From Oscillospiraceae bacterium (GTDB lineage: Bacteria; Bacillota; Clostridia; Oscillospirales; Ruminococcaceae): DNA of 64,000 nucleotides. Positions 1 to 64,000 of the stretch are shown here, piece after piece (positions within the stretch are counted from its first letter, which is position 1; each line of letters opens with the position of its first letter). The stretch lies in assembly GCA_022791945.1 (NCBI GenBank), contig JAAVZY010000072.1, positions 1 to 64,000 of the forward strand. The letters are read 5' to 3'. A program made the position numbers and the translations under genes. Under the pieces are notes generated by a model. It saw nothing but the letters and a program-made list of their open reading frames with translations. It searched no databases and was not told the origin of the DNA.

Positions 1-55
1 ACCTCTGGCCTACCGCTTAGGAGGCGGTCGCTCTATCCAACTGAGCTACGCGGGC
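1..55 (-). tRNA. tRNA-Arg (anticodon CCT), 3' part cut by window edge
   Basis: Reverse complement GCCCGCGTAGCTCAGTTGGATAGAGCGACCGCCTCCTAAGCGGTAGGCCAGAGGT: acceptor 5' strand, D arm, CCGC-CTCCTAA-GCGG anticodon arm. Confidence 0.9.
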
Positions 56-61
56 CTATGA

Positions 62-172
62 AATTGCCGGACTGGAATCGAACTCGGAACGGTACGCCTG
101 TGCCCCCGGAGTGGGGCGCTCTGTTCCCTACTTAGGAGGCGTGTGCTCTATCCAGCTGAGCTACGTGGACAT
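62..172 (-). pseudogene. Degenerate tRNA-Arg(CCT)-like copy 2
   Basis: Reverse complement GTCCACGTAGCTCAGCTGGATAGAGCACACGCCTCCTAAGTAGG... keeps D arm and anticodon loop; anticodon and T stems no longer pair and there is extra sequence before the T-loop-like TTCGATTCC. Confidence 0.65.
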
Positions 173-180
173 CTGTAAAA

Positions 181-262
181 ATGTGAACTTGTACGCACAA
201 TTCAGACTCGGAGCCATCTGCCACTCAGGAGGCGTGCGTTCCCTCTGATCCACATAGACAAC
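181..262 (-). pseudogene. More degenerate tRNA-Arg-like copy 3
   Basis: Reverse complement ...TATGTGGATCAGAGGGAACGCACGCCTCCTGAGTGG... retains only the anticodon-loop core. Confidence 0.45.
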
Positions 263-401
263 TTTTCTTCACTATACATCATTATAACACAAAGCTATCT
301 CCCAATTCAAGCCCCCAGTAATATTTTTCCCCAAAGGTAAGTTCCATAATATAAATGGACAGTTAGGCGAACCCCGGCTGTCTGTTTACGATAGAAGGTA
401 A

Positions 402-840
402 GAACCTATTCAGAATCTTTTAGAAAGTAAAGCGATAAAGGAAAGGACAACCATTTGACACGAGGTGTGGAGATTGCGCTCACAGTTTTTCCAAAGTCGA
501 TGACACTTAGTCAAGCCAGCCAAAGGAACGTTCCACGATCCAGCGTTTGAGCAGAACAGCAAACTGATGCAGTCCGCTGCGCCTGACAATCTGCACATTG
601 GCTCCAATGGTTTCCTGAACAGCTTGGGCAAAGGGCTTGCCGGCATACCCGCCATCGCAAAGAACATTCACAACACAAGACAGGGCAGGGCGATTGTTTT
701 CCAGCATCCCCAGGGCACCAGCTTTATCCGAAATATTAGCGGTCGTTACATGGATTGCACGTGGCAGCCCATTTATATCCACCGCGATATGGCGCTTGAT
801 TCCGGAACCCTTTTTGCCTGCATCATTGGTGTTAGTATAG
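402..840 (-). pseudogene. IS5-family (IS427-like) transposase remnant, 5' truncated and frameshifted, with one terminal repeat at about 402-420
   Basis: Translation ...GSGIKRHIAVDINGLPRAIHVTTANISDKAGALGMLENNRPALSCVVNVLCDGGYAGKPFAQAV...QIVRRSGLHQFAVLLKRWIVERSFGWLD, continuing in another frame KCHRLWKNCERNLHTSCQMVVLSFIALLSKRF; end TAA|GAACCTATTCAGAATCT. Confidence 0.8.
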
Positions 841-844
841 AAGT

Positions 845-1443
845 GTAGACAGAAAAAGTTGAACAGCCTATACTATCAAAAGACTTGATACTGCAAAGAG
901 AGAAAGGGTATGGCGAAAACCCAAAGTCTTACACTCCGGAATTTAAACAGCAGATTGTGGAACTGTATCATACCGGAGGGATCTCGTATCCACAACTGGA
1001 ACGTGAATATGGCGTAAATCGGAGTACTATCAGCGGCTGAGTAAAGCAGCTTTCCCCCATCAAGGTATCTGGAGAGGAAACGGTCACCCTCAAGGAGTAT
1101 CAGGCTCTCCAGAAAGAAAACAAGCACCTTCAGATCGAGAATGAAATACTAAAACAAGCGACCGCCATATTCGCAAAAGAACAATAGCGGAGATTGTAGC
1201 TTTTATCCGGAATCACTTGACAAATTACTCTGTATCCCAGCTTTGCAGTACTTTGAGCTTTCCAAGAAGCACCTATTACAAGGCTTTGGTTTGTGTACCT
1301 TTAAACAGGCTGCAGGCGTATGAAGAATTTGGACGGAAAGTGAACCAGGCATATGAGGATTCAAAGAAAAGGTACGGAGCTGTCAAAATATACCGCATAC
1401 TCAATGACAACGGGATGTCCTGCAAGTTATTACTACTTTCAAA
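845..1443 (+). pseudogene. IS3-family orfA/orfB remnant with in-frame stop and frameshift
   Basis: KSYTPEFKQQIVELYHTGGISYPQLEREYGVNRSTISG*VKQLSPIKVSGEETVTLKEYQALQKENKHLQIENEILKQATAIFAKEQ, then orfB N-terminus MTNYSVSQLCSTLSFPRSTYYKAL...YGAVKIYRILNDNGMSCK. Confidence 0.85.
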
Positions 1444-1679
1444 CATGGACAAAGGAAGACGAAAGCGGAAACATCCGAGCGGATTCGATACCTGGATAAA
1501 GTCTTAAAAAAATTGACAGGCCTATGGCGTATCGACGATGGAAAGCACGAATCGACGAGTTTTTGTATCATCGACACCCAGAGTGCCCAAAACGCTAATA
1601 CAGCACAAGAGAAAGAATATGATTCAGGCAAAAAGGAAAAGGAGAGCCTTTTTTTAAAAAAGCAGCGGCATTTTTCGCA

Positions 1680-1963
1680 AAGGAAATCGACTAGAGGCTT
1701 ATCAATTGTTTGAACAGCATAGCAGAGAATTCGGCGTGCGCTGGATGCTTCGGCGGCTTGGCATCTGCCCGAATGCCTATTACAACTATCGGAAACGCCG
1801 AAAGGCGGGTTATTATGCCCGAAAAGAAGCAGCAAAAGCGCTGATTGGGGAGATTTATCATAAGCATAACGGGGTTGCAGAATACCGAACCATGACCGTC
1901 TATTTGGCGCGCAGGGGCTGTCATTACAGCGCGGCTACTGTACATAAGCTCTTTAGTACATGA
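1680..1963 (+). pseudogene. Second IS3-family orfB N-terminal fragment
   Basis: AYQLFEQHSREFGVRWMLRRLGICPNAYYNYRKRRKAGYYARKEAAKALIGEIYHKHNGVAEYRTMTVYLARRG; no catalytic domain follows. Confidence 0.7.
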
Positions 1964-2000
1964 ATCTCGCGTTACAAATATGCTTGACCACAACACCCAT

Positions 2001-2120
2001 TACAGGAAAGAAGGAAGTACCCCTTATGCCGCATGGCATAAGGGGACTTCCTTCTTTCCTGCGATGAGAATCCAAGGAGGCCCGCCTCCTTGGCGGAGCT
2101 CGAGGCAGAGCCTCGAGGTC
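2001..2120. repeat. Hairpin-mosaic locus A (long hairpin + CCAAGGAGG hairpin + CTCGAGG hairpin)
   Basis: aggaaagaaggaagtaccccttatgcc-gcat-ggcataaggggacttccttctttcct, ccaaggaggc-cc-gcctccttgg, ctcgagg-cagag-cctcgag. Confidence 0.9.
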
Positions 2121-2975
2121 TTACCCCAGGGGCTGCACCTCGTTGTAGAAGCCGAGGGCGCGGATGGCCTGAGAGACAGCCTCGGCGCGTTCGCGCTGGC
2201 TGAAGCTGTACATCACGATCCGCCACTCCCGGCCGTTGGGCCGGACCTCGCAGTAGAGATCCAGCGTCCGGAAGGCCTCCGCAACCTCGGCAGCACGGCT
2301 CTGGGTCCGGAAGCTGTATATATTCAGCTGCCACTTGGTCGCCGGCGGCTTCAGCCCGTTCTTGCCCTGCTCCCGCAGGAAAACGGGATAGTCTATATAA
2401 GATTCATCTAGGTCTACCGGCGTGGAGATCCCTTCTACCTCCCCCTGGCTGGAGTACTGCCACATGGTATACTTTCCATCATACCCCGGCTCCGTCCGAT
2501 AGTCCGCAAGCCACAGGGGATATGCCGACACCTCCTCCATATCCAGGTGTTCCTTGGCAAAGGCCGTGTAGGTGTACAGAATCGGATAATAGTCCAGCTC
2601 CGCGACCCCGGAAAGGAACCCCTGCACAATCGCCGCGTTCTCCTCCCTGTTCCCGGAAAAATAGATCCGATCCTCCATGTCCGCAGCGATTGGGTAGGTA
2701 ATCTCCCAGTCACGCACCATGGACACTACCTGACCTCCGGCCCGCTTTGCCGCGTCAAACGTCCGGGTCAGCAGGTAGACATAAACCCCCGTGCTGATTC
2801 CTTCCGCCGCCGCGCCTTTCAGATTGCTGTAAAACATGGGATCCAGCGTAATCTGCCCGTCCGGCTGGGCCACTCCCGCCCGAATCATGGCAAACTTCAT
2901 TCCGGCGCTTTTCACCCCGGCCCAGTGGATCCGGCCCTGATATTTTGAAACGTCAATTCCTTTGAAGGATGGCAT
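2121..2975 (-). CDS. GH25 lysozyme with C-terminal SPOR-like domain
   Basis: MPSFKGIDVSKYQGRIHWAGVKSAGMKFAMIRAG...; C-term KWQLNIYSFRTQSRAAEVAEAFRTLDLYCEVRPNGREWRIVMYSFSQRERAEAVSQAIRALGFYNEVQPLG. Confidence 0.88.
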   Translation of the reverse strand: MPSFKGIDVSKYQGRIHWAGVKSAGMKFAMIRAGVAQPDGQITLDPMFYSNLKGAAAEGISTGVYVYLLTRTFDAAKRAGGQVVSMVRDWEITYPIAADMEDRIYFSGNREENAAIVQGFLSGVAELDYYPILYTYTAFAKEHLDMEEVSAYPLWLADYRTEPGYDGKYTMWQYSSQGEVEGISTPVDLDESYIDYPVFLREQGKNGLKPPATKWQLNIYSFRTQSRAAEVAEAFRTLDLYCEVRPNGREWRIVMYSFSQRERAEAVSQAIRALGFYNEVQPLG

Positions 2976-3170
2976 TCTGATACCTTCTTCCCAGCGCGCC
3001 GCCGGGCGGCTCCGCCGGAAGGCGGCGCATCCGATTTCAGCGGGAGCATCCCGCCAAGGACGCTCCCGCAGTTTCATTCTATGCGCACCACCCCCGTCTG
3101 TGACAGCACAGATGGGGACAGTATGAGGTCTCTCCCTCAGGGGCTGTTTGGGCTCTCTGCATGGTCGGGA

Positions 3171-3287
3171 AGGGCAAGGCCGCGAGACTCTGTCTCGCGT
3201 CTCTGCGGTGCGTCGTTTTACGACGCACCTAGGAATTCGGCTTCGCCGAATTCCTAGACCCTTGGCAGAAGTCCTCGAGGCCTTATC
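3171..3287. repeat. Hairpin-mosaic locus B
   Basis: cgcgagactctgtctcgcg, gtgcgtcgttttacgacgcac, aggaattcggcttcgccgaattcct modules in series. Confidence 0.88.
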
Positions 3288-3645
3288 CTTTCACGCTCCC
3301 GCCCGGATCGTCTCTGGTGGCTACAAGGGGGACGCCGGTGCGGAGGAGATCGGGAATCAGAATTGCTCCCTCCCGGACGGGCGCCTGCACACGGAGCTCC
3401 CGCAGCTCCTTCATGGCCGCGCCCAGCAGAGATTTTGGGATGGGCGACGCGGTCTTTACCGGGAGGCGCTGACGAAGCCCGCCAAGCACCCGAACCGTAG
3501 AGGTCAGGGTACGGATAGGGTTGGTGACCTCCGCTTGGGCGTAAGCCGCTCCACGGGGGCAGGCGTTTCCCTCCGTCTGGCTACCGTCTTCTGATACACG
3601 CAGGCGGCATCCCCTGGGACAGACAATGCAAATCAGCTCCTTCAC
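3283..3645 (-). CDS. DUF1667 domain protein (cysteine-containing partner of glycerol FAD oxidoreductases)
   Basis: MKELICIVCPRGCRLRVSEDG...CPRGAAYAQAEVTNPIRTLTSTVRV. Confidence 0.88.
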   Translation of the reverse strand: MKELICIVCPRGCRLRVSEDGSQTEGNACPRGAAYAQAEVTNPIRTLTSTVRVLGGLRQRLPVKTASPIPKSLLGAAMKELRELRVQAPVREGAILIPDLLRTGVPLVATRDDPGGSVKG

Positions 3646-4940
3646 TGTACATCCGCTCCCTTCTCCTCCCGGACGGAAACCGTCAGCCTTCCGCCCGCAG
3701 CCCGCTCCAGCAGGGCCGCAGGCAGGGTCATGCGCTCCATCTCGCCGGGAGCCATCCGCTCCCGGCGGAAGGCCGCAAGCCGGTTCCCCTCCCCGTCCTC
3801 CACCAGAATTTGGCTTTTGCCGCAGACCCGGTTTACCCGGAAAAATATCTCCGCTTTTTCATTCTGACGGGCATTCCCGTTCACCTTATGGATTCGCTGC
3901 GGCACCGTGTAGGACACGCCTTCCCCATTGGAAAGCTCCAGCGCCCCTTCCTCTCCGGCGGCCGGCCCCTCAAGCACATAGCGGGCCGCAGCGGCGCCCG
4001 CCCGGCGGCTCTCCATGGTGACAAAATCCACCAGATCATGCACGTGCACCACATTCCCGCAGGCGAACACGCCCCGTTTGGAGGTTTCCATGTTTTCCCA
4101 GACCACAGGCCCGCCCGTGCGGCGGTCGATCTCGATGCCTGCCTGACGGGTCAGCTCGTTCTCCGGGATCAGCCCTACCGACAGCAGAAGGGTGTCGCAG
4201 TCAAAGGCTATCTCCGTCCCGGGGACAGGCCGCCTGTTTTCGTCCACACGGGCGGCAAGCACCCGCTCCAGCCGATTCCGGCCCTGGATCTCCGTCACCG
4301 TATGGGACAGGTACAGGGGAATCCCGAAATCCTCCAGGCACTGCACCAGATTCCGGGTCAGCCCGCCGGAGTAGGGCATGACCTCCAGGCAGGCCAGCAC
4401 CTTCGCCCCCTCCAGGGTCATCCGGCGGGCCATGATCAGTCCGATGTCCCCCGAACCCAGAATCACCGCCCGGCGTCCCACCAGGCAGCCCTCTATGTTC
4501 AGATACCGCTGGGCGGCTCCGGCAGTCAATATGCCGGCCGGGCGATTTCCCGGGGTTCCAATTGCGCCTCTGGTGCGCTCCCGGCAGCCCATAGCCAGGA
4601 TCACCGTGCGGGTGGACAGCTCCCGGCACCCCATGATCGGATCCACTGTCTGAACCCGCAGCACATCCCCGTCCCCAATGTTCAGCACCATGGCGTCGGA
4701 AAGCACCTGGATGTCCGTCTCCCGCAGCAGCCGGACAAACCGGCCCGCGTATTCCGGGCCGGTCAGCTCCTCCTGAAAGTAATGAAGCCCAAACCCGTTA
4801 TGGATGCATTGATTCAGGATGCCGCCCAGCTCCCGGTCCCGTTCCAGAATCAGAATCCGCCGAAGCCCCGCCTCCCAGGCGGAGAGGGCGGCGGCCAGCC
4901 CGGCAGGCCCGCCGCCCACCACAATCAAATCATAAATCAT
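3642..4940 (-). CDS. NAD(P)/FAD-dependent oxidoreductase
   Basis: MIYDLIVVGGGPAGLAAALSAWEAGLRRILILERDRELGGILNQCIHNGFGL; 4 nt overlap with the DUF1667 gene. Confidence 0.9.
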   Translation of the reverse strand: MIYDLIVVGGGPAGLAAALSAWEAGLRRILILERDRELGGILNQCIHNGFGLHYFQEELTGPEYAGRFVRLLRETDIQVLSDAMVLNIGDGDVLRVQTVDPIMGCRELSTRTVILAMGCRERTRGAIGTPGNRPAGILTAGAAQRYLNIEGCLVGRRAVILGSGDIGLIMARRMTLEGAKVLACLEVMPYSGGLTRNLVQCLEDFGIPLYLSHTVTEIQGRNRLERVLAARVDENRRPVPGTEIAFDCDTLLLSVGLIPENELTRQAGIEIDRRTGGPVVWENMETSKRGVFACGNVVHVHDLVDFVTMESRRAGAAAARYVLEGPAAGEEGALELSNGEGVSYTVPQRIHKVNGNARQNEKAEIFFRVNRVCGKSQILVEDGEGNRLAAFRRERMAPGEMERMTLPAALLERAAGGRLTVSVREEKGADVQ

Positions 4941-4995
4941 TTCAAACGCCCCCGTTATGATCGTCACCGCAGCTGAAAAGAATGGGATTTTTTCA

Positions 4996-5131
4996 GCTCT
5001 GCCAAGGGTCAAGACCTCGAGAGCTCTGCTCTCGCGCTCTGCGGTGCGTCGTGAAACGACGCACCGCAGAGACGCGAGACAGCGTCTCGCGGCCTTGCCC
5101 TTCGCCGTACCCAGTGATCCTGAACAGGCTC
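4996..5131. repeat. Hairpin-mosaic locus C, ending in GAACAGGCTC next to a stop codon
   Basis: ctcgagagctctgctctcgcg, gtgcgtcgtgaaacgacgcac, gcgagacagcgtctcgcg; terminal tgaacaggctc|tca. Confidence 0.85.
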
Positions 5132-6568
5132 TCAGATCCTGCCGCCTGCCAAAACCACAGAGCCCTCCTGCTCCTGAAGCACCTGCTCAGGCGGGATTCC
5201 CCGTTCCCGGGCCAGCAGCTCCAGCACCCTGGGGCCGCAGAAGCCGCCCTGGCACCGGCCCAACCCGGCGCCGCAGCGTCGTTTTACCCCATCAATGGAG
5301 CAGGGCGGAATGGGCCCGCGGAGGGCCGCCAGAATCTCCCCCTCCGTCACCGTTTCACAGCGGCAGATAACCCGTCCATAGCTGGGATCCTGCCGGATGA
5401 GCGCGTTCCGCTCCTCCATGGACAGATCCTTGAACCGGATCCGCCGCCGGGAGCTGATGAAGTCCGGTTTTTCCTCCAGGGAGAGCCCCGCCTCCCGGAG
5501 CAGCCCCGCCGCGTACCGCGCCGCAGCCGGAGCCGCGGTCAGGCCCGGCGACTTGATCCCCGCCAGATCGAAGAAGCCCGGCGCGGCCTCCTGAATGATA
5601 AAGTCATCCACCCCGTCAAAACGCTCCGCCTGGGCCCGCACCCCGGCAAAGCTGCGGATGCACTCCCGCAGGCTGATTCCCGGCACGGAACGGGCGGCCA
5701 TGGCCGCTACCTGCTCCAGCCCGGCGGCGGTGACCGCCGTGTCCTCCCCATCGGAAATCTCCTCGGCGTTGGGCCCCACCAGCAGATTTCCATGAACGGT
5801 GGGCGCTACCAGCACCCCCTTCCCCTTGGGGCCGGGGCACTGGAAGACCACATGGGAAACCTGATTCCCCTGGGATTTGTCCAGGAGATAATACTGCCCC
5901 CGGCTGGGACGGATGTGGAAGCTGGCAGGCGCGGCCAGGCCGTGGATCCGCTCCCCCTGAACGCCCGCCGCGTTCAGGACGAACCGGCTTTCATAGGCAG
6001 CGCTCCCGGCAGTCACCCGCCAGCCGCCCTGGGGCAGGGGCTCCAGGGCGGTCACGCCGCTGTTCAGACGGAGCTCAGTTCCGTTGCGAACCGCTGTTTC
6101 CGCCAGGGCCAGCGCGTACTCCCAGGGGCTGACAATAGCGGCGGTGGGCGCATATAGGGCGCAGAGCGCCTGAGGGCTGACGCCCGGCTCCCGGCGGGAA
6201 AGCGCTTCACGATCCAGGAGCTCCAGTCCGGGCACGCAGTTCCGCTCGCCCCTGCGGAGAAGCTCCTCCAAAAGGGCGCGCTCCTCCCGGGAGAAGGCCA
6301 GCACCAGGGAGCCGGTCTTTCGGTAGGGCACATCCAGGGCAGCGCAGAGCGCCTCCGCCATCCGGGAGCCCTCCACGTTCAGCCGGGCCATGAGGGTTCC
6401 CGGAGGGGGATCGTAGCCCGCGTGAAGAATGGCGCTGTTGGCCTTGGTGGTTCCCGCGGCCACGTCGTTTTTTTCCTCCAGGACAATTGTCCGGAGCCGG
6501 TATCGGGACAGCTCCCAGGCGGCCGCAGCGCCCACAATGCCGCAGCCAATGATCAATACGTCATACAA
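5132..6568 (-). CDS. NAD(P)/FAD-dependent oxidoreductase (glycerol-3-phosphate dehydrogenase-like) with C-terminal Cys-rich BFD-like domain; TTG start proposed
   Basis: YDVLIIGCGIVGAAAAWELSRYRLRTIVLEEKNDVAAGTTKANSAILHAGYD...; RVICRCETVTEGEI...CGAGLGRCQGGFCG; RBS AAAGGAGGAG before TTG. Confidence 0.88.
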   Translation of the reverse strand: MYDVLIIGCGIVGAAAAWELSRYRLRTIVLEEKNDVAAGTTKANSAILHAGYDPPPGTLMARLNVEGSRMAEALCAALDVPYRKTGSLVLAFSREERALLEELLRRGERNCVPGLELLDREALSRREPGVSPQALCALYAPTAAIVSPWEYALALAETAVRNGTELRLNSGVTALEPLPQGGWRVTAGSAAYESRFVLNAAGVQGERIHGLAAPASFHIRPSRGQYYLLDKSQGNQVSHVVFQCPGPKGKGVLVAPTVHGNLLVGPNAEEISDGEDTAVTAAGLEQVAAMAARSVPGISLRECIRSFAGVRAQAERFDGVDDFIIQEAAPGFFDLAGIKSPGLTAAPAAARYAAGLLREAGLSLEEKPDFISSRRRIRFKDLSMEERNALIRQDPSYGRVICRCETVTEGEILAALRGPIPPCSIDGVKRRCGAGLGRCQGGFCGPRVLELLARERGIPPEQVLQEQEGSVVLAGGRI

Positions 6569-6775
6569 CTTGGGCTCCTCCTTTGGGGTAATGAGCAAAA
6601 AAAGAGTAAAACAAATACAATCCCCAATGGATTGCATCCGTCTTACTCTCATTTCTCAGCCGGATTTCCCGCTTGAATTAGCTTCAGTGTATCACAACGC
6701 GGCCAAAATTGCAAGTGCTGATCCGGAAGAGAATTCCGGCGGGCCGCAGCCAATAGGGGCCTGCCGGGGCTGTTC

Positions 6776-7546
6776 TCAAATCTGTCCCTTAATCTTGTTC
6801 AAAGCGCCTTTCTCAAGGCGGGAAACCTGCGCCTGGGAAATGCCGATTTCGTCGGCCACCTCCACCTGGGTTTTCCCCTGGAAAAAGCGCAGGCTCAGGA
6901 TCGACTTTTCCCGCTCGTTCAGATTCTTCACCGCCTCCTTCAGCACGATCTCGCCAAGCCAGCTCTCGTCGGTGTTCCGATCGCCGATCTGATCCATCAC
7001 ATAAATGGTGTCTCCCCCGTCGGAATAGACCGGCTCGTAAAGGGACACCGGATCCACAATGGCCTCCAGCGCCAGCACCACCTTGCTCTTGGGCATCCGC
7101 ATGGCCCTGGCAATCTCCTCGATGGAAGGCTCCCGGGCATTTTCGGTGGTCAGCTGTTCCTTGATCTGCATGGCCCGGTAGGCAATGTCCTTGAGGGAGC
7201 GGCTGACCCGCACCGCGTTGAAATCCCTGAGATAACGCCGGATCTCCCCCTGAATCATGGGCACCGCATAGGTGGAGAACCGTACCGGCTGGGTAATATC
7301 AAAGTGATCGATGGCCTTGATCAGGCCGATGCAGCCAATCTGAAACAGATCGTCCAGATTCTCCCCCCGGTTGACAAACCGCTGCAGCACGCTGAGCACC
7401 AGTCGCAGATTCCCAACGATGAGCTTTTCCCTGGCAGCGGCGTTCCCCTGCCGCGCCTGGATGAGCAGCTCCATCTTCTCCTTCTCCCGCAGCGTTTTCA
7501 GCTTTGCCGTGTTGACGCCGCAGATTTCCACCTTGCAAAAGGCCAT
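6776..7546 (-). CDS. sigG: RNA polymerase sporulation-specific sigma factor SigG
   Basis: KVEICGVNTAKL N-terminal signature, FSTYAVPMIQGEIRRYLRD, C-terminal HTH EKSILSLRFFQGKTQVEVADEIGISQAQVSRLEKGAL. Confidence 0.95.
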   Translation of the reverse strand: MAFCKVEICGVNTAKLKTLREKEKMELLIQARQGNAAAREKLIVGNLRLVLSVLQRFVNRGENLDDLFQIGCIGLIKAIDHFDITQPVRFSTYAVPMIQGEIRRYLRDFNAVRVSRSLKDIAYRAMQIKEQLTTENAREPSIEEIARAMRMPKSKVVLALEAIVDPVSLYEPVYSDGGDTIYVMDQIGDRNTDESWLGEIVLKEAVKNLNEREKSILSLRFFQGKTQVEVADEIGISQAQVSRLEKGALNKIKGQI

Positions 7547-7554
7547 TTTCCATT

Positions 7555-7608
7555 CCCCGCCTTACTCATCACTTGAGCGGTACCGCTCTGGTATGAGTAT
7601 GGGCGGGG
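7555..7608. promoter_or_regulatory. Long imperfect inverted repeat upstream of sigG (terminator, attenuator or operator)
   Basis: ccccgccttactcatcacttgagcggt / accgctctggtatgagtatgggcgggg with central perfect palindrome gagcggtaccgctc. Confidence 0.55.
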
Positions 7609-7652
7609 GCGGAGATTCCTAATCTGGTAAAATGCGGAACCGGCATGGCCGG

Positions 7653-8171
7653 CTACGCCCGCCAGCGCCGCGCGCCCTCCAGATGGATCACCCGTACCGC
7701 GGCCAGATTCTTATAGGTGGACAGGGGCCTGCTGCCGCAGTCCATGCTGTGGGCCGCAACCAGGACGGAATCCAGCGTGGGTTCCTCTCCCACAGAAGTG
7801 ATCACCGGCGAGTGGCCGAAGGCCTCGTTCCCAAGGAAGCGAAGCTGCACAATATCGCCGGGTTCCGCCTCGGAAAGCTCCGCCAGGCGCCCGTAAGGCC
7901 CGGGCCCCTGATTGGTGGTCAGGAAGCGGTAAAGGTAGGTTACGCTGGTCCAGGAGGGCGCCCGATCCCGCAGGCTCCTGTAATACCATCCGTATGTACT
8001 TCGGTAGTTCATCACGCCGCAGCCTGCCAGAATGCACTGGGAGGCAAAATTGGTGCAGTCCCCGCCGATTTTGCTGAAATCGTAGTAATCCGGATTCCGG
8101 CGATAGGCCCATTCATTGGCGTAGGCTGCCGCCAGCTGCCGTTTGTAGGGGATTTGTATCAGTGCCGCCAT
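7653..8171 (-). CDS. Amidase domain protein (Amidase_6-like)
   Basis: YKRQLAAAYANEWAYRRNPDYYDFSKIGGDCTNFASQCILAGCGVMNY...GDIVQLRFLGNEAFGHSPVITSV. Confidence 0.85.
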   Translation of the reverse strand: MAALIQIPYKRQLAAAYANEWAYRRNPDYYDFSKIGGDCTNFASQCILAGCGVMNYRSTYGWYYRSLRDRAPSWTSVTYLYRFLTTNQGPGPYGRLAELSEAEPGDIVQLRFLGNEAFGHSPVITSVGEEPTLDSVLVAAHSMDCGSRPLSTYKNLAAVRVIHLEGARRWRA

Positions 8172-8260
8172 CTGCCTGTTTCCTCCGTTCCGTCCGGGCC
8201 ACGCCCGGAATATTGCCTATTTCAGAATATGCCCCGGCGCGCCGTTTCGTGTCTGCCGGG

Positions 8261-8539
8261 CTATTCGGAGGGCTGGACGGTGATTCCCTCGCAAATCTGC
8301 TGCTGCGTGACAATGGTGGACAGGGCGGATACCAAAAAGGAGAGCAGGTTGATCAGCGTCTGGAGCTGATCCTGCGTCAGCTCCGAGGCGAACAAAACCG
8401 CCAGCGCGTTGGCGGTGCCGAAAACCTGTTCCGGGGAGGTGCAGCAGCGCAGCGGCACTGTCCTTCTGGTTCTTGCGGAGACGGGCGACGAGTTATAGCG
8501 GACTGTCTGACCGCCGCCGGACTGCTCCTGCTCCCCCAT
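8261..8539 (-). CDS. Small hypothetical protein
   Basis: MGEQEQSGGGQTVRYNSSPVSARTRRTVPLRCCTSPEQVFGTANALAVLFASELTQDQLQTLINLLSFLVSALSTIVTQQQICEGITVQPSE. Confidence 0.5.
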   Translation of the reverse strand: MGEQEQSGGGQTVRYNSSPVSARTRRTVPLRCCTSPEQVFGTANALAVLFASELTQDQLQTLINLLSFLVSALSTIVTQQQICEGITVQPSE

Positions 8540-8656
8540 AGGCACCCCTCCTTCTCCCTTTATTCTATGCGCAGGCCCTATGGGGAGTGTGCGGGCGGCA
8601 GACACGCCGCCCCGCCTTGCGCATCCATGCGCTTTGCGGTATAATGGTATCATCAG

Positions 8657-9345
8657 AGCTTTGCTCAAGGGCCAAGACCTCGAGGACGCTGTCCTCGAGC
8701 TCCTGCCAAAGGGACTCGTCCCTTTGGAATCCCATCTTTTTGGGGTTATGGGTGGGGTAAGACCAAATCTTTGTCTCGCTGATACTTCCTACGTGGTCGA
8801 TCGCCCGCCTACCCATTTTTTCGTAAAGAAAAAATTCATCCCCATAGGCGGCGCAGAGACTGCGACGCAGAAAGTCTCGGGCGTGTTCTGTTACGCTCAT
8901 GCTTTCTGCGGGGAGGGCTTGAGTGCTACGCACGGAATCCCCCAGTCAGGGCTACCGCCTGGCGGCGGCATCCCTGCCATGCCCCCGACGTTCCGAAGGA
9001 ACGTATGGGAAAGGGGACCGCCGCTGCTCCGAAGGAGCTGCGGTGGTGGAAGGATTCCCATAGGAGCAGAAATCCTCCCATCCGCATATACCGATCGGAA
9101 GCACTATCCCAGTCTGCACGGGAATCCTGGTGCGGTGCAGGGAATACCCCGCACGCAGGAGGGAGCTTTTTTCTTTACGAAAAAAGCGTACTGCGGGAAT
9201 CAGACTCTCTGCGTGGCAGAAAGCCGGAGGTCTGTACAGACTCAACCGTCCCTCTTTCCGCCCTTAAAAAAGCCCTTTAAATTACGGGTTCCAAGGGGAT
9301 TTAATCCCCTTGGCGGAGCTCGAGGCAGAGCCTCGAGGTCTTCCC
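8657..9345. repeat. Hairpin-mosaic locus D (about 690 bp, full length)
   Basis: Left end ctcgaggacgctgtcctcgag + ccaaagggactcgtccctttgg; right end ccaaggggatttaatccccttgg + ctcgaggcagagcctcgag; internal attttttcgtaaagaaaaaat, acgttccgaaggaacgt, gcttttttctttacgaaaaaagc modules. Confidence 0.93.
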
Positions 9346-9371
9346 GGATAAGCAGAAACTTGGAGGCATCC

Positions 9372-11477
9372 ATGGAGACAGTAACGCTGAATGATGGGAT
9401 AGAGCAGCTGAAAGGGGTCGGGCCGAAGAGGGCCGCGCTCTATCGGAAGCTGGGCATTGAAACGGTTCGGGACCTGCTGAGCTTTTACCCCAGGGACTAT
9501 CTGGATCTCTCTCATCCCCTCCCGATTACGGAAGCGCCCGCAGGCGAGGTGTCCGCCGTGCGGGGACGGGTATTCAAAAAACAGGGGCCCCAGCGCATCC
9601 GCAAGGGACTGACCCTGTACAAGGTCTTTGCTACCGATGGGGACGGGGAGCTGGTGATTACCATTTACAATTCCCAGTTCCTTTTTGATGCCTTGAGCCT
9701 GGATGGGGAATACTGCTTCTATGGCAAGGTGACCGGTTCCCCTCTCCGCAGGGAAATGTCCGCTCCCCTTTGCCTTCCCGCCTCCGAAACCCTCCTTTTG
9801 CGGCCTGTTTACGCCCTCACCGAGGGCCTCACCAATAAAATGGTTCAGGCAAATATGCAGGACGCGCTGGCGGTCTGGGGAGATCGTTTGACTGACAGCC
9901 TTCCCTCCGCCCTCCGGCAGCAGTACAGCCTCTGCCAGCTCCGCTACGCGGTGGAGAACATCCACTTTCCTGCGGACGCGCAGGCCCGGAATCTGGCGCG
10001 GCAGCGGCTTGTCTTCGAGGAGCTGCTGGTGCTCCAGCTGGGCCTCTCCCTCCTGCGGCAGAAGCACCGCCGTCAGGCCGGCGCCCGGATGGAGGATCCG
10101 GAGCTCTCCCCCTTTCTGGAGTCCCTTCCCTTCACCCTGACCGACGGCCAGCTCCAGACCATCCGGGACGGGATCCGGGACATGACCGGGCGGACGCCCG
10201 CCCTTTTTGCAGGGCAGGCGGACGAGGCCGCGCCCGCGCCCGAAGAGGTCCGCGTCCCCATGAATCGGCTGGTCCAGGGAGACGTGGGCTCCGGCAAGAC
10301 CATGGTTGCCGCCGCCCTCTGCTATGTCTGCGTGAAAAACGGCTTTCAGGCGGCTGTGATGGCGCCCACCCAGATCCTGGCGGAACAGCATTATGCTACC
10401 CTGGAGCGCCAGCTCTCCCCCCTGGGGATCCGCTGCTGCCTGCTGACCTCCAGCCTGACCCCCAAGGCCCGCAGGCAGACCCTGGAGGGGGTGGAAAGCG
10501 GCCTTTACGGAGTGGTCATCGGCACCCATGCCCTGCTGCGGGGGGAGGTCGCCTTCCAGGCCCTGGGCCTGGTGGTCACCGACGAGCAGCACCGGTTCGG
10601 CGTGGCCCAGCGGGCGGCTCTGGATCGGAAAGGGAACAATCCCCATCTGCTGGTGATGTCCGCCACCCCCATCCCCCGAACCCTGGCGCTGATCATCTAC
10701 GGGGATCTGGACGTCTCCCTGATTCGGGAGCTGCCCAAGGGCCGCCAGCCCATCGACACCTTTGCCATTGACCCGGGAAAGCGGGGCCGCGCACTGGGCT
10801 TCCTGAAAAAGCAGGTGGACGAAGGCCGGCAGGCCTATATTGTCTGCCCCCTGATCCAGGAGGACGGAGGAGAGCTGGCCTCCATCACCCGCTATATGGA
10901 GGATTTACAGAAAACCCCGCTGAGCGCCTGCCGGATCGGCGCTCTCCACGGAAAGCTCAAGCCCAGGGAAAAGGAGGCTCTGATGGCCGCCTTTCAGGCG
11001 GGGGAGCTGCAAATCCTGGTGTCCACCACAGTGGTGGAGGTTGGGGTAGACGTGCCCAACGCCAATATTATGCTCATTGAAAACGCGGAGCGGTTCGGGC
11101 TGTCCCAGCTCCATCAGCTCCGGGGCCGGGTGGGCCGGGGACAGTACAAGAGCTACTGTGTGCTCATCTCCGGCGGAGGCGCTGAGGACACCCGCCGCAG
11201 GCTCCAGGTGATGACCTCCACCTCCGACGGATTCCGGATTGCGGAGGAGGATTTGAAGCTCCGGGGCCCGGGAGACTTCTTCGGACAGCGCCAGCACGGC
11301 CTGCCGGAGCTGAAAATCGCCAGTATTATGGAGGATATGGACGTCCTGGAGGAGGCGCGTCAGGCCGCCCAGGCGCTGCTCCGGCAGGATCCGTCCCTCT
11401 CCCTGGAGGAGCATCGGGGCCTCCGGGCAGAGGTCAGGCGCCTGTTCAGCCAAAGCGGACAGGTCGCCATGAACTGA
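9372..11477 (+). CDS. recG: ATP-dependent DNA helicase RecG
   Basis: METVTLNDGIEQLKGVGPKRAALYRKLGIETVRDLLSFYPRDYLD; LVQGDVGSGKTMVA; DEQHRFGVAQR; QLRGRVGRG. Confidence 0.96.
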   Translation: METVTLNDGIEQLKGVGPKRAALYRKLGIETVRDLLSFYPRDYLDLSHPLPITEAPAGEVSAVRGRVFKKQGPQRIRKGLTLYKVFATDGDGELVITIYNSQFLFDALSLDGEYCFYGKVTGSPLRREMSAPLCLPASETLLLRPVYALTEGLTNKMVQANMQDALAVWGDRLTDSLPSALRQQYSLCQLRYAVENIHFPADAQARNLARQRLVFEELLVLQLGLSLLRQKHRRQAGARMEDPELSPFLESLPFTLTDGQLQTIRDGIRDMTGRTPALFAGQADEAAPAPEEVRVPMNRLVQGDVGSGKTMVAAALCYVCVKNGFQAAVMAPTQILAEQHYATLERQLSPLGIRCCLLTSSLTPKARRQTLEGVESGLYGVVIGTHALLRGEVAFQALGLVVTDEQHRFGVAQRAALDRKGNNPHLLVMSATPIPRTLALIIYGDLDVSLIRELPKGRQPIDTFAIDPGKRGRALGFLKKQVDEGRQAYIVCPLIQEDGGELASITRYMEDLQKTPLSACRIGALHGKLKPREKEALMAAFQAGELQILVSTTVVEVGVDVPNANIMLIENAERFGLSQLHQLRGRVGRGQYKSYCVLISGGGAEDTRRRLQVMTSTSDGFRIAEEDLKLRGPGDFFGQRQHGLPELKIASIMEDMDVLEEARQAAQALLRQDPSLSLEEHRGLRAEVRRLFSQSGQVAMN

Positions 11478-11552
11478 CACCCCCATTTAAAAAATTTGCA
11501 ATGGACGTTCCTCCGGAACTGTGATACAATCAGGGTGTCTGTTCGTGCGCTT

Positions 11553-12098
11553 TCAGACCTCGAGGGCTCTGCCCAAGGGTCAAAGCCGCAGGCTTTGACC
11601 CTGCTAGCCTCCTGCCAAGGGGGCCGAGCCAACATCCTACGCTGACGGACGCTCTGTGCGAAGTTAAGCACCGCTCATCCTCTTAACTTTGCAGAATGCG
11701 TCTTTGTAACGTACAGAGTTGGCTTGCCTCCCTTGTCATACGTTCCGAAGGAATGTATGGGAGGAGGGGACCGCCGTCGGACCAAAGGGACGGCGGTGGT
11801 GGAAGGATTCCGATCGTGGCACAAAGTCCCTCCCTGCAGAGCCTGTGAGCGTGGTAGTATTATGCTCATACCCTCTGCGCCGCAGGAAAATACCCCGCAC
11901 GCAGGAGGGAGCTTTTTTCTTTACGAAAAAAGCGTACTGCGGGAATCAGACTTTCTACGTGGCAGTGGTTCGGAAGTCTCTACAGACTTGACCCCCAACC
12001 CTTTCCGCCCTTAAAAAAGCCCTTAAATTTACGGGTTCCAAGGGGATTTAATCCCCTTGGCGGAGCGCGAGACAGCGTCTCGCGGCCTTATCCCTTCG
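11553..12098. repeat. Hairpin-mosaic locus E
   Basis: ctcgagggctctgccc, catacgttccgaaggaatgtatg, gcttttttctttacgaaaaaagc, ccaaggggatttaatccccttgg, gcgagacagcgtctcgc. Confidence 0.92.
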
Positions 12099-12146
12099 AC
12101 CGCGCAGAGACAACGAAACTTGCCAGAATATCAAAGGAGGCTTCTC

Positions 12147-13322
12147 ATGGCCAGCAACCGCAGTACACCCCGTCACAGAAAAAAGAAAAAGTCCGGCGCG
12201 CCTGCCGTTCTGCTTACCATCTGCATTCTCTGCCTGTTGATCGTGGCAGGCACGCTGGTGGCTCAGCGGTTTCTGCTGGACAAAGGGCCGGGCTCCTCCA
12301 GCGTCCCGGTTCAGCAGGGAGGGGTTGAGCTGGGGCTGGATCAAACAGAGATCACGCTGTATGAGGGCTATTCTGCTGTTCTTCATACCGTGCCGGAGGG
12401 AACGCCTGCCGTCTGGAGCTCCGACAACGAGGCCGTGGCCCGGGTGGACGGCGGCACCGTCCGCGCCGCCGCACCCGGCACCGCCGTGATCCGCGCCTAC
12501 ACGGACAGCTCCGAGGCCTTCTGTACGGTCACGGTGCTGGCCCTGCCGAAGGTAACCGTGGAGAATCCCTCCGGACAGCATATTGACGAAACAAAGCTCC
12601 AGACCCTGCGGGAGCTTACCGCTCAGGCGCCTCTGACCGTATCGGTTTATTATAAGGATCTGGTTACAGGAACAGTGATTGAGTACAATTCTGGGAAAAA
12701 GTATGCGGCCGGCAGTGTGATCAAGGCGCCTTACTGCAAATGGCTGCTCGCCAGCGGCGCGGATCTGGAGGAGCGCCTGACCTTTACCTCCGCAGATATC
12801 CTGGAGGGAAGCGGAAGCCTGAAGGACAGCCCGGAGGGAACGGCGTTTACTGTCCGGGAGCTGGCGGACAAGGCCCTCCGGGAAAGCGACAACACCGCGT
12901 ATCACATGCTGGTGAAGCGTTTCGGCTTTGACGGGTTCCTGGGGTATGCCCAGTCCCTGGGAGTTGGGGCCAATCAGAGCAGCAGCAATCTGTTCGGAAA
13001 TATGTCGGCGGTGGGCGCGGGCATTTATTTCCAGGATATCTATTATTGGAGTCAGGGAGAGCCCGAGCGGGGGCAGTTCCTCAAGGACGCGCTTTGCAAT
13101 ACCACCTACCGGAAGCTGATCAGCTCCGCGGTGGACGCCCCGGTCGCCCACAAATACGGCTATAACAACGGCACCGGCGGCTTTCACGACGCGGCCATTG
13201 TCTACCGTGATCGCCCCTATGTGCTGACCATCTTCACCTACCTGGATCCGGATGTGCCGGAAACCGTCCCCTATATCCAAAGCCTCGCCGCCTGCCTGGA
13301 CAGCATCCACACCGGCGGATGA
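12147..13322 (+). CDS. Membrane-anchored class A beta-lactamase-like serine hydrolase with Big2-like domain
   Basis: N-terminal TM; TEITLYEGYSAVLHTVPEGTPAVWSSDNEAVARVDGGTVRAAAPGTAVI; YAAGSVIKAPYCKWLLASG; SDNTAYHMLVKRFG. Confidence 0.8.
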   Translation: MASNRSTPRHRKKKKSGAPAVLLTICILCLLIVAGTLVAQRFLLDKGPGSSSVPVQQGGVELGLDQTEITLYEGYSAVLHTVPEGTPAVWSSDNEAVARVDGGTVRAAAPGTAVIRAYTDSSEAFCTVTVLALPKVTVENPSGQHIDETKLQTLRELTAQAPLTVSVYYKDLVTGTVIEYNSGKKYAAGSVIKAPYCKWLLASGADLEERLTFTSADILEGSGSLKDSPEGTAFTVRELADKALRESDNTAYHMLVKRFGFDGFLGYAQSLGVGANQSSSNLFGNMSAVGAGIYFQDIYYWSQGEPERGQFLKDALCNTTYRKLISSAVDAPVAHKYGYNNGTGGFHDAAIVYRDRPYVLTIFTYLDPDVPETVPYIQSLAACLDSIHTGG

Positions 13323-13444
13323 GCGCCGGCCGGCTCCATGCGCCCGGAGGCATCCGCGCCATAAGAGCCCCAATACACCATACACCATACACACTGCAAG
13401 GAAAGGAAGCGATCCCACAGCAAAGGGATCGCGCAGGTACTACC

Positions 13445-14428
13445 ATGGATGATTTCATTCGGCCCCGCAGACTGCGGGGAAGTGAACGAATGCGGCGGCT
13501 GGCCCGGGAGACGCGGGTGTCCCTGGACAGTCTGGTGTGGCCTCTGTTCCTCCGGGAGGGAAAAAACATCCGGGAGGAAATTCCCTCCCTGCCGGGGCAG
13601 CTCCGCTACAGCCCCGATCAGGCCGGAGAAGCCGCAGAACGTGCTCTGCGCTCCGGCGTGCGCGCGCTCCTGCTCTTCGGCATCCCTCAGGAAAAGGACG
13701 AACGGGGCTCTCAGGCCTATGCCAAGAACGGCGTGGTTCAGCAGGGGATTCGGGCCCTGAAGGAACGGTATCCGGAGCTCTTCCTGATCACGGATGTATG
13801 TATGTGCGAATACACCTCCCACGGCCACTGCGGCATCCTCAGCGGGCGGCGGGTGGACAACGACAAGACCCTGCCCTATCTGGCGGCTGCGGCCCTCTCC
13901 CATGCGGCCGCCGGCGCCGACATGGTCGCCCCCTCGGACATGATGGACGGACGGATTGCCGCCATCCGGACAGCTCTGGACGAAAACGGCTACACCGACA
14001 CCCCCATCCTTTCCTACGCGGTCAAGTACGCCTCCGCTTTTTACGGCCCTTTCCGGGACGCGGCCGGATCCGCGCCCGCCTTCGGGAACCGGAAAAGCTA
14101 TCAGATGGATTTCCACAATGTGCGGGAGGCCGTAAAGGAGGCCCTGCTGGATGTGGGCGAGGGGGCGGATATGCTGATGGTCAAGCCCGCCATGTCCTAC
14201 CTGGACGTGATCAGCCGTGTAAAGGCGGAAACACGGCTCCCCCTGGCCGCCTACAGCGTCAGCGGTGAATACGCCATGCTCAGGGCTGCGGGGGCGCAGG
14301 GGCTTCTGGACGAGTACGCCGCCATGTGCGAAAGCGCCGCCGGCATCTTCCGGGCGGGAGCGGACGTGCTGATCACCTACTACGCCAGGGAACTGGCCGA
14401 AGCCATTAAGAAGGGGGATCTGGGATGA
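13445..14428 (+). CDS. hemB: Porphobilinogen synthase
   Basis: RPRRLRGSERMRRLARETRVSLDSLVWPLFLREG; DVCMCEYTSHGHCGIL; MVAPSDMMDGRIAAIR; YQMDFHN. Confidence 0.95.
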   Translation: MDDFIRPRRLRGSERMRRLARETRVSLDSLVWPLFLREGKNIREEIPSLPGQLRYSPDQAGEAAERALRSGVRALLLFGIPQEKDERGSQAYAKNGVVQQGIRALKERYPELFLITDVCMCEYTSHGHCGILSGRRVDNDKTLPYLAAAALSHAAAGADMVAPSDMMDGRIAAIRTALDENGYTDTPILSYAVKYASAFYGPFRDAAGSAPAFGNRKSYQMDFHNVREAVKEALLDVGEGADMLMVKPAMSYLDVISRVKAETRLPLAAYSVSGEYAMLRAAGAQGLLDEYAAMCESAAGIFRAGADVLITYYARELAEAIKKGDLG

Positions 14429-15696
14429 GCGAAAGCGAGTCGCTGTTCCAGCGGGCACAGCAGGTCATTCCCGGAGGCGTCAACAGCCCGGTGCGGGCCT
14501 TTCGGGCAGTGGGCGGAACACCGCCCTTTATCCGTCGGGGGGCGGGGGCGCGGCTCTGGGATGAGGACGGCCGGGAGTATCTGGACTTTGTGGGCTCCTG
14601 GGGACCGATGATTCTGGGGCACGGCCATCCCGCCGTTCTGGCGGCGGTGGAGGAAGCCCTCCGGGACGGGCTGAGCTTTGGCGCGCCCACCCGGCGGGAG
14701 GTGCTGGCGGCGGAAACCATCTGCGGGATGGTTCCGGGGCTGGAGCAGATCCGGATGGTGAACTCCGGGACAGAGGCGGTGATGAGCGCTCTGCGGCTGG
14801 CCCGGGGCGCTTCCGGACGGAGCCGGATCATCAAGTTCGCCGGGTGCTACCATGGACACAGCGACAGTATGCTGGTGAAGGCGGGCTCCGGAGCGCTGAC
14901 GGCCGGCTCGCCGGACAGCCTGGGCGTTCCGCCGGAAGCGGCAAAGGACACCCTGGTGGCGGAATACAACGATCTCTCCTCGGCGGAGGCGCTGTTCGCC
15001 CGGTTTCCCGGGGAGATCGCCTGCGTGATTGTGGAGCCCGCGGCGGCGAACATGGGGCTGATCCCGCCGGAGCCGGGATTTCTCCAGGGACTGCGGGAGC
15101 TGTGCAGCTGCCACGGCGCGCTGCTGATCTTTGACGAGGTAATTACCGGTTTCCGGCTGGCTCCGGGGGGCGCGCAGGAATACTACGGCGTGGAGGCGGA
15201 TCTGGTGACCTACGGCAAGATCATCGGCGGCGGGATGCCGGTAGGCGCTTACGGAGGACGCCGGGAGCTGATGGAGCAGGTGGCGCCCTGCGGAGGCGTT
15301 TACCAGGCGGGAACGCTCTCCGGCAATCCGATTGCGATGGCGGCCGGCCTGGCGCAGCTGTCCCTGCTGGAGCCGGCGCTGTACCAGCGGCTGGAAGAGC
15401 TGGGGCGGCGGCTGGAGGAGGGACTGCTGGAAATTGTCCGCAGGCGCTCCCTGGGGGTAACGATTCACCGGGCAGGCTCCCTGGCCTGCGTATTCTTCCG
15501 GGAGGGCCCGGTGCGGAGCTATCGGGACGCGCTGAGAAGTGACGTGAAGGCGTTCGCGGGCTGGTTCCGGCGGATGCTGGAGCAGGGGATCTACCTGGCT
15601 CCTTCTCAGTTTGAAGCGATTTTCCTCAGCGGCGCACACAGCGAAAAGGACGTCGATCGCTTCCTGGAGGCCGCCGACAGGGCCTTTCAGGGGTGA
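14425..15696 (+). CDS. hemL: Glutamate-1-semialdehyde 2,1-aminomutase
   Basis: LFQRAQQVIPGGVNSPVRAFRAVGGTPPFI; LIFDEVITGFRLAPGGAQEYYGVEADLVTYGKIIGGGMPVGAYGG. Confidence 0.96.
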   Translation: MSESESLFQRAQQVIPGGVNSPVRAFRAVGGTPPFIRRGAGARLWDEDGREYLDFVGSWGPMILGHGHPAVLAAVEEALRDGLSFGAPTRREVLAAETICGMVPGLEQIRMVNSGTEAVMSALRLARGASGRSRIIKFAGCYHGHSDSMLVKAGSGALTAGSPDSLGVPPEAAKDTLVAEYNDLSSAEALFARFPGEIACVIVEPAAANMGLIPPEPGFLQGLRELCSCHGALLIFDEVITGFRLAPGGAQEYYGVEADLVTYGKIIGGGMPVGAYGGRRELMEQVAPCGGVYQAGTLSGNPIAMAAGLAQLSLLEPALYQRLEELGRRLEEGLLEIVRRRSLGVTIHRAGSLACVFFREGPVRSYRDALRSDVKAFAGWFRRMLEQGIYLAPSQFEAIFLSGAHSEKDVDRFLEAADRAFQG

Positions 15697-15707
15697 GCGC
15701 TTTCGGG

Positions 15708-15747
15708 CAAGATCTCGAGGGCGCTGCCAAGGGTCAAGGCCGCAGGG
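15708..15747. repeat. Hairpin-mosaic remnant F
   Basis: caagatctcgagggcgctgccaagggtcaaggccgcagg: same left-end sequence as loci E and K. Confidence 0.7.
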
Positions 15748-15792
15748 GAACTTTTGTGAGAACCCGCTTTTTCGTCTTGTGAATGATATCAG

Positions 15793-15835
15793 ACAAAGCT
15801 CCGGTGCGTCGTGAAACGACGCACCGGAGCTTTGT
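15793..15835. terminator. Perfect 20-bp stem hairpin after hemL, built around the GTGCGTCG/CGACGCAC repeat module
   Basis: acaaagctccggtgcgtcgt-gaa-acgacgcaccggagctttgt. Confidence 0.75.
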
Positions 15836-15989
15836 TCGGAGACGGGAATCCTTCCGGGAATTTTTACATAATATAGAACAGTCCCTTTCTCTGAGAGCTT
15901 GTTCAGGCGCTGAGGGGAGGGGGACGTCTTCGCCGGTATCCGGCGAAACCGGCGGGAATCAACCCATTCGCCGGAGAATGGAGCGTCCC

Positions 15990-16232
15990 ATGACTTATCA
16001 AAACAACAACGGGCTGAATGATCTGATCCAGGAGGCAGGCCGCCGCAGCGGCGTGGATCCCGCCAGCCTGAAGCGCACCATTGACAGCGGAAAGCTGGAC
16101 GATCTGGCGGCCAAAATGAAGCCCAAGGACGCGGAGAGGCTCCGCCAGGTGCTCAGCAATCCCAAACTGGCTGAGCAGATGCTGAAAACGCCCCAGGCCC
16201 AGCAGCTGATCCGGCAGTTTATGAAAGAATAA
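15990..16232 (+). CDS. Small helical hypothetical protein
   Basis: MTYQNNNGLNDLIQEAGRRSGVDPASLKRTIDSGKLDDLAAKMKPKDAERLRQVLSNPKLAEQMLKTPQAQQLIRQFMKE. Confidence 0.75.
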   Translation: MTYQNNNGLNDLIQEAGRRSGVDPASLKRTIDSGKLDDLAAKMKPKDAERLRQVLSNPKLAEQMLKTPQAQQLIRQFMKE

Positions 16233-16233
16233 A

Positions 16234-16392
16234 AGCCTGTTCAAGATCTCTGGGTGGGGCGAATGGAAGGGGATTTTTTTGCACAGCAAGGAAAAAAGCG
16301 GAGGAATCCTTTGTGGATTCCGAGCATTTTTGACGCCGTCTGTGCGGAAAAAGCGCCTTTCAGGCGCTGCGCCCGGAGATCTTGAATAGGCT
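16234..16392. mobile_element. IS5-like MITE, copy 1 (159 bp)
   Basis: AGCCTGTTCAAGATCTC...GAGATCTTGAATAGGCT imperfect TIRs; TAA on the right (16393-16395) and TAA one base before the left end; interior matches 36079-36239. Confidence 0.85.
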
Positions 16393-16499
16393 TAAGACCG
16401 CTCCGGCGACGGGGCGGGCGGCGCCGCTCCGGGGGCGGAGGCGCCTGTGCCATCCCCTTCCGGGGGAAGCTTCAGCCCCCGGAAGGGACGATCACGGCT

Positions 16500-16940
16500 A
16501 TGGAGGATCTGGTCGAAAAGCTGCAAGGGATTCTGGGCTCTCCGGAAGGACAGGAGCAGCTCCGGAGCATCCAGTCCATGCTTGGAATGGGAGGGGACTC
16601 CCCGCAGGAAGCAGAAGCGGCGCCTGTCCCCTCCGCGCCCGCTCCGACGCTGGATCTCTCAGCCCTGTCGGGACTACTGGGGAATCTGGGGGGAAGCGGG
16701 CCCCAGCAGGCAGCGGAACAGCCGGCTCTGCCCGGCATTGATATGAATATGATTCTCCAGCTCCAGAGAGCATTCCAGGCCATGAACCCCGCCGACGACA
16801 AAAACGCCCGGCTGCTCATGGCCCTGAAGCCGCATTTCAGCCCCCGGCGGCAGGCCAAGGTGGATCAGGCAATGAGCCTGATGCGCCTGTTCTCCATGCT
16901 CCCCCTGCTTCGGGAAAGCGGCATCTTCGCTGGGCTCTGA
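16500..16940 (+). CDS. Hypothetical protein with Pro/Ala linker and helical C-terminus
   Basis: MEDLVEKLQGILGSPEGQEQLRSIQSMLG...NARLLMALKPHFSPRRQAKVDQAMSLMRLFSMLPLLRESGIFAGL. Confidence 0.75.
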   Translation: MEDLVEKLQGILGSPEGQEQLRSIQSMLGMGGDSPQEAEAAPVPSAPAPTLDLSALSGLLGNLGGSGPQQAAEQPALPGIDMNMILQLQRAFQAMNPADDKNARLLMALKPHFSPRRQAKVDQAMSLMRLFSMLPLLRESGIFAGL

Positions 16941-17505
16941 GAGCCTGTTCAGAATCTCTGCCTGCATCGAAGGGCAAGGCCGCGAGACTCTGTCTCGCGC
17001 TCTGCGGTGCGTCGTGAAACGACGCACCTAGGAATTCGGCTTCGCCGAATTCTGAGATGCGCCGCTGGCGGCGCATCGGGAAGGGATTCCCCTTGGATTC
17101 CCATTATTTCAAGGGCTTTTTTAAGGGCGGAAAAGGGTGGGGTCAAGTCTGTACAGACTTCCGGCTTTCTGCCACGCAGAGAGTCTGATTCCCGCAGTAC
17201 GCTTTTTTCGTAAAGAAAGAAGCTCTCTCCTGTGTGCGGGGTACTTCCTGTGCCGCACCAGGCTTCCTGCGCAGAGCGGCGCTCGGGACTTTCTGCGTCA
17301 CAGCCTCTGGCCCGCACGTAGGGCTGAATTTTTTCTTTACGAAAAAATGGGTAGGCGGGCGATCGTCCCTGCGGGAAGTATCAGCGAGGCAGGCCCACCC
17401 CCCAAAAAAATTTACGGGAATCCAAGGGGATTTAATCCCCTTGGCAGAGCGCGAGACGGCGTCTCGCGACCTTCCCCCGATACAAAAGAGGCTGAATAGG
17501 CGCTC
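16941..17505. mobile_element. Hairpin-mosaic locus G bounded by IS5-like ends and a TGA target duplication (565 bp)
   Basis: TGA|GAGCCTGTTCAGAATCTC ... GAGGCTGAATAGGCGCTC|TGA; interior has cgcgagactctgtctcgcg, gaattcggcttcgccgaattc, gatgcgccgctggcggcgcatc and others. Confidence 0.8.
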
Positions 17506-17544
17506 TGAGGGAATCAAAGTATCTGAGGGAAAGGAGGAGCGGCA

Positions 17545-17922
17545 GTGGCAGTCGTCAGCGGGTATTCCAGCGCCCAAATGCTGGCCATGCAGAAGGACGC
17601 TATCCGGCGAGTCAACGAGATGCAGCGTCAGGCGCAGGAGCGTCTCCGTCAGACGCAAAGCCTTCTTCAGGAACCGGACGCCCCCCCGGAGGAGGTACCG
17701 GCGCAGGAGCCTGCTCCCTCCCCGGAGCCGAAGGAGACAGCCCCACCGGCTCAGCCGCAGGAAACAGCCGCCCCGGAGGAAAGCGGAAATCCCTTTCAAG
17801 GGATCTTTCAGCGTCTGGGGCTGGACGAGGAGAGTGTTCTGCTGCTGCTCCTTCTGCTTCTGCTGGTAAACGAAGGCGCGGACTCCAAGCTGATCCTGGC
17901 CCTGGTCTACATACTCCTGTAA
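17545..17922 (+). CDS. Hypothetical protein, coiled-coil N-term, Leu-rich C-term
   Basis: MAVVSGYSSAQMLAMQKDAIRRVNEMQRQAQERLRQTQ...FQGIFQRLGLDEESVLLLLLLLLLVNEGADSKLILALVYILL. Confidence 0.75.
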   Translation: MAVVSGYSSAQMLAMQKDAIRRVNEMQRQAQERLRQTQSLLQEPDAPPEEVPAQEPAPSPEPKETAPPAQPQETAAPEESGNPFQGIFQRLGLDEESVLLLLLLLLLVNEGADSKLILALVYILL

Positions 17923-17933
17923 CCTCCCGCAGG

Positions 17934-17970
17934 CATTTGCGCCCCGGCATATGATGCCGGGGCGCAAATG
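17934..17970. terminator. Bidirectional terminator hairpin between convergent genes
   Basis: catttgcgccccggcat-atg-atgccggggcgcaaatg, perfect 17-bp stem. Confidence 0.85.
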
Positions 17971-17980
17971 TTATAGGCCG

Positions 17981-18940
17981 TCAGGCTTTTGCTTTGACTG
18001 CTTCCTGAACCGTCCGGACAATCCCGGAGGCGTTCAAGCCGTAGTGATCCAGCAGCTCCAGGGCAGGGCCGGACATGCCGAATTCATCCTGGACGCCGAT
18101 CTTGACTACCCGCACCGGATATTCTTCCCCGCAAAGCTCGCTGACCGCGCTGCCCAGGCCGCCGATGACGTTGTGCTCCTCTACGGTGACCAGCAGTCCC
18201 GTCTCCCGGGCCGCTTTCAGCACCAGCTCCCGATCCAGGGGCTTGATGGTGTGCAGGTTGATCACCCTGGCGCGGATGCCCTGCTCCCGCAGAAGCTCCG
18301 CTGCCTCCAGAGCAGGGGAAACCATCAGACCGGTTGCCAGGATCGCCGCGTCGTCTCCTTCCCGGAGCTGGATCCCCTTCCCGATCTCAAAGTGATACCC
18401 GGGAAAGTCGTTGATGACCGGCACGGGCAGGCGTCCCAGCCGCACATAGGCCGGACCGTCATAGTCCAGCAGAGCCTTGATCGCCGCCCTGGTCTCCACA
18501 TCGTCTGAGGGATTGAGCACGGTCATGCCGGGGATCACCCGCATAAGGGCAATGTCCTCGCAGCACTGATGGGAGGCCCCGTCCTCTCCCACGGAAATGC
18601 CTGCGTGAGTGGCGCAGATCCGCACTGGCAGGTGGGGGTATCCGATGGAATTGCGGATGATCTCAAAGGCGCGTCCTGCGGCAAACATGGCAAAGGAGCT
18701 GGCAAACACCTTTTTCCCAGTGGAGGCCAGGCCCGCCGCGATGCCCATCATATCGCACTCCGCAATGCCGCAGTTGATAAACCGCTGGGGGAACGCCGCC
18801 CGAAACAGCTTGGTCATGGTCGCTCCCGCCAGATCCGCATCCAGCACCAGAATGTCCGGATCCTGGGCGGCGTACTCCACCAAAGCCTTGCCGTAGCTCT
18901 CGCGGGTGGCTATTTTCTGATCACTCATCTTTCTGATCAT
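17981..18940 (-). CDS. Transketolase C-terminal subunit
   Basis: ATRESYGKALVEYAAQDPDILVLDADLAGATMTKLF...GVQDEFGMSGPALELLDHYGLNASGIV. Confidence 0.92.
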   Translation of the reverse strand: MIRKMSDQKIATRESYGKALVEYAAQDPDILVLDADLAGATMTKLFRAAFPQRFINCGIAECDMMGIAAGLASTGKKVFASSFAMFAAGRAFEIIRNSIGYPHLPVRICATHAGISVGEDGASHQCCEDIALMRVIPGMTVLNPSDDVETRAAIKALLDYDGPAYVRLGRLPVPVINDFPGYHFEIGKGIQLREGDDAAILATGLMVSPALEAAELLREQGIRARVINLHTIKPLDRELVLKAARETGLLVTVEEHNVIGGLGSAVSELCGEEYPVRVVKIGVQDEFGMSGPALELLDHYGLNASGIVRTVQEAVKAKA

Positions 18941-18960
18941 TCCTTTCCTATCCTGCCCGG

Positions 18961-19803
18961 CTATTCGCCCAGGGCCTCCAGCTGCCGGTTCAGCTCCTTC
19001 ATGGCGGCGGCGTACTGCTCATCGTCAGGCCCCTTGCCATGCCAGCCCACTTGATCCTCCATGAAGGAAACGCCCTTTCCCTTTATGGTTTTCTGGATGA
19101 TCACCGTAGGTCTGCCCTTGGTCCGGCGGGCCTGGGCCAGAGCGTCTTCGATCTGCTCCCAGTCGTGACCGTCGATCTCCACCACGTTCCAGCCGAAGGC
19201 GGCGAATTTCTCCGGGATCGGCTCCGGGCTGCACACCTCAGACAGCCGCCCGTCGATCTGAAGGCCGTTATAGTCCACGATTGCGGTCAGATTGTCCAGC
19301 TTGTAGAAGGCCGCGAACATGGCCGCCTCCCAAACCAGGCCCTCCTCCAGCTCGCCGTCTCCCAGCATGGCGCAGACCCGCCAGTCCTTTTCCGACAGCT
19401 TGGCAGACAACGCCATCCCGCAGGCGGCGGAAATGCCCTGTCCCAGGGAGCCGGTGCTCATGTCAATGCCGGGAGTGTCGTTCATGTTGGGATGCCCCTG
19501 GAGCATGGCGCCCACATGGCGCAGGTTCTTCAGCTCTTCCTGGGGGAAAAAGCCCCGCAGCGCCAGCGCCGCGTACAGGGCGGGCGCACAGTGTCCTTTG
19601 GAGAGCACAAACCGATCCCGCTCCTCCCAGTGAGGATTGGCGGGATCCACCCGCAGCTCCTGAAAATAGAGGTAGGTGATCATGTCCGCCGCCGACAGGG
19701 ATCCGCCGGGATGCCCGGATTTGGCGGAATGAACTCCTTCCAGCACACCCATCCGAACCTTGCAGGCCAGCTTTTGCAGGCTCCGCTTCTTTGCATCATC
19801 CAT
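18961..19803 (-). CDS. Transketolase N-terminal (TPP) subunit
   Basis: KVRMGVLEGVHSAKSGHPGGSLSAADMITYLYF; MLGDGELEEGLVWEAAMFAAFYKLDNLTAIVDYNGLQIDG. Confidence 0.92.
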   Translation of the reverse strand: MDDAKKRSLQKLACKVRMGVLEGVHSAKSGHPGGSLSAADMITYLYFQELRVDPANPHWEERDRFVLSKGHCAPALYAALALRGFFPQEELKNLRHVGAMLQGHPNMNDTPGIDMSTGSLGQGISAACGMALSAKLSEKDWRVCAMLGDGELEEGLVWEAAMFAAFYKLDNLTAIVDYNGLQIDGRLSEVCSPEPIPEKFAAFGWNVVEIDGHDWEQIEDALAQARRTKGRPTVIIQKTIKGKGVSFMEDQVGWHGKGPDDEQYAAAMKELNRQLEALGE

Positions 19804-19844
19804 CAATCCGTTCTTCCTTTCTTTCTGAGTTTCTGCGCCGTGGT

Positions 19845-20580
19845 CGGGCAAGGCCGCGAGACGCTGTCTCGCGGCTCTGCGGTGCGTCGTTTCACGACGC
19901 ACCTAGGAATTCGGCTTCGCCGAATTCTAAGATGCGCCGCTGGCGGCGCATCGGGGATCTAAATCCCCTTGGAACCCGTAATTTTTGAAGGGCTTTTTTA
20001 AGGGCGGAAAAAAGGGGGGTTAAGTCTGTACAGACTTCCTTCCTCCTGCCACATAGACAGTCTGATTCACGCAGTACGCTTTTTTCGCAAAGAAAAAAGC
20101 TCCCTCCTGCGTGCGGGGTACTTCCTGCGCCGCAGAAAGTCTTGAGCGTAGTACTACCACGCTCACAGGCTCTGCGGGGAGGGATTTGGTGCCACGATCG
20201 GAATCCTTCCACCACCGTCGTCCCGCTGGTCCGACGGTGCCCCCCTCCCTTTAACAAGGGGGCTGGCAGGGATGCCGCCACTAGGCGGTAGCCCTAACTG
20301 GGGGATTCCGTACGTCGTACAGTGTCCCCTCCCCGCAGAGAGTATGAGCGCAGCAGAACCCGCTCGAAATTTTCTGCGTCGCACCTTCTGCGCCGCCTAT
20401 GGGAATGAATTTTTCTTTACGAAAAAATGGGTAGGCGGGCGATCGTCCCTACGGGAGTACCAGCGAGGCAGCGAGGCAGGAACCAAAATTCTGCCCCCCA
20501 TACCCCCAAAGACAGGATTCCAAAGGGACGCGTCCCTTTGGCAGGAGCTCGAGGACAGCGTCCTCGAGGTCTTGGCCTTC
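19845..20580. repeat. Hairpin-mosaic locus H (about 735 bp)
   Basis: cgcgagacgctgtctcgcg; gtgcgtcgtttcacgacgcac; gaattcggcttcgccgaattc; gatgcgccgctggcggcgcatc; ccaaagggacgcgtccctttgg; ctcgaggacagcgtcctcgag. Confidence 0.93.
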
Positions 20581-20606
20581 CGAACACGCACCACCCCACC
20601 AGACGC

Positions 20607-21422
20607 TTACAGCTCCCCGCAATGGGCCATCAGCCAGTCAATCAGCTCTGCGACGCCGTTGTCCTCGCAGCGGCCGGTTACCCGATCGGCAGCGGACTTG
20701 ACCGCCTCCGGGGCGTTGCCCATGGCAACGCCGATGCCGGCCCGGCAGAGCATTTCCGCATCATTATAATAATCCCCGACTGCAATGGTGTTTTTCAGGG
20801 ACTTGCCATAGGTTTTCGCCAGCTCCTCCAAGGGATAGCCCTTGTTGATGCCCTCCGGCAGCATCTCAAAACAGTTCCCGCCGGAAGCCACAAACTCCAC
20901 CCCCGGATACCCCCGGGCCCGGATCCAGTCGGCAACCCGGTCGAAATCCTCCAGGCGGATGGCGAACAGCACCTTGCAGCAGTCCTCCGGAAGCTCCTGG
21001 GCGGAGCAGTGGAAAGCTGTCAGCCCATGGACGGTGACAATGTTTTCCAGCTCCTCATTGGAGGCCACCAGGTAATACTCGTCCCGGACATTGATGCCCT
21101 CAATGGCCACCATAGGATCGTAGGCCTGCACCTCCCGGACGATCTGCCGGAAGATGGGCGGCAGGGGCTGATACCAGGTGTGCCGCCCCCAGTCCACGTG
21201 ATAGACCACAGCGCCATTGTTGCAGATGATTCCCTGATGAACCTCCAAGAGATCGATATAGGGCCGGGCGGAGGCGGGCGAGCGCCCGGTGGCTACCGTA
21301 AAGCTCCCGCCCTTTTCACGGAACCGGGCGATGGCGTCCAGGTTTTCCAGGGAAATACCGGCCATCTCAGGCACTAAGGTGCCGTCCAGGTCTGAGACAA
21401 TCAGCATATCGGATATGTTCAT
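20607..21422 (-). CDS. Cof-type HAD hydrolase
   Basis: MLIVSDLDGTLVPEMAGISLENLDAIARFREKGGSFTVATGRS...NTIAVGDYYNDAEMLCRAGIGVAMGNA. Confidence 0.92.
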   Translation of the reverse strand: MNISDMLIVSDLDGTLVPEMAGISLENLDAIARFREKGGSFTVATGRSPASARPYIDLLEVHQGIICNNGAVVYHVDWGRHTWYQPLPPIFRQIVREVQAYDPMVAIEGINVRDEYYLVASNEELENIVTVHGLTAFHCSAQELPEDCCKVLFAIRLEDFDRVADWIRARGYPGVEFVASGGNCFEMLPEGINKGYPLEELAKTYGKSLKNTIAVGDYYNDAEMLCRAGIGVAMGNAPEAVKSAADRVTGRCEDNGVAELIDWLMAHCGEL

Positions 21423-22354
21423 TCCAGGCTCCTTTCGTCGTCGGACGCCCCTCCAACGGAGCGCAGAAATGTCTGAAAATAGGCCGGGAGCGGGCTGTCA
21501 AAGGAAAGGTGTTCCCCTGTGCAGGGGTGGAGAAAGCCGATGGTCCTGGCGTGAAGGCACTGCCCGTTCAGGGAGCGGATCACCTTCCTGGGGCCATAGA
21601 CCTCATCCCCCGCCACCGGATGCCCCAGCGCTGCCATGTGTACCCGGATCTGATGGGTGCGCCCTGTCTCCAGCCGGCAGCGAATGTGGCAGAACCCCTC
21701 CAGCCGCTGCAAAACCTGATAATGGGTGACCGCGTTCCGGGCGTTCTCATAGGTGACGCACATCTTCTTGCGATCCTGCCGGCTCCGCCCAATGGGGAGC
21801 TCCACTGTCCCGGACTCCTCCCGGAGGGAGCCGTAAACCACCGCCTCATACTCCCGCAGGAAGCTGTGGGCCTGAATCTGCGCAGCCAGCCCCTGATGGG
21901 CCCGGTCGTTTTTCGCTACAATCAGCAGTCCGCTGGTGTTCTTGTCAATGCGGTGGACGATTCCCGGTCGGATCACCCCGTTGATCCCGGAAAGATCCCG
22001 GCAATGGCTGAGCAGGGCGTTTACCAGAGTCCCGTCCGGATTTCCCGGCGCGGGATGCACCACCATGCCCTTGGGCTTGTTCACCACCAGCAGATCCCCG
22101 TCCTCATAGACGATGTCCAAAGGGATGTCCTCGGGCAGAAGCTGCAGCTCCGCCGGGGGCGGGAGCGCCACCGACAAGGCGTCCCCGGCCTTCAGCCGGG
22201 CGTTCTTGGCTGCGGGCCTGCCGTTGAGCAGGACGTTCCCCTCCTCGATGAGCTTTTGTAGGGCGGAGCGGGAGTAATCCGGCATGGCGTCCCGGAGGAA
22301 GGCGTCCAGCCGTTCCCCCGATTCCCCGGCGGTGAAAAGGATAGGCTCAGGCAT
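21419..22354 (-). CDS. RluA/RluD-family pseudouridine synthase
   Basis: GERLDAFLRDAMPDYSRSALQKLIEEGNVLLNG; GIVHRIDKNTSGLLIVAKND; LETGRTHQIRVHMAALGHPVAGD. Confidence 0.95.
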   Translation of the reverse strand: MPEPILFTAGESGERLDAFLRDAMPDYSRSALQKLIEEGNVLLNGRPAAKNARLKAGDALSVALPPPAELQLLPEDIPLDIVYEDGDLLVVNKPKGMVVHPAPGNPDGTLVNALLSHCRDLSGINGVIRPGIVHRIDKNTSGLLIVAKNDRAHQGLAAQIQAHSFLREYEAVVYGSLREESGTVELPIGRSRQDRKKMCVTYENARNAVTHYQVLQRLEGFCHIRCRLETGRTHQIRVHMAALGHPVAGDEVYGPRKVIRSLNGQCLHARTIGFLHPCTGEHLSFDSPLPAYFQTFLRSVGGASDDERSLE

Positions 22355-22856
22355 CCGCTGTTTCCTCCGCAGGCTTTTCCCGATCGAAAAAGACCAGCTT
22401 GATCAGCACCAGCAGGGTGCCCACAACCACGCAGCAGTCAGCAAAGTTGAATATGGCGAAATGGATCAGCCGGAAATCCAGATAGTCGATCACATAGCCA
22501 CGGAAGATCCGGTCAATGAGGTTCCCGATCCCGCCGCCGATGATCAGGCCTGCTGTCCAGAGAAGGAAGGGGCTCCTGAGCCTGCCGCTGAGGATCAGGC
22601 CGGCCAGGGCCAGCAGGATCAGGCCGGTCAGCCCGATGAGGAAGAACGCCTTTCCCTGGAAGATGCCGAAGGCGGCGCCCCGGTTTTCCAGGTAAGTCAG
22701 ATGAAACACGTCCTGGATCAGGGGGAGGGTACCGCCGGGGCGGGGCGGGAGCCGGGTCTGAGCCAGCCATTTGAAGAGCTGATCCAGCCCTACCAGAACC
22801 GCCGCAAAAGCCAGCACCACATACTTGAGCTTATCAGATTTCATACAAACTCCCAT
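22347..22856 (-). CDS. lspA: Signal peptidase II
   Basis: LDQLFKWLAQT; LTYLENRGAAFGIFQG; GGGIGNLIDRIFRGYVIDYLDF; FNFADCCV. Confidence 0.95.
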   Translation of the reverse strand: MGVCMKSDKLKYVVLAFAAVLVGLDQLFKWLAQTRLPPRPGGTLPLIQDVFHLTYLENRGAAFGIFQGKAFFLIGLTGLILLALAGLILSGRLRSPFLLWTAGLIIGGGIGNLIDRIFRGYVIDYLDFRLIHFAIFNFADCCVVVGTLLVLIKLVFFDREKPAEETADA

Positions 22857-22865
22857 TCTATAAGA

Positions 22866-23078
22866 GCAAGACCTTGGGGGCTCCGCCCCCAAGCCTCCGT
22901 CAAAGGGGACTGGTCCCCTTTGGAAACCCATTGTCTTTTTGCGGGGAGTGGGCCGCGGCAGGTACGGCTGGGTCAGCTTGCACGGACGGCCCCTCCCCGC
23001 AAAAAGATGACGGGAATCCAAGGGGGGCCAGCCCCCTTGGCGGAGGCTCGGAGGCGGAGCCTTCGAGGTCTTGCCCTT
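22866..23078. repeat. Hairpin-mosaic locus I with variant stems
   Basis: cttgggggctccgcccccaag; caaaggggactggtccccttt; tctttttgcggggagtgggccg/cggcccctccccgcaaaaaga; ccaaggggggccagcccccttgg. Confidence 0.88.
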
Positions 23079-25842
23079 AGATATTCAGAACCTGGGCGCA
23101 GCGGGGGCAGAGGGAAGAGGCTTCGTGGTGATGGCCGTATTTCCAGCACCGCTCGCACATCTCGCCCTCGGCCCGCTCCACGGTCACGGACACCGTTTCG
23201 CCCTTATATTCGCCTTCTCCCCCGTCGCTGACGCTTACCTGGGAGCAGATCAGGATATCCGGCAGCAGCTCCTGCGCCGCCGCCAGCGTCCCGTACAGCT
23301 CCTGCGGGCAGCAGAGCGTTACCTTAGCCTCTAGGGACTTGCCAATCTGGTTCTCACTCCGCTTCAGCTCCATCGCCTTCTGCACATCGTCCCGCACCAG
23401 GCCGATCAGCTTCCACTTGGCTTCAAAGGCCGGATCTGTCTGAACGTCCACGCTCCTGTACAGCTCGTTCATCAGCACGGAGGTTCGGTTGTCGCCGGCC
23501 CGGTGGGGCATTAGGCCCCAGATTTCATCCGAGGTAAAGGCCAGAATGGGCGCCAGCATCCGGGTCAGGGCGTCCAGAATCGTAAACACCGCTGTCTGGG
23601 CGGATCGGCGGAGACGGCCGTCCGCCTGCTCGCAGTAGAGCCGATCCTTAATGATATCCAGATAGAAGCTGGACATATCCACCACGCAGAAATTGTGAAC
23701 CGCATGGAACACAATGTGGAAATCCATGGCCTCGTAGGCCGCGTTTACCTTTTCCGCCAGCCCCTTCAGCCTGGACAGGGCCAGCCGATCCAGCTCCTCC
23801 AGCTCCCCGAAGGGCACCGCGTCCCTGTCCGGATCGAAATCGTACAGGTTGCCGATCAGGTACTTGGCGGTGTTGCGGATCTTCCGGTAGGCGTCCGCCA
23901 GCTGCTTCAGCAGCTCCTTGGACAGCCGGATATCCGACTGATAATCAGAGGAAGCGATCCACAGCCGCAGGATGTCCGCGCCATACTGCTTGATCACATC
24001 CAGGGGATCGATGGCGTTGCCGGCGGATTTGTGCATGGCCCGGCCCTCGCCGTCCAGCACCATTCCGTGGGTGCAGACCGCCTTGTAGGGCGCTTTCCCG
24101 GTGGTGGCCACAGAGGTCAGCAGGGAGGACTGGAACCAGCCCCGGTACTGATCGTTCCCCTCCAGATAGAGGTCCGCGGGCCACTGGAGCTGTCCCCGCT
24201 CCTCCAGCACGGCCGCGTGGGAGACGCCGCTGTCAAACCACACGTCCAGGATGTCCATCTCCTTGACGAACTCCCCGCAGCCGCAGGCGCACTTCACCCC
24301 TGCGGGGATGATCTCGGACGCGTCGCGGAGGAACCAGGCGTCGGAGCCCTCCCGGCGGAAGAGCTCCGCAATGGCGGAGATAGTTTCCTCCGTGACAACA
24401 GGCTTGCCGCAGTCCCTGCAGTAGACAATCGGGATGGGAACGCCCCATTTCCGCTGGCGGGAGATGCACCAGTCGCTCCGGTCCCGGATCATGGCGTCGA
24501 TCCGCTTCTCGCCCCAGTCGGGGATCCACTTGATCTCCGGCAGGACGGACAGGGCCGCCTCCCGGAACCCGTCGATGGAGCAGAACCACTGCTCCGTGGC
24601 CCGGAACAGGATGGGCTGCTTGCACCGCCAGCAGTGGGGGTACTGGTGGATGATCTTCTCCAGGGCAAACAGATGCCCGGTTTCCTCCAGATGCCGGGCG
24701 ATGGCCTTGTTGGCGTCCCCGGTCATCAGGCCGGCGAAGGGGCCCGCCTCCTTGGTGAGACGGCCGCTGCTGTCCACCGGCACCACCACCGGCAGCTCCG
24801 GATACCGGGTGCAGACCTCAAAGTCCTCCACGCCGTGCCCGGGAGCGGTGTGTACGCAGCCGGTGCCGCTGTCCAGGGTCACGTGCTCCCCTACGATGAT
24901 CAGGGAATCCCGATCCAGGAAGGGGTGCCGGGTGGTCAGGCGCTCCAGCTCGCTGCCCCGGAAGCTGCCCACTGTCTCGTATTCGGTGATCCCGGCGGCC
25001 TTCATGGAGGACTCCACCAGCTGCCGGGCCATGACGTACCACTCCCCGTTGGCCTTTGCCAGGGTGTACTCATACTCCGGCCCCAGGCAGATGGCCACGT
25101 TCCCCGGCAGGGTCCAGGTGGTGGTGGTCCAGATCACGAACCAGGTTTTGCTCAGATCCGCGCCCAGGGCGGTGAACAGGCCCTTGTCATCCCTGACCGG
25201 GAACTTCACGTAGATGGAATGGCAGGGATCCTCCGCATACTCGATCTCCGCCTCCGCCAGGGCGGTGCCGCAGTCGGTACACCAGTAGACCGGCTTCAGG
25301 CCCTTGTATACATAGCCCTTCTGGGCCATTTTTCCGAACAGCTCCACCTCTTTGGCCTCGAATTCGGGCAGGAGGGTGATGTAGGGATTGTCAAAATCCC
25401 CCAGCACTCCCAGGCTCTTGAACTCCGCCTTCTGGGTTTCCACATAGGACATGGCGAACTCCCGGCAGAGCTTCCGCAGGGAGACAGGATCGATGGAGGT
25501 GGGATCCACCCCGTCCTTTTTCAGAGCCTTCAGCTCGATGGGCAGGCCGTGGGTGTCCCAGCCGGGCACGTAGGGGGCCTGATAGCCGGACATGTTCCGG
25601 TATTTGACCACAATATCCTTGAGGATCTTATTCAGGGCCGTGCCCAGGTGGATATCGCCGTTGGCGTAGGGAGGGCCGTCATGGAGGATATACTTAGGCT
25701 TACCCTCATTGTGGGCGATCAGCTGATCATAAAGCCGCTGCTCCTCCCACTCCTTGAATTTCTGCGGCTCCCGGGCGGGCAGGCTGCCCCGCATGGGAAA
25801 ATCGGTTTTCGGAAGGTTCAGCGTATCGTTATAATCTGCCAT
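23077..25842 (-). CDS. ileS: Isoleucyl-tRNA synthetase
   Basis: [37 protein letters not shown]-term [20 protein letters not shown]. Confidence 0.97.
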
Positions 25843-25876
25843 GGGAAATCACTCTCCTGTTTAGAAATGAGACTGG

Positions 25877-26758
25877 CTATTCCTTATCGGTGAAGCTGCC
25901 GAATTTCAGCTCCCCGAATTTTTCAATGTAATTCTGCCGCTGAGGCCGGCGGGGCTCCTGCCGGCCTCCCTCGCCGCCCTGATTGGCGGCGAACTCCTTG
26001 GTCTGCCCCTGGACGTCCTGCTCCAGCTCCTCCTCAATGGGCGCGGGATCGCTGTGGATGATCTCCGGGGCGGGGAGCGCCTGCTCCTCCGGCTCCGGCT
26101 CAGGAGCGGCGGAGACAGCCGCCGGGCGGACCGGCTCGGGCTCCTCCTGCCTGGGATATTCCGGAGGCGGCTCCGGGGCGGGACGAGGCTCCGGCGGGGG
26201 CGCGGGGACGGGGGCCGCAGGGGCGGGCCGCTCGCCGCGATCGTCCATGCTGGGCAGATTGGTCAGCAGCTGGAGCTGGGCCTTGTACTGCTTCAGGAGG
26301 AAGTTCTTGAAATTGCTGACCTCCTGCTTCATCTTTTCCAGATTCCGCTGCTCCAGATCGCATTCCCGCTTCATGGCGCTGAGCTCCATGGAGGTTTTCT
26401 GCTTGGATTCCCGGGTCAGGGCGTCTATTTTGGCCCTGGCTTGGCTGAGCATTTCCTCAGAGGCGGCTCTCGCCTCCCTGGTCATGGCTTCCGCCTTGGC
26501 TTTGGCCTCGTTGACCACAGAGGTGCCCAGCTTTTGGGCGCCCAGGAGGGCGGCCCGGATGTTTTCCTCATCGGCCTTGTACTCTTCGATTTTGTCCGCT
26601 AGAATTTTGATTTTATAGTTCAGATCGCTGTTCTGCTGGTTGACGTCGTCCACATACGAGGCCACCCGCTGTAAAAACGCGTCCACCTGCTGGGCGTTGT
26701 AGCCGCCCCGCATACCTGCCTTTTCAAATTCCTCTTCCAGGATCTCTTTTCCTGTCAT
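25877..26758 (-). CDS. divIVA: DivIVA domain protein
   Basis: EILEEEFEKAGMRGGYNAQQVDAFLQRVASYVDDVNQQNSDLNYKIKILADKIEEYK. Confidence 0.88.
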   Translation of the reverse strand: MTGKEILEEEFEKAGMRGGYNAQQVDAFLQRVASYVDDVNQQNSDLNYKIKILADKIEEYKADEENIRAALLGAQKLGTSVVNEAKAKAEAMTREARAASEEMLSQARAKIDALTRESKQKTSMELSAMKRECDLEQRNLEKMKQEVSNFKNFLLKQYKAQLQLLTNLPSMDDRGERPAPAAPVPAPPPEPRPAPEPPPEYPRQEEPEPVRPAAVSAAPEPEPEEQALPAPEIIHSDPAPIEEELEQDVQGQTKEFAANQGGEGGRQEPRRPQRQNYIEKFGELKFGSFTDKE

Positions 26759-26886
26759 CAGTGCTTTGTCCCCCTATCGCGCTCTGGTTGGAATCGTTCC
26801 GCTTCTGCCAAAGGGACGCGTCCCTTTGACGCCCCGTTTTTCACCGCAGAGGCTTTTGGCCCCTGCCCGGGATGTCAGATAGGCGT

Positions 26887-27648
26887 TCAGACCTGCTTTC
26901 TTACCGTGAGCAGGATCCGATCCTTTTTCGTTCGTTTTTCCCCGCCGTCCAGCAGAAACCGGCCATAGCCCCGGATGGTAATCCGGTCCTCCGGATCCAC
27001 CTGGCGGGAGACGGACAGGCATTCCAGCCCGTTGATCCGCACCAGCCCGGCCTCGATGGCCTCCGCGGCCATCCCGCGGCTTTTGTTCATCAGCAGGGCG
27101 GCAATACAGTCCAGCCGCATAGAGGACACGGTGCCAACCCGTTCCTCCCAGCGGCCGGAGCGTTCCAGCCGGAAGTCCGTGACTGTCTCCGCCCTGGCGG
27201 AGGAACGGCCGATCCGCTCCAGATTGAGGCAGATGAACGCCGCCACGCTCTCCGCCGCAAAAAGGATGGCCCCATCCCCCTGAAGGACAATGTCGCCCAG
27301 CGTCTCCCGCTTGATCTGCAGGGCCATCAGAGAGCCCAGATAATCCCGGTGGGTGAGGGCGGGGCCGGGGACCCGCACATGGATGGCCACAATGGGAAAG
27401 CAGCCCGTATCCTGCGGGATTTCCTCCGGAAACACCCCCAGCATCACCCGTTCGCAGTCCTCCGCGCCCCCAAAGAAAAGGCCTTGCTCTGAACAGCGGT
27501 TATGGCGGAGGATCTCCTCCGCCATGGAAGCCTGGCGCTCGTCCAGAAAGGAAGAAAACCGCGGCGCCGTCCGGGCATTGGCCTGGACAATCAAATTTTG
27601 AATGTGGGACCGGAAGAACGCGTCCTCCTTGTCCATAATCGTATGCAC
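26887..27648 (-). CDS. ylmH: YlmH-like S4-domain RNA-binding protein
   Basis: FSSFLDERQASMAEEILRH...GVFPEEIPQDTGCFPIVAIHVR...HRDYLGSLMALQIKRETLGDI...GLVRINGLECLSVSRQVDPEDRITIRGYGRF. Confidence 0.88.
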   Translation of the reverse strand: MHTIMDKEDAFFRSHIQNLIVQANARTAPRFSSFLDERQASMAEEILRHNRCSEQGLFFGGAEDCERVMLGVFPEEIPQDTGCFPIVAIHVRVPGPALTHRDYLGSLMALQIKRETLGDIVLQGDGAILFAAESVAAFICLNLERIGRSSARAETVTDFRLERSGRWEERVGTVSSMRLDCIAALLMNKSRGMAAEAIEAGLVRINGLECLSVSRQVDPEDRITIRGYGRFLLDGGEKRTKKDRILLTVRKQV

Positions 27649-27733
27649 GCTCCCCGCTCAAGATGGGATTTCAAAGGAACGGGCCCCAAGGGAGCTCATC
27701 CCTGCGGCCCTTCCCTGAGAGCCTGTTTCAGCG

Positions 27734-28207
27734 CTAAAAATAAACCCCGTTGTTTTCCAGCTCATCGATGAGATCGCCCTGGATTTCCACATTGGCGGGC
27801 GTGATCATAAAGGCGTTGTTGGCCACCCGCTTGATCTGCCCGTTATTGGCGTAAGCCACGCCGCTCAGAAAGTCCACCAGCCGTCTGGACAGCTCCTTGG
27901 AGGCGTTCTCCAGATTCAGCACCACCGCCCGGCGGGCATTCAGATGGTCCGCAATGGCGCTGGCGTCCTCAAAGTTCTCCGGCTTTACCAAAATCATTTG
28001 CAGCTGTGTCGTGGCATGGATATTGACGATCTTGTTTCCTCTGCGGCGGCTCTCCTCGTCGGCCTCATACTCCTCCCGGACCGGACGGCGCACCGCGCTT
28101 TCCTCCCGGGGCGCCGACGGACGCTCCATTACAAACTCCTGCTCGTCCTCCTCATAATCGTCATCCAAGGACACAAACATACCTTTGAACTTATCTACCA
28201 GACCCAT
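27734..28207 (-). CDS. sepF: Cell division protein SepF
   Basis: MGLVDKFKGMFVSLDDDYEEDE; MILVKPENFEDASAIADHLNARRAVVLNLENASKELSRRLVDFLSGVAYANNGQI. Confidence 0.95.
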   Translation of the reverse strand: MGLVDKFKGMFVSLDDDYEEDEQEFVMERPSAPREESAVRRPVREEYEADEESRRRGNKIVNIHATTQLQMILVKPENFEDASAIADHLNARRAVVLNLENASKELSRRLVDFLSGVAYANNGQIKRVANNAFMITPANVEIQGDLIDELENNGVYF

Positions 28208-28327
28208 TCACATACTCCTTCCAAGTGTGCCGCCGCCGGAGATCGGGCTCCCCCAGCCCATTTGGTTTCGCTTATCTGTCTCTTTTGTCTCTATATGATC
28301 TACTTCACATCCGGATTGCTCCGAACT

Positions 28328-29032
28328 TCAGCCTCGTTCACCGAACAGAGCGCTTCCGATCCGGACCATATTGGCCCCGCACAGAATCGCCTGTCCGTAA
28401 TCCGCCGACATCCCCATGGAAAGCCAGTCCAGCCTGGTCCCCGGCACGCCGGCATCCTTCAGGGCCTGGAACAGCTCCCCGGCCTTTTGGAACCAGTAAC
28501 CGCCCCTGCCCCGCTCCGGGATGCACATCATCCCCCGGATGCGGATATGCTCCAGGGACGCCAGCTCTCCCAGGCGCTCCCGGAGCTCCTGGGGGGAAAA
28601 GCCGCTTTTGGAGCTCTCCCCGGCCATGTTGGCCTCCAGCAGGATCTCCATCACCCGCCCGAGCCCGGCGGCCCGGCGGTCGATCTCCCCGGCCAGCTTC
28701 AGCGAGCCGACCGACTGGATCATGCCCACCTTGTCTATTATATACTTAACCTTATTGGTTTGCAAGTGTCCGATAAAATGTACGTGCTCCCCGTCCGTAT
28801 GATAGACGGGGCGCTTGTCCAGATATTCCTGCACCCGGTTCTCGCCCAGCCATTCCACCCCGTTGTCCAGAACAAAGTTCACCCGCTCCGGCGGGACCGT
28901 CTTGGTCACCGCCAGCAGCCGGATATCCTCCGGAGCGCGGCCGCTTTTGCAGGCGCATTCCCCGATTTCCTCCCGAATATGCCGGAGGCGGGCGGCAATG
29001 GCCTCCTCCCCGGGATCAGCCGGCAGTCTCAT
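28328..29032 (-). CDS. YggS-family PLP homeostasis protein
   Basis: RLLAVTKTVPPERVNFVLDNGVEWLGENRVQEYLDKRP; HFIGHLQTNKVKYI; LSMGMSADYGQAI. Confidence 0.94.
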   Translation of the reverse strand: MRLPADPGEEAIAARLRHIREEIGECACKSGRAPEDIRLLAVTKTVPPERVNFVLDNGVEWLGENRVQEYLDKRPVYHTDGEHVHFIGHLQTNKVKYIIDKVGMIQSVGSLKLAGEIDRRAAGLGRVMEILLEANMAGESSKSGFSPQELRERLGELASLEHIRIRGMMCIPERGRGGYWFQKAGELFQALKDAGVPGTRLDWLSMGMSADYGQAILCGANMVRIGSALFGERG

Positions 29033-30263
29033 GGAGATCCTTCCCCTTTGTGATGATCTGATCATAGTTTGCGATATAGCTTTCATTGGCGTTGGGCCGG
29101 CTGATCAGCACATAGTTGTCCTCATAAATCACATCCGCCCGCTTGAACCGGACCGCGTCCCCAATCTGGACATAAACCCCCTTGGCAGTGATGTCATTGC
29201 CCTCCACATCGGTCACCTTGCTCACCCGGACAGCCTCCTTGGGGAGGATGATCCCGGTATAATCCGCCAGGATAGCCTGGGGCTTCTCGAACCGCATCAC
29301 GGCGAAATCCCCGTCCAGGGCGGTGCTGCTGAACACCACCACCGCGTTTTCCTGATCCCGTTCGACAATCAGCTGCTCGATGGAAACCGTCACCTGCCGG
29401 ACCGATTCGGAGTTGAATTTCAGCTGCACGGTCTGGCGGTTTTCGTAAGGGAGGGTGAACAGCTCCGCCTCCCTGGCGGTGATCAGGGCCACGAAATACC
29501 AGCGGTTGTCCCGCTCCAGCTTGCCGATGTTGTCCAGCTGCCGCACCTGGGGATCCCGCAGGATCTCCTCCACGCCCTCCACCGTGAGATCCTCCAGCAG
29601 CTCAGGCACCAGGACCGCCTCATAGCCGTCCACAACGTTGGCGAAATAGCCCGCCTCCTCGGAGGTAATGGAGCCCTGGGCCACCGGGAGGGTGGCTTCC
29701 AGGGAGGCAATCTGCCCGTTGATGAGGGAGAGGGTGTCCTCATAGCTCAGGGCAGGATCCACAAAAATGCTGAACTTGCCGATCTCCAGCATCAGCCGTT
29801 CTTCCGTATCGGCCAGCTCGTCCAGCCGGCCCTCGTCCACATACCGGACCAGCTCCAGCTTGCTGGCGCTGATCTGCTTGTTCAGCAGATCCAGCTTCAT
29901 CCCGTCGATGCTTTCCCGGTCCTGAGCCTCCTCCAGAATATCCCGGTGGCGGCGGAGCAGCTCCAGCCGCCGGAGATGGTGCAGATCGCTTTCATTCTGA
30001 TAGATGCTGGCCACCACCGCGCTGCGGGGAACCTTCTGGGCGTTCTCGTAGTTGTAGTTGACCACATCCGTCCGCTTGGCGCTCAGGACGATTTCATCCC
30101 GCAGGAAAAAGCCGTTGAGCTCCACCTTCTGTATATATTCCCCGATGGCCGCCGTCTGGGTTTCGTAGGGCTCATAAAAAGCCGTATAGGCCTGATAGCA
30201 CACATAGGCAATCATGGCTGCGGACAGCAGCGCCACCGCGATTTTCATCCCCAGGGAATTCAT
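29016..30263 (-). CDS. HlyD-like domain membrane protein
   Basis: [60 protein letters not shown]; position between yggS and hfq. Confidence 0.75.
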
Positions 30264-30514
30264 AGGGGCTTGTCTGCCCCATCCTCTTTGGCGCCGGACT
30301 CCATAATTGGAATCGGGCGGGCGGGGATAATGGTGGACACCGCATGCTTGTAAACCAGATTCTGCTTTCCGTCGCAGTCCAGCACCACCGTGAAATTGTC
30401 AAATCCCCGCACAATGCCCTTGAACTGGAAGCCGTTGGTGAGGAACACCGTCACCGGGATCCGCTCCACCCTGGCCTGATTCAGGAATATGTCCTGCAAA
30501 TTGATGTTTTTCAT
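30260..30514 (-). CDS. hfq: RNA chaperone Hfq
   Basis: [68 protein letters not shown]. Confidence 0.95.
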
Positions 30515-30591
30515 AGCAACCACCCTTTCTGACAGCCGCAGCCTTTTTCTCTGTATGCCCGCCCCGCAGGGGCGGACAGGCATTCGCGGCG

Positions 30592-31085
30592 GACAAGGCC
30601 GCTAGAGCTCTGCTCAAGGGTCAACGCCGTAGGCCTTGACCCTGCGCGCCTCTCGCCAAGGGGAGCTGGCTCCCCTTGGATTCCTATCTTTTTAGGGGTA
30701 TGGGGGGCAGGATTTTGATTCCTGCCTCGCTGGTACTCCTCCGCACGGACGATCGCCCACCCACTTTTCCCTATGAGCGGCGCAGAGGCTGCGACGCAGA
30801 AAGTTTCAAGCGGGTTCTGCTGCGCACAAACTCTGTGCGCAGCAGGAAGCATCCCGCACCCGGGAGGGAGCTTTTTTCTTTACGAAAAAAGCGTACTGCG
30901 TGAATCAGACCCTCTGCGCGGCAGAAAGCCGGAAGTCTGTAAAGACTTGACCCAACCCCTTTTCCGCCCTTAAAAATTACGGGCTCCAAGGGGATTTAAT
31001 CCCCTTGGCGAGTGCTCGAGAGCAGGGCTCTCGAGGTCTTGACCCTTGGCAGAGACGCGAGACAGCGTCTCGCGGCCTTCCCGCT
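30592..31085. repeat. Hairpin-mosaic locus J, between hfq and miaA
   Basis: ccaaggggagctggctccccttgg; gcttttttctttacgaaaaaagc; ccaaggggatttaatccccttgg; ctcgagagcagggctctcgag; gcgagacagcgtctcgc. Confidence 0.92.
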
Positions 31086-31115
31086 GTGACGACTGCTTCT
31101 TATCTGTACATCATA

Positions 31116-32057
31116 TCATATTTTCAGAAATTGGTCTATACACAAACCAACTTTTTCTGAAAATTCCTCAAAGGAGGCGAATTCCTCCGGGTAAAACCAG
31201 TGGATTTCCGGATCCCGGCGGAACCAGGTGAGCTGGCGCTTGGCGTAGCGGCGGGTTTCCCGCCTGAGATTTTCCGCGGCTTTCTCCAGGGGAATCTCTC
31301 CCCGGAAATACCCCGCAAGCTCCTTATAGCCGATGGCCTGCACCGCCGTGGCCAGATCCGGCCTGCGCAGATAAGTCCGCGCCTCCTCCAACAGCCCCCG
31401 GGCCAGCATATCGTCCACCCGGCGGTCAATCCGATCGTAAAGCCTCTGCCGGTCCGAAAAGCCGATCCCCACCTTCAGGGAGCGGTAGGGGCTGGGCTGT
31501 GAACGGCTCCGCCGCCGGTGCTCCGACATGGGGATTCCGGTGAGCCGGCAGACCTCGATCGCCCGGATCACCCGGCCCCGGTTGTTCTCATGAAGAGAGG
31601 CGGCAGTCTCCGGGTCGCACGCCCGCAGAAGCTCCCACAGGGCGGCGGAGCCCTTCCGCTCTCCATACGCCGCCAGCTCCTTCCGGAGGGCGGGATCCGA
31701 TCCCATTTCAGCAAACTGGATGTTGTCCAGCACCGCGTCCAGATAGAGCCCGGTCCCCCCTGCCAGAATAGGCAGCCCCCCCCGCTCCCATACCTGCCGG
31801 ATGGTTTCCCGGGCCAGAGCCGCGTACTCCGCCACGCTGAAGGGCACGGAGGGCTCCAGAAAATCCATCAGATGGTGGGGGACGCCCTTTTTCTCCTCTG
31901 GGCTTGGCTTGGCGGTGGCAATGTCCATGCCCCGGTAGATCTGCATACTGTCGGCGGAGATCACCTCTCCCCGCCGGGAACGGGCCAGCTCCACCGCCAG
32001 GGCGGTCTTGCCGGAGGCGGTGGGGCCCAGCACAGCCACCACCGGTATTTTTTCCAT
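31116..32057 (-). CDS. miaA: tRNA dimethylallyltransferase
   Basis: VVAVLGPTASGKTALAVELARSRRGEVISADSMQIYRGMDIATAKP; RYAKRQLTWFRRD. Confidence 0.96.
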   Translation of the reverse strand: MEKIPVVAVLGPTASGKTALAVELARSRRGEVISADSMQIYRGMDIATAKPSPEEKKGVPHHLMDFLEPSVPFSVAEYAALARETIRQVWERGGLPILAGGTGLYLDAVLDNIQFAEMGSDPALRKELAAYGERKGSAALWELLRACDPETAASLHENNRGRVIRAIEVCRLTGIPMSEHRRRSRSQPSPYRSLKVGIGFSDRQRLYDRIDRRVDDMLARGLLEEARTYLRRPDLATAVQAIGYKELAGYFRGEIPLEKAAENLRRETRRYAKRQLTWFRRDPEIHWFYPEEFASFEEFSEKVGLCIDQFLKI

Positions 32058-32077
32058 AGGGGGCTCCTCCTTCCCGG

Positions 32078-34036
32078 CTACTGAATCCGTCCGAACAGCT
32101 TTTCGATTTCCCGCTTGGTCAGGGCCGCGGCCACCGGGCGGCCGTGGGGGCAGTGGCGGATCTCCCCGTTGGCGTAGACCATCCGCAGCAGCTCGGCCAG
32201 CTCCTCCAGGGAAGTTTCATCCCCGGCCTTGATAGCCGACCGGCAGGCCATGGAGTGAAGCAGCCGCTCATAGGCGTCGCTGGAGACGTCCCGCTTTCCC
32301 GCAATCAGCTTCCCGGCAGTGTCCAGCAGCAGCTCCGCCGGATCGCACTCTGCCAGCACCAGGGGAACCTCCCGGACGATCAGCGCGTTGTTCCCGAATT
32401 CCTCGTAGACAAAGCCCATCCCCTCCAAAAGGGAACGGTGCTCCTCCAGGGCCTGATTTTCCTCCGGAGAGACGTGAACCACCGCGGGCTTCAGCAGAAT
32501 CTGCCGCTGATCCGTGGCTACGGAGCGCTTCAGCCGCTCAAAAAGAAGCCGCTCATGGGCGGCGTGCTTGTCCAGCAGGAAGAGGGTCCCCTCCGCCTCG
32601 AAGATCACATAGGTGCGGAAGGCCTCCCCAATCACCCGCACCTCCAGAGGCGGCTCCTCCGGAGAGGCCGCCTCCTCCGGGACTGCCGGGGGCTCCGGCA
32701 CAAAGGTGATCCCCTTTTCCCGCAGCCGTTCCGGCGGGTGGGGAGGCTCCGGCGCCGCCGGGGCAGGCGGCGGGGGCGGGGCCGGGCGGATGAACTGGTA
32801 TTCCTCCTCCGCTTCCTCTGGGGCGGAAGGAGGCACGGGCGGCTCCTCCCGGAGGGGCTCCGCCTGCCGGTCCCGGAGGATCACCGGCCTGGAGGCGGGC
32901 GCGGCGGCGTAGGGCCGCTCCTCTCCGGAGGAGGGCCGGGGAGACAGGGGGATGCGGGACTGTTCCGCCTCCTGGGACTTGAATTTGGAAAGGAGGTTGG
33001 GAATCCGCTGGGCGCGGCCCGCCTCCTCCCGGGCGGCCCGGAGCACGTCCTCCTGGGAGAGGGCGGATTTCACCGCAAAATAGACCGCGTTGGTCACAGC
33101 CCCTCCATCCGCGAAGCGCACCTCGGTTTTGGCCGGATGGACGTTCACATCCACCTGCTCAAAGGGGAGCTCCACATTCAGCACGCAGAAGGGGTATTTC
33201 CCGGTCATGAGGGAATTTTTGTACCCCTCCTCCAGGGCGGCGGCGCAGAGCTTGGAGCGGATGTACCGGGAATTGACGAAAAAGTGCTCCATGGAGCGGT
33301 TGGCCCGGCTGGAGGAGGCGGAGGAGGTATAGCCCTTCACCGAGACTCCGCCGCAGCCGTAGTCCACCGGCAGCAGGGCGGAGGAAAAATCCCCGCCGAA
33401 CACCGCGTGGATGGCGGACAGAAGCTTTCCGTCTCCGGGGGTATGGAGCCGGAGCTTGTGGTCGCTGAGAAATTTAAAGGAGATCTCCGGGTGGGACAGG
33501 GCCAGCCGATCCACCACCCCGCCCACCGTGTTGGCCTCGGACTGATCCCGCCGGAGAAATTTCAGCCGGGCGGGGACATTGTAAAACAGGTCCCGCACCT
33601 GGATGGTGGTGCCGTCGGGGCAGCCGGCCTCCGACAGGGAAACCTGCTCCCCGCCCTCCAGGAGGATGGCGGTGCCGAAGGGATGCTCACGGGTTTTGCT
33701 GGTAAGCTCCAGCCGGGAGACTGCGGCGATGGAGGCCAGGGCCTCCCCCCGAAAGCCCAGGGTGGAGATGAAGTTCAGATCGTCCGAGAGCCGGAGCTTG
33801 CTGGTGGCATGCCGGAGGAAGGCGGCGGGCACGTCCTCCGGCAGAATGCCGGAGCCGTTGTCCGTGACCCGGATATAGCTGATCCCGCCCCTGCGGATCT
33901 CCACCGTAACCGCTGTGGAGCCCGCGTCGATGGCGTTTTCCAGAAGCTCCTTGACAATGGAGGCGGGGCGCTCGATGACCTCTCCGGCGGCGATCAGCTC
34001 CGCCACGTTTCTGTCCAGTACGTTGATTTTACCCAT
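32078..34036 (-). CDS. mutL: DNA mismatch repair protein MutL
   Basis: IAAGEVIERPASIVKELLENAIDAGST; TLGFRGEALASIAAVSRLEL; CPHGRP. Confidence 0.96.
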   Translation of the reverse strand: MGKINVLDRNVAELIAAGEVIERPASIVKELLENAIDAGSTAVTVEIRRGGISYIRVTDNGSGILPEDVPAAFLRHATSKLRLSDDLNFISTLGFRGEALASIAAVSRLELTSKTREHPFGTAILLEGGEQVSLSEAGCPDGTTIQVRDLFYNVPARLKFLRRDQSEANTVGGVVDRLALSHPEISFKFLSDHKLRLHTPGDGKLLSAIHAVFGGDFSSALLPVDYGCGGVSVKGYTSSASSSRANRSMEHFFVNSRYIRSKLCAAALEEGYKNSLMTGKYPFCVLNVELPFEQVDVNVHPAKTEVRFADGGAVTNAVYFAVKSALSQEDVLRAAREEAGRAQRIPNLLSKFKSQEAEQSRIPLSPRPSSGEERPYAAAPASRPVILRDRQAEPLREEPPVPPSAPEEAEEEYQFIRPAPPPPPAPAAPEPPHPPERLREKGITFVPEPPAVPEEAASPEEPPLEVRVIGEAFRTYVIFEAEGTLFLLDKHAAHERLLFERLKRSVATDQRQILLKPAVVHVSPEENQALEEHRSLLEGMGFVYEEFGNNALIVREVPLVLAECDPAELLLDTAGKLIAGKRDVSSDAYERLLHSMACRSAIKAGDETSLEELAELLRMVYANGEIRHCPHGRPVAAALTKREIEKLFGRIQ

Positions 34037-34177
34037 CCGCTGCTCCAATCCTCTCTATGGCGTTCGGCCTTCCAGCCTGGTCACAGTCACATGCACCCGA
34101 TCCCCGCCGGATTTCCCCAGGGCCTTCCGGATGGATTTCAGCATCCCATCCAGGGGAAAATGACATAGGCCCCGCCG

Positions 34178-34360
34178 ACCTCGAGGGCGCTGCCCAAGGG
34201 CCAAAGCCGCAGGCTTTGACCCTGCGAGCCTCCGGCCAAGGGGAATCCCTTCCCGATGCGCCGCTAGCGGCGCATCTCAGAATTCGGCGAAGCCGAATTC
34301 CTAAGTGCGTTGTGAAACAACGCACTGCGGAGACTCGAGGCAGAGCCTCGAGGTCTTCCC
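34178..34360. repeat. Hairpin-mosaic locus K
   Basis: gatgcgccgctagcggcgcatc; gaattcggcgaagccgaattc; gtgcgttgtgaaacaacgcac; ctcgaggcagagcctcgag. Confidence 0.9.
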
Positions 34361-34399
34361 CCTTTCACCGCCGCATTCCCGCTCAGGCAGGCTCCCGCA

Positions 34400-36040
34400 T
34401 CAGCTGCTTTTGGCCTTCAGACGCAGGAGGCCGGTCTGGGGATTATAAGCCAAGCCCTCAAGCTCCTGCCGCATTACAAAATAATCGGTGCTGTAGTGCA
34501 TGGGAATGAACGCGCCCTCCTCCAGAATAATCGCCTCCGCCCGCCGGCAGAGGGCCAGCGCCTCCTCGGAGCGGATATTCCCGGACGCCTGATTCAGAAT
34601 GGCATCCAGCTCCTCGCTCTGAAAGGAACCGTAATTCTGGCTCCCGCCGCTCCGGAACCGGGAGAGGATGGGCCAGGGACTGGTGTCCGGCGTATCCAGC
34701 CGGCAGATGGCCAGATCAAAGTCCCCGGAGGTCAGCCGGGACTGGTACTCCCGCTCCGAAGCCTCCTCCACGCTGATAAACAGGGACAGCTCCCGCTGGA
34801 GCACCTGGGAAACCGCATGAAAGCAGGCAGTCTCCACCGTTCCCTCGGGCGCCAGCAGCCGCAGGCCGGTCAGGCTCTTTTTGCCCAGCGCATCCAGCCC
34901 GGCCCGGTATTCCCCGTAGGCGGCGTCCCCGTTCAGGGAAAAGGGATTTTCCGGAGCCTGCTCCCGGTAGGGCTGGCCGCCCAGCATGGCGCCATGGGGG
35001 ATCAGCCCCCAGGCAGGCCGCAGATTTCCGGGAAGCTCCGCCTCAAAGGCGCTCCGATCAAAGGCGCCCGCTATTCCCCGGCGGATGTGGGGGCTGGCCA
35101 GATCTGGACAGTTCAGATTCAGAACCACTCCCCAGACCGCGTTTTCCAGCGGATCCAGCCGGAAGCCCGCTTCCTCCAGCCGGGCGGTTTCCTCCCCCTG
35201 CAGGAGCGCGCCGTCCGTATCGCCGGAGAGGAGCCGTTTCTTCGTCTCCTCCGGCGAGGAGACAACCGAAAAACTCACCCCTGTCAGCTGAACCTGCCCC
35301 GCCTCATAATAAGCGGGACTGCGCACCAGCCGCAGTGTTTCCCCCGGACGCCAAGAGCGAAGCTGGAATGGCCCGTTGGAGAATACGCCCTCCGCGTTCA
35401 GCCCGTATTTTCCCCGGGTGGACTGAAACAGCTCCTCGCTGCAGGGCATGGCATAGGTGGAGGCCAGAAGCTCCGGGAAGCGGTCGTTTGGCTCATCCAG
35501 CCGGATTTGCAGGCGGTTCTCCGTCAGGGCCATAACCCCCAGCTGCGCAGGAGAAAGGGAGCCCGCCCGCACCTGCTCGGCATTCCGGATGCAGAGGAAC
35601 TGGGCCGCTCCGGGAGAAGCGGTTTCCGGGCTCATCAGCCGCCGGAGCGCAAAGACAAAATCCGCCGCGGTGACGGGCAGCCGGAAGGGCTGCCCGTCCT
35701 CGTCGGAGCCGATCCACTGGGCGTCCCGGCGGAGGGTAAAGGTGTAGCAAAGCCCGTCCGGGGTGACTGTGTAGTCCTGGGCAAGGGCGTTCTCCAGCTG
35801 TCCGTCCGGATCAATCACAAACAGCCCTTCAAACAGGCAGCTGATGACCGTACGGGAGGCCTGATCAGAGGCGGTCTGCGGATCCAGGGTGAGGGGATCC
35901 CCGGCCAGATCGCAGCGAAGAATGGTTTCATCGGACTTGCCTCCGCATCCGCTCAGGGGCAGGAGCATCCCCAGGCAGAGCAGGACGCAGAGAAAATATG
36001 TAGCTGTCTTGCAGACAGAATGGGCGAAAAGCTTGTTCAA
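34400..36040 (-). CDS. ABC transporter peptide-binding lipoprotein (SBP_bac_5); TTG start proposed
   Basis: Lipobox region LLCLGMLLPLSGCGG; DPLTLDPQTASDQASRTVISCLFEGLFVIDPDGQLENALAQDYTVTPDGLCYTFTLR. Confidence 0.88.
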   Translation of the reverse strand: MNKLFAHSVCKTATYFLCVLLCLGMLLPLSGCGGKSDETILRCDLAGDPLTLDPQTASDQASRTVISCLFEGLFVIDPDGQLENALAQDYTVTPDGLCYTFTLRRDAQWIGSDEDGQPFRLPVTAADFVFALRRLMSPETASPGAAQFLCIRNAEQVRAGSLSPAQLGVMALTENRLQIRLDEPNDRFPELLASTYAMPCSEELFQSTRGKYGLNAEGVFSNGPFQLRSWRPGETLRLVRSPAYYEAGQVQLTGVSFSVVSSPEETKKRLLSGDTDGALLQGEETARLEEAGFRLDPLENAVWGVVLNLNCPDLASPHIRRGIAGAFDRSAFEAELPGNLRPAWGLIPHGAMLGGQPYREQAPENPFSLNGDAAYGEYRAGLDALGKKSLTGLRLLAPEGTVETACFHAVSQVLQRELSLFISVEEASEREYQSRLTSGDFDLAICRLDTPDTSPWPILSRFRSGGSQNYGSFQSEELDAILNQASGNIRSEEALALCRRAEAIILEEGAFIPMHYSTDYFVMRQELEGLAYNPQTGLLRLKAKSS

Positions 36041-36078
36041 CGCAAGTGGTTCCCTTCTATGAAAATCCCCCGCTCTAA

Positions 36079-36239
36079 GAGCCTGTTCAAGATCTTCGGG
36101 TGGGGCGAATGGAAGGGGATTTTTTTGCACAGCAAGGAAAAAAGCGGAGGAATCCTTTGTGGATTCCGAGCATTTTTGACGCTGTCTGTGCGGAAAAAGC
36201 GCCTTTCAGGCGCTCTGCACGGAGATTTTGAATAGGCTC
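36079..36239. mobile_element. IS5-like MITE, copy 2 (161 bp)
   Basis: TAA|GAGCCTGTTCAAGATCTTCG...CGGAGATTTTGAATAGGCTC|TAA; nearly identical interior to 16234-16392. Confidence 0.92.
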
Positions 36240-36298
36240 TAAGGCAGGAACTGACTATATCATAGCACAATTTCTGCGGCTTGACAAGAAAGCGCCCG

Positions 36299-36904
36299 TT
36301 ATTTTCCAGCTTTTAGAAATAAGCCCGCGCCTTTTGTATAAGTCTGCACGGATTCAAATCCGGCATGGCGAAAAAAAGCCTCCAGCTCGTTCGAGCTGTA
36401 TATCTTCACGTCTCCCTTTCCGAAAAAAGGAATCCAGAATTTGTTTGCGAGAAATCTGATGACGGCTCCCCAGTTTGGATCCGCAATACAGACCATTCCT
36501 TTTTTCTTTAAAACCCTTCTGCACTCATTGGCAAAACCCTGGGGATCATCAAAGTGATGGAACGCGCAGCATACGGTTATGACGTCAATGCTTTCATCGC
36601 TCCATTCAAGGGGACAGCATGGCTTTACCTGAAAATTTATATGAGGATACCGCGTTTTCGCGGAAGAAATCATCCCTTCGGAAATATCAATCCCGTTCGC
36701 CTGAATATCCGCTTTTTTTGACAATTCTCCCAGCAGAGTCCCGTTTCCGCAGGCGACGTCCAGAACCACATTGCCGTCACTCAGGTTTATTGTGTTTATC
36801 AGCTCGGTAATATGAAATCTTGTATACTGTCCCTCTGGCGAAGCATCATATTCGGATGCAATTTTATTGTAGGCTGTTCTTGATTCTTCTGTTTTCCGAT
36901 TCAC
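36299..36904 (-). CDS. Class I SAM-dependent methyltransferase; GTG start proposed
   Basis: MNRKTEESRTAYNKIASEYDASPEGQYTRFHITELINTINLSDGNVVLDVACGNGTLLGELSKK; CAFHHFDDPQGFANECRRVLKKKG. Confidence 0.88.
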   Translation of the reverse strand: MNRKTEESRTAYNKIASEYDASPEGQYTRFHITELINTINLSDGNVVLDVACGNGTLLGELSKKADIQANGIDISEGMISSAKTRYPHINFQVKPCCPLEWSDESIDVITVCCAFHHFDDPQGFANECRRVLKKKGMVCIADPNWGAVIRFLANKFWIPFFGKGDVKIYSSNELEAFFRHAGFESVQTYTKGAGLFLKAGK

Positions 36905-36965
36905 GTTCTTTCCTCGCTTTCTATTTGTCCGTTTGATCCCATTAATCATCAGGATCCGGCGGCGG

Positions 36966-36994
36966 TTTGACTTCCCGTCGAAAAACCAGTATAA
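36966..36994 (+). promoter_or_regulatory. Sigma-A type promoter
   Basis: TTGACT - 17 nt - TATAAT upstream of the 37156 CDS. Confidence 0.7.
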
Positions 36995-37155
36995 TGGCGA
37001 AAAGGTATGAAGGATTTGATGAACACAGTAAAGAGCGCCGGAAGGTGCATCTGATTCCTTTTCAAGAAAGAAGAAAGGAACGCGCCGGGTTCGGTTCGTC
37101 GAAGCCGGAAACACCGTCCCGGGCGGGGCGGCGGGACAATGAAAGGAGCGGTCAG

Positions 37156-37965
37156 ATGGGATTTTTTTCATGGGGCGGAGAAGCGCATCCCTGCCAGGTG
37201 CCGGGATACCTCTCAGCCAGGGCGTGCCGGAAATTGGAGAAGCAGATGTATGGAAAGGGGCAGGTCCCGGCAAAGAGCCGGTGGCTGCTGAGCTTTGCCG
37301 CGCCCATGCTGGCCAAGGACGGCCAGCGGGCGGACGGATACCCTCACTATACCGACAAAAGATACGACCAGATGAAAAAGGCCTTTGAAAACAGCTGGGG
37401 GAGTGCCAGCGAGAGCACGGTTCAAAAGCAGCTGGAGCGGATGCTTCAGGCGCCCTGCGCCAGTGAGCTTGATCCCATCCTCCGCATCTTCCGGGAGTTC
37501 CCCCAAAGCCAGTGGGAGGGGCAGCTGAGCCGCGCGGGACGCTTCAGCGAGAAGCAGTTCAGCAGAGCCGCGGAGTTCAGCGGATACGAACGCCGGTTCC
37601 GGGCCTACGGGCTGCCCTGGCCGGAGGGAACGCTGTTTGCCTATGACCTCTGCCGGGCAGGAAATATGATCTGCATTGCGGTGGGACTGGAGGCTGTCCG
37701 GCCGGTGAACGCGCCGGACTATCTGGGGCAGGTTGCCTGGGCGGCCAGCCAGTACTATTCCGCCTGGGAGGAGTACTACGCGGCTTACGCGGCGGGCCGG
37801 GTCCTGTGGCACTGGAAGCAGGAGCAGCTGCTCGCCATGAAAAGCACCACTGATCTGAACTGCTGCCGGCTGCTGCTGAAAAGCCCCAAAAGCGTCTGCG
37901 GCGAGATGGAATTCACCCAATACCTCACCGAATGCCCCCAGCCGGAAACGCTCTACCACCCCTAG
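37156..37965 (+). CDS. DUF1266-like hypothetical protein
   Basis: YDLCRAGNMICIAVGLEAVRPVNAPDYLGQVAWAASQYYSAWEEYYAAYAAGRVLWHWKQE. Confidence 0.65.
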   Translation: MGFFSWGGEAHPCQVPGYLSARACRKLEKQMYGKGQVPAKSRWLLSFAAPMLAKDGQRADGYPHYTDKRYDQMKKAFENSWGSASESTVQKQLERMLQAPCASELDPILRIFREFPQSQWEGQLSRAGRFSEKQFSRAAEFSGYERRFRAYGLPWPEGTLFAYDLCRAGNMICIAVGLEAVRPVNAPDYLGQVAWAASQYYSAWEEYYAAYAAGRVLWHWKQEQLLAMKSTTDLNCCRLLLKSPKSVCGEMEFTQYLTECPQPETLYHP

Positions 37966-38002
37966 CAGCCCGCTGAACACGTAGGCGCTATGCGTGCCCC
38001 AC

Positions 38003-38760
38003 GGGCAAGGCCGCGAGACGCTGTCTCGCGCTCTGCGGTGCATCGTTTCACGATGCACCTAGGAATTCGGCTTCGCCGAATTCTGAGATGCGCCGCTGGG
38101 CGCATTGTGGACGCGTCCCTTTGGAATCCCATTATTTTGAAGGGCGGAAAAAGGGTTGGGTCAAGCCTGTACAGACTTCCGGCCTTCTGCCACGCAGGCA
38201 GTCTGATTCACGCAGTACGCTTTTTTCGTAAAGAAAAAAGCTCCTTCCTGCATGCCGGGGTACGCCCTGCGCCGCACAGAGGTTTCTGCGCAGACTGAGT
38301 TGGATCTTCCGATTGGTTTGTGCGGGTAGGGGTACTTTGTACGCCCGTGGGAATCCTTCCACCGCCGCCGTTCCTTCGGAGCAGCGGCGGTCCCCTCTCC
38401 CATACGTTCCGAAGGAACGTCAGGGGCATGGCAGGGATGCCGCCGACAGGCGGTAGCCCTGACTGGGGGGTGCGTAGCACAGTGTTCCCCTTCCGCAGAA
38501 AGTATGAGCGTCGCAGAACACGCTCGGGAGTTTCTGCGTCGCAGTCTCTGCGCCGCCTATGGAGCTGAATTTTTTCTTTACGAAAAAATGGGTAGGCGGG
38601 TGATCGTCCCCGCAGGGAGTACCATCGGAGACGGGGAGCAAAAAGTCTGCACAGACTTGCCCCCACCCCCTTTGCCCTTAAAAAGACGGGAATCCAAGGG
38701 GAGCCAGCTCCCCTTGGCAGGTGCTCGAGGGCAGAGCCCTCGAGGTCTTCCCGCTGTGAG
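38003..38760. repeat. Hairpin-mosaic locus L (about 755 bp)
   Basis: gcgagacgctgtctcgc; gtgcatcgtttcacgatgcac; gaattcggcttcgccgaattc; attttttctttacgaaaaaat; ccaaggggagccagctccccttgg; ctcgagggcagagccctcgag. Confidence 0.93.
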
Positions 38761-38770
38761 CACAGGCTTC

Positions 38771-39991
38771 TCACTCTTCCTCGTCCTCCTGAAGCAGCTC
38801 CGCGTCTACCAGGGCGCCGAAGGAGACGGACTCTTTGCCGTAGCGGGCGCGCACCTGATCCAGGGCGCTCTCCAGACGTTCGCGGCGTTCACGGCGCTCG
38901 AAGCTGTTCCCGCCCTCCAGGCTGAGCTGCTCGCCGATGTCCTGATCCGTCAGATTCACGCCGGTGATGGTCAGCATCCGGATGGGAGCGCTCAGGTTCC
39001 AGGAGGCCCGGATCAGCTCCAGGGCCAGCTGATAGATTTCACGGGCTGCATTGGTGGGGTGGCCGACAGCCTTTTGACGCTGGATCACAGAGAGGTCCGC
39101 AGACTTGATCTGCACCTGGACGGTCTGGCACTTGAGCCCCTGCCGCCGGAGACGGGACGCCACCTCGTCCGCCAGGGCCAGCGTTCCCACCCGGATATCC
39201 TCCAGACCGATCAGATTCCGCCGGAAGGTGACGCTGTGCCCAACGGATTTCACCTCCCGGACGTCCGAGGTCAGCCGGACCGGCTCGGTATCCAGGCCGT
39301 TGGCGTTCCGCCAGAGCGCGGCGCCGGTTTTTCCCAGATGCTTTTCCAGAAAGCGCTGGTCGCACGCCGCCAGCTCCCCAATGGTGGATATGCCGAATTT
39401 GGCAAGCACCGCCTGGGTGGCCTTTCCCACAAAGAAAAGCTCCGACACCGGAAGCGGATAAAGGATCTGCCGGTAGTTCTCCCGGGTAATGACTGTGGTT
39501 GCGTCCGGCTTTTTGTAGTCACTCCCCATTTTGGCAAAGAACTTGTTGAAGGAAACCCCTACAGAGATGGTCAGTCCCAGCTCCGAGCGGATCCGGTTCC
39601 GGAGGGCGTCGGCGATGGTTTTGCCGTCGCCGAACAGGAGACGGCTGCGGGTGACGTCCAGCCAGGATTCGTCAATGCTGAAGGGCTCCACCCGATCGGT
39701 GTATTCCTGATAGATTTCGTTGACCAGCCTGGAATATCTGGCATACTCCCCCCGGCGGGGCGGTACGAGTACCAGTTCCGGACATTTCTGCCGCGCCTGC
39801 CAGACAGTTTCGGCAGTCTGAATGCCGAACGCCTTGGCAGGCTCGTTTTTCGCCAGAATGATCCCGTGCCGGTTTTTGGGATTCCCGCAGACCGCCATGG
39901 GGACGCTCCTCAGCTCCGGCCGGAACAGCAGCTCCACAGAGGCGTAGAACCCGTTGCAGTCACAATGCAGAATCGTACGCTCCTCCTCCAT
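38771..39991 (-). CDS. dinB: DNA polymerase IV (Y family)
   Basis: ILHCDCNGFYASVELLFRPELRSVPMAVCGNPKNRHGIILAKNEPAKAFGI; EPFSIDESWLDVT; ISVGVSFNKFFAKMGSDYKKP. Confidence 0.95.
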   Translation of the reverse strand: MEEERTILHCDCNGFYASVELLFRPELRSVPMAVCGNPKNRHGIILAKNEPAKAFGIQTAETVWQARQKCPELVLVPPRRGEYARYSRLVNEIYQEYTDRVEPFSIDESWLDVTRSRLLFGDGKTIADALRNRIRSELGLTISVGVSFNKFFAKMGSDYKKPDATTVITRENYRQILYPLPVSELFFVGKATQAVLAKFGISTIGELAACDQRFLEKHLGKTGAALWRNANGLDTEPVRLTSDVREVKSVGHSVTFRRNLIGLEDIRVGTLALADEVASRLRRQGLKCQTVQVQIKSADLSVIQRQKAVGHPTNAAREIYQLALELIRASWNLSAPIRMLTITGVNLTDQDIGEQLSLEGGNSFERRERRERLESALDQVRARYGKESVSFGALVDAELLQEDEEE

Positions 39992-40010
39992 GGCTCTCTC
40001 CTTCCTCTAA

Positions 40011-40099
40011 GAATCTGTATGTTGGAATCTCTGCACGGTTGGTAAGGGCAAGGCCGCAAGCCGCGAGAGCAGAGCTCTCGCGGCCTTCCGAACAGGCTC
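40011..40099. repeat. Short hairpin-mosaic locus M with IS5-like ends
   Basis: TAA|GAATCTGTATGTTGGAATCTCTGC...gcgagagcagagctctcgc...CGAACAGGCTC|TGA. Confidence 0.75.
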
Positions 40100-40227
40100 T
40101 GATGATAATGATTGTACACCCGCTGTTCTTCTTTCGCAAGTCTCTGCGGCAGGACCCTGGCGCCTGCCTGGGGAACGCCTCTCACGGGCGCTTGCTCCTT
40201 GTCATTGTTTCGTAATCAATTTTTCAC

Positions 40228-40256
40228 TTAACAAAGCGGCATTCCCATGGTATAAT
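40228..40256 (+). promoter_or_regulatory. Sigma-A type promoter
   Basis: TTAACA - 17 nt - TATAAT upstream of the PBP gene. Confidence 0.6.
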
Positions 40257-40393
40257 AGGCCCAGGGCATTTCTATTTTGGGATGGCCGATTATACCGCCG
40301 CGCTGCGCTTGATGGTATAATGGCAGGATGGAACAGCCTGCGGAAAGACTCTTGACGCCTTTCCGCTGATCCCGAGACTTCTGGGAAGGAGAG

Positions 40394-42742
40394 ATGGATA
40401 TGGACAAAAGGGCTTCGCGGCACGATTCCTCCGCACGGGTTGTTCGAACCTCGAAACCCTCCCGCCGCAGAAAGCGCCCGGCCAGCAAGGCCCGCCGTAT
40501 CGCCGGCGCCCTCTTCGGCACCATCGGCAAGATCATTCTGTCGGTAATTCTGGTACTCACCATCACCGGCTGTATCGTTGGCACTGTGCTCACCGTCTAC
40601 GTTATGCAGTTTATCAACGCAGAGGCCGTTCTGGATCTCAACGATCTCAAAATGAGCTACACCTCCGTTATGTACGGCCTGGATCAGGATGGGAACAGCG
40701 TGGAGGTTCAGCGGATCTATGAGGGCGGCGAAAACCGGATCTGGGTGGACTTCAACGACATCCCCGACGTGGTCTGGCAGGCCTTCGTCAGCGTGGAGGA
40801 CGAGCGGTTCTTCCAGCATGAGGGCGTGGACTTCAAGCGCACCCTGGGCGCGGCCTTCAACGAGTTCAAGCGGATCGTCCTCAACAGCGACGATTCCCGG
40901 TTCGGCGGCTCCACCATCACTCAGCAGCTCATCAAGCTCATCAATGGAGACACCTTCAACCGCACCATTGACATCAAGGTCAAGGAGCTCCTTACCTCCA
41001 TGAATCTGGAGCGGCACTATACCAAAAAACAGATTCTTGAGGTCTACCTGAACTATATCAACCTGGGCAACGGGGTCAACGGGGTCCAGGCCGCCGCCAA
41101 TTTCTACTTTGACAAGGATGTTTCCGAGCTGACTGTCAACGAGGCCGCTTCCCTGGCGGTCATTGCCAAGAATCCCAACCGGCTGAACCCCCTCTACAAC
41201 AAGCGCCCGTCCTCCGCCGATGAGACGGACTATGTGAAGCAGCGGGACAACCGCCGGAAATACTGTCTGGACAAGATGCTGGAGTTCAACTATATTTCCA
41301 CATCGGAGCACAAGCGGTTCTACAACACCTCTGTCAGCGTTAAGGAGAGCGAAACCGGCGAGATCCGCACCGTCGCTCAGAGCAGCGTTTATAACTGGTA
41401 CGAGGACGCGGTCTATCAGCAGGTGCTGGACGATATGCAAAGCCGGCTGGGGTACAGCGCGGAGTACGCCGAACAGGTCATGCGCACCGGCGGCCTGCGG
41501 ATCTATACCAATATGGACATCCAGGCGCAGGATATGCTGGAGGAAATGTTCGCCGATGATGAAACCTTCAAAATCGGGCCGGTGGATCTGGAAGCCGGAA
41601 TGCCTGACGCCGCCATGGTGATCATGGACTACGAGGGCAACGTGGTGGCTCTGGCCGGAGGCCGGGGGGAGAAAACCACCTCCCGGGTATTCAATCGGGC
41701 GACCCAGGCCGTGCAGATGTTCGGCTCCACCATCAAGCCCCTGAGCATCTACGCGCCGGCCATTGAGCGGGATCTGATCAACTGGTCCACCATGCTGGAC
41801 GACGCGCCTCAATTCATGCTGAACCAATACAAGGCGCCCATCGACACGCCCAATCCCGAGGAGCGCACCTGGCCCAACAACTATAACCGCCAGTACGACG
41901 GTCCTGTGACGATCGTCCGCGCTATCCGGGAATCCAAGAATACCGTCGCGGCCCGGCTGTGCTACATTCTGGGGCCGGAAACCTGCTTCCATTATCTGAC
42001 GGACAATTACGGCTTTTCCCACCTGGGAGGCGCGACCCTGGATCAGATGGCGCTGGGCAGCGCGGGCACCACGGTGCTGGAGGAAACCGCCGCCTTCGCG
42101 GTCTTTGGGAACGGAGGGTACTACACCCAGCCGAAGCTCTATTCCAAGGTGCTGGACGCGGACGGCAGGACGGTGCTGGACAATACCAGCATCAGCAAGC
42201 GAAAGGTACTCAGCAGCCAGACCGCCTATATTATGAACCGGGCGCTCCGGCAGGTAATTGTGGGGCCGAGAGGCTCCGGCTCCGGAGCCAATATGCAGGA
42301 TTACGAGGTGGTGGGCAAAACCGGCACCACCAACGAGACGGAAAACCTGCTCTTTATGGGCTGCACCCCCTACTATGTGGCGGGCATCCGGTACGGCAAC
42401 GACGACAACAAATCCATTCCCCAGTCTGTGAGCAATACCTATTCCCAGATGCGGGTATGGAACGACGTTATGACCCGGCTGCATACGGAGAAGGGCAAGA
42501 ATCCGGCTGTCTTTGAGCTTCCCTCCGAGGGGGTCGTCAGCCGTTCCTTCTGCACGGAAACCGGCGGTCTGGCGGGCGCGGAATGCACCCATACGGAGGT
42601 AGGCTACTACAAGCTTGGAAAGGAGCCCAGCCAGTGCCCTGGCCATGAGCCGGAGGAGGGCGATCTGACTGCTCCGCCCATTCCCGGAGAGTCGGTCGTG
42701 CTGCCTCCGGAGGACGGCGGGGACGCTGTGATCATCAACTAG
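40394..42742 (+). CDS. Class A penicillin-binding protein (transglycosylase/transpeptidase)
   Basis: VSVEDERFFQHEGVDFKRTLGAAFNEF; GGSTITQQLIKL; MFGSTIKPLSIYAPAIE; VGKTGTTNE. Confidence 0.95.
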   Translation: MDMDKRASRHDSSARVVRTSKPSRRRKRPASKARRIAGALFGTIGKIILSVILVLTITGCIVGTVLTVYVMQFINAEAVLDLNDLKMSYTSVMYGLDQDGNSVEVQRIYEGGENRIWVDFNDIPDVVWQAFVSVEDERFFQHEGVDFKRTLGAAFNEFKRIVLNSDDSRFGGSTITQQLIKLINGDTFNRTIDIKVKELLTSMNLERHYTKKQILEVYLNYINLGNGVNGVQAAANFYFDKDVSELTVNEAASLAVIAKNPNRLNPLYNKRPSSADETDYVKQRDNRRKYCLDKMLEFNYISTSEHKRFYNTSVSVKESETGEIRTVAQSSVYNWYEDAVYQQVLDDMQSRLGYSAEYAEQVMRTGGLRIYTNMDIQAQDMLEEMFADDETFKIGPVDLEAGMPDAAMVIMDYEGNVVALAGGRGEKTTSRVFNRATQAVQMFGSTIKPLSIYAPAIERDLINWSTMLDDAPQFMLNQYKAPIDTPNPEERTWPNNYNRQYDGPVTIVRAIRESKNTVAARLCYILGPETCFHYLTDNYGFSHLGGATLDQMALGSAGTTVLEETAAFAVFGNGGYYTQPKLYSKVLDADGRTVLDNTSISKRKVLSSQTAYIMNRALRQVIVGPRGSGSGANMQDYEVVGKTGTTNETENLLFMGCTPYYVAGIRYGNDDNKSIPQSVSNTYSQMRVWNDVMTRLHTEKGKNPAVFELPSEGVVSRSFCTETGGLAGAECTHTEVGYYKLGKEPSQCPGHEPEEGDLTAPPIPGESVVLPPEDGGDAVIIN

Positions 42743-42821
42743 GAAGGCGCTCCCCGGGCCTTACGGCAACGCAGAACCCCAACAGACACAATCGTTATTA
42801 CGATAGAAGGAGGGATGACCT

Positions 42822-43634
42822 GTGAAAACAGGCGTCGTACTGCATTATAGTGAAAGGCTGCCGGAGGATTTCCGCTGGTGCGTGGAAAACCGGATTCCTA
42901 CCTGTCAGCTCTCTGTTCCGCCGGAGCAGGAGACTGCGGAAACAGCGGAGCGGATCGTTGCCGCCTGCCGGGAATCCGGCATGGAGATCACCGCTCTGGT
43001 GGGAACCTGGAGCGGCCCCAATGAGTGGAATTTCCGCCAGGGCCCCCAGACCCTGGGCATAGTCCCTGCGGCGTATCGGTATGCCCGGATGCAGGAGCTG
43101 GTCCGCTGCGCGGAGCTGGCCCGGATGCTGGAGGTACCCGGCGTCTGCACCCATATGGGCTTCATCCCCGAGAACCCCAACGATCCTGCTTATGGGGAGT
43201 TTGTGGGCGCTGCCCGCTGGCTGGCCGGCGCTTTCCGGGCGCGGGGAATCGGCCTGTATTTTGAGACTGGGCAGGAAACCCCTGTGACGCTTCTCCGGGT
43301 ACTGGGCGACATTGGCGCGGAAAACACCGGGCTGAACTTTGATCCTGCCAACCTGCTGATGTACGGCAAGGCCAATCCCATTGACGCACTGGATGTGGTG
43401 GGCCGCTATGTGCGCGGCGTCCATGCAAAGGACGGGGAATATCCCACCGATGGGTACAGCCTGGGCCGGGAGATGCCTATGGGGCAGGGCCGCGTCGGCT
43501 TTCCCGCTTTTGTGGCAAAGCTGAAGGAAATCGGCTATGACGGCGCGCTGACCATCGAGCGGGAGATCTCCGGCCCCCAGCAGAAAAACGATGTGCTGAC
43601 GGCCAACGGCATGCTCCTGGATCTGATTGGCTGA
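42822..43634 (+). CDS. Sugar phosphate isomerase/epimerase (TIM barrel); GTG start
   Basis: GVCTHMGFIPENPNDPAYGEFVGAARWLAGAFRARGIGLYFETGQE; GLNFDPANLLMYGKANPIDALDVVGRYVRGVHAKDG. Confidence 0.9.
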   Translation: MKTGVVLHYSERLPEDFRWCVENRIPTCQLSVPPEQETAETAERIVAACRESGMEITALVGTWSGPNEWNFRQGPQTLGIVPAAYRYARMQELVRCAELARMLEVPGVCTHMGFIPENPNDPAYGEFVGAARWLAGAFRARGIGLYFETGQETPVTLLRVLGDIGAENTGLNFDPANLLMYGKANPIDALDVVGRYVRGVHAKDGEYPTDGYSLGREMPMGQGRVGFPAFVAKLKEIGYDGALTIEREISGPQQKNDVLTANGMLLDLIG

Positions 43635-43650
43635 TCCTACAGAAGGAAAA

Positions 43651-43685
43651 CATGTCGTATATACCGCATAGGTATATACGACATG
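43651..43685. terminator. Perfect 15-bp AT-rich hairpin
   Basis: catgtcgtatatacc-gcata-ggtatatacgacatg. Confidence 0.6.
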
Positions 43686-43695
43686 CAATCGTAAA

Positions 43696-43725
43696 CAAAC
43701 AGCCTGCCGGAAGGCAGGCTGTTTG
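43696..43725. terminator. Hairpin terminator-like structure
   Basis: caaacagcctgcc-ggaa-ggcaggctgtttg, perfect 13-bp stem. Confidence 0.75.
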
Positions 43726-43742
43726 AGATCTCTAGGGCGTCG

Positions 43743-44142
43743 AAGGGCAAGAGCTCGAGGCTCTGCCTCGAGCTCCGCCAAGGGGAATCCCGTCTTTTTA
43801 AGGGCGTAAAGGGGTGGGGGTTTAAGTCTGCACAGACTTGTTACTCCCTGCCTCGCTGATACTCCCTTCAGGGACGATCGCCCGCCTACCCATTTTTTCG
43901 TAAAGAAAAAATTCATCCCAACAGGCGGCGCAAAGATTACCTCGCGCGCAGAGGGGAGCTTTTTTCTTTACGAAAAAAGCGTACTGCGGGAATCAGACTG
44001 CCTGCGTGGCAGACGTTTGGAAGTCTGTACAGACTTAACCCCACCCCTTTTCCGCCCTTCAAAAGCCCTTAAAAAGATGGGATTCCAAAGGGACGCGTCC
44101 CTTTGGCAGAGCGCGAGACAGCGTCTCGCGGCCTTGCCCTTC
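43743..44142. repeat. Hairpin-mosaic locus N
   Basis: ctcgaggctctgcctcgag; attttttcgtaaagaaaaaat; gcttttttctttacgaaaaaagc; ccaaagggacgcgtccctttgg; gcgagacagcgtctcgc. Confidence 0.92.
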
Positions 44143-44253
44143 CGAACACGCAGAGATCTCAGCGGAGGTGAAGCCTTTTCTGCGGGTTACTTGAACATGT
44201 GAGGAAAGTATGGTACTCTATAAAGGACGCAGTATTGGAAAGGATGGATCTAT

Positions 44254-44679
44254 GTGCCCTCTGAAAATCTGACGGTGGCCCGCATTTTGAATATACTGGC
44301 ATGGGTCGTGCTGGTTCTGGGAGGAATCTGCGCTGCTACGGCGCTCTTCCTGACGCCGGCGTTTACCCTGCAGACAGTTCTCCTCCTGATTCTTGCTCTG
44401 GCGGGACTGCTGATTGCCTTTGTCTCGCTGAATGTGCTGGCCCGGATACTCAAAACCGTTACCTATCTGTACCAGCTTTCCTGGGAACAGTTCAAGGAGC
44501 TGGGAGACGACATTGATCTGCTGGACGGTTCCTTCGATGGATCCGACGGTCCTCAGTGCGGCTACTGCGGAGCCCTGATTCAAAAGGGAATGGAGAAATG
44601 CCCCCGCTGCGGAAAGCCTCTTTCGGAAGCCCCCGGCGGAGCGTCCGGCCCGGACAAGCCCAGTCTGGAAGCGAGGTGA
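44254..44679 (+). CDS. Membrane protein with C-terminal zinc ribbon; GTG start
   Basis: Two TM stretches; CGYCGALIQKGMEKCPRCGKPL. Confidence 0.75.
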   Translation: MPSENLTVARILNILAWVVLVLGGICAATALFLTPAFTLQTVLLLILALAGLLIAFVSLNVLARILKTVTYLYQLSWEQFKELGDDIDLLDGSFDGSDGPQCGYCGALIQKGMEKCPRCGKPLSEAPGGASGPDKPSLEAR

Positions 44680-44684
44680 TGACC

Positions 44685-44807
44685 ATGGGACGCGGATTGG
44701 CGATCGCCGCTTTTATCATCGGCGTGGTTTCTGTGCTCTGCGGCGCCGCCGCTACGGTTTTGGGCGCTGTTGGAATGTATCAAAACCGCTGGCCGAAAAA
44801 TACCTGA
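44685..44807 (+). CDS. 40-aa single-TM small protein
   Basis: MGRGLAIAAFIIGVVSVLCGAAATVLGAVGMYQNRWPKNT, RBS GAGGTG nearby. Confidence 0.5.
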   Translation: MGRGLAIAAFIIGVVSVLCGAAATVLGAVGMYQNRWPKNT

Positions 44808-44817
44808 TCAAACAACG

Positions 44818-44844
44818 GAGAGGAATGGGCTGCCCATTCCTCTC
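44818..44844. terminator. Bidirectional terminator between convergent genes
   Basis: gagaggaatgggctgcccattcctctc. Confidence 0.8.
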
Positions 44845-45038
44845 TACTCTTCGTCCATATCGTCGCAGTCCTCTATCTTGATCGGCCCGTGCAGGCGTTC
44901 GTATTCCCCAATGTGAGCCGCCAGAATCTGTTCGATTTCTTTATTGGTCGAGCGGCCGTGTTTGGCTGCGATTGCCTTGATCTTTTGTATGGTGGATGGT
45001 TCAATCCGCAGGGGGAATGCGCTTGGCTGCTTTCCCAT
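44844..45038 (-). CDS. Arc/RHH-like DNA-binding small protein
   Basis: FPLRIEPSTIQKIKAIAAKHGRSTNKEIEQILAAHIGEYERLHG. Confidence 0.7.
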   Translation of the reverse strand: MGKQPSAFPLRIEPSTIQKIKAIAAKHGRSTNKEIEQILAAHIGEYERLHGPIKIEDCDDMDEE

Positions 45039-45385
45039 TTGATCACCTCCTGAAACTATTATAAATCACCAGCGGCAATTCTTCAAATTTAGATGTCACA
45101 TTAACATCACTCTGCCAGCGCCCTTTTTGAGCGGCGGATTTGCGCAGAAAAGCGGGCCCGCCCGGCCCGCCCGCTGTCTCTTTCGGGACAGGCGCTCAAT
45201 AAAATTTCATCCATCCGACTGCGGGCACTTGTTCTGAAAGGGACTTTATGGTATGCTGTTAGATATATATAAAATGCGGAGCGGGCGTTGATCGCAGAAT
45301 TCCCGCCGGGACTGATTCCCCCCAAAGCCCCCTCCGGACTGAAAAATCCTATCGCTTCAGACATAACGAAAGGACGGGAAATACA

Positions 45386-46687
45386 ATGGAACACTATTAC
45401 CAGCCTGAGATTGAATGCGCGTCCCAGGAACAGATCCGCCAGTGGCAGAGCCAGCGGCTGGTACAGACCGTTCACCGGGTGTATGAGAACGTCCCCTACT
45501 ACCGGGAAAAAATGAAGGCCAAGGGCGTGGAGCCCGGAGACATCAAATCCGCAGAGGATCTCCGCTTCCTTCCCTTCCTCACCAAGGACGATCTCCGGGA
45601 CGCTTATCCCTACGGCCTCATGGCTGCGCCTCTTAGCGACTGCGTCCGCATCCAGTCCACCAGCGGCACCACCGGACGCCGGGTCGTGGCCTTCTACACC
45701 CAGCACGACCTGGATCTCTGGGAGGACTGCTGCGCCCGGGCCATCATGGCCGCAGGCGGCACCAAGGAGGACGTGGTCCACGTCTGCTACGGCTACGGCC
45801 TGTTCACCGGCGGTCCCGGCCTCAACGGCGGCTCTCACAGGGTGGGCTCCCTGACCCTGCCCATGTCCTCCGGCAACACCGACCGGCAAATCCAGTTCAT
45901 GTGCGATCTGGGCTCCACCATCCTTTGCTGCACCCCCTCCTATGCCGCCTATCTGGCGGAAACCATCTGCGAACGGGGCCTGCGGGATCAGATCAAGCTC
46001 AAGGCCGGCATCTTCGGCGCGGAGGCCTGGAGCGAGGAAATGCGCCAGGACATTCAGGATAAGCTGGGCATCAAGGCCTACGATATCTACGGCCTGACGG
46101 AAATCTCCGGTCCCGGCGTCTCCTTCGAGTGCAGCGAACAGACCGGTATGCATATCAACGAGGATCACTTCATTGCCGAAATCATCGATCCCAACACCGG
46201 CGAGGTCCTCCCCGAGGGCTCCAAGGGAGAGCTGGTGTTCACCAGCATCACCAAGGAGGCCTTCCCCCTGCTCCGCTACCGCACCCGGGATATCTGCGTC
46301 CTCACCCGGAAGCCCTGCTCCTGCGGGCGCACCCATGTGAAAATGAGCAAGCCCATGGGCCGCAGCGACGATATGCTCATCGTGAAGGGAGTCAACGTGT
46401 TCCCCTCCCAGATTGAGACGGTGCTGCTGAACAAGGGCTATCCCGCCAATTATCAGATTGTTGTCAGCCGGGAGAACAACAGCGATCGGCTGGAGGTACT
46501 GGTGGAGATGACCCCGGAGATGTTCTCCGACTCGGTGAGCCTGATCAACCAAAAGGAGCGGGAGCTCATCGAAGCGCTGAAATCTATGCTGGGCATCTAC
46601 GCCGCCGTCAAGCTGGTGGCGCCCAAGTCCATTGCCCGGAGCGAGGGCAAGGCTGTCCGCATCATCGACAACCGCAAGCTGTATTGA
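45386..46687 (+). CDS. Phenylacetate-CoA ligase family protein
   Basis: IQSTSGTTGRRVVAFYT; YDIYGLTEISGPGVSFECSEQTGMHINEDHF; SDDMLIVKGVNVFPSQIE. Confidence 0.95.
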   Translation: MEHYYQPEIECASQEQIRQWQSQRLVQTVHRVYENVPYYREKMKAKGVEPGDIKSAEDLRFLPFLTKDDLRDAYPYGLMAAPLSDCVRIQSTSGTTGRRVVAFYTQHDLDLWEDCCARAIMAAGGTKEDVVHVCYGYGLFTGGPGLNGGSHRVGSLTLPMSSGNTDRQIQFMCDLGSTILCCTPSYAAYLAETICERGLRDQIKLKAGIFGAEAWSEEMRQDIQDKLGIKAYDIYGLTEISGPGVSFECSEQTGMHINEDHFIAEIIDPNTGEVLPEGSKGELVFTSITKEAFPLLRYRTRDICVLTRKPCSCGRTHVKMSKPMGRSDDMLIVKGVNVFPSQIETVLLNKGYPANYQIVVSRENNSDRLEVLVEMTPEMFSDSVSLINQKERELIEALKSMLGIYAAVKLVAPKSIARSEGKAVRIIDNRKLY

Positions 46688-46729
46688 GACAGCTGACATC
46701 ATTGAGACAGAGGAAAGGAGCGATCCACC

Positions 46730-47170
46730 ATGACTGTCAAGCAAATCAGTATTTTCCTGGAAAACCGGCCCGGCCGGCTGTCCGAGCTCACCGGCCTGCT
46801 GGAGCAGAACCAGCTGAATCTGCGTGCCCTCTCCCTGGCGGAAACCACGGACTTCGGCATCCTGCGGATCATTGTCAGCGATCCCTATCAGGCAGTGACC
46901 GTGCTGAAGGAAGCCGGGTATGTCTGCTCTGTTACCAAGGTGCTGGCCGTGGAGCTGCCCGACCGGCCCGGCGGTCTGTTTGACGTGCTGCGGGTGCTGG
47001 GGGAGGGCGGGGTGAACCTGGAATACACCTATGCCTTCACCGCCCGGAAGAAGGGCGCCGCCTGCCTGATCCTGCGGGTGGCGGACAACGACGCCGCCAT
47101 TGAGGTGCTGGGCAAAAACGGCGTCCGGCCTCTCTGTCAGGAGGAGCTCAACGATCTGTTCGACGACTGA
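46730..47170 (+). CDS. Tandem ACT domain protein
   Basis: VKQISIFLENRPGRLSELTGLLEQNQLNLRALSLAETTDFGILRIIV; VELPDRPGGLFDVLRVLGEGGVNLEYTYAF. Confidence 0.92.
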   Translation: MTVKQISIFLENRPGRLSELTGLLEQNQLNLRALSLAETTDFGILRIIVSDPYQAVTVLKEAGYVCSVTKVLAVELPDRPGGLFDVLRVLGEGGVNLEYTYAFTARKKGAACLILRVADNDAAIEVLGKNGVRPLCQEELNDLFDD

Positions 47171-47226
47171 ACCCCATTCGCAAACAAAGCCGCGCTCTGC
47201 GGCAGGCAGTTGAAAGGATGATACAA

Positions 47227-48345
47227 ATGCTGATGAACGAGTACAAGCAGACCGGCCTGAAGGTATCCGGACTGGGCATGGGCTGTATGCGGCTTCCTCA
47301 GAACGAGGACGGAAGCATCGACTATGAGGCCGGGTTTGCCATGGTGGACTATGCCCTGGCCCACGGGGTCAACTACTTCGACACCGCCTATGGCTACCAC
47401 GGAGGCAAGTCCGAGGGCTTTGTGGGCGCGGCTCTGAAGCGCCACCCCCGGGAGAGCTTCCTGCTGGCCTCCAAGATGCCCGGCTGGATGGTGAAGGAGT
47501 ACGCGGACGTGGAGCGCATCTTCCAGGAGCAGCTGGATCGCTGTCAGGTGGAATACTTTGATTTCTATCTCTGCCACGCCCTGAGCGCCAGCGGCCTGGA
47601 GATCTACGACAAGGTGGAGATCCTGCCCTTCCTGAACCGGATGCGGAAGGAAGGAAAGATCCGGCGGCTGGGCTTCTCCTTCCATGACAGCCCGGAGGTG
47701 CTGAAACGGATCTGCGCCATGAACGACTGGGATTTCGCCCAGCTCCAGCTGAATTATCTGGACTGGATCGCCCAGGACGCCAAGGGCCAGTATGAGATTC
47801 TCACGGAGCGGGGGATTCCCTGCGTGGTGATGGAGCCGGTGCGGGGCGGCGCCCTGGCCCAGCTCAGCCCGGACGCCAGCGCCCTGCTGAAGGACGCCCG
47901 GCCCGCGGACAGCACAGCCTCCTGGGCCATCCGGTTCGCGGCCTCCCTGCCCAATGTGCTGACGGTGCTCTCCGGCATGTCCAATATGGAGCAGATGGAG
48001 GACAACGTAAAGACCATGTCGGACTTCCAGCCCCTGAGCGAGGCGGAGCGGGAGACGCTGATGAAGGCCCTGGAGCTCTACCGGGCCAACGCGACGATCC
48101 CCTGCACCGGCTGCCGGTACTGCATGGACTGTCCGGCGGGCGTGGACATTCCCGGCGTGTTCAAGGCCTATAACCACTATGGCATTGAACGGAACGGCCA
48201 GAAATTCCTGGAGGAATACAAGGCCCTGGAGGGGCGCCAGGCGGATCTGTGCGTGTCCTGCGGTGCCTGCCAGAGGGTGTGCCCCCAGGCCATCCACATC
48301 CCGGACCGCATGAAGGAAATCGCCTCCCTGGCCGCCAAGCTGTAG
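47227..48345 (+). CDS. Aldo/keto reductase with C-terminal 4Fe-4S cluster motifs
   Basis: VSGLGMGCMRLP; YFDTAYGYHGGKSE; CTGCRYCMDCPAGVDIP; CVSCGACQRVCPQAIHIP. Confidence 0.93.
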   Translation: MLMNEYKQTGLKVSGLGMGCMRLPQNEDGSIDYEAGFAMVDYALAHGVNYFDTAYGYHGGKSEGFVGAALKRHPRESFLLASKMPGWMVKEYADVERIFQEQLDRCQVEYFDFYLCHALSASGLEIYDKVEILPFLNRMRKEGKIRRLGFSFHDSPEVLKRICAMNDWDFAQLQLNYLDWIAQDAKGQYEILTERGIPCVVMEPVRGGALAQLSPDASALLKDARPADSTASWAIRFAASLPNVLTVLSGMSNMEQMEDNVKTMSDFQPLSEAERETLMKALELYRANATIPCTGCRYCMDCPAGVDIPGVFKAYNHYGIERNGQKFLEEYKALEGRQADLCVSCGACQRVCPQAIHIPDRMKEIASLAAKL

Positions 48346-48355
48346 CCGACGGGGA

Positions 48356-48405
48356 AAGACCTTGGGGACTCCGTCCCCAAGCCCCTTGGCGGAGGTCTTT
48401 CCCTT
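48356..48405. repeat. Short hairpin-mosaic unit O (variant stem)
   Basis: cttggggactccgtccccaag then ccccttggcggaggtctt. Confidence 0.8.
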
Positions 48406-48438
48406 CGGGCTGCATACTTGGATAAAGGACGGCGAAAG

Positions 48439-50955
48439 ATGAATATTTCGGTTCTGCGGCGCATTAATTGGAAACACGGCTATGTTCAGATTTTCGGCAT
48501 CGGGCTGATCACCTCCCTGCTTCTCTTCCTGCCCTTCCTGATCATGGACGGGGGATACTTTTTCTACTACGGAGACTTCAACGTTCAGCAAATCCCCTTC
48601 TACCTTCATGCTCATGACGCTGTCCGCTCCGGCTGGACCGGCTGGGACTGGCTCACAGACCTGGGCGCCAGCTTTGTGGGGAGCTATTCCTTCTATCTCC
48701 TGGGCTCCCCCTTCTTCTGGCTGACCATCCCCTTCCCCAGCGAGGCGGTTCCCTACCTTATGGCGCCCCTGCTGATGCTGAAATTCGCACTGACCTCCGT
48801 GACCGGCTACGCCTACATCCGCCGGTTCACCTGCCGGGAGGAAACGGCCATGTTCTGCGGCCTGATGTACGCCTTCTCCGGCTTTAACCTTTACAATATC
48901 TTCTTCAACCACTTCAACGAGGCGGTTCTGTTCTTCCCGCTCCTGCTGATCGCCATGGAGGAGCTCATGCTCAATCACTGCCGGGGGGGCTTTGCCCTGG
49001 CGGCGGCCGCCTGCGCCCTGGTGAACTATTACTTCTTCTTCGGAGAGGTTTTGTTCTGCATTGTCTACTTCCTTCTCCGGGCCAGGGACTACCGGCTGAC
49101 GCTGAAAAAGTTCGGCCTTCTGGCCCTGGAAGCGGTGCTGGGCGTGCTCCTGGCAGGCGTGCTGCTCCTGCCCTCCTTCTGGGCGGTGATCGACAATCCC
49201 CGCACGGAGTCCTACCTGACCGGCTTTGATACCCTGTTCTACAAGGACGTGCAGCGGTACGGGCTGATCCTCTCCAGCTTCTTCTTCCCGCCGGACATCC
49301 CCGCCCGGCCCAATTTCTTCCCGGACTCCAACTCCAAATGGTCCTCTGTGTCCATGTGGCTTCCCATGATGTCCATGACCGGAGTCTTCGCCTTCTTCCA
49401 CGGGGAGCGCCGCCACTGGATGAAAACCCTGATGATGCTCTCCTTCGGGATCTGCTTCATTCCCGCGCTCAACGCGGCCTTCTCCCTGTTCAACTACAGC
49501 TACTACGCCCGGTGGTTCTATATGCCCCTGCTGATCATGGCCGCGGCTACCGCCATCGCCCTGGAAAAGCACAGGCCCTGTTTCAAAAACGGCTTCCTTT
49601 GGTGCGGGGGATTCATCCTGGCCTTCGCTCTGGTGGGCGTCCTGCCCAAGAAGGAGGGCGGAGAACTCCTCTGGTTCTCCCTGCCGGAGTATCCGGATCG
49701 GTTCTGGGTTTACGTGCTGATTGCGGCGGTGGGGCTGATCTGCACCGGCCTGCTGCTGCTCATCGCCAAAAACCCGGTCTACTTCCGGCGGTTCGGGATC
49801 TCCACCCTCTGCGCCCTGATCCTGGTGACCGGTATCTTTATGATTTACACCGGGAAGCTGGCCTCCGGCTTTGAGATGGAGGACAACGGAAAGCGCACCT
49901 ACTACAACCAGCTGGCCGCCGAGGCGCTCCACGGCAGGGAGCGTCTCCAGCTGGACAGCGAAGGGGAATTCTTCCGCATCGACACCTATGACGAGTTGGA
50001 CAATCTGGGCATGTTCTGGCAGCTGCCCACCATCAACGCCTTCCACTCGGTGGTGCCCTCCTCCATTATGGAATACTACAAGCTGGTAGGCAGGGAGCGG
50101 GCGGTGGCCTCCCGTCCGGAGCCCAAGCTGCTGGGCGTTCGGGGCCTGACCAGCGTCAGATACGCCTTCGTCCGGGAGAACAAGGACGATGTGGACATGC
50201 CGGGATTCGTTTATCTGGACACCCAAAACGGGTACAAGATCTTTGAAAACGAGCACTTTGTCCCCATGGGCTTCACCTATGAGTATCTGGTCACAGAGGA
50301 TCAGATCAATCAGGTGGGCCAGGGATATAAGGACCGGTTTCTGCTGAAGGGGCTGCTGCTCCGGGACGAGGATTACCAGCGGTGCAGCCACATTCTTCCC
50401 ACTCTGCCCAACGATCAGGTGGGCGGACGCGCCATCTACTCCGGAGAAGCGGATCCGGAGACGCTCCGGGATGAGGAATACTTTGAGGACTGCGACCTTC
50501 TGGCGGCCAACCAGGTGGACGGCTTCGCCGTTGATCGGCGGGGCTTCTCCGCGTCTGTAGATCTGGAGCGGGAAAACCTGGTGTTTTTCAGCGTGCCTTA
50601 TGATCAGGGCTGGGTTGCCCTGGTCAACGGGATCGAAACGGAGATTTTCCAGGCAAACGGCGGCTTTATGGCTGTTCGGGTGCCGGGAGGCTACAGCAGG
50701 ATTCGGTTTGAATATGAAACCCCCGGTCTGAAGCTGGGCGCGATTCTCTCCCTGGCGGGGCTGGTGCTGCTGATTCTCTATCTGCTGTGGGTGCGGCGGA
50801 TGCGCAAAGCCCATCCGGAGCTTGCCTTCCAGCCCTGGGCCCACCGTTATCAGCCCGCCTATATGCCCCCCGTCTCCGCCAAGGACCGTTACACCTCCGG
50901 CCTTCTCCGCAGAAGCTCACAGTCTGAGGAGGAGAGCGGCTCCTCCCAGGAGTAG
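48439..50955 (+). CDS. YfhO-like multipass membrane protein
   Basis: Many TM segments; DGGYFFYYGDFNVQQIPFYLHAHDAVRSG; C-term VFFSVPYDQGWVALVNGIETEIFQANGGFMAVRVPGGYSRIRFEYETPGLKLG. Confidence 0.82.
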   Translation: MNISVLRRINWKHGYVQIFGIGLITSLLLFLPFLIMDGGYFFYYGDFNVQQIPFYLHAHDAVRSGWTGWDWLTDLGASFVGSYSFYLLGSPFFWLTIPFPSEAVPYLMAPLLMLKFALTSVTGYAYIRRFTCREETAMFCGLMYAFSGFNLYNIFFNHFNEAVLFFPLLLIAMEELMLNHCRGGFALAAAACALVNYYFFFGEVLFCIVYFLLRARDYRLTLKKFGLLALEAVLGVLLAGVLLLPSFWAVIDNPRTESYLTGFDTLFYKDVQRYGLILSSFFFPPDIPARPNFFPDSNSKWSSVSMWLPMMSMTGVFAFFHGERRHWMKTLMMLSFGICFIPALNAAFSLFNYSYYARWFYMPLLIMAAATAIALEKHRPCFKNGFLWCGGFILAFALVGVLPKKEGGELLWFSLPEYPDRFWVYVLIAAVGLICTGLLLLIAKNPVYFRRFGISTLCALILVTGIFMIYTGKLASGFEMEDNGKRTYYNQLAAEALHGRERLQLDSEGEFFRIDTYDELDNLGMFWQLPTINAFHSVVPSSIMEYYKLVGRERAVASRPEPKLLGVRGLTSVRYAFVRENKDDVDMPGFVYLDTQNGYKIFENEHFVPMGFTYEYLVTEDQINQVGQGYKDRFLLKGLLLRDEDYQRCSHILPTLPNDQVGGRAIYSGEADPETLRDEEYFEDCDLLAANQVDGFAVDRRGFSASVDLERENLVFFSVPYDQGWVALVNGIETEIFQANGGFMAVRVPGGYSRIRFEYETPGLKLGAILSLAGLVLLILYLLWVRRMRKAHPELAFQPWAHRYQPAYMPPVSAKDRYTSGLLRRSSQSEEESGSSQE

Positions 50956-50990
50956 GCCGCCCCGCCAAGCACATAAATTGGTATCAGGAG

Positions 50991-51567
50991 AAGACCTCAA
51001 GGGCGCTGTCCAAGGGTCAAGGCCGGTGGCCTTGACCCTGCGAGCCTCCTGCCAAGGGGATTTAATCCCCTTGGATTCCCCTCTTTTTGGGGAGGGGGCG
51101 GGGGACGGGCGCTTGCGCCCGTCCCCCTACCTCACTGGCACTTCCTGCCTCGCTGATACTCCCCGCAGAGTCGATCGCCCGCCTGCCCATTTTTTCGTAA
51201 AGAAAAAATTCATCCCTGCGTGCGGCGCAGAGACTACGACGCAGAAAGCTTCGAGCGTGCTCTGTGCAGCCCCTGTGCGGCACAGGAAGTATCTCGCACA
51301 CAGGAGGGAGCTTTTTTCTTTACGAAAAAAGCGTACTGCGGGAATCAGACTATCTGCGTGGCAGGGAGAGGCAAGTCTGTACAGACTTGCCCCCCCTTTA
51401 AAGCCCCTAAAAAAAGCCCTTCAAAAAATTACGGGTTCCAAGGGGATTTAGATCCCCGATGCGCCGCCAGCGGCGCATCTTAGAATTCGGCGAAGCCGAA
51501 TTCCTAGGTGCGTCGTGAAACGACGCACCGCAGAGACGCGAGACAGCGTCTCGCGGCCTTGCCCTTC
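50991..51567. repeat. Hairpin-mosaic locus P
   Basis: ccaaggggatttaatccccttgg (twice); gggggacgggcgcttgcgcccgtccccc; gcttttttctttacgaaaaaagc; gaattcggcgaagccgaattc; gcgagacagcgtctcgc. Confidence 0.93.
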
Positions 51568-51594
51568 GGCTGCACAGGACATCATTCAGAAAGG

Positions 51595-52659
51595 ATGGAT
51601 TCAAGGATGGAACGCTTTGACTACGCACTCTCTTTGGTGGAGGAGGCCGTACGCGACGGGGTCTGCCCTTCGGCGGCTGTGGCCATCGGTCAGGGGGACA
51701 CCCTGTTCCGGAAGGCTGTCTACGGGAACGCCTGCGTGATTGGGAGCACCGTTCCCGCCAACCTGGAAACCCGCTACGACATGGCCTCCCTGACCAAAAT
51801 CCTCTCCACCACCATGGTTGCCTTCCGCCTGATTGAGGAAGGCCGGATCCGGCTTTACGACACCCTGGGCGCCTTCTTCCCCAACGCCGGGGACAAGTCC
51901 GGCATCACCCTGTTCCAGCTCATGACCCATACCGGCGGGCTGAATCCCTTCCTCCCCCTTTACAGCCTCACCAACGATCCCGCCAAAGCGGCGGAGGTGA
52001 TTCTGGCCTCCGAGCTGATCTCCCCTCCGGGCGCGGAGCCGCACTACTCCTGCATGGGCTATATCCTGCTAGGGAAGGTTCTGGAGCAGGCAGGCGGCGC
52101 TCCCCTGGATCAGCTGGCTCAGAAGTACGTATTCGGCCCTCTGGGCATGAAAAATACCTGCTACCGCCCAGCCGGGGACAACTTCGCCGCCACGGAGCTT
52201 CAGCCCGACGGAAGCTGCCTCAGCGGCCTGGTGCATGATGAGAACGCCCGGTTCCTGGGAGGCGTCTCCGGAAATGCGGGGGTGTTCTCCAATCTGGAGG
52301 ACACGATCATCTTCACCACGATGCTGGCCTGCGGAGGCCGTCATCAGGGCGAGGCGTTCCTCTCCACCGCCATGCTGAAAAAGGCGCTGGTCAATTATAC
52401 GCCCGGCATGGAGGAGAGCCGGGGGCTGGGCTTCCATCTGCCCGGGCCCTCCAGCTTCCACGGGGATCTGTTCCCGGCGGATTCCTTTGGTCACACAGGC
52501 TTTACCGGCACCTCGATTCTGGTGGATCCCCATACGGGGCTCTATGTGGTGCTGCTCACCAACCGGGTGCACCCCTCCCGGGAGAACGTCCGGCAGACCC
52601 GGTTCAGAAGCCTGCTTCACAACGCCGTGATGGCGGAATTCACCCGCGGCAGTCTATAA
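51595..52659 (+). CDS. Class C beta-lactamase-like serine hydrolase
   Basis: YDMASLTKILSTTMVAFRLIEEGRIRLYDTLGAFFP; SCMGYILLGKVLEQ; GHTGFTGTSILVDP. Confidence 0.93.
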   Translation: MDSRMERFDYALSLVEEAVRDGVCPSAAVAIGQGDTLFRKAVYGNACVIGSTVPANLETRYDMASLTKILSTTMVAFRLIEEGRIRLYDTLGAFFPNAGDKSGITLFQLMTHTGGLNPFLPLYSLTNDPAKAAEVILASELISPPGAEPHYSCMGYILLGKVLEQAGGAPLDQLAQKYVFGPLGMKNTCYRPAGDNFAATELQPDGSCLSGLVHDENARFLGGVSGNAGVFSNLEDTIIFTTMLACGGRHQGEAFLSTAMLKKALVNYTPGMEESRGLGFHLPGPSSFHGDLFPADSFGHTGFTGTSILVDPHTGLYVVLLTNRVHPSRENVRQTRFRSLLHNAVMAEFTRGSL

Positions 52660-52680
52660 TCCAAAACGGAGGGCAGAATC

Positions 52681-53544
52681 ATGACAGATGTTGAGATTCG
52701 GGTTCGGGGCGCCTATGAGCGCCTCAGCCCTACCGAACGGCTGGCGGCCGACTACTTCCTGGAGCACGTGGGGAGCTTTTACGGTACTTCCATTGCTCAG
52801 CTGTCGGCAGAGTCCGGCGTCAGCCAGGTGTCCTGGGTTCGGTTCTGCAAATCTATCGGCTTTGACGGCCTGAAAACCATGAAGCGGAGCTTGTTCGACG
52901 AGATGAAGGACGCCGCCGCTGAAAACGGACTGATCACAGAGCACGGCTTCACGGATATCCGGGATTTTACCACGCTGGAGCAGGTGGTGGAGGGCGTCCG
53001 GAGAAGCGAGGTTCAGGCCATAGAGGATACTACCCGCCTGCTGGATATCAATATGCTCAAGGGAGCTGTGGACGCGCTCTGCACAGCCTCCTGCGTCCAT
53101 CTGTTCGGGCTGGGGGCCTCCGGACAGGCCGCCTCCGACCTGTACAGCAAGCTGATCCGGATCAATAAGCGGGTGCTTTTTGACCGGGATTTTCACGTTC
53201 AGCTGGCCTGCGCCGCCTCTCTGACTCGGAAGGATGTAGCGGTGCTGTTCTCCAACTCCGGCCTGACCAAGGAGCTGCTGGATGTGCTGAAGGTGGTGCG
53301 GCGTTCCGGCGCGTCCCGGATTGCCATCACCCGCCAGGGGGATAATCCGCTGGCAAATGGCTGCTCCTACGTGCTTTGCACCAGCGCTCCGGAGCTGGAT
53401 CGCCGGAGCGGAGCGACCAGCTCCCGCATTGCCCAGCTGGCGATCGTGGACATCCTCTTCACCGCCATTGCCAACCGGGAGTATCACAAGGTGGAAAGCG
53501 CCCTGGAAAACAGCTACGAGGTCTGCCGGGAGCACCGGGTATAG
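52681..53544 (+). CDS. MurR/RpiR family transcriptional regulator
   Basis: LSPTERLAADYFLEHVGSFYGTSIAQLSAESGVSQVSWVRFCKSIGFDGLKTMKRSL; SIS domain GLGASGQAASDLYSKLIRINK. Confidence 0.93.
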   Translation: MTDVEIRVRGAYERLSPTERLAADYFLEHVGSFYGTSIAQLSAESGVSQVSWVRFCKSIGFDGLKTMKRSLFDEMKDAAAENGLITEHGFTDIRDFTTLEQVVEGVRRSEVQAIEDTTRLLDINMLKGAVDALCTASCVHLFGLGASGQAASDLYSKLIRINKRVLFDRDFHVQLACAASLTRKDVAVLFSNSGLTKELLDVLKVVRRSGASRIAITRQGDNPLANGCSYVLCTSAPELDRRSGATSSRIAQLAIVDILFTAIANREYHKVESALENSYEVCREHRV

Positions 53545-53581
53545 ACTCTGCATCTACTGTGCGTATCGCTGTATGCGGGAG

Positions 53582-54022
53582 TTATTTTTGCAGGCTGCTG
53601 AACAGATGGCAGGCTGTAAAAGCAAGCGCCGGAAGGAGTGCGATTCCGTTTTTTCTGTCGATGGCAAACAACAGGAATGCCAGGCAGGGCGGAAGCGTCA
53701 ATCCCAGGATCACCGTCGGGCCTGCCGCTCCGATATAGTAAAAGATCCAGCCTGTAAAATACAGCAGACAGCAGGCTGCCGCTGCGATCGTCAGGGCGTT
53801 CAGGCGCGGCTCCCCGGCTTTCCGGTTCCGCAATATGCACAGCGCGGCGATCATCCAAATCCGGAGCAGGGAAACTGCCATATCGAAGGCTCCGGCAGCG
53901 TCTTCTGTCCTCAGTATATCATTCGGCGCGGGAATGACAGACCAAATCAGAGTCGGTATCATCATGGCCAGAAACAGCGCCAGTCCCCAAAACTCAAAAT
54001 GCAGATGGTAATTTTTCAGCAT
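53582..54022 (-). CDS. Small multipass membrane protein
   Basis: MLKNYHLHFEFWGLALFLAMMIPTLIWSVIPAPND...WIFYYIGAAGPTVILGLTLPPCLAFLLFAIDRKN. Confidence 0.75.
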   Translation of the reverse strand: MLKNYHLHFEFWGLALFLAMMIPTLIWSVIPAPNDILRTEDAAGAFDMAVSLLRIWMIAALCILRNRKAGEPRLNALTIAAAACCLLYFTGWIFYYIGAAGPTVILGLTLPPCLAFLLFAIDRKNGIALLPALAFTACHLFSSLQK

Positions 54023-54051
54023 TGAAATATTTCTCCTAATTCTGCGCTGCC

Positions 54052-54246
54052 GAAGGGCAAGGCCGCGAGGGCTCTGCCCTCGCGCACCCGCCAAGGGGAA
54101 GGGATTCCCATTATTTTAAGGGCGGAAAAGGGGTGGAGTTAAGTCTGTACAGACTTGAACCCCACCCCCACCCCAAAAAGAGACGGGAATCCAAGGGGAC
54201 GCGTCCCCTTGGCAGGAGCTCGAGGGCAGAGCCCTTGAGGTCTTGC
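54052..54246. repeat. Hairpin-mosaic locus Q
   Basis: gcgagggctctgccctcgc; agtctgtacagact; ccaaggggacgcgtccccttgg; ctcgagggcagagcccttgag. Confidence 0.9.
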
Positions 54247-54255
54247 TTTTTACGT

Positions 54256-55659
54256 TCAGCAGTGCTGCGCGAATACGGTGAAGGCGCGGTAGGTGGACCA
54301 GACGTCGACCTTGGAAACCACCTCGAAAGGCGCGTGCATGGAAAGCACGGGCACGCCCACGTCGATCACATCCACGTTCCGGCTGGCGATATAGAGGGCC
54401 ACGGTTCCGCCGCCGCCCTGATCAACCTTGCCCAGCTCGCCGGTCTGCCAGAGCACGCCGCCCTTGTCCAGCATCCGGCGAACCTCGCCGGTGAATTCAG
54501 CGGAGGCGTCAGAGGTGCCGCTCTTGCCGCCGGAGCCGGTGAACTTGGTCACCACAACGCCGTAATTGATAAAGCAGGCATTGCGCTTCTCATGCACGTC
54601 GGGGAAGGTGGGATCAAAGGCCGCGTTTACGTCAGCGGAAAGGCACTTGGAGTTGGAGAGCACCCGCCGCCCGTCTACCCCGAAGGGCTTCGCCAGATCG
54701 GAGATGAAATACTCCAGCACGGAGGTGTTCAGGCCGGTGTTGCCTACGCTGCCGATCTCCTCCTTGTCCGCCAGAACAGTGACAACGGTCCGGGCCGGAG
54801 CCACCGCCTCCAGGGTGGCGGTGAGAGCGGTGTAGCCGCAGACCCGGTCGTCCTGGCCGTAGCCGCCGATCAGGCTCCGATCAAAGCCCAGATCGCTTGC
54901 GGGGAAAGCGGGGACCAGCTCCAGCTCAGCGGAGAGGAAATCTGCCTCTACAATGCCATACTTCTCGTTCAGGAGCTTCATGATGTTCAGCTTGACCCGC
55001 TCACTGGTTTCGTCGTCCCGGAAGGGATAGGAGCCGATGAGGATGTTGAGCTCCTCGCCCTTGATGCCCGCGTCCAGGGTGCGCTTCCGCTGATCCGCCG
55101 CCAGGTGGGGGAGCAGATCGGTGATGCAGAACACCGGATCGCCAGGATCCTCGCCGATGCGGACGGTCACGGAGGAACCGTCCGCCCGGACGATCACGCC
55201 GTGAAGGGAGAGCGGCATGGCAACCCACTGATACTTGCGGATGCCGCCGTAGTAGTGGGTCTTGAAGAGGGCGAGCTCGTCCTGCTCGTAGAGGGGGCAG
55301 CCCTTCAGGTCGATCCGGGGGGAATCAATGTGGGCGGCCATCAGGTTGACGCCGTTCTCAATGGGCTGGGTGCCCATCACGGCGAGAATGAGGGACTTGC
55401 CCCGATTGTTCCAGTAAACCCGGTCGCCGGGGGCGTACTTTTTGCCATACTCGTAGGGGACGAAGCCCTTTTCCTCAGCCATGGCAATGGAAGCGGAAAC
55501 GGCTTCCCGCTCGGTCTTGCCGGCGTCGAGGAAGCGCTTGTAGCCCTCCGCGTATTCCTCTGCTTTGCGGATCTCCTCCTCAGAGAGACGGAGCCCGCCG
55601 TTCTTCCGGTTCAGATAGAGCGTTTCCTTCAGTTCTTTGCTAGCGTTTGACTCAGCCAT
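54256..55659 (-). CDS. M18-family aminopeptidase
   Basis: LMAAHIDSPRIDLKGCPLYEQDELALFKTHYYGGIRKYQWVAMPLSLHGVI; TVLADKEEIGSVGNTGLNT. Confidence 0.92.
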   Translation of the reverse strand: MAESNASKELKETLYLNRKNGGLRLSEEEIRKAEEYAEGYKRFLDAGKTEREAVSASIAMAEEKGFVPYEYGKKYAPGDRVYWNNRGKSLILAVMGTQPIENGVNLMAAHIDSPRIDLKGCPLYEQDELALFKTHYYGGIRKYQWVAMPLSLHGVIVRADGSSVTVRIGEDPGDPVFCITDLLPHLAADQRKRTLDAGIKGEELNILIGSYPFRDDETSERVKLNIMKLLNEKYGIVEADFLSAELELVPAFPASDLGFDRSLIGGYGQDDRVCGYTALTATLEAVAPARTVVTVLADKEEIGSVGNTGLNTSVLEYFISDLAKPFGVDGRRVLSNSKCLSADVNAAFDPTFPDVHEKRNACFINYGVVVTKFTGSGGKSGTSDASAEFTGEVRRMLDKGGVLWQTGELGKVDQGGGGTVALYIASRNVDVIDVGVPVLSMHAPFEVVSKVDVWSTYRAFTVFAQHC

Positions 55660-55695
55660 CTGTCATTACCTCCATAGTATATTTCGTAAGGGACT

Positions 55696-55907
55696 AAGAC
55701 CTCGAGGGCTCCGCCCCCGAGCCTCCGCCAAGGGGGCGCACCCCCTTGGATGCCCGTTACAGGGTTGAGGGGAGGGACGCCGCCATGCACAGTGCGCCGA
55801 TCGGCATCGGGATAGCGGCGGCGTCCCTCCCCTCAACCCTGCGATGAGAATCCAAGGAGACGCGTCTCCTTGGCAGAGGTTTGGGGACAGAGTCCCCAAG
55901 GTCTTAC
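55696..55907. repeat. Hairpin-mosaic locus R with exchanged long stem
   Basis: ccaagggggcgcacccccttgg; cagggttgaggggagggacgccgcc...ggcggcgtccctcccctcaaccctg (25 bp perfect); ccaaggagacgcgtctccttgg; tttggggacagagtccccaag. Confidence 0.9.
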
Positions 55908-56482
55908 CCCTGCGAATAGAGCTGGGTGTAGATTTGGTAGGCGTCCATGACCTTGCCTACATAGTGGCGGGTATCCCCGCTGGGGATGGCGTCCAGGCGG
56001 ACGCCGTCCCTGGAGCAGGACGTATCCCCCAGCCAGCCCCGGACCGCTGTCCGGCCCGCGTGATAAGCCGCCGCCGCTGTCTCATAGCTCCCGAACTCCC
56101 GGTACAGGTAGGACAGCAGGAAGGTCCCGTACCGGATGTTGTCCTCCGGGACGTACATATCGTCATAGCTGCTCCTGGCCGCTTCCGGCGGGAGCTTGGT
56201 ATCCACCCAATGGAAGGTGTCCTCCATCAGCTGCATCAGCCCGCGGGCGCCCACATTGGAGGTCGCCTGCGGCCGGAAGCCGCTTTCCGTGCGGATGACC
56301 GCAAACACAAAGTTTTCGTCCACGCCATAGGCCCTTGCGTACTCCCGCACGTAATGCTCATATTCCCGGGGATAGCTCTGCCGGTAGAAGAAATCCGCCG
56401 CCTTCCGGAGGCCGAAGACGCCCCCCGCCGCCAGAAGCCCCAGAAGCAGCAGGACCGCGCCCTGCCGCACACGGATGATCAA
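55904..56482 (-). CDS. Lytic transglycosylase
   Basis: YARAYGVDENFVFAVIRTESGFRPQATSNVGARGLMQLMEDTFHWV; YGTFLLSYLYREFGSYETAAAAYHAG. Confidence 0.93.
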   Translation of the reverse strand: MIIRVRQGAVLLLLGLLAAGGVFGLRKAADFFYRQSYPREYEHYVREYARAYGVDENFVFAVIRTESGFRPQATSNVGARGLMQLMEDTFHWVDTKLPPEAARSSYDDMYVPEDNIRYGTFLLSYLYREFGSYETAAAAYHAGRTAVRGWLGDTSCSRDGVRLDAIPSGDTRHYVGKVMDAYQIYTQLYSQG

Positions 56483-57111
56483 GCCGGTGTATCCCTCCCT
56501 TCCCGAAGCCAGTCCAGGGCCCGCGCCAGCTTCTCCGCCAGCTCCCCGGAACCGCCGTTGTTTTCTATCACAAAATCCGCATGCTCCTCAAAATATGCCT
56601 GGGGAAGCTGGCTCCCCATCCGCCGGAGCGCCTCTTCCCGGGTCAGGCTGTCCCGTTCCATGATCCGGGCCAGCCGCTGCTCCTCCCGAGCGGTCACCGC
56701 CAGGATCCGGCGGCAGAGCCGATCCGCTCCGCTCTCAAACAGGGTGGGCGCGTCCAGCAGCACCAGGGGCTCCCCCTGCCGCTCCAGGGAGCGGATCCGC
56801 CTTTGGATCTCCTCCAGTATAAAGGGGAAGATGATCTCTCCCAGCCGGGCCAGCCGCTCCGGATGGCCGAACACCATTCCCCCCAGAGCCTTCCGGTTCA
56901 GGGTCCGCTCCGGGGTCAGGATGGCCGGGGAAAACGCCTCCGTGAGCGCGGCCAGACACCGGCTCCCCGGCGCGGACACCTGCCGGGATATCCCATCGCA
57001 GTCGATCACCGGACAGCCCCGCTCCCGAAAATAGGCGCTGGCCGTGGATTTGCCCGCGCCGGTCTGCCCGGTCAGGCCGATTACCTCAATCCCCTTCCGC
57101 CTTATGCTCAC
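56479..57111 (-). CDS. coaE: Dephospho-CoA kinase
   Basis: VIGLTGQTGAGKSTASAYFRERGCPVIDCDGISRQV; VLLDAPTLFESGADRLCRRILAVTA. Confidence 0.95.
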   Translation of the reverse strand: MSIRRKGIEVIGLTGQTGAGKSTASAYFRERGCPVIDCDGISRQVSAPGSRCLAALTEAFSPAILTPERTLNRKALGGMVFGHPERLARLGEIIFPFILEEIQRRIRSLERQGEPLVLLDAPTLFESGADRLCRRILAVTAREEQRLARIMERDSLTREEALRRMGSQLPQAYFEEHADFVIENNGGSGELAEKLARALDWLREGRDTPA

Positions 57112-58124
57112 AGGGTGATCACCTCAAACCCCGCCGCCCGGAGGAGGCGGTTGTATATGGCCAGCCCCATGCCCTCCTGATCGGGCATCCGGGCATAGAT
57201 GGTGCGGACGCCCATCCCGTCCACAGCCCGCAGGGCGGAGAACAGCAGCCGGGCCTGAATGATGGGATCCCCCTGCCGCCCGAAGGTAACACAGGGAACC
57301 GGCAGGGCGGATTCCTCCCCGTCAAACACCATAGCCCCCGCCCCTTCGGCATGGCTCTCCACAAAAGCGCAGAAGCTCTGGAAATCGCTGTCCACGATCA
57401 CCAGATTGGCCCTGGGGGAGTAGTGGCGATGGAGCATTCCCGGGGAGAGGGCCTGCTCCCCGGGGGAAAGGGCCTGGAGCACCCCCTTGTCCAGAACCAC
57501 ATGGGGGATGGCCTCCTCCAGCATCTGAACCGTGACCGCGCCCGGCCGGAGGAGGGCGGCGTTTTCCTCATCCCGCAGGAGGACGACTGTGGATTCCAGC
57601 CCCACCTCGCAGGCGCCGCCGTCCAGAATGGCGGGGATCCGCCCGTTGAGATCATTGTATACATGGTTGGCGGTGGTGGGGCTGGGCCGCCCGGAGAGAT
57701 TGGCCGAGGGCGCCGCCAGCGGCATTCCCGCCGCCTCCAGCAGGGCCCGGGCCACCTTGTGGGAGGGGAACCGCACCGCCACAGTGGAGAGCCCGGCGGT
57801 CACCGCAAGGGGGATTTTCTCGCTTTTCTCAAAAATCATGGTGAGGGGTCCGGGCCAGAACCGCTCCGCCAGCCGCAGGGCGCAGTCCGGCACCCTGGCC
57901 GCCACCTCCCCCAGCTGCTCCATGGAATGGATGTGGACGATGAGGGGATTGTCCTGGGGACGGCCCTTCGCCCGGAATATTTTTTCCACTGCCAACGGAT
58001 CATATGCACTGGCGGCCAGGCCGTAGACCGTTTCGGTGGGCATTCCCACCACCTCCCCGCTGTTGAGCAGGGAGGCCGCCAGGGCGATATTCTCTTCTGT
58101 GGGCAGCAGTACCTTGGTGTCCAT
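57108..58124 (-). CDS. L-threonylcarbamoyladenylate synthase (Sua5/YciO/YrdC)
   Basis: GEVVGMPTETVYGLAASAYDPLAVEKIFRAKGRPQDNPLIVHI; AAPSANLSGRPSPTTANHV; Sua5 C-terminal domain SPGMLHRHYSPRA. Confidence 0.95.
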   Translation of the reverse strand: MDTKVLLPTEENIALAASLLNSGEVVGMPTETVYGLAASAYDPLAVEKIFRAKGRPQDNPLIVHIHSMEQLGEVAARVPDCALRLAERFWPGPLTMIFEKSEKIPLAVTAGLSTVAVRFPSHKVARALLEAAGMPLAAPSANLSGRPSPTTANHVYNDLNGRIPAILDGGACEVGLESTVVLLRDEENAALLRPGAVTVQMLEEAIPHVVLDKGVLQALSPGEQALSPGMLHRHYSPRANLVIVDSDFQSFCAFVESHAEGAGAMVFDGEESALPVPCVTFGRQGDPIIQARLLFSALRAVDGMGVRTIYARMPDQEGMGLAIYNRLLRAAGFEVITL

Positions 58125-58207
58125 AAGCCTTTGCCTTTCCTTCAATGGTTTTCAGCTGACCGCGCGGGCAGGCTCCCTGGAAAGCCCCGTCAGTGTCCCG
58201 CCAGGGC

Positions 58208-59281
58208 CTATTCGCCCGCCGCCGCCAGCTTCAGCGCCTGATCCGCGGTGATCAGCGCGTCGATAAGATCCTCCAGGTTTCCGTTGAGATTCTGCTCCAG
58301 CTGATAGGAGGTGTAGTTGATCCGATGATCCGTCAGCCGTCCCTGGGGATAGTTATAGGTGCGGATCCGCTCGCTCCGGTCCCCGGTGCCTACCTGGGAG
58401 CGGCGCTGATCGGCGATCCGATCGTCCTGCTCCCGCTGCTTCATCTCCAGCAGCTTGGAGCGGAGCATCCGCATACAGGTTTCCCGGTTCTGAAGCTGGC
58501 TCCGCTCGGTCTGGCAGGAAACCACCAGCCCGCTGGGCTTGTGGGTCATCCGCACCGCGGAGGAAACCTTATTCACGTTCTGCCCGCCCGCGCCGCCGGA
58601 ACGGTAGGTTTCAAACTCCAGATCGGCAGGATTCAGCTCGAACTCCACCTCCTCCACCTCCGGCAGAACCGCCACGGTAACGGTGGAGGTGTGGATCCGG
58701 CCCTGGGACTCTGTCTCAGGCACCCGCTGAACCCGATGAACGCCGCTTTCAAATTTTAGCCGGGAGTAAGCGCCCTCCCCGCTGATAGAGAAGGTAACCT
58801 CCTTGATGCCGCCAAGCTCGGTGTCGTTCAGGTTCATGATCTCCACCTTCCAGCGCCTGGACTCGGCGTACATGCTGTACATCCGGAACAGGGAGTTGGC
58901 AAAGAGGGCCGCCTCGTCCCCGCCGGCGCCGCCCCGGATCTCCACAATGACATTCTTGTCGTCGTTGGGATCCCTGGGAAGGAGCAGGAGCCGCAGCTGA
59001 TCGGCGCAGGCGTCCATCCCGGCGCGGCCCTCGTCGTACTGATCCTGGGCCATCTCCTTCAGCTCAGGCTCCAGCCCGCCCCCGTCCAGCATTTCCCGCG
59101 CCTCCTCAAAGGCGTCCTTTGCCTTCTGGTACTCCCGAAATTTCTCCACGATAACGGAGAGATTTTTATGCTCCTTCATAAGCTTTTTGTATTCGGCCGG
59201 ATCGCTGACCACGTCGGGATCCATCAGCCGCCGGTTGATTTCCTCAAACCGTTCCTCAATCAGCTTCAGCTTTTCAAACAT
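58208..59281 (-). CDS. prfA: Peptide chain release factor 1
   Basis: [69 protein letters not shown]. Confidence 0.96.
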
Positions 59282-59344
59282 ATCGCTTCACCTCTCAAAA
59301 GAGCTTCACCTGTAATGTTTCAGAGCGAGAACGCCCCCATACTC

Positions 59345-59421
59345 CCCCAAAAGACGGGAATCCAAGGGGAGCCGGCTCCCCTCGGCAGGAGTTTGAGGGC
59401 AGCGCCCTCAAGGTCTTGGCC
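59345..59421. repeat. Short hairpin-mosaic unit S
   Basis: ccaaggggagccggctcccctcgg; tttgagggcagcgccctcaagg. Confidence 0.85.
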
Positions 59422-59422
59422 G

Positions 59423-59605
59423 CTAACCCTCACGGAGGATCTTCTTCACGCTTTTTTCGATTTTGCTGCGGGGAGCCATGAGCTCCCGGCCGCATTTGAC
59501 GCATCGGAGCTTAAAATCCGCCCCGATCCGCAGGACCAGGAACTTGTTTTCCCCACAGGGATGATTCTTTTTCATTTGCAGCAGATCGTTTACCTGTATG
59601 TCCAC
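59423..59605 (-). CDS. DUF951 family protein; GTG start
   Basis: DIQVNDLLQMKKNHPCGENKFLVLRIGADFKLRCVKCGRELMAPRSKIEKSVKKIL. Confidence 0.92.
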   Translation of the reverse strand: MDIQVNDLLQMKKNHPCGENKFLVLRIGADFKLRCVKCGRELMAPRSKIEKSVKKILREG

Positions 59606-59809
59606 TTGCAGCGCCCCCGTCCTTCCAGCGCGGACATTCCACATTGTTCCAACCTGTACAGTATACCATAGTTTCCCGGCAAAAGGCAAATATTTTTATT
59701 GCTGTCCGGAGAAAATCTGCTGACACTAAGAGGGCCGGCTTCGCCGGTGAATACTGGTACAGAAAGGAAGGCTTCCCGGCTCTGCCCGGGAGGCCGCGGT
59801 AAAGCCATT

Positions 59810-60196
59810 ATGGAGAAAACCATCACAGCGGAATTTGATTCTGTGGATCAAGCCGCCTTCGCTTTAAAGAATATCACCGACCATTTTCCCGGAGTGTCCC
59901 GGGTCAAGCTCAGCCGCCGGGAGGAAGCCCATCAGCGGCACGGCATGGAGCTGTTCACCGCGCCCTACGGCCCGGTTGCGGCCAACGGCATCCCCCAGGG
60001 GATGGGCTTCGCCACCGCCGCCGGCGTGGAAAGCCTGGCTCCCGCTGTCGCCACCCTCGGAGAGCCGGAGGAGGAATGGGAGAATCCCAACGACCACCAG
60101 AAGACCTTCGTTTCCCTCACGGTCCCCGAGCGGGACGCCGGACGGATCAGCTCCGCCATCTACACCGGCGGCGGGCATGACCTGAAGGAAAGCTGA
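59810..60196 (+). CDS. Hypothetical protein
   Basis: MEKTITAEFDSVDQAAFALKNITDHFPGVSRVKLSRRE...TFVSLTVPERDAGRISSAIYTGGGHDLKES. Confidence 0.65.
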   Translation: MEKTITAEFDSVDQAAFALKNITDHFPGVSRVKLSRREEAHQRHGMELFTAPYGPVAANGIPQGMGFATAAGVESLAPAVATLGEPEEEWENPNDHQKTFVSLTVPERDAGRISSAIYTGGGHDLKES

Positions 60197-60427
60197 GCCG
60201 CCGGGCATTCCTATCCTTTACAAAACTGTTACAGTTCCGTCTTGGTTCGGACAGATTCCGGACTTGCCACCGGACAGCCCGAGTGGTATACTGTGGTATG
60301 CTATCAAGAAATCCGCAGAACCCCCCTGCCGCGTCAAAGCTTTCCCCGAAGCGCTCAGGACGTTATTTTGACGGATTTCTATCAAAAGCTGGCTTTTGGC
60401 AAAACGTGGATAAAGGAGAGTCCGAAT

Positions 60428-61192
60428 ATGTCCAGCCTGGACGAATATAAGAAGCAGCAGCAGGAGCTCATGAAGGCCCGGCGGATCAAAACCACGATCC
60501 CCACCTCGGAGCTGGAAAGGCAGGACGATTCCGCAGCCAAAATCGTCCCCCGCACCTTCAAGGAAAAATGGATCAACTACTGGTATCATTACAAGCTGGT
60601 TACTCTGGCGGCTGTGGCCGGAGCGGCGCTGGTGTTCTCTTTCGTCTGGTCCGTCACCCACGCGACCAAATATGACGCCTCCATCTCGGTGGTCACCTCC
60701 TTCCCCTTTGAAACCATCGGGGAATCCCTCCACCGGGAGCTGGATCCCTTTCTGGAGGACGGGAACGGAGACGGAAAGGTAAACCTGCTCCTGGCTTATT
60801 ATGCCCTGCCTGATCCCGACAATCCGGTCACCCAGTCAGACGCCCAGGCTCAGATGGCCCAGCAGATGAAGCTGGTTGCCCAGCTTTCCCTGGGAGAGGA
60901 TTTCCTGTTCCTAGTAGACGATCTGGGCTACGAGAAGCTCCACGGCCAATATGAGCTGGCGTTCGAGGATCTCTCCGCCTATTCGGACAGCGACCGGGTG
61001 GAGGGGGACAAATACCGGCTCAACGGCACCAAGCTCCTGGCGGATATCGGCCTGGGAGATTGGGAGGATCCCCTCTACCTGTGCCTTTCGGATTTCAGCG
61101 CTTACGACGAGCGCACCCAGACTAAGAAGGACCTGATTCAGCTCCACGACACCTCTCTCTCTATGCTCAAAGCCCTCATGGCCGCAGGGTGA
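60428..61192 (+). CDS. Hypothetical single-TM protein
   Basis: MSSLDEYKKQQQELMKARR...FKEKWINYWYHYKLVTLAAVAGAALVFSFVWSVTHATKYDASISVVTS. Confidence 0.75.
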   Translation: MSSLDEYKKQQQELMKARRIKTTIPTSELERQDDSAAKIVPRTFKEKWINYWYHYKLVTLAAVAGAALVFSFVWSVTHATKYDASISVVTSFPFETIGESLHRELDPFLEDGNGDGKVNLLLAYYALPDPDNPVTQSDAQAQMAQQMKLVAQLSLGEDFLFLVDDLGYEKLHGQYELAFEDLSAYSDSDRVEGDKYRLNGTKLLADIGLGDWEDPLYLCLSDFSAYDERTQTKKDLIQLHDTSLSMLKALMAAG

Positions 61193-61194
61193 CG

Positions 61195-61657
61195 GGAGTC
61201 TCTGCGGGAACTGGCTCCCCTTGGATTCCCATCTTTTGGGGGTGGGGGACCTGCCTCGCTGGTACTCCCCGCAGAGACGATCGCCCGCCTACCCATTTTT
61301 TCGTAAAGAAAAAATGGGTAGGCGGGCTGCGCAGGGGCTGCGACGCAGAGGGCTTCGAGCGTGTTCTGCGCAGATTTTCTGCGCGGTGCAGGAAGTATCC
61401 CGCACCCGGGAGGGAGCTTTTTTCTTTACGAAAAAAGCGTACTGCGGGAATCAGACTGCCTGCGTGGCAGAAGGCCGGAAGTCTGTACAGGCTCAACCCC
61501 ACCCCTTTTCCGCCCTTAAAAAATAATGGGAATCCAAGGGGAATCCCTCCCCCATGCGCCGCTGGCGGCGCATCTCAGAATTCGGCGAAGCCGAATTCCT
61601 AGGTGCGTCGTGAAACGACGCACCGCAGAGACGCGAGACAGCGTCTCGCGGCCTTGA
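61195..61657. repeat. Hairpin-mosaic locus T, including a perfect 19-bp hairpin
   Basis: cccgcctacccattttttc-gtaaa-gaaaaaatgggtaggcggg; gcttttttctttacgaaaaaagc; gatgcgccgctggcggcgcatc variant; gaattcggcgaagccgaattc; gcgagacagcgtctcgc. Confidence 0.93.
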
Positions 61658-61722
61658 CCGACCACGCACGCAGAAACAAAACGGGCACCACGAAGAAACT
61701 CATTTGTAGAGGGGACAGCAGG

Positions 61723-63096
61723 ATGGCGGCGGAACAGACAGATTTTTCACAGGGGAGCGTCTGGCGGAATATTCTCCGTCTGGCGGTCCCCATGACAGCG
61801 GCGCAGCTGATCAATGTGCTTTACAGCGTGGTGGATCGGGTCTATATCGGCCATATCCCCGGCGCGGCCTCCAACGCCCTGACAGGCGTGGGGGTCACTT
61901 TTCCTATACTCTCCATTGTAATCGCCTTTGCCAACCTGTTCGGCATGGGCGGCGCGCCCATCTTTTCCATCGAGCGGGGCAGAGGCGAGACGGAGAAGGC
62001 CGCACACGCCATGGGCAACACCTTCTCCATGCTGACCGCCTCCGGGATTCTGCTGACGGTTGTGATTCTGATATTCCGGCGGCCTCTGCTGTATCTGTTC
62101 GGGGCCAGCGACGCCACCTTTCCCTATGCGGACAGCTATCTGACCATCTATCTCTGCGGCAGCGTGTTCGTCATGCTGAGCCTGGGAATGAATCAGTTCA
62201 TCAATGCCCAGGGGTTTGGAAGAAAAGGAATGCTGACCGTCCTCCTGGGAGCGGTGATCAATCTTCTGCTGGATCCCCTGTTTATCTTTGTGCTGAAGCT
62301 GGGCGTTCAGGGAGCGGCGCTGGCCACCGTGCTTTCCCAGATGGTTTCCGCCTCCTGGGCGGTGTTTTTCCTCACCCGCCGGGCTCCTATCCGGCTGACA
62401 CTGGAAAATCTGCGGATCCGCTGGCGGCTGGTGGGGCGGATTATGGGGCTGGGGCTTTCCGGATTTATCATGTCCGTGACCAACAGCGGGGTGCAGATTG
62501 TCTGCAACGCCACCCTTCAGGCATGGGGCGGCGATCTCTATGTGGGCGTCATGACGATCCTGAACTCCCTGCGAGAGGTGGCTTCCGCCCCCATCAGCGG
62601 CCTGACGGGAGCGGCCCAGCCGGTGCTGGGATTCAATTACGGCGCCGGTGCTTATCGCCGGGTGCGCGCCGGGATCCGGTTTATGACCATACTCTGCGTA
62701 TCATATACAATGGTGATCTGGGCCTGCCTGCTGCTGTTTCCCCAGCCTTTTATTCAGATTTTCAACAGCGGAGACGACGCCCTGCTTCAGGCGGCGGTGC
62801 CCTCCCTGCATATTTACTTTTTCGGGTTTTTTATGATGTCCCTGCAAATGTCCGGCCAGTCCGCGGCGGTAGGCCTGGGGAAATCCAGACAGGCGGTATT
62901 CTTCTCCCTGCTTAGAAAAGCCTTTATCGTCATCCCGCTGACGCTGATTCTCCCCCATCTGTGGGGATTAGGGGTCAATGGCGTGTTCCTGGCGGAACCC
63001 ATTTCCAATTTTATCGGCGGCGCCGCCTGCTACCTCACCATGCTCCTCACCATCTGGCGCGAGCTGAAACAGGACAGAATTCCCTCATCCCTTTAG
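61723..63096 (+). CDS. MATE family efflux transporter
   Basis: SVWRNILRLAVPMTAAQLINVLYSVVDRVYIGHIPGAASNALTGVGVTFPI; INAQGFGRKGMLTVLLGAVINLLLDPLFIFVLKLGVQGAALATVLSQ. Confidence 0.95.
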   Translation: MAAEQTDFSQGSVWRNILRLAVPMTAAQLINVLYSVVDRVYIGHIPGAASNALTGVGVTFPILSIVIAFANLFGMGGAPIFSIERGRGETEKAAHAMGNTFSMLTASGILLTVVILIFRRPLLYLFGASDATFPYADSYLTIYLCGSVFVMLSLGMNQFINAQGFGRKGMLTVLLGAVINLLLDPLFIFVLKLGVQGAALATVLSQMVSASWAVFFLTRRAPIRLTLENLRIRWRLVGRIMGLGLSGFIMSVTNSGVQIVCNATLQAWGGDLYVGVMTILNSLREVASAPISGLTGAAQPVLGFNYGAGAYRRVRAGIRFMTILCVSYTMVIWACLLLFPQPFIQIFNSGDDALLQAAVPSLHIYFFGFFMMSLQMSGQSAAVGLGKSRQAVFFSLLRKAFIVIPLTLILPHLWGLGVNGVFLAEPISNFIGGAACYLTMLLTIWRELKQDRIPSSL

Positions 63097-63503
63097 AGCC
63101 TGTTCAAGACCTCGAGGGCGCTGCCCTCGAGTCTCCGCAGTGCGTTGTTTCACAACGCACTTAGGAATTCGGCTTCGCCGAATTCTGAGCTGCGACGCAG
63201 AAAGTCCCGAGCGTGTTCTGTTACGCTCGGGACTTTCTGCAAGGAAGGGCTTGACGCTACGCAGGGGCTGCGCAGAAACTCTGTGCGCCGCAGGAAGTAC
63301 CCCGCACGCAGGAGGGAGCTTTTTTCTTTACGTAAAAAGCGGTCTGCGGGAATCAAACTGCCTGCGTGGCAGGCAATCGGAAGTCTGTACAGACTCAACC
63401 CCACCCCTTTTCCGCCCTTAAAAAGCCCTTAAAATTACGGGTTCCAAGGGGATTTAATCCCCTTGGCAGAGCGCGAGACAGAGTCTCGCGGCCTTCCCGC
63501 TGT
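63096..63503. repeat. Hairpin-mosaic locus U with IS5-like left end
   Basis: TTA|GAGCCTGTTCAAGACCTC; ctcgagggcgctgccctcgag; gtgcgttgtttcacaacgcac; gaattcggcttcgccgaattc; gcttttttctttacgtaaaaagc; ccaaggggatttaatccccttgg. Confidence 0.92.
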
Positions 63504-63522
63504 GTACACGCGCCGGTTTCTC

Positions 63523-64000
63523 TCAATCTCTGAACACGCCGCCGGTGGAGCCGGAGGTTACCATAGCTGCATAGCGTTTCAGATAGCCGGAAAGCTCCTT
63601 CTCCGGAGGAACAAAGCCGGCACGGCGGCGGGCAAGCTCCGCCTCCGGAACCGCCAGGGTCACCGTCCGGGCGGGGATATCAATCTCAATGGTGTCCCCT
63701 TCCTGCACCAAAGCGATCAGCCCGCCTTCCGCGGCTTCCGGGCTGATATGTCCGATGGCCGCGCCCCGGGTCGCGCCGGAAAAGCGTCCGTCTGTCAGCA
63801 GGGCTACCTGCCTGTCCAGCCCTACCCCCGCCAGGTTGGCCGTGGGCGCCAGCATCTCCCGCATCCCAGGGCCTCCCTTTGGCCCCTCATACCGGATGAC
63901 TACCACATCTCCAGGGTGAATCTGCCCTCCCAGGATCGCCGCGGAAGCGTCCTCCTCGCAGTCGAATACACGGGCCGGGCCGGTGTGCTTCATCATCTCC
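63523..64000 (-). CDS. ilvD: Dihydroxy-acid dehydratase, C-terminal part (continues past window)
   Basis: [78 protein letters not shown]. Confidence 0.95.

Follow-up and report, generated by a model that had tools for sequence, protein, structure and literature searches.

The window, by which we mean the whole stretch of 64,000 nt analysed here, contains two minus-strand genes, GH25 and SLT, that each end in an element composed of hairpins (all element coordinates refer to the + strand). The element at the SLT gene (site 2, 55695-55906) is complete, with the hairpin order B'-A'-long stem-A-B, and matches the long-stem covariance model R1 at E=9e-18. Its arms of 90 nt are 80% complementary. 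Hairpin B' (55701-55721) is covered by a minus-strand match (55681-55760) to R2, a model of the A-B module, and is followed by hairpin A' (CCAAGGGGG-CGCA-CCCCCTTGG, 55728-55749), a perfect 25-bp long stem, CAGGGTTGAGGGGAGGGACGCCGCC, with a 32-nt loop (55760-55841), hairpin A (55852-55873) and hairpin B (55880-55899). The stop codon of the SLT gene, TAA at 55904-55906, lies at the end of the element.

At the GH25 gene, the element is left-truncated (site 1, 1990-2123): the B'-A' half is absent, while the long stem, A and B are kept. Site 1 matches R1 at C128:1990-2074 (E=1e-11). Its long stem, CAGGAAAGAAGGAAGT-a-CCCCTTATGCC, has one bulge and a closing CCTG (2003-2061), and is followed by hairpin A (CCAAGGAGG/CCTCCTTGG, 2072-2093; R2 match 2061-2137) and hairpin B (CTCGAGGC-AGA-GCCTCGAG, 2099-2117). 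The GH25 stop codon, TAA at 2121-2123 on the minus strand, falls within the element end. The sequence directly to the left, at 1700-1960, is a remnant that matches HTH_21 at 27.6 bits, just short of the Pfam cut-off (28.1); matches of this kind occur in IS3-family proteins. A third long-stem element, also complete, is found at 22853-23087 (stem TCTTTTTGCGGGGAGTGGGCCG.., R1 match ~22919-23022, E=4e-8).

The first-pass annotation had paired sites 1 and 2 as hairpins with common flanks and unrelated stems, and both hairpins are present in the window sequence as claimed: CAGG-(27-pair stem, one bulge)-CCTG at 2003-2061 and CAGGG-(perfect 25-bp stem)-CCCTG at 55760-55841, each directly followed by GCGATGAGAATCCAAGGAG. 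Within the window, this 19-nt tag (≤3 mismatches) occurs at these two sites only, against a chance expectation of 0.06. The flanks are identical at both sites but not unique to them, since the tag is a variant of a core, GGGAATCCAAGG, that has 731 matches with ≤1 mismatch in the 2.75 Mb of the genome (14 for the reversed control).

A connected family of long stems

A whole-genome search with a 17-nt tag (≤2 mismatches) returned seven places, five of which show the ACAGG-stem-CCTG arrangement, namely sites 1 and 2 and three further copies (C87:6865, C83:1512 and C38:3346). Model R1 was built from these five tagged copies, with loops shortened in two of them, and finds 16 distinct loci in the genome at E≤1e-5. 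Most of the 16 copies have the hairpin order B'-A'-long stem-A-B and end near AAGGGCAAGACC...GGTCTTGCCCTT; the long-stem element is a foldback of hairpins in this order.

Compared directly, the arms of sites 1 and 2 show weak likeness (p=0.096), yet copies C87 and C83 connect the two stems. The arm of C87 shows significant similarity to each of the other four tagged arms (p≤0.0005) and the C83 stem equals the site 2 stem except for one base pair, giving a chain from the window stem ending at 2061 via C87 and C83 to the one ending at 55841. A minimum spanning tree connects all 16 stems, with 58-96% identical pairs per edge. The stems are hence divergent versions of one ancestor, and neither the view of them as unrelated nor that of foldback segments acquired or replaced at a fixed slot is borne out by this one connected family of ~16 copies. 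A search for a source likewise found neither stem elsewhere in the genome as single-copy DNA. Two matches with 3 mismatches were rejected as sources, one lying in apparent coding DNA and the other in a non-palindromic intergenic spot. Sites 1 and 2 are distant copies of one repeat, dispersed over the ends of genes in this genome of a gut-type member of the Clostridia, and not a swap between unrelated pieces of DNA.

The long stems differ from each other mainly by paired changes. Along the spanning tree, 66 of the 78 stem-pair changes are two-sided and preserve Watson-Crick pairing, nine are one-sided and three are of other kinds, in counts that exclude the first MAFFT palindrome alignments (A1, A2), which were poor. 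A single edge, leading to the diverged copy C5:464, accounts for five of the nine one-sided changes. Among the two-sided changes, 44 of 66 are transversion-type and have no G-U intermediate. The earlier proposal that the difference is not readily explained by ordinary point mutation is thereby upheld. In the five-copy alignment (A3), 18 pairs are two-sided and the covariation was matched by none of 500 shuffles. Alignment A5 (32 strand reads of the 16 copies) has 247 two-sided cells compared to 93 in shuffles, with the reservation that it was fitted to the structure, and so leans towards pairing, and that kinship among copies inflates its cell counts. Near-perfect hairpins are also obtained when each copy is folded alone. 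The closest pair, site 2 and C83, differs by one paired change in the stem and ~7 positions in the loop, and the foot of the long stem is mostly a block, either CAGG or TCTT. Sites 1 and 2 look unrelated because both strands of the stem change together.

Related hairpins, known repeat classes and gene ends

Hairpins A and B form a wider family. The A-B module is present in several hundred copies in this genome (223 R2 matches in 409 kb), and most copies of the core are mosaics with other cores. Variants of A and B reassort almost freely with respect to each other (mutual information 0.653 vs 0.514 ± 0.084, p=0.05), while variants of hairpin A are tied to the adjacent core. Mosaic elements, in which sub-modules such as TTTTTTCTTTACGAAAAAA, AAGTCTGTACAGACTT, GAATTCGGCGAAGCCGAATTC and GATGCGCCGC.. 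recur between A/B ends, are seen in the window at 17099-17450, 51077, 54057-54246 and 61227-61610 and throughout stretches L038-L056, and account for much of the intergenic sequence in the DNA examined, which comprised the window and ~345 kb of further stretches.

Beyond this genome, the exact 14-mer, found 631 times here, is absent from three genus mates, and no other genome among 199 of the order has more than one occurrence. R2 matches are found in 55 of 299 family genomes, where ≤15 candidates per genome were scored and counts are lower bounds; the genus mates G001, G002, G004 and G007 gave no match. Three carriers (G324, G012 and G455) show the same long stem-A-B series with a genome-specific long stem. 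The modularity suggested in the first-pass annotation can be retained as far as A and B variants reassort and genome-specific long stems precede the A-B tail, but not as a swapping-in of unrelated stems. The genome-specific stems of these carriers (stretches L223-L256) also show paired variation. R1 gave no convincing match in 148 other family genomes, and a weak match in G319 was rejected as a family copy, because that hairpin stands alone, with neither A nor B beside it. An exact 20-mer was not found in public species genomes, and no match to the element was found in the phages and plasmids searched; exact-pattern matches in IMG/VR were dismissed because they lack the hairpin context and their number is close to chance. 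The elements belong to a hairpin-repeat superfamily in Oscillospirales that is strongly expanded in one species. No earlier description of the element family was found in the open-licence literature, and Rfam at gathering score returned no family for the element and only a tRNA in the window.

With many non-coding, foldable intergenic copies, the element is of a known kind, a bacterial interspersed palindromic repeat, in which the paired change of the stem is unusual and testable. REP, BIME and REPIN elements resemble it as high-copy extragenic palindromes that are arranged as mosaics and lie either between convergent genes or downstream of a gene (PMC3733652, PMC2817692). In contrast to these, the element is ~210 bp long, comprises several hairpins, has a long stem that varies by paired changes and resides in a genome in which no Y1/RAYT transposase was found. 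REPs are 20-40 bp palindromes with a GTAG or CGTC tag, and inspection by eye showed no such tag at the foot of the hairpins. MITE-like and SLS repeats (RUP, BOX, ERIC and the PMC2267715 families) are likewise small, non-coding and interspersed, have inverted repeats at their ends and conserve a secondary structure, and the AAGGGCAAGACC...GGTCTTGCCCTT ends here constitute terminal inverted repeats as in MITEs. Unlike in those repeats, the A, B and core hairpins occur here in discrete, reassorting variants.

At most of the 16 long-stem loci, an ORF stops ≤~6 nt from an element end, nearly always with TAA, a codon that accounts for ~30% of stops in the DNA examined. That the element itself might supply TAA stops was considered; the near-universality does not extend outside the long-stem elements (TAA at 34% of A-B family ends vs 30%). 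Stop codons abut long-stem elements at, for example, the left ends of L164, L172, L175, L183, L186 and L187 and at sites 1 and 2 in the window, and the stop often lies inside TAAGGGCAAGACC. In 65 of 322 ORFs (≥120 aa, 409 kb), a B end follows the stop within 60 nt. From these positions in the sequence, we infer that the element might be transcribed as a 3'-end structure, although the location at stop codons may reflect survival bias instead of function. The absence of a U tract argues against a standard intrinsic terminator at site 2, where no GC-rich stem with a U tract was found. At site 1, the intrinsic-terminator consensus has one match inside the stem, whose tail is the stem arm itself. 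In sister genomes with visible synteny, the M18 peptidase/SLT junction that corresponds to site 2, the one junction compared, spans a few tens of nt and is element-free. Hence the site 2 element was probably gained in this lineage, in a comparison with distant sisters that are too diverged for a target site duplication to be read.

Possible origins of the paired stem changes

With ~16 natural replicas of a ~25-bp stem and several hundred copies of the flanking hairpins, this one genome bears on the question of how perfect hairpins stay paired while they diverge in sequence. The reading we favor, with a probability of roughly 0.6, is that one interspersed foldback repeat gave rise to sites 1 and 2 as diverged copies, whose stems have been rewritten by arm-to-arm copying. 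The arms would fold back during replication and one arm would be copied from the other, by template switching or palindrome correction, so that a change in one arm, be it a mutation or a short tract, is passed on to the opposite arm. In this way the stem could remain near-perfect while its sequence drifts, and less complementary flanks would be rewritten less. The element itself would be a structural repeat, neither coding nor autonomous, that mRNAs carry in their 3' ends, and its mobiliser would be something other than a Y1/RAYT transposase that can be recognised in the assembly. That hairpins arise and are maintained by template switching has been argued before (PMC8794818). The hairpins described there also show paired multi-base changes with the stem kept perfect; the process was inferred there for RNA genes, whereas we propose it for a bacterial interspersed repeat family. 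The paired changes and the CAGG/TCTT foot blocks fit arm-to-arm copying, and paired stem changes with few one-sided intermediates are what we find, a pattern that is not exclusive to template switching.

Template-switch copying between the arms is our preferred mechanism and stepwise compensation under selection its main rival. According to the latter, the hairpin is selected as an RNA or DNA structure and each mutation is repaired at a second site, with intermediates quickly lost. We regard this as possible, with clearly lower odds than arm-to-arm copying. Retention of the stem while its sequence varies would be expected, hairpins A and B covary too, hairpin B has G-U variants (UG 10 and GU 7 cells), and intermediates lost fast under strong selection would leave a similar picture. 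In the long stem, however, paired changes outnumber one-sided ones by 66 to 9, and the 44 transversion-type changes had no G-U route. The exchange of cassettes, in which unrelated foldback segments are acquired at a fixed slot, would account for identical flanks around unlike stems at sites 1 and 2, for the CAGG and TCTT stem-base blocks that differ as a unit, for one G455 copy (L248) with a quite different stem and for the reassortment of A and B variants. Against it speak the intermediate copies that connect the two stems and the failure to find either stem elsewhere in the genome, which make it improbable.

Two further explanations have very little probability. As in REPs, the element is a high-copy extragenic paired palindrome at gene 3' ends (PMC3733652), as would befit a REP/BIME-type element mobilised by RAYT (a Y1 HUH transposase); yet it is much longer than a 20-40 bp REP, and Y1_Tnp was not found in its own genome nor, at E≤0.001, in four of the nine other carriers of related elements (G012, G253, G483 and G293). 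An assembly artefact or chimera might be suspected in a draft genome of 157 contigs, but 16 loci at various gene junctions agree in their anatomy and the three-hairpin series recurs in other genomes.

Since paired changes exceed one-sided ones ~7 to 1, strains would offer a test of template switching; the present comparison covers one genome per species. A bolder reading, which we consider doubtful and entertain only speculatively, is that of a family-wide mobile element of three hairpins in which the long-stem slot is actively rewritten, both arms together, by fold-back copying, and modules reassort among hundreds of copies. If true, this would amount to a modular hairpin-exchange system across a bacterial family that operates without a known transposase. 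Through its location at gene ends, the superfamily may also influence genome assembly and the 3' ends of mRNAs. Finally, among the 16 long stems the 5' arm often has a purine-rich middle (GAGGGGAGGGGG), and triplex or G-quadruplex forms might be possible; intrastrand triplex repeats have been described in bacteria (PMC4666352).
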